Positions 1 through 64,000 of a stretch of DNA of 64,000 nucleotides are shown piece after piece (within the stretch, counting starts at the first letter, position 1; each line of letters begins with the position of its first letter). The DNA is from Spisula solida (taxonomy: Eukaryota > Mollusca > Bivalvia > Venerida > Mactridae): assembly GCA_947247005.1 (NCBI GenBank), contig OX365950.1, positions 15,140,720 to 15,204,719 on the forward strand. The letters are read 5' to 3'. The translations under genes and the position numbers were made by a program. The notes under the pieces are model-generated. The model was given only the letters and a program-made list of their open reading frames with translations. It searched no databases and was not told the DNA's origin.

Positions 1-3000
1 TGTCTTCATACAAATAGGCACAATTTTTCTAGGGTAGGTCCAAAGGTATGCTCTCTCAGGTTCAATAATTTTGAATTCTACACTGTGATTTATTGGCAGC
101 ACTGAGACTATCAATTTTTATTGCTTTTTTATACCTGCGGTAAATCAATAAATGTGTAGGCATATGCCTATAGAATCAAAATGAAATAAAACAATAACTA
201 AAACTCTCTTGACCAAGACTTACAGCTCAAGCAACAAACTGAAGCCCAATGAATGCTTGAACGCAGGATTTCAACCTTTTTAGTCTAAGAGGAACTTAAA
301 ATAAAACAAAGTTAACCAATTGCAGTTCTTTATTTTGGCACGTAATTAACTAAAATGTTTTTGTTAAGTTGCACATTGTCCTCTACCAGTCGTTCTTATA
401 TGAGCCAATGTCAAAATCAACCGATGAAACCGCGGTATTTCGAAATATTGAGGTGTGCAAGAAATAAATGCAAAACACTGAGGCGGAATAATGAATGCAA
501 TGGGAAGAATTAAGCCATTGTACTTTATCTGCGTTTTGAAATTTTTAAAATCGGTTTACAAAATGATATTTGACTAAGTCAAATGTCCAACCATCATTTT
601 CTCCAAAACAATTTTTTGGCACGTTGATCACTATTAGAGCCAGCCGACGAATAACCTGTATGTATGATGTCACTGGTTTGAAATTGGGCAATTGCGGGGT
701 TTTCACCTTGTGTGTGGCCCTGGGGGCAGAGATTTTACCAGGGGTTTGAAAACACCAAAGTAAAAATCCCCGCATTTCCCCGGGATTGGGTGCCGAGGTT
801 TATAATTGACTGGTGCATTACATTTTCACGCATCGAGGTTGTAGCTGCATCTACAATGTCTTTTGACATAGAATACAGCTCCCATTCCTTCAAATACTGC
901 TCCTCGTACGACTCCATGCTACAGCGAGCAGCATTTAATCAAAAACACGTGTCCGTTTATATACAGCTCCCTTATCAATATTTAAAGATATACTAAATGA
1001 AATACTTTTAGAATGTTGTATGATGATAGTCCTTGTCACGATGTTCAAATATACACGATTGCTATTTCTGTCTCGATTTGGCATATTGCTGTGGTATTGT
1101 ACCAACAGCGCATTACCCGATAATTGCGTAAAGTATTGATAACCATAACTACAGTACTGGGTTCAATTGTAAATAACTTGACATAGGACTCAAATAGTCA
1201 CGAAGTCATGGACCGAATATACTGTCTAATGACTGCACATGTATAGTTGAGCACTTCCATCCCAGTGCGCTCTCAATTTCACTATTACTACATAAGTCCT
1301 TTGGTTTCTCAGTCACGTTCATTTGTATAAAAACATTGTAATTGTAATGAAAAATCAAGAATATGTTAGATAAATGTGTGAGCATAGTCATTCTAAAGAC
1401 GGGTCCCGTGTATAATGTCTTTCGGGTCTCTACTTAATATACTTTAAGAGTTTATTTCACGCCACAAAACCTTTTGCACTAAACGATATATAAGTACATT
1501 TGTATACTTCTGACAGATTCCCTGCCGATGCCCATTCACCATTTTAAATTGGTTTTTATACATATCTCCTAGTTTGTGATAGAATTGTATGTTTTCGAGG
1601 AGTGCTTTTTTGTCTAAACTTCGCGTGCTTTTCACGTCGGTATTGTTAGTATTCGCGTCATATATTACAAACGGACATACTTACACCAAAATCGTTCTAA
1701 TCCATAGATATTTAACGTTTGGACGTCATATCCAGTTAATTTGAAAAATGTTGGAGGATTACTTAATAAAATATTAGTCCTATTCGTTTCCTTATCATAC
1801 GACGAAAACGGACGACGTTTTGATGTGCGGCGAATAGCGCAACACCCTATATTTGAAGGTGTTTTAATTAATTACGAATTATAGTAGAAAGTTATAACAC
1901 ACGTGTATAAATCGGCATTTAATACACACAAACGAATATTGAAGTTTTATAGTTCAAACACATCAGCAGTAAAACTTATTAGCATTTGTCTCATTTCCTT
2001 GTGATCATTCCACGTATAAAGGTAAAAGTATGCTCAAAACGTCACGAGTTTAAGAAATAATTGCAATAAACGATTTCCTTTCCCCGGTTTGGTAAAGCAG
2101 TACTCAATCTGTAACCCTTATTTTGGGGGGAACTGTTGAAGCTTTTAATTTTGCTTTAATGCAGGTGGAAGCTTGAAGGTTACTTATGTTCCGTGGTTAC
2201 ATTAGTAAAATCATATTAAACCTCTGAAGTAGAATATTTTTAATTTTTCGAAAAATCATGTGTATTTTTCGTTTTTTTGTACGAAAAAGTTCGTTGCTTT
2301 TACAAAATGTGAAGGCAACGCCGGTTTTGTACGAACAATGTTGGTTTGATCATACACCGTGAATAAGGATCGTTCATTAATTCAGTGCGAATACAATTAA
2401 GAACATTTCATTGGTTTTTAAAGTAGATCAATATTAAAGATAGACTGCTAGCGCTGAAAAAGAGTTCATATAAACACAGGGACTGTACAGAAAGACTAGA
2501 CAAGATAATGTAATAGACCAGTATCCCTACCTAAAATCCTGAAATGCTTTCGGTGTAGCATATTCATATTGTCTACATAGGAATTATGCTGCATAATGGC
2601 AAACATCATTACATTAGTTAGTCTTACTAACAACATTTCGTGTTTCGTCTGTAAGATCACGATCCAGGCAGATGAATGTGTTTTATCGGATTGTTTTTCG
2701 GGTGACAGTTTGAACGTGAAATCGCTTTCGTGACAAACCAAAAATAGATTTGCGACACACGGTGTATAATTTGTTCAATGCCGATAATAACTACCGTTTC
2801 TCACACTCAAAGTGACTCATCTTGACACTCGAGGAAATCGAGAAACAACCTTGGCTAATACACTTAGTCTGTCGCGAACAGTACAATTTACATAGTCTGT
2901 AAAACCTAAAATATTAGCATACAGCTCGGATATTATATCTCTCTATGTACAGTGCCGTTAGCAAGTCACACATATAAGTTTCCAGTACCGTCTGTTATCC

Positions 3001-6000
3001 AGGAAAATAGTGAAGGTCTGTGGGTAACGGATTATGTACTCCACGTGCCGAAGTCCGAATAATAAATGTGGAACAAGAACTTAGTCTTATAATGCTAATA
3101 GTTTTTTAACCGTTGTCAGCCGTACATGACGGGCAATTAGCCTTAATTACCTGATTCCGTGGATTTAATCATCCTTCAAAATAGGTCAACTTCTCCAAAT
3201 GTATAGCACATGGTAGTCGCTAAGCTTGAGGAAAAAACAGCTAAGTTTACACTGAAGTATAGTCTATCTTACCTACGTATAAACTAGTTTAAAAAGTTGG
3301 AATACTTTTCTATGTACTATTCTTGTGTCTGACAATGAGTATATGTATATAAAACCTATATTATGACCAAACAGATGAATGCAAGTAAACAAAATTTTAA
3401 CGATGAGAAGACAATGTGCCAATGCGGCCACATGTCAAATTTTGCGCGCTTCAATCTCGAAAACACAATGCCATGTGTTGAATTGCATTTCTTTCCGAAC
3501 ACCCCTCGTACAGTTAATGGTATTGTAATTGACTGCGAGATGTATATTTATTTACCAGAAGGATATTATTTGTATATTGCAGTATGTTCATAACCAGCAT
3601 AGCCCTTCAATCAAATATGTTACATTCTGTATTTTGTTAGGCCGCAAAAAAAAAGAATTACCGATAAATTCCAAAATTAATGTATAATTTAATATATGCC
3701 GACGAACTCATTATGATGTCTACTACAGTCAAGCTTCCGTCGAAAATAAATGACTTCACATGTCAATCTGTTGAACACGGCTTTGATGCGTTTTGAAATA
3801 CGAACGGTAAGGGAATACATTTGTTTGCAACAACGCCAGCATATGAGTCGAACCCAGAGTATCACTTTAAATGAATGAATTTTATCCGCATAAACTTCGA
3901 AATGTCCTACCGATTCGATTATTTGCATCCCGTTGCCATAAAATAATCGGTCGAAATATTGCGAGATCGTTTCTCGTTTACTCTAATTCATACCATATTA
4001 AAGTGCCTTTATCTCGCAATTAAAACGAGTTGAGATATAATCATAAAAATATGCTGAATATTCTAATATTCCTCGTAATTTGAACCAATACCGAATTCCA
4101 TGTTTTAGGTTTATTAAAACATAGTTTACGTCATTCGATATATTGCGTTAGGCGAGTTCCTGACGCCATTGCATTCTCTTTCATAATCAACCCAATCTAA
4201 ACGACTCAAATGAGGCATAACTGATTTATTTACACTTCGCATAAACGGTAGGTTTCGCAATGTGGAAGGGGTGATTACAGTATAGTAGGAAACAACACTA
4301 CATTTGCGAGACAGCGCATCAAATTCATAGTTCATTCGTTATGACAGCGCACCCGAATACTCAGAGAATAGAAATGGACATTAGAAACTTGCTGAAATGT
4401 TTTAAATTGATTTGCACACAGACACAAAGACACCATGCAATCATTGAAATAATAACAAGTCGAAACTTTTATTTTTATGCATGTGTCTATAAATTATCTG
4501 TCCGACTATGCAGTGTAGTTGACATTAACCTCGTGATCATCAATCTTCTGTTTCTGGTGCCAACCGTCATTTAAGAATATTCCATCGTGCGATAATCATT
4601 ATTGCAAATTGTCGTGAACGAATAGATTTCCATTATTTCGTATATGTCACGTACATTTGTACATCTTCCATGATTGCATTCCATGTACAACTTGAAATTC
4701 ATTGATTTTCCGTTAGAGTTTCAACATTAGTCACGGTTAGATTAAACATGATGTTCCTGCTAATCAACATATCGTTATCTTAAAATTTATTTATGTCTTG
4801 ACGCTTTGAAATATTATAAAACAAAATCCAACCACAGGAACATGCATTAATAATTTGAAATTTTTTTTTTAGGCCTACTGTATTATTAAAATATAGACAG
4901 GAGTGCAATGCGATTGTATCCCACGAACTATTCTAATACAAATATTTTCTCTATTCCAACTTGACAGTTAATACATATGATCTAGGCAGTTAAAGGGGCT
5001 AATAACAATACAGAATACATCCGCACCTCAACCGGTCGGTACCGATAACCGTCTAATATCGGCTTTTAAAGCCAATATTTGTGGAGTTTTGAAATGGCGT
5101 CGAATCCATTGAGCATCCATTGTTTCATTTTTTTTTCAAATTATAAATGCAAGTTCCTGTGATCCAACAGAGAAGGCAGCACTCAACTGAAAAAGCCAAG
5201 CACAAAAAAAACAGAAACAACACGGCAAAATGCTATAATTCATTAAATACGTTTATAGTTCGCACATTTAAGCGGTATTTTTTATAATGTTACTACAAAA
5301 CATTCATTGAAATAGGTCATCAATTAAAATTTTAAAAATGGTTTCAAGCTTAATACAATTCACATGTGGGTAAATGTTAATGCTCCTTGGACACAGCGGC
5401 ATCCTAAGTGTTATCGATGGCACGTTCGTAATACATTGCTCGGATAAGACCCCGACGTAGTTTTGCAACTTACCAATCTATATATTAAACATGTGGCTAC
5501 GATTATGGAAATATCAAGAAATAAAATATACTACCGCGTTTGTGCCGACACGTTACGAAAACCCCTCGTACAACGACATTGTAATATGAGTTTACCCAAG
5601 ACATGGTCAGTAGCCACGAATCGTATGTTTTTAACAACGTGTAAAAAGGGGTTTTCTACGTACATTTTCTGCGCATTTATGTAAAAATATAATCAAGGGC
5701 AGCATACTCTAAGGTTAAGGTTAAAGCCTAATGTAGCAGAAATATGTTGAGATCCATCGTTCTTATCTACAAATAGCCCCTTGAAACATGTGTGCGTTTA
5801 TGTAGCACCTGATTGTAGTTCTCTCAACAAAATTTAATGCATCGATCTATTGCATTAATGTATTATCCAATTTGTTTGAATCGACACCAATATTATTCTA
5901 TTCACATTACGTAAAAGCTTTATGGACACTTATAGAAATCAATGCAAACATATGGGCGCTCACTGACAGTAATTCTAATATGCATGACGTAGTGACGTAT

Positions 6001-6659
6001 ATACGTATAAAAACATTTCGACCTATATTATATATAGGATTCGTCCAATATGATTTCATTATATACGTATCGTATATAATACATTATTACTCTCATCGAT
6101 GTGCCTTTAACTATTATATTCGGTATTAATAATACGTTTTAATGAAGAACGCTATAAGACATTTTCAACCGCGTACACACGTTCTGATTATTTTAGATTA
6201 ATTGTACGAAAAAGGTTCTACAACTAGTTTCAATCATTCAATAAAATAATTAAAATTATACACGATTCCTGGTATCATACGTACATCGCCACCGAATGCA
6301 TGATGAAACTGTCGCAATGTTAAATATCTGTAATATCTGTACGGATCGGCCATGGAATGTACTACCATGGAACAAACTATTACGTCGACAGTGCTGTTAA
6401 CAAATAGAAAAAGTTAAACATCACTCAACAAAAGCGAACACCTAAGGAACAGTGACACAACTCCTACCGACACTCAAACAATAACTATGTAACCACTATT
6501 TCCAAAGTTGTTAAGCATAGTTTGTTAAACACGTTTACTGGACCTTTTGTACATGTACATACATGTACAAACTTTAACTGTAGGGATTCCGACTTAGAAT
6601 TGACAGTGATAATTTGTCACTGAGACCTGAACCAATTTACGATGCGCACTAAACTTCTC
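1..6659. other. AT-rich non-coding stretch
   Basis: Only short frames (under 90 codons) with no recognisable domain, no convincing RNA gene and no long repeat that I could pair within the window. A segment at 3363-3593 is open for 76 codons but shows no family signature. Confidence 0.4.
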
Positions 6660-7460
6660 TATTACCTAAATGATAACCATGTAGAGAAGGGAAGTGTTAA
6701 TAAAATTGTCCAGCCATACTGTTCCACCTAACCATAGGACAATCCAAAAGGTTATACATAAACCGAAAGAGAAACACACATAGTATACAATGACCAATAA
6801 AAAGTCAAAACAACAAGGAGCATGACATGGAAGGATACGATAAGGCATTAGTAGACAGTAATATAACGGGAATAAACACCTGTCATCATATGAAGGCTCT
6901 TGGTTAGGCACATTTACAGAGTTTATATCTCATAATCATCCCCATACTTAAGTAAGAGTCAGTGGTTAGCCAAGTTCCCTGGAAATAAATGATTTATGTG
7001 AAGAAAACGCTGGTGAAAGAGAATAATGAACTCTGTTACATAATGTGGCACTGTATTTTAGCATACGTGTACAAATTAGCCCACAGTTCACTGCTGAATT
7101 AACGGATCCATACCACTACTCAGAAAACGTTTTAATGCCTTGATAAAGTCATCATGAAAGTGATTATGATCCAGTATATCTTAAGTCTATCAATCTCATC
7201 ACTATATAACGGTCTGGTTGAGAAAGATTTATATGGCGGGTTGGATATTTCAATCAGAATTATGGGACATTTTCTGTGAAAGGGAAAATGAAACAGACCA
7301 TGTGTCTGGAATTGTCATCAATCTACGACTGAACAGAGAACCCAACCGAAATAAAGCAGAACAAAGGTCTAACATTACGAAATGATTAGTCCAGACATTT
7401 CTTAGATTTATATGTCTACCAATCAAACACGTATATAACATATACTTTCTATAGTTTCGT
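6660..7460 (-). repeat. Dispersed repeat, copy 1 (inverted relative to 61600-62270)
   Basis: The reverse complement aligns, with many substitutions and gaps, to 61600-62270. Shared stretches include the one around 7385-7425 with 61660-61700 and the one around 6820-6900 with 62090-62190. An 81-codon minus-strand frame (6666-6911), hydrophobic in its second half, is conserved only with a frame break in the partner, so it does not look maintained as protein. The family is unrecognised; it may be an old transposon or a decayed gene fragment. Confidence 0.6.
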
Positions 7461-7702
7461 ACACTCTGTGTGGGATGATATTGTCCTTTTTGTCAAGCCA
7501 TTATCGTGTTTGTTCGTTGGTTCGTTTAACACCGTTCCTCAATAATTGATCAGTTACTGTAAATATATGGCGGCCAATTCACCATACCAGTTTTCCTGAA
7601 CTTGGTCCTGACCAGCAATAACTTGCCTTTCCAAAAGGAACTGGCAACTTTTCCATATGTAGAGGAGAATATAGTAACATTTTCCTGGAAGGGTATTGCA
7701 AG

Positions 7703-7761
7703 CCGCGATCGGGAATCGAACCCACAAATCAAGCGCACTAGCCACTGGACCTTGGTCGCGG
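7703..7761 (-). mobile_element. tRNA-like SINE head (truncated tRNA, perfect B box)
   Basis: On the minus strand a 59-base segment starts CCGCGAC and ends ATCGCGG (acceptor-like, 6 of 7 paired). It contains an A-box-like AGGTCCAGTGGC and the exact B-box form GGTTCGATTCC. It lacks an anticodon arm, so it is not a working tRNA. The sequence downstream on the minus strand to about 7555 is probably the SINE body, but I could not define its end. Confidence 0.6.
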
Positions 7762-8225
7762 ATATTATATCATTGTCACTTGGTAGTGCATTGTTTAACA
7801 TGTTCTATAGGCAACTAGATTTGAAGTTGTTAACATTTGGCGGAGTTCGCTGTCGTTAATAAGACCAAGCAAGAAATGTCAACGCACCATATTCTAGTTA
7901 TTTGCAATTACAAGAACAAATGTACTCGCTAATAGTTGATTATTTTCATTAACCTTTACTTTACGGTGTTTATTGTTGCAAAACCATAGACTATGTACTA
8001 GTACATCTGGAGAATGTATTCAATTGAGCAATCCGGGTTGAACAATTGCTTTGGGCAGGTTATGTTGTCCCGTAATATTGATAGTAGTGATATCTACCAA
8101 ATGTCAGTTACTAATGGAACACAATGACGTACTGGTTGATAATAAATTACAAGAACAGTGGTTAAGTCACGTGATCACCGTTTATGACTGTCCAATTATT
8201 GCAAAAGGTGTCAAATAAAACCAAC

Positions 8226-8442
8226 TATAACTCCAACGCGATAAATTGCAATACAAAAACAAACACAATATTGCCTATATTTTTGTTATGGATTAAAATC
8301 AAGGACCGTAACACTTACCAATGAAAACATTCAAACATTTAGCACAACATGTAAAGTTTACATGCTCCTAAATATTCAGAAATGATAAATATAGCGGATT
8401 TTGTGTTTGTTTTTGATTGCAATTTATCGCGTTGGAGTTATA
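8226..8442. mobile_element. 217-bp MITE with ~42-bp terminal inverted repeats
   Basis: The left end (TATAACTCCAACGCGATAAA...) is mirrored at the right end (reverse complement from 8442) for about 42 bases, through AACAAACACAA, with one gap. Terminal TA suits a TA-targeting (Tc1/mariner-type) parent. There is no coding capacity. Confidence 0.75.
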
Positions 8443-11400
8443 ACATATCTATCAGACCTTGTGACTCGTGTCACTATGCTTAGAAAATAAACAAATAACA
8501 AAGGCTATGAAGTTAAAATGCGAAAAGGTGGCTGAATGACTTTTAAAATTGCTGAAATCAGCCCTCGAAAGGTGATGACTTGACTTGTTTAAAAAGATCC
8601 GTCAAAATATTTGCATTTTCTGCGAGGCCTAAACACAAACATTTAGTCGGGCAATTATATTATCTCTCAATGAACCTGATACTCAACAGAAGTAAACACT
8701 CTGAATTCCAATTACGTAACTAGGTAAAAACCTATGTGATGATTTCCCAAGTGTATTAAAATGTTTATAATTTTAAATATTCAATGCAACATTGTCGAAA
8801 GTATAGATTATTACTTAATGTTTAGAAAGTAAATAGGGAGGGCTTATTCATTTCCATTTTAGGTTTAGATGTTTTATCCATGACTATTCTATAACTAGGA
8901 ATATGACAGTGCCCTAGCATAGGTCAAACTAATATACGCAAAATGATAGCAAATTGGAAAGGGAATGAAACGCTCAACATAAACAGCAGATAGCGAAAGA
9001 CACAAAAAGGAACACACTACAAGAAAAATCACATACATCAGGTACAAGCCCAAGTGATAAGCACAAAAATGAACAAGTAAAAATTAAACAGCTCGAAGCC
9101 TTACTGCGTGTGTCAATAGACGTATTGTTGATTTACTTGAATTACAGGTTGAGCAAAGGGAATCGTGAAAGCTCGGCCATTTCCGTTTGTCTCCGGTAAA
9201 TAAACCTCGTGTCTAAGGGTAGTTATACACCAAATGAGTTATAAGTCCCAGCTACGTTCACGTGAAAGTAACAGTTAGCCTGGGTATACCAAATACCGGT
9301 AATCTACTTTTAAAACTTGATGAAATATAACTAAAACACCCGACAACTGCATAAACCGGCATAAATATGTGCAATAATTATTTTTATTAATAATTTGTGT
9401 AAAATACGAGTGGATAAACTTAAATTATGACCTAAATAGATCATATCAACAACCAATGGGAGTCCGCCATATTTGTTTACGAATATACTAATTACCGGTA
9501 ATCCGGTACGGTCCGTACAAAATAATCATTTTGACGACGGCATGTCAAAAATGTTTGGTACTTGGTAAAACTTCTATCTTTAAGTTAACAAATTGGATTA
9601 TTACTATCAAAATACAATTAGGATGAGTGGAATGCGCGTAGACTGTTAAACCATTGTGCAAAGTTTTAGTGGTCAATTTTCACCACGTGGGCATTAAAAT
9701 TTAGCATTTCTTCTTAAACACCTAATTAAAGTGCAGTATTTTAGATTTGTCCCGTGATAACAGTTTTAATAATACTCCAAATGAATAAATCTTCAATATA
9801 CCGTTTACCGGGATGTGCAAATTACCGGTAAAATAAAAAGAATACGAATTTTCAATCAATTAGGGACTGCAATTAGTGAAAATCCAATATTAAACGAAAA
9901 TAGTGATTCAGGTCAGAAGTTCAATCTAGTAGATTTTATGAATGACCTATATTCGTAAAACGTAATTCTGTGCCGTCACACGGGCCAAGTGCCCGAATCA
10001 GACGCATGAAACCATCGGCGATTACTCGTGAATAAGGTTGCAATTACGTGTTTAATTGTCATGGTTGGTGAGCAAATACGTCTTTTTTCAATAAATTGAT
10101 TAACAGAACGTTAATTTATCGTATCCATGACAATATTTCTGGGTTAAAAGTGGTTGATAAGAAGCGCCGGTGTTTGCAAATGAAGTGTGACTGATGCTGG
10201 CATCGAGCATGCGCAAACGGATTTGATACTCGGATTGTTTTGATTTTACCGTTAATTAGTATATCCCGGTAATAGGTATATTGAGGATACGTATCCGTCA
10301 ATAAGATGGTTATTTTATCTTTCCCTAACAGTGTTCTTATTTTTATGATCATACGAAAATATCTTAACAGAAATACCTCATATCTTTAAATATTATTCAT
10401 AATTTATATTTCCCATGCACGTGTTGAAAAATCGACAAACATGATCCACATTTAATTTTGTGGAAAGCGGATTTGTTTACAAAATATACTACTGGATTTG
10501 CGGATCATTTCAAGTTAAAATATCGCCTGGCACACATGTGAATAATCGTTGCGTGGAATGTTGTAGTGTGTATGTACTGGTATAATATATCTACATAGAT
10601 ATATATATTTTTGTGACCATGTACATGGCATAATGTGTACTGGTGACAGGGGGCTGCCATTTTCTAATCATGTGACTGAAAATAGTTCAATATGGCGCCT
10701 TGTTATGTCAGAGGTCTATTGCAATGCATAAAGGCAGAGGTGATCAGAATGTAAGTATAATCAGGAAAACCAGATACAATATATACTTTAAGGGAGCACA
10801 ATCACAAACAATGATGACAAATTTTAAAATTGTAGAAATAAATCGGGTAAGACGATAAGGTTAAATATGCTTGGGAAAGCGTCAGAATTATTTCTCCTTA
10901 AAGTTGACAAAGATCATGTGAACGAAATTCCCTGTTTGCACCAAGGGCAAAAAAAGGAAACAACTGATCGCTCACGACAAGTACTTCCAAATGTGTCTGA
11001 ATTATGTTGAAACTGTCAGTTATTTGGTTAAGAGGATTAACAGAGTACTGCATTATTCACAAACTTGGTACTACCTGTTTATGTAAGTAAGGTTGATCGA
11101 AGCTAGAATGACAGGGAAATATAACACTAAGCACGTTTATTCTATTTTAAATAAACCACATTTAGAACTCTAAAGTGTACTAGAAAGCATACGTATGAAG
11201 CACCGAAACGAAATGTCGGCTGACCGTATTAATACGTCAATCAAGACTCGTGGAAAGCAGGAACACTTAAATGAGGAATGCAAAATAATGAAGTTTTATC
11301 ATAGTGAGGCTGAGTCTTTCGACATTTGGGATCGTTTCCTCGTCCTGTTTTATGTTTTCTGTGTTCGGTTGTTTTAGTTGAGTGCTACCTTCCCTTTCCA

Positions 11401-12290
11401 TTCTAGATTTTTGTATGATTAATTTGTCTTTGTGTGTTTTTTCTCTAGTATGATTATAGCAAGATAAACAAATTTAGAAACTAGAGGGTCAATGTGGCCT
11501 TATAATGCTCATCTGAGACCATCGAAAAAACGTTTGATCCTGATGAAACATTTTCCGTGAACTCTCTGTGAATGTCACTCACAATAGAAGCTAATCTCCA
11601 TTGAATCACTTTTCAATTATATCATACACTGGGTAGTTCAGAATAAACTTGATTTCTTCGTTTTATTCGATCATCTAAGACGCACATGTGGCATGTAACT
11701 TTTATTACCGAGTACTAACGTCACATATGGAATACATTGAAGCCATCAGCTAGTATAGCGATGACGACAAAGAATACGTACGTTTCAAGAACGTAACCTA
11801 GCAATACTAATAAAAATATGGTGTAAAATAATGACGATTAATTCACCTATGAATTAATCTAATTTATTACGGGAAAATTCACGTGGTTGCCGGGTGTATA
11901 CACACGGCCCGTCAATTGCTACAAGTCGACGCTATGTGGTTGTCATGGTAACTCTCGCGTGACTCCGATATTCACCGAGCGTGAATATCACAAGTTTTGC
12001 CACTAATATGACCACTTGTTTTTCCGACAGCAACGGTGAAAGTTGCATTATTATTTGAGCTGACTTAAATATCTTGTATTAACCGTAGTATGCAGGTTAG
12101 TGTCAAATGAGGAAATGGGGCATATGGCGTGGGTCACAGAAAACGAGTCCAGCGTTAGACGACGGAACCGAGCCTAGTTGAGGTAATAATATTATTGAAT
12201 TTGATGAAATAATTTGGGAATTTCATTTCATGCTGGGCAAGAGCATGTTAAACTTGGTGTTAGCAGTACACCAATACTGGTTCCTTTGAG
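8443..12290. other. AT-rich non-coding stretch
   Basis: No gene recognised. ACCGGTA palindromes recur near 9295, 9495, 9825 and 9995, which may be chance. Short frames at 10116-10352 and 11195-11377 show no domain. Confidence 0.35.
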
Positions 12291-12538
12291 GCTCATTATT
12301 TAAATAGTGCGTCGTCTACGCTGGCGTTGCTCAGACCCAGCCCCTTGAAAATGTTGACGAAAGGTTGCTGTCATGTAGTGGTACATGTCTACCTTTAAGG
12401 CAAACAAGTGCTTATGTTTACATGTAATGAAGCTCAAAATGTTGTTATATAGTGCATGGCGTGCACGAGCTGACACGGGTCGCTCAGACGACATAACTTT
12501 ACCACAGTGTATAAACGAGTCAACTCCCGGTTCTCGCA

Positions 12539-12664
12539 ACAATGAGTACACGTTGAATTGTATAGTATGGCAATAATGAGTACAGTGATGGGAAATCACC
12601 GGATGTTTCAATTACAATGAGTACACGTTGAGTTGTATGGTATCATAATGAGTACAGTGATTTG
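12539..12664 (+). repeat. Short direct duplication (~50 bp, twice)
   Basis: AATGAGTACACGTTGA...GTATRGTAT...AATGAGTACAGTGAT occurs at 12541-12590 and again at 12616-12662, separated by about 25 bases, with a few substitutions. Within each unit AATGAGTACA also occurs twice. No function is evident. Confidence 0.7.
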
Positions 12665-13224
12665 GTTTATACATGTACCGTCTGTTTTAAACAGAAAATG
12701 CGTCAGGGCGAATACGTCAATACTGTTCTTCTCATAAAATGAATAAAGGTGGAAACCAGGCAGTATTGTATATATATCTAAAATACAATTGTGTATTGTA
12801 TGCCTATGATTAAAGATGTTAAACAGGTTTGAATAGTAGAAGAATGTTTACTGAAGGTCGTGAACCGTCACGGGTTGCTTTTGAGTATAAGTTCACAGGT
12901 GCCTTCTATGTCTCTTTTCAAAACAAACACAGAAATCATGTAGAACATGACACTGTATAGGTATATAAATAATTTAACTTTGGTTATCTAAACACGGACT
13001 CGCCTTTTGAAAAGGAGAGGCATGCTTTTATGTTGGGGTATCTATCATCACTGAAACAATCAACGTGTTTATTTAGTATACCTATATTCGAATATGTTCA
13101 TATAATCAGAAATATGCATAATCTAGTTATTTAGTTACACACTGGTACTTTGAATTTATTGTCTTAAAAGAGTTTGTATATATATTATGATAAACAGTCG
13201 CTGATTGTCGGCAACAATGAATAA

Positions 13225-13490
13225 TCCGTGCCTATACAGTCCGTTTGATTTGGTCTATCACTTGTATGCAAGCATTGCAATATAATAACATTGTAGTTTT
13301 AATGTTTTAAACATTTTAATTGGAGAAGAAGGCAGTGAAAACCAATACCTTATTCATTAAGGTGCATACTTATACATATAATATATATTGAAATAATACT
13401 TTCGTAAGAGAAATTGCAATGTTTATGTTCATAATTTTATGTAAACAAGTGACCGACCTAAATAATCCATTTATACGTCGGGTATAATTG
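13225..13490 (+). repeat. Dispersed repeat family R1, copy 1
   Basis: About 260 bp starting near AGTCCGTTTGAT and ending ACAAGTGACCGACCTAAATAAT. It recurs at 14195-14440 and, more diverged, at 45775-45950. The 13.2 and 14.2 kb copies are in the same orientation, about 960 bp apart. No terminal structure was recognised. Confidence 0.75.
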
Positions 13491-13654
13491 GGTGTGTTGT
13501 TTTAACGAAGTCAAAAACATCTTTGCGGTAATGCGTGGTTGTTCGTATATACATTTAATCCTTGTCACGAATACTATCGTAAATCACATTAGATTTGCGT
13601 GAATTATATTTCTCAAATTTCGGTAGTAACATCGAGAGTATTATTTACGCGCGC

Positions 13655-13888
13655 TCATGAATTGTCGGCACGGCGGATGGGTGGATATCGGCCGGTATTA
13701 AGTGTTTCGAACATTTGAGTTAAACTGGTAGGTAAACCAGATGTACATGTCTCGGTACTGGAAGGCACGTTTAACATCCACATAGTAGAGAATATTCGGA
13801 GAGTAGGGTATCGCTGGTTTCTAGGATCACATACTTCTTTCCGACAGCGCTGATACCAGGTGGTCAAGTGAGTGTGCAGTTCGGACAT
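13655..13888 (-). other. GC-richer, exon-like segment, minus strand
   Basis: GC is near one half, against about one third around it. A 77-codon frame runs through it, but another minus frame is more protein-like. After the acceptor-like ATCCTAG near 13810, 39 open codons rich in Y, F and W (including Y-V-D-V-K-R-A-F-Q-Y-R-D-M-Y) end at a stop. A third frame just upstream (G-K-K-Y-V-I-L-E-T-S-D-T) also looks coding. This could be a terminal exon or a frameshifted gene relic. No family recognised. Confidence 0.25.
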
Positions 13889-14194
13889 TATTTAAAGTTT
13901 AGTGTGCAAGTGCGCTAGTAAGGACTGGAGGTGGTTCCGAGGAACTCAATTAGCGAATAGTATCATAGATTAACACAAATAATATCCGTTGTACAGTATT
14001 AGATATTACTCACGGCTTTTGGTCTATTTATACTGAACATCGTGGGGCACGCTTTTCAGAATTTAGTGTCGGCCAGACAATCTCGCGATATTATTGTCAT
14101 ACAACTTAGATTATTTAACACGGAATCCTTAAATGTCAGTGCGGATACGTTGTCATATCAGAGTTGTTATTTAACTTATCAAAACATTCTCATC

Positions 14195-14440
14195 GTATAG
14201 TCCGTTTGATCAGATATGTCACTTGTATGCATGCATTGCAGTATAATAGCATTGTATTTTTACTGTTTCAAACATTTTAATTTGAGAAAAGGGCAGTAAA
14301 AACGAATACATTATTCACTAAGGTATACCGCTAATAAACATAATATATATTAAATAAAACATTAATCAGAGCAATTACAATGTTTTTGTACACAGCGTTA
14401 TGTGAACAAGTGACCGACCTAAATAATCGATTTATAGGGG
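14195..14440 (+). repeat. Dispersed repeat family R1, copy 2
   Basis: Aligns over about 245 bp with 13225-13490 (shared start TAGTCCGTTTGAT, shared end AAGTGACCGACCTAAATAAT), with roughly a fifth of positions changed by eye. This suggests either an old local duplication or two insertions of one family. Confidence 0.75.
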
Positions 14441-14936
14441 AGATCAACCGTATTTATTCAAAATGCCGACTGACAATCTGTTGGATGAATGGACAATCAC
14501 CAATAGCCAGCTGGTGGCACGAAAGTTTTGTATACCAAACATAGTCTCTCCTTTACTAACGAGAACTCGCGAGGATTTATATATATTGATATAGGATTAT
14601 ATCGACAAAAACACGTGATTGTTAAACATGTTTGCAGATTACTTTCCTTGAACGTAGGGCTGATGTTAGGTACTATACAAAAAGAAATCATCACGGATCG
14701 CAGATTCTCCGTTAGCTGCGATGTTAACAAAACGCTCGGGTAGTTTAGACCGATGCATCAATTTTTCGGTGGGATCATCGATCAAATTTGGCTCACAGCA
14801 ACTTATATCATTCTGGATCTTTAGTTTTAAGCAAGTTTCGTCTGCCATCAGCCAATTCGTTTGATTCATATTTTCTAATATGGGAGTTGAGAATGAATGT
14901 TTCCGTCGATACAGCTTTCTAGTATTTTCCACGGGT

Positions 14937-15871
14937 TTATTGGAACATTTTTCCACCGTCTGCATTAAAACCAAATGAATCCGAACCGTGAAATGTACGG
15001 TGCCCGAACGTTTCTTTCGGGTGGCGCGAAAATGTCTTACTGTGAAAAAAAAAAGATAAATTAGGTTTTCACAAGGATAATTGAGAAATAGACATAAATA
15101 GCGCTAAATGACCGGGCGTTGGCTAAACGATGGTTTTACTTGAATTTTTCAAAATTATTATACATGTTGCATTACATTCCAAAATGCAAACCAAGTTTAT
15201 TCATGCAAATTACCATATAAGACATAATTCTTTGATTAGACAGGAAAAGAATACCTAACACTTTAAAAAAAAAAAAGAAAAAAGAAGAAAGAATATGTTG
15301 GTGTCATAAATGTAAGAATTAGATAGTATTAATGTATTACAACGATAGGTCGTTTGAAAGCTGTGTCTCGATAACGGGACTCGTGACGTGGGATGATTTT
15401 CTGTCATTTTTGGATGATGAGAAATGTTTGATCTTTAGATAAAATGCGCGCGTACCTTCTTAAAGCGTTTATAATCTTGACCTCAATCAAATTTTTGTGT
15501 TGCATTCAGTACCTTATTGGCAATTTTAGTTTCACACAATATAAGAATAGAATTGAAAGGAAACGACTTTATATTAGTCTTACCACTATGCTGCATAGGG
15601 CTTATCAGTCGTATGGAATGAGACGACACGTGTGCAAATGTTCGCCTATATTTTAGCCTAACTACTACCATGCATAACTTACAAAGCAGGGATAAAAGCA
15701 GAGTGATCCGCAGATAGGACAAATTTTGTTTTAGAGAGTACTAAGGGGAGAGAGCTAATTAACATTGCATTTTCACGATCTTACAGGCAGTTAAGTACGT
15801 TCGCAAAGCCTTCCGTGGTTTAAAATTAATATGGTTTGGTGTACGTCCTAGAGTTACCGGGGCGAACACGC
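14937..15871 (-). CDS. Speculative three-exon gene end, minus strand
   Basis: Read on the minus strand, three segments have good splice borders and keep one frame. Exon 15871-15785 follows TTTTTAAACAG and ends before GTAAGATC. Exon 15740-15683 follows CTCTCTCCCCTTAG and ends before GTAAGTTATG. Exon 15039-14937 follows a T-rich tract ending TTTCACAG and ends in TAA. Phases match across both joins (1, then 2), giving about 82 codons with no start codon found. Against it: the first intron would be only 44 bases, and the last exon is also open much longer in another frame (to 14666). No homologue recognised. Confidence 0.25.
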
Positions 15872-16404
15872 CTGTTTAAAAACGTAACGATTAAACAAGA
15901 TTGGTCAAACGCAATGTAGCTATCATACAACTGTTAATATCGATATTTAGACAGTATGGTTGTTTCGCGATAACGACCTTCACTTGTCCACCGCTGGTCT
16001 GGATTTCTAAATTGCTATCATTCGCGGAGGCAATTTAAATCTTTATATAAGAATTTTGGGGGAAATGAAAATAATAAAATAAAAATGTCAAAATTATATT
16101 ATTCTTCATTCCGTGGCGGAAAATTCTGTCGCTTGGAGGCAACCGAGGGCATATATATGTGTTTATTAACACTGACTCAATACAAAATATATTTTGCATT
16201 TCCATGGGGTTTCTCTCGGTCTCTACTGGGGTCCCTGTGGTTACAAAATTCAGTCATCTGACTGTAGTTTTTTATGAGCATTTAAGACTTGTCCGAGCGT
16301 TGTCTCAAATAAAAAACTGGCATATCTTAAAAGGTCTCATTTGTTTAGATAAGTCTCATTTGGTTAAAATACATATTTACTGTAGACATGATTTTTATAC
16401 GGTA

Positions 16405-16712
16405 CATCGAGCGTACCTGGTCTTATTACGGGGTACCTGGAGTGTACGTCCCGATATAGTTTTCATATCGAGTACCTGGAGCGTACTCGATCTTATTACG
16501 GGGTACTTGGAGCGTACGTCCCGATATGTTTCAACTCGAGTACCTGGAGCGTACTCGGTCTTATTACGGGGTACTTGGAGCGTACGTCCCGATATGTTTC
16601 AACTCGAGTACCTAGAGCGTACTTGGTCTTATTACGGGGTACTTGGAGCGTACGTCGTCCCGATATATTTCAACTCGAGTACCTAGAGCGTACTCGATCT
16701 TATGACGGTGTA
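16405..16712 (+). repeat. Minisatellite, ~68-bp unit, 4-5 copies, hairpin-forming
   Basis: TTATTACGGGGTAC recurs at 16423, 16493, 16561 and 16629, with a degraded copy at 16700 (spacings 70, 68, 68, 71). Each unit holds hairpins with 7-base loops: 16467-16491 pairs ATCGAGTAC with GTACTCGAT around CTGGAGC, and others pair GGTAC/GTACC or GTAC/GTAC around ATCGAGC, CTGGAGT or TTGGAGC. The 175-codon frame across it (16159-16686) repeats the same peptide and reflects the repeat. Confidence 0.9.
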
Positions 16713-18274
16713 CGACATATTTATCTCGGTAGTTTGTTACAGTAAATTGATATACGGTTTGATAAATAAATCGTGAATCCATGCCCTCGGTTGTTGCATT
16801 CCTTAAAGCGTGTTTAACTCTAACAGCGTGACCCGTTAGAGTTCAAGTCAACATGGCCATTATATGCCACTTTAATCAAATCTATTAACATATGCTTATC
16901 AGGCAAGTCTATATCTACTACATGTACAATAATATGCATTACTATAGTGTTTGGGTAATATTCGTTTGTCATTTTCTAAAAGGCAATTATATAATTAAAT
17001 AGTGATTACTGTCTACAGTTGTTTTTTTAAATTTTATCTTGGAATAACAACCAAATACTACTGCATTAAATTAGACAGTAATATAAATTACTGCAGTATT
17101 TTCAAAGCGTGTCATGTGTAACATACATGCACATTAATATTAATATTTAAAGCAATGAAAGAGTTACGATAAGCTGGGCTTATGGCGAGGTTAACAAAAT
17201 ATCTCATCAAATCTCAACATTATACACATTGTTTGGATATATTCCATTAAACACAATTAAATCACCGTTGCACAATGAAATAAACTAGGCCCGGAATTAC
17301 GTTGGTATAAGTAAACGTCTATTATTTCTTCTAGCTGGAGATGGAACTAAAATAAAATTTCAACATTCCATTAGCAACCCCCGTTATATCTAGACTTAAG
17401 AAAATATTTACTTCCTACATGCATTGTGAAGAAATTAATGTTACTGGGGGCGAAGAAAGGTCTATTTCGGCGCAATTCGTACAAACACAATAATTAAGAC
17501 TATTTCTGGTAACATGTAGTCACAAACTAAATAATCATGTTTAATGTGATAATTATGATACTAGACTGACTGGCAATCCTTGTGCGAAATATCACAAAAG
17601 ATGGCATGGATCACTGATTTATTTGCCGGCGTTTAAATTATTATACATCAATCGTTGTAATCCAACTTCTAAATTCAATTTGAAGATCTTGAAATTACAA
17701 ATAATAAATGTTTATGTCAATGCTGCAGCAGATAAAGTGTAAATGAATAAAACTACACGAGGATAAATTGAGAATTTTCTCGAATAAGTGTCTGAATTTA
17801 AGAAAAATCGCAAATTAGGGCTTTGCATTTTATTACTATTACAAACTCCGAACACTGTTTCTGAATTATGATTATCATTACATTTTTAACACGTGTAACG
17901 TATGGACATCAAATGAAAGTTGTGTGAAAATATATAGTACGATATCTCATAGCGATACACTGATTTGTATGTTACAGGCGAGACTACGGCCAGATTGTGT
18001 GTGATATCAATCATTTCACATCATTCTTACTTGGTTTGCATATCTTATGTTAAGAATTCCAAACTGATCTCTATTGACTTGTTGCTTTGTAGTAAGGGCC
18101 ACGTATCGATGTCACGACATATCTGATATTTCAGTGTGGCATATGGAGAACGGTTAGAACAGTTAGAGATAGAGAACATGGCAGAGAAGCCATGGATTAG
18201 CATGTTGGAATCGGGAGGCATATGTTTACGCTCTCCGGGTATTCAGGTTTTGGGTATTTCGTTTAAGTTAATAG
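16713..18274. other. AT-rich non-coding stretch before the LTR element
   Basis: No frame above 65 codons, no RNA gene and no repeat recognised. Confidence 0.4.
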
Positions 18275-18278
18275 CTAT
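18275..18278. repeat. Target-site duplication CTAT, left copy
   Basis: CTAT directly precedes the first TG of the 5' LTR and recurs directly after the CA end of the 3' LTR at 26616-26619. A 4-bp duplication is within the range known for Ty3/gypsy-type integrases. Confidence 0.8.
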
Positions 18279-19512
18279 TGTGAGGCATGGCCTCAGATGT
18301 TTAGAACATCATTTTTATGGCCTCAGATGATAAGTAAAGGCCTCTATTTAGTCTATTTAGCTCCCAATGTTGTTGTGCTATTTTTAGTAACAATGACTTA
18401 CATGTACATTTTTAGAGTTTGGAAAGCGCTATTGTCTATATTATGCTATGTCATGCCATAATATTATAGATATACTTAGATATTTATTAGATTTAGCTAT
18501 TTACCTTAACAATCAGATGCTAGATCGTTGCTGTATCACAATATTTGACTTTATGTTCGTAGCATTCTGGAAAATGTGACATTTGTCCGCCATGTTTGTT
18601 TTTGGTAGTTGCAACTTCCGGTTAGTATTTAATCTCTAACCTTCAAAGTCAGTTATATTTTATTTATACCTTGAATTATTATACGTTGGTACTTTATAAT
18701 AGAATGGTATGTTTTTATGTTAGAGGTAATTTAGTAATGGTATCTTAATGTTCAGTCATGTTTACCGGCTCCTAGGCCAAGTTTTATTCTCTAAGCTCAT
18801 TTGCATACCAGCCTCGTTTTGGGTATACCAGTTTTCTTCACATTGCCACTGTCCCCAGAGCAGGCCAGACGTGTTTCTGGAGCTCTCTTTATTTTGTTAG
18901 TATTTGTTAAGTAATCTTTCATTCAACTTTTATTCTGAATTGCTTCGATTAGATTATTATTTTAGACTTTATTGAGGTCATTATCTGTAATGTCATTTGA
19001 CATTTGGCGGTCGTGTAACTTGGGCCTACTTTAAGCAATTTGTCGTCTGTCTGACTCTGACTTCGAACTATCGTTATTTTAGTCTTAGTAATTACTTAGT
19101 ATTTGGTCTGATATCCTCTCTTGTCTTTTTGTTAAGCCCTTTTACCTAATAAATTCACGTTAAGCCGAAAGGAACCTTGTCTGTACTCTTTGAATTGATT
19201 ATTATCTTGGCATTTGTCACGGTCTCGCACAGTTGTTAGCCGCTATCTGGTCTCTTGTAGCCAGTTTAGCCACTCTCAAGCTGTGATACACGCTACCAGT
19301 GTATTTAACCAGTTTTCAACCAGGCTATCGGTCCGAGTTGTTGTTAGACCTATGTCTATACTCTTGAGCATATCACATATTGATTGCTGTTGTAGCACCA
19401 CAGGTGTTTGTGCACATACATATTTTGCACATAGGTACTCGAGTGCCTTTCAGTACATCTACACAGTCTCAGTGCACTCACATACAGTACACACACACGC
19501 ACGGGCGTTACA
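18279..19512 (+). repeat. 5' LTR
   Basis: 1,234-bp direct repeat, TG...CA bounded. A polyadenylation signal AATAAA lies at 19148-19153, followed by GT-rich sequence, which would place the R/U5 border near 19180-19200. A hairpin with six base pairs plus a wobble and the loop GCTACCA lies at 19286-19304; it has the same loop type as the leader hairpins. An open frame at 19214-19579 has no recognisable product and is not called as a gene. Confidence 0.93.
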
Positions 19513-19516
19513 AAAT

Positions 19517-19530
19517 TGGTGGCAGCGGTG
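19517..19530 (+). promoter_or_regulatory. Candidate primer-binding site
   Basis: TGGTGGCAGCGGTG begins 4 bases after the 5' LTR. A TGG start is what pairing with a tRNA 3' CCA end requires. I could not assign the tRNA from memory. Confidence 0.5.
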
Positions 19531-19589
19531 CAGATCTTGTCTCTCCGAATTTATTTTCAGTCCATGTTTATATACATGACAGAGAACTT

Positions 19590-20432
19590 CAAGGCTAATT
19601 CCAAGCCTTGGTGAGTATATCAGTAGTAGTTAGTTGTTTATTAGTGATAAGTCAGTACAAAAACCAGACAACGTTAGGAGCTAAGCCGTTACCAGGCTTA
19701 GGTTTAAGTCGCTCCCAGACTTAAACGGTGAGACAAAGCCGTTACCAGGCTTAGGTAAAAGGGTGTTATTGTGTTTACTGTTGTTAACTGTTCGGTACGT
19801 TGAGCGGATTGGTTGTTCCGTGCCCTGCCGATTATCTTAAATACGTTCAGACTGCCATTCCTGTGAGGTTTGGGAGGTTTAAGTCGCTTCCAGACTTAAA
19901 CGACGAAAGCTGTTTCCAGGCTTTCGAGGTATTTTTATAACAGGTAACTACTGCCGTTCCCAGGCAAATAAGTATCTTTAAAGTACAAACTTTATTTAGT
20001 ATTCCATGTTACCGTCAGTCTTTACCATCCATCGTGGACGACAGCCGTTACCAGACTTATAGTCGTTACCAGACTATATTAATTACACATGCATTTCCTT
20101 ACAGTACTGTCTAGTCGCTACCAGGCTGATAGTTGTTGCCAGATTATACCCCGTGCCAGATTCATAGTCGTTACCAGACTTTATTAATTACATATGCATT
20201 TTCTTACAGTACTGTCTAGTCGCTACCAGGCTGATAGTTGTCGCCAGACTATACTTTGCCAGACTCATACCGGGTAGTCGTAACCAGATTATATTGATTG
20301 CAAATTATTTCCTTACAGTACTGTGTAGTCGTTACCAGACTTACAGTTGTTGCCAGTCTGCCTAGTCGTTTCCAAACTTTGTAAATCACACGTAACTCAC
20401 TTACGGTACTGTCTAACTGTTTCCAGGTTAGA
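19590..20432 (+). repeat. Array of ~17 leader hairpins with a shared 7-nt loop and variable stems
   Basis: Each unit is stem - 7-nt loop - stem, with the loop ending in CCA and the closing base G. Examples: 19590-19610 CAAGGCT/AGCCTTG, loop AATTCCA; 19681-19701 CTAAGCC/GGCTTAG, loop GTTACCA; 19702-19726 GTTTAAGTC/GACTTAAAC, loop GCTCCCA; 19736-19752 AAGCC/GGCTT; 19877-19901 GTTTAAGTC/GACTTAAAC, loop GCTTCCA; 19904-19926 CGAAAGCT/GGCTTTCG, loop GTTTCCA; 19952-19966 TGCC/GGCA, loop GTTCCCA; 20058-20078 TATAGTC/GACTATA; 20129-20147 and 20234-20252 ATAGTT with GATTAT or GACTAT (loops GTTGCCA, GTCGCCA); 20412-20432 TCTAACT/GGTTAGA, loop GTTTCCA. Further weaker units are at 20112, 20166, 20217, 20275 and 20327. 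Stems change as complementary pairs, including G-U to G-C exchanges, which suggests selection for RNA structure. A role as Gag-binding or packaging signal is inference. Confidence 0.85.
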
Positions 20433-20497
20433 GAAGCCAATTGTATGCCAATATACACTGTATTGTAATTGTTGTTTAACATAAACCTTGTTTACAG
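19611..20497 (+). other. Candidate leader intron carrying the hairpin array
   Basis: A strong 5' splice site (GTGAGT at 19611-19616) follows the first hairpin with no gap. A good 3' splice site (TTGTTTACAG, AG at 20496-20497, with a TTTAAC branch-like sequence upstream) lies 13 bases before the gag ATG at 20511. Splicing would remove 887 bases containing nearly all of the leader hairpins and join a short LTR-derived exon to gag. The sites are read directly; use of the intron is inference and needs RNA evidence. Confidence 0.4.
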
Positions 20498-20510
20498 TCC
20501 AAACCTGGAG

Positions 20511-21950
20511 ATGGAGTTTTCCATGGATCCAGCTGATATACCAGAAACTAACCAGACCAAGTATACCAATAATGAACCCACTATAGAACTACAACCTTCC
20601 AGTGAAGCGACACAGACCATCAATAAGGCCTTGGGGACAGAGGCAATGTCAAACCAAGTTTCGATGGACGGTGGAGCCAACCTAGAGGTGACTGGGACAG
20701 ATGACAAGTTGGTACAGGGTACCCCTTTTAGAGAAGAAACCTGGCACAGGCGTACCAGGAATGAAATAGACGTTTCTGTTGATCAGAGATTTTTAGACCT
20801 TGGCAGTTTTACACCATATCCAGTGGATCAGTCAAAGCCCCGGGGGTCTGTCAATTCCATGCATGGTGAGACTAATCAAGGGATGGGAGGTATATACAGT
20901 AAATTCTCCAAGAGGTCCTCGGCTGGTGGTCAGGCGACCCATGCTATAGATCGCGGCCAGGTACCTACGGGATTAAGGGAAAACGATCCACTGGATGAAT
21001 TGGGGTATTGGAGGAGAGGGCGGCAGGCTTTCCGGGCGAGCTGTAACCGGCATCCTCGAGACTTCTTACCTCATGAATGGTGTAGATCTGGCCATTATCA
21101 ACACAACCACATAAAACCACCAACTTTTGATGGCGCTAATGACTTCAATGCTTATTTAACGCAGTTTGAAATTACAAGTGATTTAAATGAGTGGAGCTAT
21201 GAAACAAAAGCCGTCCAGTTAGCAGTATCTTTGAGAGGAGGAGCTGCAGAAATCTTAAATGATATTCCCATAGAGAGACGTAGAGACTATGACTTAATTG
21301 TCAAAAGTCTTATGGACCGATTTCAACCACAAAATCAGAGACGTCTTCATGTCGCGAAATTAAGAGCCAGAATAAGAAAGCGAAATGAACCTTTAGAGGA
21401 GTTGGCCATGGATATAAAGAAAATGGTGAGACTAGCCTACCCAGAATTGAATATGAAATGTAGGGAAGACATGACGTTGGAATATTTCACCGAAGCCCTA
21501 AACGACGATCAACAAAGAAGGGATCTGATTGTGGGAGGTCCAACCACGATGACAGACGCATTGAGGTTGGCTACAGAAGTAGAATTAAGTTATTCCCGTC
21601 AAAGCCAGACGTTCGCTAGATCGGTCCAAAACAGTGACTCGTTATTGAAAAGGATAGAGAAATTAGAGAGACTTTCAGAAACCCATGCTACTTGTACTTA
21701 CAGGATAGCCAAAATTGGAGAATACTCTGGATTAGATGCAAATTCTGCTAAGGTTCATGCTAATCTTCATAAAAGAATATGCAACTATTGTCATGCTCCT
21801 GGGCACATTAGGAAGTATTGCCCCATACGCATAGAGGGACAGAATCAACACAGGAAAAATCATCAGAACCCACAGATTAGAAATTCATGGACACAAAATG
21901 ACGAAATGAAGTACCAAGGTCCTATTGCTAGAAAACAAGGAAACTTTTAG
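20511..21950 (+). CDS. gag: Gag polyprotein of Ty3/gypsy type with CCHC zinc knuckle
   Basis: 479 residues from the first ATG, which follows the candidate 3' splice site by 13 bases; the frame stays open a little further upstream without an ATG. Residues 1-200 are polar and low in recognisable structure. Residues about 200-360 match the retrotransposon capsid/Gag domain in style: an opening P-x-F-D-G segment, a Y-L-x-x-F-E helix, an alternating hydrophobic helix ending in L-R-G-G-A-A, and a later R-F-x-P-x-N/Q segment with a basic run. A CX2CX4HX4C zinc knuckle lies at residues 424-437 (CNYCHAPGHIRKYC), preceded by a coiled-coil-like stretch and followed by a basic glutamine/asparagine-rich tail. 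No protease or polymerase frame is fused or follows. It should form the particle and bind the element's RNA. The intact frame fits recent activity. Confidence 0.88.
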   Translation: MEFSMDPADIPETNQTKYTNNEPTIELQPSSEATQTINKALGTEAMSNQVSMDGGANLEVTGTDDKLVQGTPFREETWHRRTRNEIDVSVDQRFLDLGSFTPYPVDQSKPRGSVNSMHGETNQGMGGIYSKFSKRSSAGGQATHAIDRGQVPTGLRENDPLDELGYWRRGRQAFRASCNRHPRDFLPHEWCRSGHYQHNHIKPPTFDGANDFNAYLTQFEITSDLNEWSYETKAVQLAVSLRGGAAEILNDIPIERRRDYDLIVKSLMDRFQPQNQRRLHVAKLRARIRKRNEPLEELAMDIKKMVRLAYPELNMKCREDMTLEYFTEALNDDQQRRDLIVGGPTTMTDALRLATEVELSYSRQSQTFARSVQNSDSLLKRIEKLERLSETHATCTYRIAKIGEYSGLDANSAKVHANLHKRICNYCHAPGHIRKYCPIRIEGQNQHRKNHQNPQIRNSWTQNDEMKYQGPIARKQGNF

Positions 21951-22385
21951 TAGCTAAGTAACAGATTTATGGAATTTGAAGTTGCCTACACATAGATTCT
22001 TAATACTTACATGAGCAGGATCACGAGATGAAGTGTTTGAATCAACTCAACCAAAGCAGTCATGATTGTTCCAGAAGAGATTTTTGGATAGTGAGATTTT
22101 GAGGAAGTTGTAGACAGAAGACAGATTATCCTACCACGGCCGGGGAAGATAATCTGTATGTAAGGTGATTGATTGAGCGGGCGAGAATTCCAAAAATGAC
22201 CTTGACCCCCTGAGGAATTCTGTTAAGATGACTGATGACTAGCCGCAGTTGAAATTGGTCAACATTCCATTACGCTGATCCTGACAATTTTGGAGAAATA
22301 TTCTGCATTTGTACACCGTCTACACGTCTTGCCCTGTTTAGTTGCAAATTGTCACATCATAGTTTTTGTGTGCGTCACAGTACAA
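21951..22385 (+). other. Post-gag non-coding segment with two stem-loops
   Basis: No frame of note. A perfect 10-bp stem pairs 22121-22130 (ACAGATTATC) with 22148-22157 (GATAATCTGT) around a 17-base loop that again starts with CTACCA. An 8-bp inverted repeat AGAATTCC / GGAATTCT pairs 22184-22191 with 22214-22221. Both would be near the 3' side of gag in the transcript. Confidence 0.6.
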
Positions 22386-22513
22386 GTGCCGCATCGTTCA
22401 AGTGCAGTGTCACAAAGTGCCGCATCGTTCAAGTGCAGCGTCACAAAGTGCCGCATCGTTCAAGTGCAGCGTCACAAAGTGCCGCATCGTTCAAGTGCAG
22501 CGTCACAGTACCA
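22386..22513 (+). repeat. Tandem 31-bp repeat, four copies (GTGCCGCATCG type)
   Basis: Copies start at 22386, 22417, 22448 and 22479, exactly 31 bases apart, with one difference between copies (AGTGT versus AGCGT). The junction GCGTCAC-AAA-GTGCCGC forms a 7-bp stem with one mismatch and a 3-base loop. The overlapping short frames in several phases are simply the repeat being open, not genes. Confidence 0.9.
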
Positions 22514-22550
22514 GTGCCGCATCTTTTGTAATTTTTTATATGAATGCCAG

Positions 22551-23500
22551 GTCACAATACCAGTGACACTTCTTTTGTAATTTTTTATATGAGTGCCGCG
22601 TCACATTACCAGTGACATGTTTCCAGTGATGTCACGTTCCCAGTGACATGTTTCCAGTGATGTCACACTCCCAGTGACATGTTTCCAGTGATGTCACACT
22701 CCAAGTGACATGTTCCCAGTGATGTCATACTCCCAGTGACATGTTCCCAGTGCCATGTTTCCAGTGATGTCACACTCCCAGTGACATGTTCCCAGTGATG
22801 TCACACTCCCAGTGACATGTTCCCAGTGATGTCACACTCCCAGTGACAGGTTTCCAGTGATGTCACACTCCCAGTGACATGTTTCCAGTGATGTCACACT
22901 CCCAGTGACATGTTTCCAGTGATGTCACACTCCCAGGGACATGTTCCCAGTGCCATGTTTCCAGTGATGTCACACTCCCAGTGACATGTTTCCAGTGATG
23001 TCACACTCCCAGTGACATGTTCCCAGTGATGTCACACTCCCAGTGACATGTTTCCAGTGATGTCACACTCCCAGTGACATGTTCCCAGTGATGTCACACT
23101 CCCAGTGACAGGTTTCCAGTGATGTCACACTCCCAGTGACATGTTTCCAGTGATGTCACACTCCCAGTGACATGTTTCCAGTGATGTCACACTCCCAGGG
23201 ACATGTTCCCAGTGCCATGTTTCCAGTGATGTCACACTCCCAGTGACATGTTTCCAGTGATGTCACACTCCCAGGGACATGTTCCCAGTGATGTCACACT
23301 CCAAGTGACATGTTCCCAGTGATGTCACACTCCCAGTGACATGTTTCCAGTGATGTCACACTCCCAGTGCCATGTTCCCAGTGATGTCACACTCCCAGTG
23401 ACATGTTTCCAGTGATGTCACACTCCCAGGGACATGTTCCCAGTGATGTCACACTCCCAGTGACATGTTTCTACAGTGATGTCACGCTCCTAGTGACATG
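22551..23500 (+). repeat. 31-bp satellite-like array of loop-motif hairpins
   Basis: Nearly 30 units of 31 bp, each reading ATGTCAC - ACTCCCA - GTGACAT - GTTTCCAGTG. The first 21 bases form a perfect 7-bp hairpin with loop ACTCCCA. The same ATGTCAC arm can instead pair with the preceding GTGACAT around the loop GTTTCCAGTG, so two registers compete. Leading units carry loops AATACCA (22551-22567) and ATTACCA (22600-22616), a variant has GTTCCCA (22629-22649), and the last has GCTCCTA (22479+1000, i.e. 23479-23499). A 262-bp higher-order duplication is visible (22842 to 23104; 22950 to 23212). Confidence 0.9.
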
Positions 23501-25367
23501 TTCCACTACTGCCAGAGAGAACCCTTGATGACCTGGAGGTTATCTCGCTTCCAGAGACATGATCATTGTGCAGATGCAGTGGTTTTCCCTAACCTCTGAA
23601 GTAAGAGTTCAACCTACTTATCCACTTGATTTATATCGCGTGAAATTTAACTTTAAATGATGATACAATTTATTTATACGCGTTGGACAACTTACTGGAA
23701 ACAGAAGAAGATTAAGTATATGTATTAATTGTATATTTTCTGTTTTTATGATTGTAATTGTAGCTATGAATGTAATGGAACAATTTGTGTAATTGTGAAA
23801 AAGTTTGTCAGTAAGTGTCTGTGCATACATTGAATTGATAATTTCAATTTAACCATTTAGGCTTTTATCACTCGGGTAAATTTTATTATGTTTAATTAGG
23901 ACTGCTTGTAAGCCTCTTATGTTATCTTAGACTGTCTGAATTGCAATTGAACTATGAATACTGGTTTAATTCATGCCGTTTCGGAGACTTGTATATATTT
24001 TTCTTATCATTACTGTAAGTTAAATAATTTGTACAGTGTTCAGGGTGTAGAGGTTGTATTAGTTTAAAGGGACTGTTTCATAGAACTGGTGTTGTATGAA
24101 TTCTTAGTATACTACTATAATTTACAGTAGAAGTTACATCTTAATGTTTGATATTGTATATTAAATTTTTTTTTTTTTGGTGTGTTCTTGTGTATAGTTG
24201 TTTTTGTGAAATGCAAAGTTAAGTCCGTCATTTTGGTTCAACTACCACTACTTAGAGGTGGCAAAATCTCAGTCTCTCAGATGTTGTGAAATCAGTTGTT
24301 ATCAATGCCATTTGTGTCCACATTTTATATGGTGACATAGCACATGTTTAGTGACATACTGTACTTGGTATGTTAAGGTAAATTATATTGCTAGCATCAC
24401 ATGTACATTTATATATTTGAGTATTTTTTTTTCATGGCTATCACAGCTTATACTGTTTGTAAAGTTATAATATCTATGCTTAGAGGCAAGTAATTTAATG
24501 CCAGTCTGTTTCATAGCTCTTCAGTAAAAGTATTAAACGTCAGAAAACGGTCTGTATGGTCTGCTGAAGACTAAAAAATCAGGGTGCCGTCTGTTTCTTC
24601 ATTATACCCCTTAGACATTTCTTTTATTGAACCTTAGAGCCTCTGAGTATTTTTGATTATTTGCGTTGTCACCTACAGGTACCTTTAAAATATTTATCTT
24701 TAGATGATGTAATTTAAATTTTTGCATGTTATTCAAACTTGTTATGTATGTAATTAGACTATGTTATTTTGATGTTATACCAGATCATTTATGGCACTAA
24801 TATTGTTATTTTGATGAATTTGTTAAACATTCATGGACTGTCCATTGTCAATTTTTTGAGTTAGAGAGTAAGATTAGTTCCACTACTTATGTGTATTGTA
24901 CACTTGCTGTCTGATAGTACTATTGTGATCTTATGAGGATGATATTAGATAGTTTAGGCTAATAAATGGCAGTTGTATGATGACAATATTGAAAAATAAG
25001 CATTATCAATGTGATTTTTGTTTCAACTTAAACAATTATTGCGGTTAGGTTAAGTGATAGAATAAATAGTTAAGGTTAATAAAAATGTTCTTTTAAAGGG
25101 GCATATTTTATGATTGATGTTCTATTGTTGATGTTTAAAGCAATAGGTCTTGTCTGTTAATATATAGCAGTGGTGCTATTTAAATAGGAATGTAATAGAT
25201 GCTATAATTAACTTAATGATTACATTTATGACATATGATGAAGTTGTATTTATGTTAATTTTGTTGTATAGCTGTTATATATGTGTTAATTGTTACAGTG
25301 CACATTTGAGATATTTTCCTTTAAAGGCTCATGGTGTTAATTTGAATTTCGAGGACGAAATTTTGTC
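23501..25367 (+). other. Long non-coding 3' interior of the retrotransposon
   Basis: About 1.9 kb, T-rich, with no frame over 75 codons and no visible polymerase or integrase motif. One more loop-motif hairpin (TCTC/GAGA, loop GCTTCCA) lies at 23543-23557. Where an autonomous relative would carry pol, this element has only this spacer. Confidence 0.75.
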
Positions 25368-25378
25368 AGAAGGGAAGG
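25368..25378 (+). promoter_or_regulatory. Polypurine tract
   Basis: AGAAGGGAAGG, all purine, ends 3 bases before the 3' LTR. This is the position of the plus-strand primer in LTR retrotransposons. The sequence just upstream (GAGGACGAAA...) is also typical of Ty3/gypsy-type 3' ends. Confidence 0.75.
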
Positions 25379-25381
25379 TAA

Positions 25382-26615
25382 TGTGAGGCATGGCCTCAGA
25401 TGTTTAGAACATCATTTTTATGGCCTCAGATGATAAGTAAAGGCCTCTATTTAGTCTATTTAGCTCCCAATGTTGTTGTGCTATTTTTAGTAACAATGAC
25501 TTACATGTACATTTTTAGAGTTTGGAAAGCGCTATTGTCTATATTATGCTATGTCATGCCATAATATTATAGATATACTTAGATATTTATTAGATTTAGC
25601 TATTTACCTTAACAATCAGATGCTAGATCGTTGCTGTATCACAATATTTGACTTTATGTTCGTAGCATTCTGGAAAATGTGACATTTGTCCGCCATGTTT
25701 GTTTTTGGTAGTTGCAACTTCCGGTTAGTATTTAATCTCTAACCTTCAAAGTCAGTTATATTTTATTTATACCTTGAATTATTATACGTTGGTACTTTAT
25801 AATAGAATGGTATGTTTTTATGTTAGAGGTAATTTAGTAATGGTATCTTAATGTTCAGTCATGTTTACCGGCTCCTAGGCCAAGTTTTATTCTCTAAGCT
25901 CATTTGCATACCAGCCTCGTTTTGGGTATACCAGTTTTCTTCACATTGCCACTGTCCCCAGAGCAGGCCAGACGTGTTTCTGGAGCTCTCTTTATTTTGT
26001 TAGTATTTGTTAAGTAATCTTTCATTCAACTTTTATTCTGAATTGCTTCGATTAGATTATTATTTTAGACTTTATTGAGGTCATTATCTGTAATGTCATT
26101 TGACATTTGGCGGTCGTGTAACTTGGGCCTACTTTAAGCAATTTGTCGTCTGTCTGACTCTGACTTCGAACTATCGTTATTTTAGTCTTAGTAATTATTT
26201 AGTATTTGGTCTGATATCCTCTCTTGTCTTTTTGTTAAGCCCTTTTACCTAATAAATTCACGTTAAGCCGAAAGGAACCTTGTCTGTACTCTTTGAATTG
26301 ATTATTATCTTGGCATTTGTCACGGTCTCGCACAGTTGTTAGCCGCTATCTGGTCTCTTGTAGCCAGTTTAGCCACTCTCAAGCTGTGATACACGCTACC
26401 AGTGTATTTAACCAGTTTTCAACCAGGCTATCGGTCCGAGTTGTTGTTAGACCTATGTCTATACTCTTGAGCATATCACATATTGATTGCTGTTGTAGCA
26501 CCACAGGTGTTTGTGCACATACATATTTTGCACATAGGTACTCGAGTGCCTTTCAGTACATCTACACAGTCTCAGTGCACTCACATACAGTACACACACA
26601 CGCACGGGCGTTACA
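25382..26615 (+). repeat. 3' LTR
   Basis: Same 1,234 bp as the 5' LTR at an offset of 7,103, with one difference found (T at 26198). It is preceded by the purine run AGAAGGGAAGG at 25368-25378, the expected polypurine tract, and followed by the CTAT duplication. Its copy of the loop-motif hairpin is at 26389-26407 and its AATAAA at 26251-26256. Confidence 0.93.
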
Positions 26616-26968
26616 CTATTTTATCAATTTGGCGTCTGTTCGGTTGAAATTATATTTCTATTAACAATAACGGATTGGTTTAATTGTTGGAATTGTCTTA
26701 ATTTGATCAAATGTTTTATTCATAGAATTATGTTAGGATTTAAGTTTATAATTTATTGTGCATCTTGTTAGAGAGGTATTTTAGTGTATGTAGAATTCTA
26801 AATTAATGATGGTTGTCGGTTAATTAAAATGTATTTAACTAAGCTTGTACTTCTAGTTTTAATGTAGTACTTAAAAGCCCACTATAGCAATTACGTGATG
26901 TAAGGCCGTTCATACATGTACATATGTTGAATGTTGATTTCTCTCTATGTGCCTCATTTATTCATGTA
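26616..26968. other. Short AT-rich spacer between LTR element and mariner relic
   Basis: No frame, RNA or repeat recognised. It continues the host sequence interrupted at 18278, apart from the duplicated CTAT. Confidence 0.5.
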
Positions 26969-27593
26969 CAGGGTGATCATTAATATATGGTAACATAAAT
27001 TACTTTTATAAGTTTGTCAGTTGTTAAGAAAATATATATTGTTATATACTTTTGATTAACATACATATGTAAGTTTTATTCTACACATAAATCATTTTCG
27101 AATGTCACATACTTTTTTCACAGCATAAGTTCGAAACGTTCCCCTTTATTCTGCAAAACTGCAAAACCAGCCCAAAAATACGTCGAAAATAACCAATTGA
27201 AACCTTGCATGTTACACCACGATGCTACACATTTCACACTGTATTGAAGTTTTCAAACAAATATTGTTTCTGGTTTTGGAGTATTCAATCTTTTCTTTTG
27301 GCATCCACATTTCAAGAAACCCAAAGGGTTTAAATCTGGTGAGTGTAGAGGCCAAGTAAAGGTATGGTCTTCGGCGAAATGAGACAGTGGCCATATTTCT
27401 TGAAATCACTGAAAATGTTCGGCTGCATCAAGGACGAAATGGACGTAACCTTTATATCACATGCATTTATTATTCATATCCAAACAAACTTGGGCTCATT
27501 AGCTTTATAACGAGGGTCAAACCACTTCTCTATCATAGCATCTGACAAAGTTATTAAAGTTATTTAAGTTACCATATATTAATGATCACCCTG
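26969..27593 (-). mobile_element. IS630/Tc1-mariner relic with decayed transposase fragment
   Basis: Terminal inverted repeats start CAGGGTGATCATTAATATAT at both ends and are flanked by TA (26967-26968 and 27594-27595), the mariner target. On the minus strand, one frame near 27355-27325 reads W-P-L-H-S-P-D-L-N-P-L-G-F. This is the block around the third catalytic aspartate of Tc1/mariner transposases (WPxxSPDLNPxxFxLW). Upstream in the same frame F-V-L-D-A-A-E-H-F resembles the second catalytic block (QDGAPPH), with a stop codon between. At 625 bp, with stops and the N-terminus missing, it is an internally deleted, dead copy. Confidence 0.75.
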
Positions 27594-27595
27594 TA

Positions 27596-29639
27596 TATTG
27601 CTGTATCAAAACGGACTACGCATCTTTCTCCGCTAAACACTCTTGCATTATTATATTACCTGTATTCCTTATCTTACAACATGCATGGTTCAAATGAACT
27701 AAAATTGCTACTGAAATGCAAGTCAAAAAGACGTAGGTAAAACATATCAAACCATAGATAAAGACAGTGAAGTTAAAGATACGCTTTAATTTACAATCTA
27801 TTCATAAGACAAGGGAACATTATTATGTAACACACTATTTTTCTTACGTAGTTAGGTTCAATTCCATTGGGAAAGGGACGCTTTTTCTGAGAACAGCCAC
27901 TGAAAGCCAAATGATCTGACAAGAAATACGAGAAAACGTTTAGTTATTTGAAACAATCGTGATATTATCAGTTTGAGATGATTACTAGTAGTATATTTCA
28001 ACATTTATAAATCTAAATATTGCCATATCGGTTTACCGTCTCTGTCATGCATGAAGACAAACGTGTCTGGCTTAAAATTCTTACACAGCAAATTGATGAA
28101 AGAGATGTGTATTCTATTTTATCATTGCATGCGACAACGCTTGTAGGATTTGGATACGCGCATGCACAAAACAATCGGCCATTATGATAATGATCTACAT
28201 ACATGTATTGGAATAAACGTATTATTTATCTGACAATATATTGAATGTGTTTACATTTCGCATACCATTTCATCTCTAGCAAATAGTTGAGCACTTACGC
28301 TGCATATATTTACATTGTTCGTTTGTTTAATCAGTGCAGGAACGTCACAGTGATCTTCATGAAACGAACAGATCTTTTATCAAGCATGTCACGTGATTAC
28401 AAAATGAATCAAAGCCTGAGATTTCATGGCTTCTGTCTGATGTAAACGCAACTTACTAGAAAGAGACATATGTGCTGACTACAAAAATAACTCAAATGTT
28501 TTATACATATGTAAAAATACGTTTTTCAATTGGCACATTATTCCCGGAAGATATCGTTTTATGCGATAATCTTTAGAATCACAAACCTTTGATAATGAAG
28601 TGTTATGATTTGATGCGAATGAAGTGTCATTTGTAAACCATGTTTCCATATGCGCATAACAATTACATGCGTAATATGTTGTCTTTATTCCTCTCCCATT
28701 ACAAAAAGGACATAGAATTTCTCTTCATATCATAAACCCTTCGTAATGAGATGTTATATGTGCTAATCAACACATCTATGACTTTCATAACCAAATTGAA
28801 TTCAAAACATACGTAAGAGTAAGAAAATAGAGTGAAATACAATTAATTTTAGAGGCGAAGCCTCTCAAAGGTAGCATTGCCTATTTGTCTTAAGACAAAA
28901 CAATCCGCATTCAAATATCCACATTCAAGTAGCTCCAGAAACTGTCAACATTTTCAATACTGATGCATACGATATGTATGTTTATCCAAATATTTAAACT
29001 GGATTAATTGAAGATCAACAATTATTACAGTCAAACTGTTTGTTAAATATATACTTTTACGGATAATCATTCCGCTGGAACTGTATCGAAATGCACGGAT
29101 CAATGTACAATTGTTCGCGACATCTATCTGACGTTCTTCGATTGTCCTAAATGTAGCTATGTTTTGGATATATGTGTAGTTCTTCACGAAGCGAAGAAGT
29201 CCTTAAGTATTGACGTGTAAAATAAACTTATTAAATCAACTATTCCCTGGAAGACACTGAAATTCATAACATTTGGACAAAATGTAATTTACACTGATTA
29301 ATTTCATTTTATATCCACATTTTTCCAATGTCCGAATGTCTATAGCATTCGAAAATACCAATGGAATTGTTCTACCAGATGTGGTCAATGAAAAACCATT
29401 TTAATGTCCTTTTGAAATCTGGCACATGGACTACTATAATTGGATACTAATTCTAAACATTATCCCTGCTCTTTTTGTTTATCCGTTCAATTAGCAATAT
29501 ATAATTTGCATATTATGTTGTACGCAGTCTGTTTTTTTCATTTCTATTACAAGCGTATTTAAAATTAAATGTCACATACGTGAATTTGTTACCTAAGGCT
29601 TCTTCACTCAGCTGACCATTTGGCAATAAGATTGAATTA
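27596..29639. other. AT-rich non-coding stretch
   Basis: No gene or repeat recognised beyond short frames. A serine/cysteine-containing minus frame at 28013-28204 shows no family signature. Confidence 0.35.
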
Positions 29640-32600
29640 CTTTCTGCTACAGTGAGGTACATGCGTGTATCCATGTAAGCACATCTCTCACGTCTCCTTC
29701 GTGTCATTAGAATGTCGAACGACAACAGCTTTCAAACAATTAATACACGTGACAAGACTTAAGAGAAAAACATTCTTGATAGTTGCAATTATCTGTCAAA
29801 TTTAAATATTCAATTTGATTAGACCGTGCCAGATTTCTGAGAAAATAGAATTATCAAGATGTTTTACTACCACGTTTTGATTAGACACTTGATCAGGCTA
29901 CAATAATACTCACGAGTAAAGCTTTATGAGAAACAGTTTGTTATTACCTGAAACCTTATTCCGTTGAGTCATTCCGTCAATTCCCTGATTAAATACCGGT
30001 AGATGGAGTATCTCCGTAAATGGTGATAACCGTCAAAAAACTTTACCAATCTAGTACGCCTATCGTCTTAGGAGGCAACGTTTCTGTCATTGCAAATATG
30101 GGCTGTAAGGCGATATATTGCATTGTTCTGTGTCAGCCCCCTGTGAGTACCTCCTGGTCAGTTTGGTATTGTAGTGCGTCAGCTCCCTGTGTTTGTTTAA
30201 TATGTATGAGTAATTGTGTCTGAATGTTTAAGGAAGGGACTTATTTTCCCGCACGTTATCACAAAAGATAAATTAAGTTGTTACATGGAAATTCTGATAT
30301 GGTAGACACATGTTAGTGATCCCTAGAGTATTAGTATGCATATCCCTACTGTAATGACCTGTCGAAGGAAATAACTATTCCAAATCCCTCAAATGACAGC
30401 ATTCACATATTTACCAGACAATTTATGCACTTAACCCAATCTGTTTACACTATATAAGTCGTTGGCAGACAGAATCGTTTGATCATATAAATACTCACAA
30501 TGAAAATGACGTATGACAGAAGTTACTCCGTGATTGTGACAGCGATGTTCCAATATAGGGATTCATTATACAGCTTGAGACGTCTTGGGAAATTGTGTTT
30601 TATATGCGCCATGAACACAATTGCAGATGAAAAAAGTTGTTTACGAAGTCCACTTTACTAAGTGCATTCTTGACGCGTGTGCAGTTTCTTCGATATTAGT
30701 TCTTGTGGTGCAATTTACTTAGGCAGATTTTAGCATATTTCATTTGATCCCCAATCACAGGCGTTTGAAGAATTGTTTTATATCCTGTCACAGCTGCGTT
30801 CTTTACACTAATAGCGTATTAGCTTTGAGAAAATAAAAGGCAACGTGATTTGTTTTGGTATTGTATAAAGTCGTTTTAAAACAAGGGTCCATTATGGGAT
30901 GGCTTTTAAACATAAAATAGAAGGCCTCGTTTACGCTACTCCATGGAGCCATAACTTCTACCAAACAACGACATCTCAAACATTTCAATCATGTTTGCAT
31001 TCCATGATTGTGTCATTTATTTACATTACTCTTTTCAAGTACGATCAACGGGTTGGTTTTGCTAGTACAAATCAAGAACTACAAACTGTCACGTTTGTAA
31101 ATATATTAGTACACTTTTAGATAACTGTATATATGATTTTAATAAGATCATGGAATTATGTAATTCCGTGATAAGATTAAAATCGACCGGCATTGCTTTT
31201 TAAATCTGGTCTGTATGTCATCAACACAATTTTGTTTTCTGGTGTGCGTAAAATAATTTCACAGTTACGTACACGTAGCTAATGCGCTCTCGTTTGTATC
31301 TAAAATATAAACTATTTTTCCAGTGAAAATTTGGTCTATAATTAGAATCTAGTATTTATTCTTTGTGTTAAATTAAACGCATAAATAATAGCGTCTCATT
31401 TTGCAGACATAGTAAGTATGTAATGGAATTATTTGTAATATCATGTATTTCAGACGTATAATGCTAGGTAATGTGTTCTGCCTCATGACTCTATTTATCC
31501 TTATCGTGATCTCTAATTCTTATTGTTTTTTATAACATCAGACATATAATTCCTCGTTTCCCTCGGATGTTTGTCATTTCTCCTATTTTTAGAAGCATGT
31601 CGACGGTTCTCTGAGATGTGTTTGTACGGAGGCACATATAGCTGCATTGATGTTAATGTCAATGTAACGTTCACTACCAAAACTATTTTTTATAATATTA
31701 AATAATTTCTTCAACACTCTACCATTGATTAACTTTCAAATATTTTTTACCCAAACATTATACGGAGTTATTAAATTTGTCATGTCTTTTCAACCCCAGC
31801 GAAACATGTTAATCAGCCCATTTTGCGTTTCTTCAATATAATTGAGCCCATCATTATTCTTAGTGGTTGTGAGCGTGTAACAGTTTGCCTTAAATAACAT
31901 TGAATGTACATTTTGTATATATATTCCGCAGGTCTGCAAGTCCGTCCGCTTACTTGTGTTCTAACTATGTTTTTGCCAAGTCGCTCTACTCACATTCATG
32001 AATTGTGAGATGGAGGTTCTAAACAGGTGGCAAGATGAATATTAAGGTCCATGCCATGCACGTTTGATTGTTCAAATGCTACTCATAAATTCATAATTAA
32101 CTACGGACATGTTGCATGATCAAGAAATTGAAGCGGTGCAATGTGTTTTCTATTCCCCGTGTGGAGAACAAAACTTTAACTGAACAACCGTAATGTCTGG
32201 CTACTAAGCCCAACGATATATTTCTGTAGTGGTTGCTGACTTTATTTGATATATACCATACGGACATCCGATCCTGTAATAGTTTACCAATACATCGTAA
32301 GTCGGTACTTTTCGTAAGAAATATTTAGTAGAATGTCATAAATCAGCAAAAATGTAATAATTCAGAATGTCATTTAAGAAAACTACTGCGGTGCTAAAGT
32401 TCAATTACACGTGGATGAACCCGTCCTAATGGTAATAAGAGTCCATAATATCCAGTAATCATTCTCCTTTCATTGGCGAGGCATACATTCAGATTGAAAA
32501 ACAATCGAATTGTATGGAAAGCAGACATTTACAATGGTTATGATAATAGAATAATTAGAAGACAATGTCATGTAGTTAGCAAACACGAAATAAAAAGTTG

Positions 32601-33800
32601 TACCATATTGCCCATTGGTCGACGCTAAGTACTAGTATTAACTAGAAATCGAGTTTGACTTCTATCATACCCTCGAAGCAATATATTTTAGGAATAGCTC
32701 AATTTTGTCACATGAGCCATGTCCTATCTGTAGTGTCCATTTGAGTGGGTGGCCTGTGATTTATGACGTTCATTATGCATGGTTTAAAGATATGGGTACT
32801 GTTATACTAATATTGCGTAAATGTCACGTACATCTACGAATACATATTAAATTTTCTATTAAGTGCGTTTTACTATGTATGTATTGTCCACTTTATAGTA
32901 AAAATACAAAAATATTTCGCCATTGTGCCTTTTGTTAAACTTTGTTGATTTTGTATGTGCCAGTCTGCAATTTCTTGTCCAGCACAAGGCTTCTTCGTAT
33001 CTTTCAAAATTGCATGTACACTATATATATATGTTGTAGATTGTCCTTGTGATGTGTAATGTCCAGTTGTTATTTTCTCGTCCCCTGGCTCTCGTTCCGT
33101 TTTAGTTTGACTGACTGAGGCGGCACACTTTCGGGACGTGTTTTCAGTGCTTTTTTTATTCTTTCTGTGCTCGTCTGGTTGAGTAGAGTACTGCCTTCCC
33201 TATCTGACTTAATATAATCTTTTTACTAATCGATCGCAAGTTGCTGCACACATTTAAGTAAAATTATTGAATATTGAACGTAGTCAGGGCCATAATATAA
33301 CCAATATATCGGGAACTAGAATGAATAAATATACATAAAAGTTTTTATGATTCAACATGTTTTATTACTAATCACCGTTTATATCACAACAAGTGACGGT
33401 CGAAAATCAGCAGTGCCTGGCAAAATCTCATCACTACGTTCATATTTGCTATTTACGGTTACTCTGACTTTGCGTAGTAATACGTCAAAACTTTCGACAG
33501 AACATGAGAACAAAATTGCTAGTAAAATGCATATTATCGACTTACGCACTATTTACGGACAGCTTAGAGTTACGCTAGCGTTAATGCTTTGATAAAACAG
33601 TACCCTGATATTTACTGGTGTCTGCAAGTTATCAATTGTAAGTTTAGCGAATTTGGCAAAGTGAAGAAGCTCTAATCCGAAATTCGGTTGCTCCAATGCC
33701 AAAAAACGCTTTTTTAATTTCATGATTTTGTGTTATTTAAAGCATAATTCATTAAAGGCAATGTTTTTTTCGTTTTAAAGACCTAAATTTGTCCTTCTTT
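29640..33800 (+). repeat. Paralogous block A
   Basis: Aligns along its length with block D (about 41240-44530), from TGTATCCATGTAAGCAC at the left to TTTAGCGAATTTGGCAAAG at the right. Its part from about 31143 also aligns with block B (35684-38850), and its 30238-30721 part is found inverted at 38853-39343. Substitutions and small gaps are frequent. No frame is conserved with a coding pattern. Confidence 0.8.
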
Positions 33801-34244
33801 ATTTCTGGACCAGAACTTTATAGAGGGAACCGCATGATGTCAGCAGAAGATCACTATCAGTGTTTATCTAGGGTCATAAAACACAGTAACTGGACTATGT
33901 AGTTAACAAGAGGCCCCAGCTACTGAAAATCAATAGTGTTACCATTTATGTTTGTTTTAAATTTTAATATTAAGATTTATTTATATTTTGTTTCTATCTA
34001 GTTTGAGTGTGTAACTGCTGTTTTCCGTTTATGTCAATAAATTTGGTGATTTTATTATTTAAGGGTTATTTGACTTAAATTAATAGGTATAACATTTGTA
34101 CACAACAGGAACTACATACAAATAAAAATAAATAAATATATCTTATAAGTTTAAGATAAAAATAAAATAATAAACTACTCATATAGTTTATAAATTAATT
34201 TTTTGTATTCAAAACAGTTTAACCAAAGTCCTCAAAACAACATA

Positions 34245-35214
34245 CGAGGGATGATCCATATATAACGAGAAAATGCTTATAATTTTGTTATGATCTGTTC
34301 GATTTTACTCAAACTTTAGCTGGTAGTAATTACATACATTAGCAATTTTCCCCTGAATATTCATGATTACAGTGACATCATGCTAAAAGCTATGGTTGCT
34401 AAGGTAACCCTTAATACGCGCAGGCGGGGCATTTTTCGGATGTTTTACCATTTTCACGCAAATGCTAACCCTCACAGTTTTCCTGTAAGCTATAGCAGTG
34501 TGATGAAAATTGGTACTTCGTGTCACCTAAGACTCGCCTTACTAATGATAACGTCATACACGGGTTGTGTTGTCATTCGTTACGTCACGCACGTGGTATC
34601 GTTCCGTGATGGCAAAATATTACGGACGACGAAAGATTATCAATAAAATATTTAGTTTTGAAGAAAACACGTAATAATAAAACTGTTCATGGTATTCAGT
34701 AATCATTTTGTGATCATGCCATGTCAAAAGCTTCGATTTGTTAACATAATAACATATTAAAAAAGGCTAGTGAGTTTACGCAAAGTGGGCGTACTTGAAG
34801 TCGAGGTCAGAACTATTCACGAAAATGTTGGATGTTTTTAATGAAATTCAAGGATGACTATCTTGAGTCTTTTTCAACTTTGGATGGTTTCGGCGAAGAC
34901 GTATGAATGTTAAAGGAAGGTAATCTGAAAAGATTTTAAAAATTAATACGGTAGGGCCTAAGGAATGTGATCGTCAAATTGATCATAGTTAAATTCTGAA
35001 TAACGTTAAAAGGTGCTAAATGACGTTGCCCCGCCTAACGGTTTTATAGCTTGGCAAAAATGTTCCAAACAATTTATTGTTCGATATATTTGAAAACTGT
35101 TTTGTGCGTTTTCTCCTAATATATTTATTAACCACCACATACAATCTTTTTTAGAAAATAACATAAAATAGCAAAGTTATAAGCATTTTCTCGTTATATG
35201 TGGATCATCCCTCG
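34245..35214. mobile_element. 970-bp mariner-type MITE
   Basis: Ends are CGAGGGATGATCCA...CCCTCG with terminal inverted repeats of about 45 bases and few mismatches (34245-34290 against 35214-35169). They are flanked by TA on both sides (34243-34244, 35215-35216). The CGAGGG start is common among mariner-like elements. The interior has an 88-codon frame (34380-34646) without transposase motifs, so this is a non-autonomous derivative. Confidence 0.85.
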
Positions 35215-36216
35215 TATTTGTATCTTTGATTTAAAACATGAATACTATTAAGTCATTCATCTTATCTCCTCAAGTAATAAGATAAACATTGTTTGTATTG
35301 TGATTTTCACACATTTTTATGCAAATGCAGGATTCCACAGTGAGCTTTTATAAGTGCTCCCCATCCACCTGTTCCAAATATTGTTTCTATAACTAAGCCT
35401 AACCTTTTCCTGATTTACATTTTCATTCCAATGAACTATAGCTAAATTACTTCAAATGTAATAGTACGTGTCTCCGAATGTTCCTAGTTTTTTATCGTGC
35501 TACACATTGAGAACATTGTTGAAAGACTCTACAAAAAATGTGTCCATGAAATGTACATAGTTATTTGGATGTTTATAAATATCAGATGCCTTTATCGTAG
35601 TTTGTAATAAAGACACTGCCATAGAACTTGTCAGAATCTGACGGCTCGGAATATAATTTGTGTCATGTTTACACATAGAATTATGTAATTCCGTGATAAG
35701 ATTGAAATCGACTCGCATTGTTTGCCAAATCTATATATGTCATCAACACAATTTTGCTTTCTGGTGTGCGTAAAATACTTTTACAGTTACGTACACGTAG
35801 CTAATGCGCTCTCGTTTGTATCTTAAAATTATATAAAATATTTTTCCAGTGAAAATGTGGTCTATAATTAGAATCTAGTTTTTATTCTGTGCGTTAAAAT
35901 AAACGCATCAATCATAGCGTCTCATTTTGCAGACAAAATAAGTATGTAAGGAAATCATTTGTAATATTATGTATTTCAGACGTATAATGGTATGGAATGT
36001 GTTCTGCCCTATGATTCCATTTATCCTTATCGTGATCTCTAATTCTGATTGTTTTTATAACATCAAACATATAATTCCTCGTTTCCCTAGGATGTTTCTC
36101 ATTTCTCCTATTTTTAGAAGCATGTCGACGGTTCTCTGAGATGTGTTTCTGCGGAGGCAGTTATAGCTGCATTGATGTTAACGTTAATGTAACGTTCACT
36201 ACCAAAACTTTTTATG

Positions 36217-36518
36217 ACCCCCTATCGATAGATGGGGAGGCATATAGTGATTCACCTGTCCGTCCGTTTGTCCGTCCGTTTGTCCGTCCGTTCGTCCGTC
36301 CGTCCTGGTTAACCCAAATTGACCGTTTCTTCTAGCATTAATATGGCTTGCTGCAAAGCTTTCATACTTGCATGGATGTTGTGTATGAACACTCTCCACA
36401 CACCTGTACCACCTAACCCCATTTTGACCTTCACCTTGACCTAATTTTGGACTTAGACTTATTGATGGACAAGGCTTCCACAGGGGGCATAAGCGTTTAG
36501 TGAACGCAGTCCTGTTTT
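36217..36518. mobile_element. ~300-bp inserted element with (GTCC/GTTT) microsatellite
   Basis: Absent from the aligned position in block A (near 31690), with a TTTTAT-like duplication at its borders. It starts near GACCCCCTATCGATAG, contains GTCCGTCCGTTT repeats at 36257-36304 and ends near AACGCAGTCCTG. I recall similar microsatellite-bearing dispersed elements from bivalves; the exact family is not assigned. Confidence 0.65.
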
Positions 36519-36805
36519 ATAATATTATTAAATACTTTCTTCAACACTCTGATTAATGTTCAAATATTATTTGCCCACACATTTCACTGAGTTATTCAAT
36601 TTGTCATGTCTGTTCAACCCTCAGCGAAACTTGTTGATGTTAATCAGCTCATTTTGCGTTTCTACAATATACTTGTGTCACGGCTATGTTACCCTTTCCG
36701 TGTATGTTTGTATTTTTTTTGTGAAGTGCCGAATATCTAGCCCATTATTATTCTTAGTGGTTTTGAGCGTGTAACAGTTTGCCTTTCATAACATTGAATG
36801 TACAT

Positions 36806-37738
36806 TTTTATAACCTCCGCAAACAAAGTTTGAATGGGGTATACAGGAGTCACCGTGTCTGTCGGGCGGGCGGTCGGTCGGTTCGTTGGTCTGTTAGCAA
36901 AATCGTGTCCGCTCTGTAACTTTGTAGTTTCTTGCTAGATTTTAAAATGGCTTGGTACAAATGTTCACTACATCCAGACGGTGTGTCATGCGCGAGACCC
37001 AGGTCCCCAGCTCAAAGATCAAGGTCACACTTGGAGGTCAAAGGTTAAAAGTCACAAAATCGTGTCCGCTCTGAAACTTTGTAATTTCTTATTGGATACT
37101 TATAATACTTAGTACAAATGTTCACAACATCAAGACAATGTGTCATGCACAAGACCTATGTCCCTAGCTTGAAGGTGGTCAAGGTCACACTCAGAGATCA
37201 AAGGTTAAAAGGATCAAATAGGCATGTGATTTGTGTCTGCTCTGCACTTTTGTCATTTCTAATTGGATATTCATAAGACTTGGTACAAATGTTCACCACT
37301 TCAAGGCGGTAAGACCCAAATCCCTAGCTCAAAGGTCAAGGTCACACATAGAGGTCAAAGGTTATATAGTCATGCAAGTCGTGTCCGCTCTGTCGTTTCT
37401 TACTGAATTTTAAAAGTGCTTGGTTAAAATGTTTACCACATCAATCAAGTTTTTCTATAATTTTTTTCCAAATTTAATTTTTCAAATATTTATTTTCGAA
37501 TTTTTATAAAAGCAATTTTGATTTTTTTCAGTTTATTTTTTTCGATTTTTTTTCCGGAAGACCTAGGTCCCTACCATGGAGGTCAATGCCACTTAGAGGT
37601 CTAAGGTTATAAAGTTATGCATTTTAAGTTTGTTACTGCATTTTTTAAAAAATAAATGTAACTTTAAATTTAAATAATATTCCAGTGTCAAATAGTGCTG
37701 CGGGGGCATGATTCATCACTTCAGTGATAGTTCTACTT
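36806..37738 (+). mobile_element. ~930-bp inserted element with ~160-bp tandem core (pearl/Helentron-like)
   Basis: Absent from blocks A and D. It starts AACCTCCGCAAAC and ends near a 3' GATAGTTCTACTTG. Inside, ATCGTGTCCGCTCT-type units recur near 36900, 37061, 37220 and 37378 (period about 160), each carrying AAGGTCACA and AGGTCAAAGGTTA, after a GGGCGGGCGGTCGGTCGG run. A microsatellite plus tandem core is the layout described for bivalve pearl/Helentron-type non-autonomous elements; the assignment is from memory. Confidence 0.6.
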
Positions 37739-38852
37739 GCATTTATATTCCGCTGGTCTGCAAGTCCGTCCGCTATTTAGTTTTCTAACGATGTTTTTGC
37801 CAAGTCGCTCTACTCACGTTTATGAATTGTGAGATGGAGGTTCTAAAAAGATGACAAGATGAATATTAAGGTCCATGTCATGCTCGTTTGATTGTTCGAA
37901 GGCTTCTCATAAATTCATTATTAACTACGGACATGTGGTATGGTCAAGAAATTGAAGCGGTGCAATGTGTTTTCTGTTCCCCGTGTGAAGAACAAAACTT
38001 TTAACTGAACACTCATAATGGCGGGCTAGTAACGCAATTTATTTTCATCACTAAGCGCAACGATAGTTTTCTGTAGTGGTTGCTGACTTTATTTGATATA
38101 TACCATACGGACAACCGATCCTGTAATCGTTTAGCAATACGTCGTAAATCGGTAATTCGCGTAAGTAGTATTTATTAGAATGTCATAATTCAGCAAAAAT
38201 GTAATAATTCAGAATGTCATTGAAGAAAATTACTGCGATGCTAAAGTTCTATTACACGTGGAAGAAACCGTCCTAATGGTAATAAGAGTCCATTATATCC
38301 AGTAATCATTATCCTTTCATTGCCGAGGCATACATTCAGATTGCAAAATAATTGAATTGTATGGAAAGCAGACATTAACAATGGTTATGATAATAGAATA
38401 ATTAGAAGACAATGGCATGTAGTTAGCAAAGACGAAATAAAAATTCATCATAGTTGCCCATTGGTCGATGATAAGCATTAACGAGAAATGGATTTGGACT
38501 TTTATTATACCCCCGAAGCAATGTATACTAGGCATAGCTCAATTTTGTCACACGAGCCATGGCCTATCCGACGTGTCAATTGGAGTGGGTTGCCTGTGAT
38601 TTATAACGTTCATTGTGCATGGTTTAAAGATATGGGTACTGATTTACTAATATTTCGTAAATGTCACGTACATCTACGAATACATCTTAAATTTTCTGTT
38701 AAGTGCGTTTTACTAATCGATCGCAAGTTGTTCCTACATTTAAGAATACCTATTAAATATTTAACGTAGACAGGGCCATAATATTACCAATATATCGGGA
38801 ACCAGATAATTTTTTATGATTAAAAATGTTTTTATTACTAATCACCGTCTAT

Positions 38853-39343
38853 AAGTAAATTGCACCACAAGAACTAATATCGAAGAAACTGCACACGCGT
38901 CAAGAATGCACTTAGTAAAGTGGACTTCGTAAACAACTTTTTTCATCTGCAATTGTGTTCATGGCGCATATAAAACACAATTTTCCAAGACGTCGCAAGC
39001 TGTATAATGAATCCCTATCTTGGAACATCGCTGTCACAATCACGGAGTAACTTCTGTGATACGTCATTTTCATTGTGAGTATTTATATGATCAAACGATT
39101 CTGTCTGCAAACGACTTATATAGTGTAAACAGATTGGGTTAAGTGCATAAATTGTCTGTTAAATATGTGAATACTGTCATTTGAGGGATTTTGAACAGTT
39201 ATTTCCTTCGACAGGTCATTACAGTAGGGATATGCATGCTAATACACTAGGGATCACTAACATGTGTCTACCATATCAGAATTTCCATGTAACAACTTAA
39301 TTTATCTTTTGTGATAACGTGCGGGAAAATAAGTCCTTTCCTT
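38853..39343 (-). repeat. Inverted copy of block A segment 30238-30721
   Basis: Reads as the reverse complement of 30721-30238 with high similarity, beginning TAAATTGCACCACAAGAACT and ending near TGATAACGTGCGGG. It joins block B directly, making a breakpoint where a direct paralogue switches to inverted orientation. The same segment is in direct orientation in block D (41850-42310). Confidence 0.85.
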
Positions 39344-39769
39344 AGAAAATGATGCGTTTATCTAGCTGCCATTAAAAGGCACCATATGGCAATCTTGTAT
39401 TCATTACGCGTTTGTTGTCAATTACAGAGTTCCTGTTAATTATATAAAGATGACTGTCGTTAGACGAATTTCGTTTCTTAGCAAACTGATACGCGTAGTC
39501 AACTGTCACGTCACAAGGACACGGTACAAAAACTATCGTCAAGGAAGAATTAAGGCTGGGAATCTAAATTTCTACACATTTCTGTTGCTACCTATTTAAA
39601 ATTCATGAAATTACAATTTTAATCGGTCGCAGGAGAGTTCTACACAATTTGATAGTTCATATAAGATGGGTATTACCGTAGATATAATTTAATCTGAAGG
39701 TTATATACGAGATCTCTATATTGACTCAATGATAGAATAGTTTTGGTTTTTGAAATTATATGTACTAGT

Positions 39770-40205
39770 CTTTTTACTATAGGTCCGTCCGTCCGTCCGT
39801 CCGTCCGTCAAGAATCAGGATCCTGACATTACTCAAACAGTTTCCAAGCTTTAGGTATGAAACTTAGTATTTGGAAATGGGGTTTAATACGAGTATGAGG
39901 ATTATGCACGTCTACAAATATTTTGATTCTGACAAAAAATGTGGTTGCTATGGAGACAGAAAGAGTGAAAATATGTCCAAAATCTGAATCCTGTCATTAC
40001 AATATGGAGATTATGTCAACGTAGATAATTTTTAATAGTGACAAAAGTTGTGGTTGCTATGGCAACAGAAATAGTGAAAATAGTTTAATGTTCATGGCTT
40101 TCAACTGGTAGGAGACTTGTATTAGTTGGTGGCAAATTTTATAGACTTGTTTTAAAATGCTATATCTGTATTAATTGGTTGCAATTTTTAGAGACTTGTT
40201 TCGAA
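39770..40205 (+). mobile_element. (GTCC)n-linked dispersed element
   Basis: Extra relative to 46980-47030 in the paralogue. It begins after a (GTCC)6 run (39784-39808) and contains two related ~110-bp units (near 39895-39975 and 40005-40085), each with GTGGTTGCTATGG followed by CAGAAA-AGTGAAAATA. Borders are approximate. Confidence 0.55.
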
Positions 40206-40361
40206 AAGCTAATATCTTGAGATTGACTACAGTTTCCTTGCCATCAGATTGCAAAACAGTTGTAATGCATATTCTAACGCGGTAACATTGCGAAACCCGG
40301 ACGTCCTGCATATAACACGGCCGCTCTGCCACTACGATATTGAAGCAACATTATTTTTTAA

Positions 40362-40888
40362 AGGGATTGCCTCACATATTGGTGTATTGTAAAAATAAAA
40401 CAATTGTCAAATATTCGCGTAATTTTTGGTATATTTGCCTGTATATCCCGTAAACAACCACACTGACATCTAAAATAACTTCGGCATTTTGTAGTTATTT
40501 AGTATTTTTACATCAAAAATTCTATAGGGTATTAATACCTTATATAATTAGCACTACTTTTTCTTAAATTACCTGAAATTTGTGCAAATTTGATGAAAAC
40601 GAATCGAAAACGTACCAAATACCTCACTGATGTTTACGTTGTAGTTTGATGATGTTACAGTTTAATCATGTGTGAATTACATAATTCACAAAGCATGTTG
40701 GAAGAAACTCAGCGATTTTTTTTCAAGAAAAAAATACTCAGTGGGCGATATTGAGAGTGGTTAAATTTGTTTATCTGCACCAAATCGTTCATAAACAACC
40801 GTCAGTGGCTTTCTATTAGATCAATACTTGGTTAGGTTGGAAAATCACGATATACAAAAATTTTAGCCCAATCTGTGAGGCAGAACCT
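40362..40888. mobile_element. 527-bp MITE, piggyBac-like TTAA flanks
   Basis: Starts AGGGATTGCCTCACA and ends TGTGAGGCAGAACCT, so the ends are inverted repeats over about 22 bases with few mismatches. It is flanked by TTAA at 40358-40361 and 40889-40892, the piggyBac target. The paralogous site near 47175 has no such insert. No coding capacity. Confidence 0.7.
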
Positions 40889-41235
40889 TTAAAATGGCAA
40901 GTGTACCAAAGAACCCTTCCACTGAAACATGATACTTTTTATAAGTTTTATGCCGTTTTCAACACCAGTCATATGTCACAGCGAGCTGACCTTTACCGTT
41001 TCCACGGAATTAGTTACTTGTAGCCTTATGTATTTCCATACAAATAATCCATTATGATCAAATGACAAGGAAAATCATATATACCTAATTACTAGGGTAC
41101 TGTTTTTATCAATCTTGAAAGCCAAATACGGAGTACTGAGAGTAACCAACCGGCAACTAAGCATTTTTGTAGGTAGAGGCGTGGAAACTGTTACAGGTAT
41201 CGGATGACCATGAAGAAAAAAGATTGAATCACTAT

Positions 41236-44200
41236 GTATCCATGTAAGCACTTATATTGCGTCCCATCCTTGTCAGTGGAATGTCGAACGAAGACAAGTC
41301 TCGAGCAATTAATACACGTGTCAAGACTTAAAAGAAAAACATTCTTGTAGATAGTTGCGATGATCTGTCAATGTTGTATTTTGAATTAGATTATATCGTG
41401 CCGCCTGATTTCTGAGAAAATAGAATTGCCAAGATGATGTACGAGCGATATTGCATATAATAATACTACCACGTTTTATTAAGACACTTGATCAGGCCAC
41501 AACAATACTCACGAGTAATGCTTCCTGAGAAACAGTTTGTTATTACTTGGAACCTAATTCCATTGAGTCACTCCGTCAATTCCCTGATTAAATACCGGTA
41601 GATAGTGCATCACAGTAAATGATGATAACCGTCAAGAAATCTCATCAATGTAATACGCCCATCGTCTTAGGAGGCAACGTTTCTGTCATTGAAAATATGG
41701 TAGGTGAAGGACAGACGGGGCTGTGTAAGTCTATGATGTATTGAATTGTATTGTGTCAGCCCCATGTGTGTACCTCCTGGTCAGTTTGGTATTGTAGTGC
41801 GTCCGCTTCCTGTGTACGTTTAATACATCTCTGTAATTTTGTCTGAATATGTCTAAGGACGGGACTTACTTTCCGCGTACCTAATTACAAGAGATAAATT
41901 AAGTTGTTACATGGAAATTCTGATATGGTAGATACGTGTTAGTGATCCCTAGTGTATTAGCATGCATATCCCTACTGTAATGACCTGTCGAAGGAAATAG
42001 GCCTCTTTTGACAAAATTCACATCTTTACCAGACAATTTATGCATTTAACCCAATCTGTTTACACTATATAAGTCGCTTGCAGACAGAATCATTTGATCA
42101 TATAAATACTCATAATGAAAATGACGCATAACAGAAGTTACTTTATGATTGTGACAGCGATGTTCCAAGATAATGATACATGATACAGCTTGATACGTCC
42201 TGGAAAAGTGAGTTTTACATGCGACATAAACACCAAGTAAAAAGTGTTTACAAAATCCGCTTTACTAATTGCTTTCTTGTCGCGTGTGCAGTTTCTCCGG
42301 TATTAGTTTTTATGGTGCCATTTACTAAGGCAGATTTTAGCATATTTCATTTGATCCCCAACAAATAGGCGTTTGAAGATTTTTTTGATATCCATCCGAC
42401 AGCTGCGTTCTTTAAACTAATAGCATATTAGCTTCGAGAAAATAAAAGGCACTGTGACATTGTTTTTGTATTTTATAAAGTCGTTTTATTACAAGAGTCC
42501 ATTATGGGATGGCTTTTAAACATAAAATAGAAGGCCTCGATTACAATACTCCATAGATCCATAACTTCTACCAAAGAACAACATCTTTAACTTGGCAATC
42601 ATGATTGTTTCATTTACATAACTCTTTAAATACATTCAACGAGTTTGTTTGCGATTACAAAAACAACATCCAACTACGGCCACGTTTTTTAAATATATTA
42701 GATATATTTTTACATCACTTTAGAGATGATTTTAATAAGATTGAAATCGTACCGTATTGTTTTCCAAATCTGGTCTACATGATTATTGTAATCAACAAAG
42801 TATTGTTTAATCACATGTAAATAGAAAATAAAGTTTATTCTGTGCGTTAAAACGCATACATTACAGCGTCTCATTTACAGACAAAATAAGTATGCAAAGG
42901 CATTATTTGTAATATTCTGTATTACATACGTATAATGCTAGGTTATGTGTTCAGTCCCTTCATTCTATTCATCCTTATCTTGATCTCTAATTATCCTTAG
43001 TTGTGTTTTATAACATCAGTCATATAATTCCTCGTTTTTCTCGGTTGTTTGCCATTTCTCCTACTCCTTAAGCATGTCGACTCTTCTCTGCGATGTGTTT
43101 GTGCGGGGGCACTTATTGCTGCATTGATGTTAATGTTAATGTAACGTTCACTACCATAACTATTTTTATAATATTATTAAATACAGTCTACAACATTCTA
43201 CCATTATTAATTTTCAAGTATTATTTACCCAAAGATTTATTCAATTTGTCATGGCTACAACCCGCAGCGAAGCTTGTTAATGTAAATCTGCTCATTTTGC
43301 GTTTCTACAGTATACTGTGTTACGACTATTATTGAATAGTCCATAATCTTGCTTAGTTGTTTGGAGCGTATAACCGTTTGCCGGTTATAACATTGAATGT
43401 ACATTTTTGTTTTTATATTCCGCAGGTCTGCAAGTCCGTCCGCTTACTAATGTTCTAACTATGTTTTGCCAAGTCGCTCTACTCAAATTCATGAATAGTG
43501 AGACGGAGGTTCTAAAAAGATGACAAGATGAATATTAAGGTCCATGCCATACGCGTTTGATTGTTAAAATGCTACTCATAAATTCATATTTATTTTAAAT
43601 TAACTTCGGGCATGTGGTATAGGTTAAGAAATTGAAGCGGTGCAATGTGTTTTCCTTTCCTCGTGTGAAGAGCAAAACGTTAACGGAACAACCGTAATGA
43701 CTGCCTAGTAACGCTAGTACTAAGATCAAAAATCGTTTTCTGTAGTAGTTACTGACATTATTTGATAATAATAATAATAAAGACTTTATTTAAAGAGGTA
43801 ACACAGTTGGGTATACTCAGTCTTCCCCATGAGCCTCATTAACACATTTACATATTATGTACAGTAATGATATATACCATACGGACATCCGATCCTGTAA
43901 TATTCCACCAATAAGTTGTAAGTCGATAAATCTCGTAAGAAATATTTATAAGAATGTCATAATACAGCAAAAAGTAATAATTCAGAATGCCATTTAAGAA
44001 AATTACTGCGATGCTTAAGTTATATTATACGTTGAAGAAACTGCCAGAGTCCATAAATATTAATCCAGTAATTATTGCGCGTTCATTGTCGAGGCATTCA
44101 TTCAGAATTGCGATGACACAAATTGTATAAAAAGCTGCTTGGTTCAATGGTCATTATAATAGAATAATTACGAGATACGTAGGTACCAGTGTAGCTCATG

Positions 44201-44530
44201 GGTTAACGCTCAACATTAAAGAAAAATGGCTTTCGGCTTCTATCATACTCTCGAAGCAATGGATACTATTGTATTGTTAAATTTTGTCCAATGAGCCATG
44301 GGTTATCAAAAGAGAAATTTATTACGTGCATTATTCATGGTTTAAAGATATGACACTTAATGATGTCTGTTAATTATCGATTTAGCGAATTTGGCAAAGT
44401 GAAGAAACTCTAAACCGAAATCGGTTGCTTAAATACCAAAAATCGCTTGTTTTTATTAAATTTCGTGTAATTAAAAGGATCATACATTTAAGACAATGTT
44501 TTTGTTAGCTTTTGTTTCAAAACGAAGCAA
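41236..44530 (+). repeat. Paralogous block D
   Basis: Collinear with block A (29640-33800): for example TCCCTGATTAAATACCGGTAG at 41580 and 29981, and TTTAGCGAATTTGGCAAAGTG at 44383 and 33645. It lacks the two insertions of block B but has its own at 43766-43868. Confidence 0.8.
43766..43868 (-). mobile_element. Short retroelement 3' end insertion
   Basis: About 100 bp absent from blocks A and B at the matching place (ATTTGATATATACC). On the minus strand it ends AATAAAGTC followed by a (TTATTA)n-like tail, and TGATA is repeated on both sides. A simple-repeat tail plus target duplication fits a LINE- or SINE-type insertion that was heavily 5' truncated. Confidence 0.65.
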
Positions 44531-45774
44531 TACATTTATTTGGAAAACCTACTCCGTGTTGGAGCACAGTTCGGCATAGGCTTTTCCAACATATCTCAAC
44601 TTAAACTGGAGATATTTGGCGAATGTAAGCTTAACTTCGCTCAACACAAAAGACGACGATATGTTCGTTCCTGTCTTTCATAGATACCTTGCGTACTTAC
44701 GATCTTACTGAAGATGTATCTGAACGTGTGTACCGCAACGTATCTGGATAAAAGTGTCAGGACGCTTTGTAATGGTGCCATACACCGGACACGTCATAGA
44801 ACCAGGCTGTCTTTTTGAAACAAGAGCTAGACGCACTTCTGCAGCGCCAGACATGCCTGTTTCTAATGTCTCTCTCTCCATTCAGGTGCTTTCTCTCATT
44901 CTGTTCCTCTGGTCAGTTCATGCTATATCTGCACTGGTAGAGTATGCACCTGCGCCCTTGGTGTAGCAGCGATTTCTTTTCGAAACGTTTTCACAAATAT
45001 TTGTTTTAGTGTATACTTCAGTATTGCACGTGTTTTACAAGTTTTGAGCATTAAAACGTTGTATATCAAGTTTGAATAAAATCGTTAGATTTGAACCTGC
45101 ACCCGGGCCACCAGACAAAACTTCTAATGTTAAACGCTTTACTGTCATAACCATTCTGACACACAAAACATTGCTATCAAATATCTCCAATTGTCAATCA
45201 CATACCAAAATGGATTTGCTGGCTGAGAATGAGAAGGTCGTAAGTACAAATTGATATTTTGAGAAAACTGTCTGAAATCTACACATTACTTATCACAAAA
45301 AAGCTTTAACAACTTCAGTTTGGTCAACATGACATAATTATTCCTATTTTCATGACAATAAGCTCGTACAAATCGCATTGTGATGCAGATTTCAAATATG
45401 CATGTCCTTATTATTGAGTCTTATAAGGTCGTAAGTCGCACAGGTTACTACGACCTTTTAATTCTAAGCGTGCGTATTGAGGAATCGCCAAAACCTTAAA
45501 AGTACAGTTACGGCTCATCGCTCGAAATTATACTATAAGAGATGTCTAAAGCGATTAATTCAAGTTGAGGAAGTTCTTGTACAATCAACATAAAATGAAT
45601 TCGTACAAGGACGACACTTATACCGTCACGAATAACAAATTGTATTCACTCAAATGCCAGTTATTGTCTGGATAAGGAATAAATTACACTACCGAATTCT
45701 ATTTGGTCTGCTTCACGGTACTTTATTCAAGTATCTAGCAATGTAACATAATAAGTTAAGCATATTGTACAATA
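44531..45774. other. Segment with exon-like GC-richer pieces, no identified gene
   Basis: 44700-44970 is richer in GC than its surroundings and open on both strands (70 codons plus without a good ATG; about 48 codons minus starting M-S-G-A-A-E-V-R). 45072-45242 is open and runs into a clean GTAAGT at 45240. None has a recognisable domain; an exon at either place is possible but unproven. Confidence 0.2.
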
Positions 45775-45950
45775 TGTTCATTCAGGTCTGTCACTTGTGT
45801 ACAAACATAGTAAAATCATAACATCTATTAGTATTTTTTTTATTGTTTTAGACATTTTATTCGGATAAAAAGGCACTGAAAACCAATATCTGACTTATTA
45901 AGCCACATATTCATCCTTACACCATTTCTTAAAAAGAAATTAACAAGATG
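45775..45950 (+). repeat. Dispersed repeat family R1, copy 3 (diverged)
   Basis: Aligns with 13245-13380: GTCACTTGTGTACAAACATAG..., TTTTAGACATTTTATT..., AAAAGGCACTGAAAACCAATA. It shows that R1 is dispersed rather than only locally duplicated. Confidence 0.6.
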
Positions 45951-45984
45951 TTTGTAAAACACGTATGCCCCCATGTCAGAAATG

Positions 45985-46285
45985 GTAAAGGTCACAGTGG
46001 CCATGACCTACTGACCAACAATATCAATATTGGTCATCTACTGTTGATGACCAACCTCCACGTAGAGCTTGAAGATTCTAGGACAAACGTTCTTGAGTTA
46101 TTGAATGGAAATCATTAGAATATCCATAAAATGTAAAGGTCCCAGTGACCATAACCAGTAGATCTCAAAATCAATAGGGGTCATCCACTGTTGATGACCA
46201 ACATTCATGGAAAAATCTTATCATTTTTGGGCAAAGCGTTCTTGAGTTGCAAAACACTATATTCCTCGTCAAATATTGGGGGCAT
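45985..46285 (+). repeat. Two ~145-bp tandem units, bivalve-type dispersed repeat
   Basis: GTAAAGGTC-CAGTG-CCAT...GGTCATC-ACTGTTGATGACCAAC...GTTCTTGAGTT occurs twice (from about 45990 and about 46133), ending in TATTGGGGGCATAATAA. The 62-codon frame over the second unit is incidental. Confidence 0.65.
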
Positions 46286-46584
46286 AATAAGAGAAATCGC
46301 TATCGTTATATATACACAATGTTATCTTACATGTATAGCTCAGAACATTTACTACGGTATCCTTGTATATCTATTTTAACTACATGTAATCATAACATTC
46401 TTAATGTAAAATAACTGAACCAGACGATGATTAATTAGCACCAAGTCAAATGTTCTGGACTATATACATTTATAACATTGTTAGTTCCATATGTTTTAGT
46501 GTATATTAGGCTAAAATGATTTTTAAATTATTGATTTGAAGATGCGTTGTATTTTCGAAAACTCAAAAATCAACAATATGTCGG

Positions 46585-47310
46585 TACTTGGAAAAGGGTG
46601 CGTTTATCTAACTGCCAGTAAAAGGCAACTATGACCATCTTGTCGTATTCATTACGCGTATGTTGTCAAATATATGTGAAATATATAAAGATGCCTACCG
46701 TAAGACGTTTTTCGTTTCTTAGCAATTGACACCCGCAGTAAACTGTCAAGTCACAAGGAAACGGCATAAACTACCACCAGGGAAAAAGGCGAAATCATCA
46801 GCTGGGAATCTTAACTATCTACACATTTCTGTTGCTATCTATTTAAAATTCATGAAATTACCCGTTTGAATCGGTCTCAAAAGAGTTCTACACCACTTTG
46901 AAAGTTCATTTAAAATGTGTATTACCGTAGATATATACAATGTAATTAATCAGCAGGTTGTATACGATATCTCTAAATTTATCCACTGGTAGAATTTGTT
47001 TGGTTTTGACATTACTGAATCTTTTTCAAAATGCCAATATCTTGTGATTCACTGTCGTTTCCCTTGCATTATATTGCAAAACAATAGACTTAGTGCATAT
47101 CTTAACGCGGTAACATTGCGAACACCGGGCGTCCTGTACACGAAACGGACGCTCTACCACTACGCTTTTGAGACACTTCTTTTTCAGACTGGCAAGTATA
47201 CCAAAGAACCCTTCGACTGAAGCATGATACTGCCAATCGAGTTTTATGCCGTTTTCAATAACAGTCATACATCGCAGGAAGCTAACCTTTACCGTTTTCA
47301 CAGAATAAGT
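46585..47310 (+). repeat. Paralogous block E' (partner of 39344-41235)
   Basis: Collinear with block E without its two insertions, so it serves as the empty-site reference. The 91-codon minus frame (47026-47301) is not conserved as protein in the partner. Confidence 0.75.
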
Positions 47311-47319
47311 AAGCTATCA

Positions 47320-49200
47320 TTACTTATTCTACGGCGCTGGAAAGTAATGGTATAGCTTTTTCTCAGTGAAACGAATCGCAACTTCTTGTACCAATCATCA
47401 AGATACTGTCCGAAATATCCCGCAATAAGGCACGGTTTAAAATGCGGACCTCTGCGGGGCTATTTGCGGTCCTATATGATTATTCAAAATATACGCAACA
47501 ATGATCACGAGTTTGTTGTTTTACGGCGCGTGAATACTACCCGTTTTCTTTCTGAAACTGATAATAAATACTGGTTCATTGTAATAAATTAACTATATAA
47601 ATTATTTCAATGCTTGTATTGGGTATAGGTCACGCTAACTGCAGATATGATTATAACTCTCCTAAACAACTTCATAAAACGACTAATATTTGTCCAAGTG
47701 TTTTTCAAATTCATGGGTTTAAATATAAAACTAAGCATTTCGTTGGGTAAAAACTCTACTGTAGAAGCCGACATAATCTAAAAAAAATTAATTCGTAGTA
47801 CATGTATCACGTGTGGAAGAGTGTTTAATAACTGTGGACCTATTTGCAGGTTATATTTAGGTCTGTTATATTACATTCAATACTGTTTTAACATTCGTTA
47901 ATCATTTGTTTAATCATCGAAATAGGTTCTTCAAATGATTAAGGGATTTGTTGTAAATAATCAATATTATACTAGGCTCTACAAAAGTACCGCGTCCGGG
48001 ACACCTGATTATGCGCAAGAATTTAGTCCCGTCAACTCTTAATTTCAATTAATAGCAAAATCGGACAACTGACCTAAACGTTCGTATAACCAACATCTAC
48101 ATCCGAGATTTGACTCTGAGTACCAAAATTATGACCCAACGCGTATATTTGCCTTCCGGACATCGAACTAAACTATGCACGAGTCAGTTAACCCGTGTTA
48201 ATTAGCAGTAATCAAGCGTCACAAGAGGTCAAATGTGTGTAAAAGCAAATTGCTGACTTCGGCTAAGCACCGCCTCTCAAATTTGATTGCATCAAACTCA
48301 GTACTGAAACATGCAACCGCACACGTGGACTGTTTTTTGTTAGTAAATTTTAAATTAAAATCAGTCACACATCACGTAAACAGGCACGGAATAAAACGCA
48401 TTGAATACCTTGTAATACAGTAATACTCGTTGATCTATATTATGCATAATTGTATAGGTAAATTCACAATAAAATATATTATATCATGGCTACGGCAATT
48501 TACATTGATGTTAACTGAGGCGGTGTGGCTAAATCCGATGATAATTGATAATTGATGGGGTGTGTCTTAATTTTCAAAGGAATGAGTGCAATTACTACAA
48601 TCCTGCACTGTATACATACAACTCCATTGTACTTTACTTCGGTCAACGTGACCTCTATCGATTTTCGTGGTCGAGTTATATTGGAGTCCACAACTTTAAA
48701 ATCACAACACCGTGCTATTGATTTTCATTGGACATGTTAATCGGTCAGCATTGTAAAAATTTGGACACGCCTTATGTTTACAAAGTGACAACCAATGATA
48801 TAAGTCAGAAAGAAAACGCTTAACGCTTGGTTGTTTATTTTTTCTCGGGCTACGCCCTCGACAAAATAAGACAACCTCGCGTCTGCGTTCTCTTTCTATA
48901 ACTTAAAGCAATCAAACAAATGCAGACGATCTATACTTAGCACGCAAACATTTCGGTACAGTTCTAAGATCTTGAGCTCACAACTTCAAAAGAGGGATGC
49001 GGAGACTCAAACTAGTGCAGCGACCTTGATGTGCCAGATACGGCGTTACGGTAAAGTATTCGATATGTGCGTGCATTAAATTCAAGTATTAAAATTCATC
49101 CACTATGATTTGTGCAGCGGACTTTTCAGGCGTTGCAGATAAAATTTTGCTATTCTATTTTAAATAAACCATATGCTTCATCCTAGTAGTCAACTGCCGG
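47320..49200 (+). repeat. Paralogous block F
   Basis: Collinear with 55250-56420: CAATCGCAACTTCTTG, ACATTCGTTAATCATTTG, TTAGTCCCGTCAACTCTTAAT and AACATGCAACCGC occur in the same order. It contains about 420 bp (48490-48910) that the partner lacks. Confidence 0.8.
48500..48705 (-). CDS. Possible exon (C-terminal), minus strand, tentative
   Basis: After an acceptor-like GATTTTAAAG, a frame of about 65 codons begins V-D-S-N-I-T-R-P-R-K-S-I-E-V-T-L-T-E-V and ends at a stop near 48500. It has an N-glycosylation motif (N-I-T) and the look of an extracellular segment. Its entry phase would fit a donor (AAT/GTAAAT) after the frame at 49391-49630. No family recognised; it lies in the segment missing from the paralogous block F'. 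Confidence 0.2.
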
Positions 49201-49479
49201 ATACAATTTTTCGCCGAACAAACATTCAATTTGTAAACATTCTGTTCTGCAAACAAATTATTCGCTAGTGATCAAATGTCAAGGAAGAACGATTTTACCC
49301 CGTATCTTCCCAATTAAGGTATCCAATCAAGATTGGTCATATATCGACACGCTAGCACTATATACCAGGATTCTGTTTTTATTAAATCACTTACAGAACT
49401 CTTAAACCTACGTCCAAATTTAAAATCTTTACAAATCTTGAACAACTGCAATATATCATTGTAAAAGTCGTATGTACGA

Positions 49480-49625
49480 AAAATTTACATTGGAACGTAA
49501 GTTTAAGGTTTTCGTTAGTGCTTATATAAAACAGTACCCAGTAACGTGGGTTGGTAGTTCCGTTTGATTGTTCAATTCTAACTACGACATCAACCGATTC
49601 TCGCGTAACATTCGAATAGATTCCT
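49480..49625 (-). CDS. Possible extracellular-type exon, minus strand, tentative
   Basis: The open frame reads S-N-V-T-R-E-S-V-D-V-V-V-R-I-E-Q-S-N-G-T and continues with alternating hydrophobic residues, two N-glycosylation motifs and a donor-like GTAAAT. It could lie between the signal-peptide exon at 50.5 kb and the frame at 48.7 kb, but its entry phase does not match the former directly, so an exon would be missing or the link is wrong. Confidence 0.2.
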
Positions 49626-50431
49626 AACATCGATATTTGTATTTTGTTTAGCGTGCGTTAAAATTCAGGTTACAATCATGGCTACATTACACAGCAAGCA
49701 ATCGGTAAAAATAATTGATAATTAAGAATTCAATTAAGCATTAGGTATACGTGCAGCACTGTAGCACTGTTTTAATTAAGTGCAAAACTCGCCTCGTGTT
49801 TTCATAAAACAATGTCGTATCATGTATTGCCATGAACTCGATGGTACGTATTATGTTAACAATTTGGACCTAAGCACATGAGAAGTAAATATACGTGTAC
49901 TTAGAAGTTTCTTAATACATCGAAAATGTTAAAACACATAGAGATAAAGTTCTAGGGAAACGCTATTTACAGTTATGCATTTACTTAATATATGCGTAAA
50001 ACTTCGAATACGTGAGTTTTGTTATCGATCTCTTTTCAAAATCACCGACTTTCATGTTATATTTCAGGTCAATATAATTTATCCGATCGTAACATATCAG
50101 ATATGTTACTGTCCTTTTCTAAACTATACCCAGCAAAGCAACAACCACCCACTAAAAAGTAAACACTACTAAAGCTGTTACCTAAAATATGTCATTGGAC
50201 TGCTCACATACGTGAATCAGTGTAGCAATACCACGTGACTTTTGACTACAGTTACAAGAAGAAATTTGTAAACATTGGAAAATAAAATAGCCATAAGTAT
50301 TTTATTTCTTCATCGATTTCTATGAAATATACGCCACGCTAAGGGGACAATTATTTGCTTTCCTGTGGTACCACCATGAACAAAAGTCAAATTAAAATAC
50401 AATAAACAGATATAAAATAAATATTTCTCAC

Positions 50432-50511
50432 CTTTTCTGTCCGACGACATCAGTTATCAGGATGATTGATACAAATCCAGACAAAAGGAAACTAAACACA
50501 GTTGTTAACAT
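50432..50511 (-). CDS. Putative first coding exon with signal peptide
   Basis: On the minus strand ATG at 50511 opens 26 codons beginning M-L-T-T-V-F-S-F-L-L-S-G-F-V-S-I-I-L-I. These form a hydrophobic core followed by polar T-D and V-V-G-Q-K, the form of a secretory signal, and run to a clean splice donor (AAAAG/GTGAGA at 50432/50431). About 160 bases upstream lies a TATA-type box. Together this looks like the start of a gene for a secreted or membrane protein whose other exons lie at lower coordinates, possibly outside this window. The function is unknown. Confidence 0.4.
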
Positions 50512-50666
50512 GTTCAAACTGTTAGGTATGGCGAACCGTGTTTATACAAACAGTGATTTCTCCCATCTAGACTGCTAACTGTTTTCTATCATAAGGCTCC
50601 GTGTGCCAATATTCCAATATCTGTGGATAGCGACAGTTGTGTGATTGTATTTTGAAGCACCAGCGA

Positions 50667-50678
50667 ATTTATATATAT
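50667..50678 (-). promoter_or_regulatory. TATA-box candidate for the signal-peptide exon
   Basis: TATATATAAATT on the minus strand, about 160 bases before the ATG at 50511. This would put a transcription start near 50640 and a leader of about 130 bases. TATA-like strings are common in AT-rich DNA, so this depends on the exon being real. Confidence 0.3.
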
Positions 50679-51369
50679 CCTACTTATACCAAACGATTAC
50701 TTTGGCGAACATTGCACTTGAGAATTAAAACATACCCTTTTAGGTGGCCATATCACGACAAATCTGAAATATGCTGGCAATGATTTATGGTCTCCTTGGC
50801 ACTTAACTCCAAAGTGACAGCGCATTATCGAAATGATTTAATCTGCATTATGAATTGATACTGTGTTAGGAACTTAGGACGGAGTGACATAAAGCCATCC
50901 ATTTGTGTGTTTTGTTTTGTTTTAACCGTGCTAAGCGCTGTCAGTTTTCCTGGAAATTAATTATCAACCAGGCACGATTCTAACAAAGAATTATATTTCA
51001 GGATCAAGCTCAAAATTATTTTAAATCAAATACAGAAAATATAGTAATAGAAAAGTAATTTATTTTACACCGGGGAAACAATGTTGATATTTACTTTATT
51101 TTCAAAGGCACATGGTTTACCAAAATAATAATTATTGTGTTTATAAATTGATTGTGTTAAGATTTTGATCCTGAATGCCTGAGATCAGCAGTTTCAGTCT
51201 AAAACACAATACCATAAAATGAATCCCCTTTTTATAAGAAAACACATGTTTTGAAGGGTTCTAAAAGTATGTCTTATGTTATATTGTTTCGTTCATACAT
51301 GTATAGTCATTGATTTTGTTGAAAGATATAATACTGCCATTACCATCCAAATAATTCTGAGCATGCTTT

Positions 51370-51490
51370 AAACCACATTTTCTATATATACTGTATTATA
51401 TCATTTGTGTTTACGTACATATATGTAACCTGTTGGGCTTCAAGCCTTATGTTTGAAATAAATATCTATATCTATAAATATCTATATCTT
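51370..51490 (+). repeat. Retroelement-like 3' tail ending in (TATCTA)n
   Basis: GTAACCTGTTGGGCTTCAAG... leads to GAAATAAATATCTATATCTA and further TATCTA units. An AATAAA-like end with a simple-repeat tail is typical of LINE or SINE 3' ends. A similar end is at about 56560-56590. Confidence 0.45.
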
Positions 51491-53358
51491 CTAAAAAACA
51501 GCACACGCCTAATTGAGCTTGAGGCTGATCCTTAAATCTTATTCCTTGTTAGAACGGGGCCAGTTCAGTCATGCTATTCTGTATAAGAAGCTGCATGATC
51601 TGGTATTTTCTTTGGAGATACATGTTTACAGAAGTCGTGGCTATTGGTTTAATTTTCATACCAGCAAAGTGGTACGTATAACGACCTACAGTAGAACATT
51701 CTAGAATATCTCTCGTGTGTATATTTAAATATTTAGCCAACTCTTTCAATTTTTTACCAGACACCAAGTTCTAAATATTTCACACACTTTGAAAGAAGCA
51801 ACATATTGTATTATATTGTTATCATTCACTAGTCACGCCTAAATAATTAGGTTAGGAACCACCAAATAGATTTGTTCTTTGGGTCAATATAAAGTGACAA
51901 TGGCCGGCCTAAAATTTCAACAAGTTTTAATCAATGGCCACCTGGGACACATATATCATCTGAAAGAAGCATATTGAAGCTTCAATATAATACATTAAAA
52001 AGGGGGAACATGTTTCTTTTAAGAAACATTTTGCACATCAAAGATGGAGAACATATTTTAGCTATTTCGCGGATTGACCCCAGACCGGTTAACCCCTACT
52101 CTATACTCTACTTTCACTTTCATATTTAGGTCAAAATGTCCCAATATTCAAGATTTAACAGTTTCACAACATCACATACATGTGCACAATCGCTTTCAAC
52201 TCAATTTCATGATTTCAAAGCAGACCTGTAAATCAATACATCCATTTCAAGTCAATCCAAGGTTTCTTTCAGGTCTGCTTTGAGTGTCTCACCATTTGGG
52301 CCGCTAATGTATTTAGTGGTTCCTTACCTTTAGCAATTGACAAACAATTTAATTTTGACGGACATTTCCACATAAGTGCAGTCTATAACTTAAGTACAAT
52401 AACATCATGTACTGACGTTATTGCATCCCTTTTCATCTAAGATCAAATAACCATTAACGATTCATGTCGTTAGACCCTATATAAAAGCATCCAGATGGCC
52501 TCATCGAACGTTTGTCTATAATATAACTTATTGTTACTAATATTCTACACCTCATGCCTCAATTCTAAGTTCATCTTGTTTAGTTGAACACACCAGCTAA
52601 GTCACCATCCGTGACGTACCATGATAGTATTGTGGACAATTAATAATTATTTATATTGCAGACATACAGAGAAACTCGGGTCACTGTCCGGTTTGAACAA
52701 TATACGTTATCAGGCGAGGTGATATCGTCCGTTCAATTATATATTCAGAACCGGAAACCTTAGTAAATAGTATCACCAAACAACTACATTGTGTCATAAA
52801 AGTAGAGTAACATTTCGCTGATGAATTTTTAGTGTTTTTCTTGATTTCGTCTGTTATTCTTAACAATGCTTTGGCATAAATATAAACATGGACTATGTGA
52901 AACACTGGGTTGTTCGCGGTGCAAAATTGAATTCCGGACGGGGAAAATAACAGGGAAAATGAACAGTTTATACACGCTTACACGTCTTAGTCAACTTAGA
53001 GGGTGGAAAATGGCAGTAGGGAGACCTCAATGCTTGGAAAACTTATGGAAATAGAATATGTAAGACATTGTTGAAGAGCCTTTTATATTGTTTTATGTTT
53101 AAGCTATGTATAAACTGTATGTACACTGAATCTAACAATGATTAAACTGACCCACTTAGTCTAACGATTCGCCAAAAATTTCGGATTTTTCAGTTTCAAG
53201 ATTGTGTATGCCTATCATATTGAGACTTCAAATGAGTTAAAATTTGCATTTTGTCCAGTGTATTTGATGTAGAATCGTTGGTTATGCATACTTATTTATG
53301 TTGAGTTATCTTGATGATCCTATGCCAGTGGATTTATGTGTGTTTATTGTATTTTCAG

Positions 53359-53490
53359 GTCCTTTCCAAAAACGATTAATCCGTGGACGACCCGTATGAA
53401 ATCAAGAACAATTACACTGGCGTAGCCCTACTTGACGAAGAAATATTGCTGATGTTGGTTGTAAATCTAAACTTTGAATAAATATTAGCT
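53359..53490 (+). other. Candidate 3' terminal exon with polyadenylation signal
   Basis: A strong acceptor (TTTATTGTATTTTCAG, ending 53358) is followed by a short GC-richer stretch with stops within 8 to 22 codons in every frame, then TGAATAAATATT near 53477. A 62-codon frame at 52866-53054 lies upstream. This could be the 3' end of a plus-strand gene; no protein family seen. Confidence 0.2.
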
Positions 53491-53589
53491 ATCAAATGTA
53501 TATTTTGTAGTTTTCAATATTATCAAGGTCAATTTCAGACGGAATGAGAAATGGGAAAATAGTCTGTGATTTGTGGGCGGATCCAAAAA

Positions 53590-53629
53590 GTGTTCTCAGG
53601 CTACTAGCAGCCTATTAACCTGAGAACAC
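53590..53629. repeat. Perfect 11-bp inverted repeat
   Basis: GTGTTCTCAGG (53590-53600) and CCTGAGAACAC (53619-53629) around an 18-base spacer; TGTTCTCAGG recurs at 53634-53643. It can form a cruciform or RNA hairpin. Confidence 0.8.
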
Positions 53630-54614
53630 ATAATGTTCTCAGGACATGTGTTATCAGGCAGTTACTATGGCAGTTGCATGATAAATTGCTTACTTACAAC
53701 GTTGGTTAAATTTTATGGGAGTGTTAAAGGGTTGTTCTAACGATATACCCAAATTATTTAACTGAAGATCTGGGGTAATTTAATGGATGACACGTCGATC
53801 AATACTATTAACAAATGCATAATATTGTGAAAAAGCACACGTTATATAAGGACTGTCTAGCTTATAAACTGTAGAATGAACGTTATGAAACTATGAATTG
53901 TGTAAATCTCGTCTGTTTAACCGATTACTTTAACAGTGACATTTTTATCACCCCTCAAAATTCATTACACATTCTACAGCGCGTAGGAATTTATTCGCAC
54001 AAATACATTTACTCAATGAAAACCTTTCCAAAATTTCACACAAATAAAAAATGATTCAACTGCTAGTGACAAATGTTCTTAAAAGTTGTTGAAAATTACA
54101 ATATTGATTGAGATTTGCTTGCACTCGATTCTCGCTCGGATGAGTTGGCTGTGGAGAAATTACATGGTTAAATTCTCAGGGAGTTCACAATTTTTATGTA
54201 ATTCGAATACTGGGCGGAGAACGGTACAATGTTAATGTACATGTAGATGAGCAATAGGCCACTTTAATACAAGTGTTTCTATATATAGTAAAAAATAGCC
54301 TATTTGCGCCTGATTATGGCCATCACGTGACTGATTATCGCCTATCCGCCCGGTCCGCAATCTCATAATCAGACCGGTTGAACGGGCGCACGTTACGTTA
54401 TCAATGTAAACATGACGTCACTTTGGAGCCAAAATGACGTTACTCGCTCATGATGAATATGGAAGATTTCTTTGCCAATTATATGTATTCTTAGCGCATT
54501 TTATTCGTTACAACTACATCAGTAATATTTACGTTATTTGCTCTCCTTAGATATTATGAAATCGATCAATTGTATTTAAGACTTTGATACACTTCAGAAC
54601 CTGACCGGAAGTTG

Positions 54615-54689
54615 ATAATCCGCCCGGTATGCATAATCACCCTTGGGCTGAAGCCCTCGAGGTAATTATTCATTTGCCGGGCGGATAAT
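54615..54689. repeat. Inverted repeat around a GGGCTGAAGCCC palindrome
   Basis: ATAATCCGCCCGG (54615-54627) faces CCGGGCGGATAAT (54677-54689) with one mismatch. Inside lies GGGCTGAAGCCC. Similar GGGCTACGCCC sequence occurs at 48849-48859, so this is probably a dispersed family. Confidence 0.7.
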
Positions 54690-55249
54690 TGCCTCCTTGC
54701 CAGGCTGTGTCGTGTATCAACGTCTAAACAATTGTCCAATTGTACCTGCTGATGTACGAAAATCTCGTAAAACTTTACAGTGCATGATATAGATACAAGG
54801 CGTTTCATAATATCTGACCCCATTACAACCGAATGTCATGAGAATATGCTTCATCTCATCTGGTGTTTCCATATACCAATGGAAAGCTAACATTTGGGAG
54901 TTTTGCTTAATATATAACAGGACAATGTTACTTATCAATGCAACCTAGGAATTTAGATTCTTGCAAAAAGTCATTTTTTTCGATAAAATTCGACAAATTG
55001 AATTTGTTTCCCTAGTAAGATCAAAGGAAGATCTTTCTACGATTCGTACTTTCGTTGGTTCGGGGAAAATTCGATCGTTAGATAAAATGTTTTCATATCA
55101 CCTTAATATCTTCTAAATAATAAACAGAGTACCGATATGTTTTGTAAATGCAAAAGATATCAATTATCTCATCATGTAGTGATAAACTTTGATATTTTCA
55201 CGACTGTGTATTTTGTAGCACGCACTGCAGTTAGCGATAACCAATGAAC

Positions 55250-56420
55250 CTATCATTGTACGGCGCAGAAAGTGCCGTACTAATGGTATGCCGTTTTCTA
55301 AGTGACCATGCACCAATCGCAACTTCTTGCGCTGATTAATCACGATACTGCCCGAAATATCCTGCAAAATGATCGGTATAGCTAAATACTAAACAGAAAC
55401 TCTGTTTGCGAGTAGCTTTACCTCAAACATATCATGTTTAAACGGCAGACATCTGCGGACCTATTTGTGGGTCTATATAATTATAGGTCTGCTAAATTAC
55501 ATTTAAGGCTGTTTTAACATTCGTTAATCATTTGTTTAATCATCGAAATAGGTTATTTAAATGATTAAGGAATGTGTTTAATATGTAAATAATCAATATT
55601 ATACAGGGCTCTACAATAGTACGGCATCCGGGACAACTCTAAATCGATTTTGGACACCTGATTATGCGCAAGAATTTAGTCCCGTCAACTCTTAATTTCA
55701 ATGACAGCAAAATCGGACAACTGACCAAAATGTTCGTAAAACCATCTACATTCGAAATTTGACTCCGTATGACAAAATCATGACCCCAAGCGTATATTTG
55801 CCTTCCGGACATCGAAATAAGCTATATGTACGAGTCAGTTTACCCCTGTCAATTAGCGAGTAATCAAGCGTCACAGTAGGTCCAATGCGTGTCGGCTAAC
55901 CTCCGCCTCTCTAATTTAATTGCGCCATACTCGGTACTGAAACATGCAACCGCGCACATGGACTGTATTGGCTAGTAATTTTACATTAAAATCAGTCACA
56001 CATCACGTAATAGGCACGGATTAGAAACGCATTGAATACCTTGTGATACACGTAGATCTATATTCCACATAATTATATAGTTAATTTTTAATAAAACATA
56101 TCACAGCTAACCAACAAACTAAGTTTGCAACTTCGTAATGCAGATGATCTATATTTTGAACGCGAAAATCTCGGCTCAGTTCTTAGATCTCGATCTCACA
56201 ACTTCAAAAGCGGGACGCGGTGACTCGAAACTAGCGCGACGACTTTGATGTGCCAGATGCGACGTAAAGTATAGGATAGATGCGTGTATTAAATTCAAGT
56301 ATTAAATTGATATAATATGATTTATGCAGCGGACTCTTCAGGCGTTGCTGATAACATTGTGCTTAGCTATTTTAAACAAATCATATGCTTCATCCTTAGG
56401 ACCACAATGGAAATAAGGGT
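55250..56420 (+). repeat. Paralogous block F' (partner of 47320-49200)
   Basis: Same order of shared stretches as block F but about 420 bp shorter, because the segment matching 48490-48910 is absent. Sequence change is substantial, so the duplication is old. Confidence 0.8.
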
Positions 56421-56449
56421 TCCTCTAAACCCATTTTTTGTGTTATCCT

Positions 56450-56595
56450 AGACATTTAATGTTAATTTGACAGGGCTATTTTATTGGTTCATGCTTAAAC
56501 ATGTATTAATTTACTGTATTTGTATGTTTTGATATTATCATTGCCATGTTAATGTCCATTTTATGTCGAATAAATATATCTATCTAGTATGCAAC
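56450..56595 (+). repeat. Retroelement-like 3' tail
   Basis: ATTTTATGTCGAATAAATATATCTATCTA near 56561-56587 is an AATAAA-type end followed by a short TATCTA tail, inserted after the F' block. The parent element was not identified. Confidence 0.4.
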
Positions 56596-56814
56596 TTCCA
56601 GATATAATGTTCCGCCGTACAAAAATTCAAGAAGAAGCTTTTTAAATATACATTTTCTGTTTTATTTTGGTAAAATTCATATTAAGTCAGGACAGGTAAA
56701 TTTAACACATGTATCTAAATGTGCAAAATTCAACGGGAATGGGGTATAATTTGTAAATGCATGTACAGTTTTAATCAATTTTTAAAAGACCTATGAGGAA
56801 AACATAATATACAG

Positions 56815-57721
56815 TTACAGTTTATTTTCAAGATTTAGGCCATTGGCCCATGAATCACATATATATACAAACAAGTTATAAAGCATTTCACAATATATGT
56901 ACATAATACAAATGGTATTGTATTGCGCGAGATTATTTACTGGAGACCCACAAAAGCTACATGTTTTCCGTTGTATCTTGTTGTTTTAACAGTTTAAAAT
57001 ATCCTAACAATTTAATTACGGAAAAGCACGACCGTACTAACGGAAAATAGTGGGTATCCGGTAAACAATCCCGCACCATACTACAAGTTATAATAATAAA
57101 CATGATTGATACGTTCCGGTCAGCATAATAATCAATAAGATAATAATAACATCGTATAACAAGGATAGAGACATAGAATAAATTTGGATTTTCAATAGCA
57201 GTATATGTTTGGAGAAAGGTTAATTAAAAATAGTACAATCTATCTCGTCTTTCGAAGCTTTTAAATATATAGATAGATAATTTCTTTACCGTGAGTTGAT
57301 TTGTGGACGAGATTAATTCAATAAATTTTGGGATGTTCGGTCTTTGCCAAAAATAACGTTTAATTAGGTCTTTTCTTAGATCATGAAATAAAGGACATTC
57401 TAGAATAAAGTGAAATTCGTCCTCTAAAATGTTGCATAATTGGCATTTACGTTCATGCCTTGGGATTTTTTGGGGTTTATGCCATCTACCTGTCTCAATT
57501 TCTAACCTGTGAGAAGATACACGTAATCGTGATAAAGCTGTTCTAAACTTACGGATAGTTACGAAATCTAAGTATTGCTTAAAACCAAATTCTGAAAATA
57601 ATATATATGAACTAGCTCTTGTCGAATTATGAAGTTGCCCATTCCATTCTTGAGTAAATACGTCATTAAGTCTTTGTTTTAGAATTGGCATAAAATGTTT
57701 TACAAGACATAAGTACATCAT
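56815..57721 (-). mobile_element. 5'-truncated LINE fragment (C-terminus plus 3' region)
   Basis: The minus strand carries the 3' end of a non-LTR retrotransposon. It holds the coding end (57224-57721) followed by about 400 bases ending near AAAATAAACTG at 56830. There is no reverse transcriptase upstream, so the copy is truncated in the usual 5' way. Confidence 0.65.
57224..57721 (-). pseudogene. LINE ORF2 C-terminal fragment with CCHC motif
   Basis: 165 codons, open to its natural stop. It has the conserved block R-V-S-S-H-R-L-E-I-E-T-G-R-W about residues 87-100, then P-R-H-E-R-K-C and a CX2CX8HX4C zinc-binding motif (C-Q-L-C ... E-D-E-F-H-F-I-L-E-C), then D-L-R-K and a F-I-E-L block. This order is familiar as the region after the reverse transcriptase in LINEs common in molluscs and other invertebrates. 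The endonuclease and reverse transcriptase are absent, so the fragment cannot act alone. Confidence 0.8.
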
Positions 57722-57787
57722 GGTGACAACGATACTTACAATTCACAATAGTATAATCCATACAATATGGCCAGTCTAAATTCATTG

Positions 57788-57881
57788 TGTTCACTTTCCC
57801 GTTCGGGCTACTTTTTACTATTCAAAATAGATTCACTTGCCCGGTCGGGCAATTTTAGATGTCCGAACGGGGAAGTGAACA
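57788..57881. repeat. Nested inverted repeat, 19-bp arms
   Basis: TGTTCACTTTCCCGTTCGG (57788-57806) faces CCGAACGGGGAAGTGAACA (57863-57881) with one mismatch. Inside is a second palindrome, TTGCCC-GGTC-GGGCAA (57837-57852). It can extrude as a cruciform; no coding. Confidence 0.85.
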
Positions 57882-58793
57882 TAAAACACCTAATATCTCA
57901 GAATCTACATGTAGACTATTTAAAATAATTCTTTACGGTAGGATTTTAGATAAACATTTTGTGGTAAGAAATGTGGTCAATTATCCGTATGCACAGGTGT
58001 AGTTTTTCGAAAATGGGCGTTTCTATTGCCCGATTAGGTTATTATCGTAGCAAAACACAACGCTTGTTGCGTGAACCAAAATATTCCTTCTCGCGAAAGT
58101 AATTTCATAGACGTGACATTTTTTCGACTTTTGAACGCTGCCCGACGCTGGTACAAACGTTCAGTGTGAACCAACCTTAAAAGATAAACAAAGGTGCGTC
58201 TAGACAGTACATTTTGGGGTATACATCTTGACCTGTCACATTGTAGTTACGTGCAGTACACTTCTACCAATCATTTTCTGGAGATGTACAACTCCATTGT
58301 TTACAAGAGTTTGCAGGGAAATAACGTGTGCTTCATTAAGTCAAGTTAGGCTTGGTGTAGATCTTGTGAAATCTACATCATAAACTTATTCATCAAAATG
58401 CTCTGTCTATAATAACCTTTACATAACCGAACAATGTACCGATACGACGGATTTCTCAAACACATAGCATTTGTACATATACAGAACCAATCCTCCCGCT
58501 ATCTGACCTTTTTGTGTAAAATGTTTAACGTATTGAAATATGTCATTCAAATATTACTAAATTAAATGTATTATATGTCATAAATTCCGTCTTTAGAGAA
58601 ACCTTGGAGAAATTTAGAACATTTGTCTTGAATAATCATATAAATGATACGGACAGTTAATCTCTCAAGACTGTTGTATGAAATCATTACAAATGAAAAT
58701 GTCACTAAATATTTCTTCAGGTTGTACACCCGAGACTACATCTGTGCTATTAATCTTAGCTTTGAAATGGATGGGAAACACCGAAAGACGTTT

Positions 58794-58884
58794 AAAAAAT
58801 GACCAAGTGCCCCGGTCGAGGTTTAAACTAGGGACCTGTCGATCCGTTGTCAAGAGCAGTATCCACACGACCACCGTGCTACCC
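58794..58884 (-). mobile_element. tRNA-derived sequence with Pol III terminator (SINE-like)
   Basis: The minus strand reads GGGGTAGCACGGTGGTCGTG (A-box-like), then a B-box-like AGTTTAAACC, then ACCGGGGCACTTGGTCATTTTTT, a T-run that would stop RNA polymerase III. It does not fold as a standard tRNA that I can confirm, so it is a tRNA pseudogene or a short SINE. Confidence 0.5.
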
Positions 58885-60811
58885 CGATGGAGATGATGAA
58901 GTGATACCAGAATGTACATACATTGCGACAGTGTATTCAATTTGACACGTACACAAACGCACGCACATGCTTATGCACATTTCAACACCATATTTCGTAC
59001 GGAACCGGGTAACAGTTCAAATACAGGACAATTGTTGTGTTATTTTATTTCAGCTTGTTTAATTATATTCGTTTTAAAGCTAATCTGTTGTAATTATTTA
59101 ATTTCAGAGGTTGGCATATAACCACATTACAGCTATTTGTGAGATTTTGTAACAACATAATTGTTATCTAAATATATTCATTTTAGAGGAAACGTAGTGA
59201 ATAATGTCTTTAACCCATAGTAATGAAGTCAATTGCGGAGTTTCTTGCTATTTTATAACATGTTTAATGATATTTGATTTAAAGGAAACATTTTGAATAT
59301 GTCTCCAATCTACAGTAATTAAGTCAATTTTGGAGGTTAGCACGTTGCAGATAGTTGTTACGGTAAGAAGACTTGCGTGAGACACGCATCTTGAAAACCT
59401 AATATTAGGCATTTTTGTATACAATTGGCACGAAACATTATAAATGTAATTTCTATAATTACATATTTTTTATGTAAAATGAGAATTTAATTTCAGTACT
59501 ACCACGTTGCCAAGGATGTAAATTCTGGATTTTGTTTGATAAATGTTATATTTTTTTCATATATTTATGCCCTCATTCGTGAAAATGTTGACTTGTGTAG
59601 CATTCTTTTGACACCAGAAGTAAGGATGCAGAATACGATTTCAAGCATTTATGTTTGATTTGGGGTCAGGTTGAATCTTAATCTGAATAAATTCTTCGTT
59701 GTATTCATATTCTATAATAGGCTGATGAAATCTTAATATATTAATCTGGTTCGTATACAAAAATGTATATAGCCAGTTTGAGATCTATTGGACCCCATAA
59801 TCGTTAAATATCTTACAAGTTACAACGCCGATTAGAAAAAAAACAACCTTACCAACTATCATAGTGTAAAACAAAATTTTATTTCCAACGTAAGGTTTTA
59901 GGTCTAAAACTGGGTAAATACAAATGGGTGGTTAATTAAGTGACCATAACAGCAAAAGACAGCAAATTTGTCCAATATAAGTTTGCATTAAGTAACACAT
60001 AATAAACCATTCCAAATATATAATGAGGCATAGGCATCAACGTTAATGGGTTTTATGTTTAAGCTCGCCTTACATTGTTTAAATAACTGAAGCAACTGTG
60101 TTGAAACCTTCGTTAGACCACAGCTAACTGTAGCTAGCCATTCAACGTGGAGAAAAGGTATTGGATAAATCTCATTTACCACAGTTCGGTGTGGTATAAT
60201 ACATGTATACAAAGTGTTGTATATAAACTTGCATTGATTTATCCAACACTATTCAGGCCAAGCAAAACAATCCCAAGTCAGGTTTCACTCGGAGTTATAA
60301 TCCCATATACAACACCTAATCATGTTCTATCCTATATTCTAACACGATCTGCGGAATGATCCATATACGCATAGAGCAAACCAGGGCATGTATTATTACC
60401 GCAATAAAATATTCCTATCAAATTGGCTGTTGCTATTTACGCCCCGTATCACGTGACATATTTATGAATGAACGTTATAGTAAAAACCTCAACATTTCGC
60501 GAACAAGACAAGTTGCACAAGTATCCAGTGTTACAGCGATGACGCATCTATTTTTAGAAACTCCATTATACCCAATATTCGTGTTGTCAAAATTGTTTCA
60601 ATGTTTAAAATGTGTTATTTCCTTCAGAAAATTTCGATGGTCGTTTTCATTAACGAGGGGGGTAATTGTACCAGCTAATAAGCCATTCAATTTCAGCGTG
60701 GAATTATGTTCAATGTCAAATGGGTGAAAATGGAATGCGCGCAGTTAAATATTACGGGATATCATCGAACTTCGAAATAAAAACTATGTTCTTGTATTTT
60801 GTCTGTGAATA

Positions 60812-60890
60812 AAACACGGACACTCGTTCGGATGCGGAAAATTACGCACTCGTGGTTTATTTTTCCGTATCCGAACTCCTGTCCGTGTTT
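60812..60890. repeat. Inverted repeat, 30-bp arms
   Basis: AAACACGGACA...GTTCGGAT-CGGAAAA (60812-60841) faces its near-complement at 60861-60890, with 26 of 30 positions paired and a 19-base spacer. The four unpaired positions are one block of three and one single. A strong cruciform or hairpin former. Confidence 0.85.
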
Positions 60891-61599
60891 CATTGACCGA
60901 CAAATTACGCGAACAGATCTTTATTTCTTAACTAATACAACATGTACGTAATGTGGTTGTACAAATGATTATTGAAATCAGAAGATGGGCCTCAGCTGTA
61001 TATGCCTTGATGATGTATCAAATGTAAGTCAAATTAAGTTATCCACATTGATCCCGTTATAGTTGTTTCAAAATACAATAACATTAGTCAACCACGTGAT
61101 ATGAATGGACTATTTTACCCCCTGTCCATTTTTTGATTAAAATACTAAAATAAATACATTTGACCCAATGGAAAAAAGTAATGTAAACAAATCTAAAATT
61201 TAACCACTCAGTTGGTAAAGGTAATTCAGTGAAGTATGCAAAACTTCAACAAAATTGCAAGTAGGCTTTTAAAGATATTTAAGGATTATGGGGGCCCAAC
61301 TTGATAGTAAACTGACTATATGCCATGCTTCCTTCACATACATGGGACAGATGCCATAACCAGTTTAAACTGGCTCCTTGACAAGCAACTTGCGAACCAA
61401 TCCATATGTATGACAAAATGCGAATAGCTTATTTCATAGAAGAACTGCACATGTCAATCCATGGTATTTAAGCCTACATTGACCAGATGAGTCTATAACT
61501 CTAGTCACTTTGTCTGCCTGTCAGGTGACAGTAACAGTAACGACAGTGATATTTATTACACAAGGAACATTTAAAATTATTTATTCAAGGACAATACAA

Positions 61600-62270
61600 T
61601 CCGCCAAAGATGGTAGAAAACTATAGAAAATACCGGCATACGACTCAACACGTTTATTTGGTAGACATATAAATTTAAATATTGTCTGGACTAATAATTT
61701 CGTTATATTATACATTTGTTCTGCGTTATCTCGGTAACGTTGTTAGTGTTCTGTTCAGATTGATGACAATCCCATGGTCTGTTTCGTTTTCCCTTCCACG
61801 GAAATGTTTAATAATTCTGTAAAATATCCGACCAATAATATGAATCTTTTCTAACCAGAACGTAGCAGTGATGAGATTTATAAAGTTAAAACCATACTGT
61901 TCATAAACACCTTACATTCTGCAGCGAACTTCGTGCTTAGTACGTGGTCGGTCTATTCATAGTTCGACATAATGCGTCCTATTTCATTGTGCGAGTTGTA
62001 ATTCACCAACGTATTCTTCACATGGAACTTGGCTTGGCTAACCACTTGGTTACTAATGTATGAGGATAACTGTGATTTACAAACTATGGATATGCCTAAT
62101 CAAGAGCATTTTAGGATGACAGGTGTTTTATTCCTATATATTGTAGTCTAGCAATGCCTTATCGTACTCTTCTATGTCATGCTCCCTTGTTGCTTGGACG
62201 ATTCCTGTTCCATACGGTTGTCAACTGGGTGACAGTGAAGTTTTGTTCGAACCGTAAAACGTTAAAGCCA
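61600..62270 (+). repeat. Dispersed repeat, copy 2 (inverted partner of 6660-7460)
   Basis: Matches the reverse complement of 7460-6660 in order, including GGTAGACATATAAAT, TGTCTGGACTAAT, GGAACTTGG...GCTAACCACT, ATGACAGGTGTTT and AATGCCTTATCGTA. The 160-codon frame beginning at 62154 starts inside it and runs beyond; no domain is recognisable. Confidence 0.6.
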
Positions 62271-64000
62271 CCGTTGACAATTGTCATTGTCTGTCCTAAG
62301 GAGGAAGCACTACTTTCAACCTGCTTTTTATACATCTCGTATTCAATGAGTGCTGAGTGCTGCTTTCCGTCTTCTATTTGTTATTTTATTTTTGTTATTT
62401 ACATCGTTAACGACGCATTTGACAACAATGTTTGTTGCATGGTATTGCATTACATGATCAAGTTATACAACAATTGGTACCAAATTTCATTGCAAAATGT
62501 AAAATGGCGACCCTTTTTCATGATCTTGGTGACGATGCATAAAAAAATGCATATCATGGATGGTATATACTTTTATGGAGTGATTAATGACAGTTGTATA
62601 CCAAGTCAAGTGAAGTCAAATTATTTATTTGCATAAACAACAAAGTCCATCGCCAAGTAAACATATACACAAAATCACAAGTATTAGAAATTGTAAATAC
62701 TGTAAATCTAAAACGTGTGCGATTTTAAAACGTATATACCGAACGTAATGTTTAAACCTACATTTATGGGAGAGTACACATGTACTAAAAATGAAATCGT
62801 ATCATAAGAAATATGAAATACGTCGTCAAAATGCTTTAAAATATAAGTATGTACGTCATACATAATAATACGATTCACTGTCCATCAATGTCAATCCGGC
62901 TTCTGCTTAAACTATTTATTATGATATTAGTTGTGCCAATTTCAACACAATGGGTGATACATTATTGCAAAGGATCGGATCATTTATAGAGATCTTGTCC
63001 CCTGGTAAGTTATTTAGTAACGTTAAGAAACATCAAGATAACGATATTTTGTTTTGCAGGAATATCGGATTTAACTATAATTAACTATAAATAACGTTGA
63101 AATTTGTTAACTGAAACATAAAATAAATTAATTTCATGCTTTAATGCAAACAGGGGAGATACGTGTCATTTAATGGGAAACTATTCGTTCAAGAAAATTT
63201 ACATTAGGATGTATCGCATAATGCATGGGTAAAAGTTTTCAGGCGCATGCCTGAACTTCAGGTTTTGAGTGCCAAAAAGCCTGTTTTCTTTATTTTCCCT
63301 ATTAAATTGTCGATTCTTGAGGATTTAAGTTTTTTCAGAATTCCAAACTTTCACCCATCATCATGGAATATTCTTAAATGAATGTTGGTATCAGAAACAA
63401 ATCAGTAGATTAATGACCATGCTATAAAATGTCAACTACAGTGCATAGTCAGACAGTATATTAGTTAGTTGGGTCATTCAATACGAAATGTAAATAACAG
63501 ACATTTTTATCTCGTTTAGATAGGATTGTTACGAAAGTGAAATGAATATTAAATATTCAGCAACATAATTATAAATATATGATCCAGAATTACGTGGACT
63601 TTTGCTGTAATTCAAAAACCGTTATACTTACATTTACAAATCTGTCAACAATCTAATATTGATACTTTCTGCACAAGTATACAAAATTCCATGTGGATAT
63701 GATATTAAATAACGTAAATACAGCGGCTGTAAGAGGGTATTGTTATAAATCGCGGGGCAGCTCAGAAATGACGTACGACGTCGCCTTCACGCCTGTTTCG
63801 TGATGCTTTTAAACACAGTTAATCAACTGTTCTTTATTTTCCCTAACCCATAATACTCTTATTTTATGCATATTTAATCGAACTGTCAATATTTACCTAA
63901 CTGTACTGGTACCAGCCCTGCAAGATAATATTTTTCCACTATTGTCACGAATGGTTGTTTCTGACCAACGCAAGCACCAATCCAGTCAAAGTCGGGTTTT
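62271..64000. other. AT-rich non-coding stretch
   Basis: No gene recognised. A possible retroelement 3' end on the minus strand (ATGCAAATAAATAATTTGAC, about 62612-62636) is the only pattern noted. Confidence 0.35.

Follow-up and report, generated by a model that had tools for sequence, protein, structure and literature searches.

The 64,000-nucleotide stretch of DNA analysed here (the window) contains a complete LTR retrotransposon at positions 18279-26615, which encodes Gag and has no detectable Pol. The coordinates of its features are given below on the + strand. The 5' LTR (18279-19512), which starts with TG and ends with CA, was delimited by comparison with the 3' LTR (25382-26615). The two LTRs show 1 mismatch over 1234 positions and, judged by its sequence, the element is very young. 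A 4 bp target duplication, CTAT, occupies 18275-18278 and is found again directly after 26615. Inside the LTR an AATAAA poly(A) hexamer was read from the sequence (19148-19153); what lies 3' of it would presumably be U5, and as such part of the 5' leader of the RNA. Directly 3' of the 5' LTR comes TGGTGGCAGCGGTG (19517-19530), which we take to be a primer binding site matching the 3' end of tRNA-Leu. The sole long ORF of the element (20511-21950) encodes a Gag of 479 aa with a single CX2CX4HX4C motif. It is followed by 31-nt repeats, AAGTGCCGCATCGTTCAAGTGCAGCGTCACA (22384-22507), and by an array of hairpins (22551-23557). The purine tract AGAAGGGAAGG (25368-25378), presumably the polypurine tract, precedes the 3' LTR. 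The element thus has the paired TG...CA LTRs and the 4-6 bp duplication of the Ty3/gypsy (Metaviridae) elements, this range being the one given for Ty3/gypsy-like LTR elements in PMC12440569. With an open Gag ORF and no detected Pol, it also has the composition of the TR-GAG elements, i.e. LTR elements with Gag, or Gag and protease, only. Outside the element, the window contains a 68-nt tandem repeat (16402-16713; 4.5 copies, 90% matches) and two inverted repeat arms of 493 nt (30229-30721 and 38852-39344), 98% complementary and 8.1 kb apart. Several repeated blocks surround these arms (29.8-44 kb of the window), and the region probably corresponds to other mobile elements.

Between the primer site and gag, the leader carries a series of small hairpins with a common loop. 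Hairpins were counted when a 7-nt loop ending in CCA was closed by an uninterrupted stem of 4 bp or more, G-U pairs included. By this rule 16 hairpins are present in the leader, compared to a mean of 0.38 and a maximum of 4 in 1000 dinucleotide shuffles, and they account for 16 of its 30 NNNNCCA sites. The first (19589-19611) has a stem of 8 bp and the loop AATTCCA. Three hairpins follow between 19681 and 19752 (19681-19701 and 19702-19726, which adjoin back to back, and 19736-19752), and three more between 19877 and 19966 (19877-19901, 19904-19926 and 19952-19966). Eight are found in the region of a 105-nt tandem repeat (20058-20341), starting at 20058, 20112, 20129, 20166, 20217, 20234, 20274 and 20327. 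The last is TCTAACT-GTTTCCA-GGTTAGA (20412-20432). Several units in 20051-20356 are copies inside the 105-nt repeat, so that the 16 stems are not independent words. Among the 14 leader sites that do not qualify, three with a GTTNCCA loop (20047, 20349, 20368) form 4 of 7 pairs and resemble decayed units; three without this loop (20025, 20433, 20495) likewise form 4 of 7 pairs.

Other features of the leader were observed. Four pairs among the 16 hairpins stand back to back with a gap of 0-2 nt (19681-19726, 19877-19926, 20112-20147 and 20217-20252), as if spaced for a dimeric reader or for coaxial stacking. The leader (19513-20510, 1 kb) contains 6 ATG, about 16 being expected at equal base use. 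A 10-nt palindrome, ACAGTACTGT, lies between the hairpins at 20101-20110, 20206-20215 and 20315-20324, with the variant ACGGTACTGT at 20403-20412, and all 11 leaders compared below have 1-5 copies of it. A role as RNA dimerisation site is possible; as a class, 10-nt palindromes are not rare, the leader having 3 and the window 132.

The preliminary description of this locus had placed the array at 19590-20432. The 16 leader hairpins are indeed there, and the array extends beyond them on both sides. One hairpin, GATACAC-GCTACCA-GTGTATT, is located in U5 (19285-19305; an identical unit at 26388-26408 in the 3' LTR) and is the only one among the 15 NNNNCCA sites of the LTR. After gag, 22 of the 80 NNNNCCA sites of the tandem repeats are hairpins, compared to 1 of 38 in the gag region. 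The element therefore carries approximately 40 hairpins: 16 in the leader, 1 in U5 and 22 after gag. The 3' array is mostly made of ATGTCAC-ACTCCCA-GTGACAT, its final unit being TCTC-GCTTCCA-GAGA. Between neighbouring hairpins at 22600-23470 we observed a second loop, GTTTCCA or GTTCCCA, for which 5-6 of 7 pairs are possible, so that the same arms could form either of two sets of hairpins in this region. The loop of an iron-responsive element is CAGUGN, and CAGTGA occurs in the 3' array; this candidate was rejected by eye, a matching upper stem being absent. All seven stem pairs quoted in the preliminary description are found in the sequence at the given place. The closure of the loop by G that it reported applies to most units; the first hairpin (19589-19611) has A on the 3' side.

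The array is specific in its loop length. When other loop lengths were tried at the 30 leader CCA sites, length 7 gave 16 hairpins and each other length from 3 to 12 gave 0 or 1. In the 11 leaders, with stems of at least 5 bp, length 7 gave 135 hairpins, followed by length 4 (15), length 12 (10) and length 5 (9). The arms of the 30 leader sites also pair specifically with their own partner: 137 of 210 positions are paired, whereas permuted partners give a mean of 107 and a maximum of 129 (none of 20000 trials reaches the observed value). A second test was restricted to dissimilar arms, from a set of 85 sites of the LTR, the leader and the post-gag region chosen by their loop. With arms identical at no more than 9 of 14 positions, 19-24 units were retained, and pairing with the own partner exceeded permutation in all 50 draws (p <=0.0005). 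Unlike stem words therefore bear one type of loop, as can be seen from TACAC/GTGTA, AGGCT/AGCCT, AAGCC/GGCTT, TAGTC/GACTA, AACT/GGTT, GTCAC/GTGAC and TCTC/GAGA. In the predicted global fold of U5 and leader, 9 of the 17 hairpins have open loops and pairs formed with a mean probability of 0.85 or more, one has 0.54, and 7 have at most 0.50, all of the latter belonging to the 105-nt repeat region. Allowing only pairs within 60 nt brought 10 of 17 hairpins to 0.75 or more, a partly different set in which some are rescued and others lost. The leader as a whole folds only slightly better than its shuffles (z -1.5; 1 of 20 shuffles equally good).

The orientation of the loops is strongly biased. Over the whole window, the + strand has 38 R-NNN-CCA loops with stems of at least 5 bp, of which 36 lie in the element, and the - strand has none. 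Considering R-NNN-CCA-R sites, a stem of at least 4 bp is present in 41 of 100 on the sense strand of the element and in none of 29 on its antisense strand; in the rest of the window, both strands together, the proportion is 8 of 272. Since a palindromic stem has no strand whereas its loop has one, this bias points to RNA; tandem copying of the hairpins contributes to it.

We then considered the other genomic copies. The leader matches at least 12 distinct places in the same genome: itself (100%) and 11 further places (85-97%). Eleven leaders were compared, the window copy included and one match (L007) left out. In these, 135 CCA-loop hairpins reach 5 bp or more, their stems drawing on 18 five-base words, and none is in antisense; one copy (L010) has gained additional hairpins through 25-nt duplications. 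CCA being part of the search rule, the consensus concerns the other loop positions: all 135 loops start with a purine, position 2 is a pyrimidine in 126 and position 3 is U in 113; position 4 is free (A 76, T 39, G 12, C 8). The closing pair is C-G in 94 hairpins, U-G in 33 and U-A in 8. Of the 11 leaders, 6 have an intact U5 hairpin next to them (in L010, U5 is not adjacent).

The preliminary description stated that both arms of the stems change together. Within one array this applies from unit to unit; from copy to copy, the changes that keep pairing are nearly all one-sided. In the alignment of the 11 leaders (100 pairs in 10 copies), 830 stem cells are unchanged, 37 have a one-sided change and are still paired, 2 have a two-sided change, 23 are broken and 108 are gaps. 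The pair-keeping changes are nearly all to or from G-U. Counted as distinct states, a stand-in only for independent events, 22 of 37 are still paired, compared to an expected proportion of 0.29 for random single changes with the transition share of the spacers (p=1.3e-4), and the counts are the same when the window copy is omitted. Compensatory covariation across copies is thus not evident, with 2 two-sided cells among copies that are 85-97% alike and too similar for a stringent test. In the 3' array pair-keeping is approximately at chance, with 9 distinct states kept and 22 broken; the 175 units of this set were chosen by similarity to one unit, to which some fit badly, and come from the window and all of the ten stretches except L029, which has none. 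Its outermost pair occurs as A-T, G-T and G-C.

Diversity among the leaders does not distinguish hairpin from spacer columns: no reduction was found in the hairpins (difference 0.0004, reached by 4830 of 10000 permutations). It had been suggested that loops varying as freely as stems would refute the proposal of a recognition site. This is partly what is observed, since pi is 0.077 for the loop positions taken jointly, 0.055 for the stems and 0.063 for the spacers. The higher value of the loops is mainly due to position 1 (0.166), which is always G or A in intact hairpins; the three positions of CCA have 0.035, 0.038 and 0.060.

Turning to the proteins, twelve database entries match the window Gag at E<=0.001, including Mercenaria mercenaria LOC128557321 (43% identity), and a search of viral contigs and genome contigs found no relatives. 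The CX2CX4HX4C motif, the zinc knuckle that characterizes Gag of Ty3/gypsy-like elements, was seen by eye; Pfam zf-CCHC is detected in 4 of 5 aligned Gags, the window's own being the exception. Ty3_capsid (6.6e-4) and Retrotrans_gag (0.0046) are each detected in 1 of 5, and neither in the window Gag. A PDB search gave weak stathmin matches only (best E 0.013), which were not retained. Gag is open over its full length in four copies (the window, C20, C1 and C8:6.72 Mb, the last with 60% identity) and broken or partial in the rest. One copy with an open Gag (leader L005, downstream stretch L024) is only 60% identical to the window in Gag and 94% in the leader, so that there is no visible co-variation of loop and Gag. 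A gag swap by recombination is the likely origin of this copy, because the best-aligned stretches of its LTR and post-gag regions also show 90-95% identity. The dN/dS ratio of Gag is 0.37 between the window and L024 and 1.07-1.69 in three near-identical pairs (5-14 changes each). The latter values give no sign of current selection on Gag in the pol-less copies.

Pol was identified in one related copy, located at C3 (leader L012, downstream stretch L030), which has gag remnants and a Pol ORF of 1238 aa (1298 from stop to stop). RT, RNase H and integrase are present in gypsy order, and protease below the cut-off only. Searching with this Pol by tblastn, we found none in the window element and none in the nine other downstream stretches among the ten searched (the C1 copy was left out). 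In the genome, the best 37 of 1577 candidates were scored; the L030 copy matches at 100% and the next at 46%. One pol-bearing copy of the family was thus found, compared to ten checked copies without pol. The pol-bearing copy has both hairpin arrays: its Pol is followed by the 31-nt repeats of the window, then by 46-nt repeats with GTGTCAC-AATACCA-GTGACAC hairpins. Its 3' LTR was not found in the remainder of L030 and the next 9.2 kb. Downstream of its array lies a minus-strand ORF of 441 aa (L030, 1803-3128) to which Pfam gives no match at E<=0.01; it is possibly part of a different element.

Distant relatives of the Gag in the same genome were surveyed for the array. Among 92 Gag matches, 30 were excised as loci, of which 14 are distant (32-35% identity); these form about three groups of near copies with LTR and leader borders unmapped. 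The survey covered 1500 nt ahead of each Gag match, of which 0.6-1.2 kb are upstream of the ORF in the 8 distant loci checked; 10 loci have no CCA-loop hairpin of at least 4 bp there and 4 have 2. A further 1.5 kb upstream in one distant family contains none. A locus of the window's own lineage (L047) also lacks hairpins in these 1500 nt, its leader being about 2 kb away from gag. The array looks like a trait of the Gag lineage to which the window element belongs.

From these results, the hairpin array is likely to be an RNA recognition array. A conserved loop on varying, paired stems had been put forward in the preliminary description as the mark of such sites, and both the sense orientation and the pair-keeping among copies favour this proposal. 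Our preferred reading goes further: the array would be a multivalent recognition platform, with the element's own Gag as candidate reader, serving packaging and assembly. We give it a probability of about one half. The RNA of U5, the leader and the 3' non-coding region would be assembled from many small hairpins, each presenting the same heptaloop, mostly R-Y-U-N-C-C-A with C-G or U-G as the usual closing pair; the sequence of the stem would be irrelevant provided that it pairs. A protein reading the loop could then occupy many sites on one RNA. The most likely reader would be Gag, with its zinc-knuckle end, and for an element without pol the array could act as a high-avidity ticket into particles, Pol being supplied by a relative. 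Retroelement packaging signals are usually found in the region before gag. Gag would be the most economical partner, since the sites follow the Gag lineage and lie in the part of the RNA that retroelement Gag usually recognises. Several results weigh against this reading: the hairpins vary among copies as much as the spacers do, two-sided changes hardly occur, the 3' array keeps its pairs at chance level, seven of the 17 hairpins have low pair probabilities in the global fold, the leader as a whole barely outfolds its shuffles, only 6 of the 11 copies have an intact U5 hairpin, and a leader 94% identical to that of the window accompanies a Gag with 60% identity. The 14 distant loci that lack the array, moreover, represent only about three groups.

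The evidence for RNA recognition is equally compatible with a reader from the host, i.e. an RNA-binding protein acting on export, stability or translation of the unspliced RNA. The few ATG of the leader (6 versus approximately 16), which would suit a 5' UTR that is scanned, go in this direction. On the other hand, the array was seen in one lineage and not upstream of the 14 Gag-related loci of the same host (whose leaders are partly covered), which a host factor of general use would presumably serve as well. The element also has no counterpart in Rfam (no covariance-model match at E<=1 in 18200-26700), and to our knowledge the hairpins contain no known binding motif. A host reader may be regarded as the most serious competitor, with roughly half the weight of Gag.

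A palindromic unit could also have spread by tandem duplication without any function, template switching during reverse transcription perfecting its arms. The element does contain plain tandem duplications (of 105, 31 and 25 nt), diversity between copies is as high in the hairpins as in the spacers, and the 3' array keeps its pairs no more often than chance predicts. Correction of one arm by the other, however, would not be expected to produce the one-sided G-U changes of the leaders (22 of 37 versus 0.29), and three separate regions carry the purine-first CCA loop on stems of unrelated sequence. We consider this origin improbable.

Recognition of the word RYTNCCAG in duplex DNA has a model in the Su(Hw) insulator of Drosophila gypsy, where short sites are likewise repeated in the leader, between the primer site and gag. 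Su(Hw) sites are DNA and are not known to have paired variable flanks, and a duplex site needs neither complementary flanks specific to each site nor a fixed 7-base gap between the arms, so that a DNA array is very improbable here. Equally slight is the chance that the loops act in the primer step, by kissing the primer site or mimicking the primer: RYUNCCA does resemble the 3' end of tRNA-Leu (..CGCUGCCA..) and is complementary to TGGCAGC, part of the primer site, and TGGNARC occurs on the sense strand of the element only at 19520 (the primer site) and 23696, but full pairing requires G at loop position 4, found in 12 of 135 loops, and the commonest loop of the 3' array, ACTCCCA (101 of 175 units), fits worse.

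If the hairpin is a Gag aptamer, as in the preferred reading, dispersed packaging signals would be extended to LTR retrotransposons, the array would show how a pol-less parasite stays mobile, and it would provide a compact RNA tag for Gag-based capsids. More tentatively, and with less confidence than we place in Gag recognition itself, approximately 40 such aptamers might let a Gag-only element outcompete its pol-bearing relative, which could account for the ten pol-less copies found against one. The candidate signal is short, repeated and definable by its sequence, and is open to a direct binding assay.

No LTR element with a shared-loop hairpin array appears among the matches listed in the open-access literature. 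Retroviral, Ty1 and Ty3 packaging regions generally consist of few structures unlike each other, e.g. pseudoknots and kissing loops, whereas one type of hairpin is here repeated 16 times in the leader and again after gag. Like the present array, they lie close to the 5' end of the RNA, ahead of gag or at it, and are presumed to be recognised by Gag. Such regions are the subject of PMC4974528 and PMC8096270; the former calls the Gag sites of yeast Ty1 and Ty3 'not precisely defined' and mentions the suspicion that 'multiple RNA sites' play a part. The words 'hairpin' and 'stem-loop' are absent, by word search, from the available part of PMC12440569. The plant TR-GAG elements, as presented in PMC6022998, are likewise LTR elements with a Gag domain and without Pol; the present element differs from them by its animal host and by its hairpin arrays, which lie outside the TR-GAG definition given there. 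If Gag is the partner, the array would work like the dispersed packaging signals of MS2 and other ssRNA viruses, for which PMC6281560 describes many stem-loops with a common loop motif on one genome RNA; several stem-loops with a common loop motif are also what we find here. The viral signals of that source are scattered and bound by coat protein, whereas the hairpins of Spisula solida, as candidate binding sites, are gathered in dense non-coding arrays of an LTR retrotransposon.
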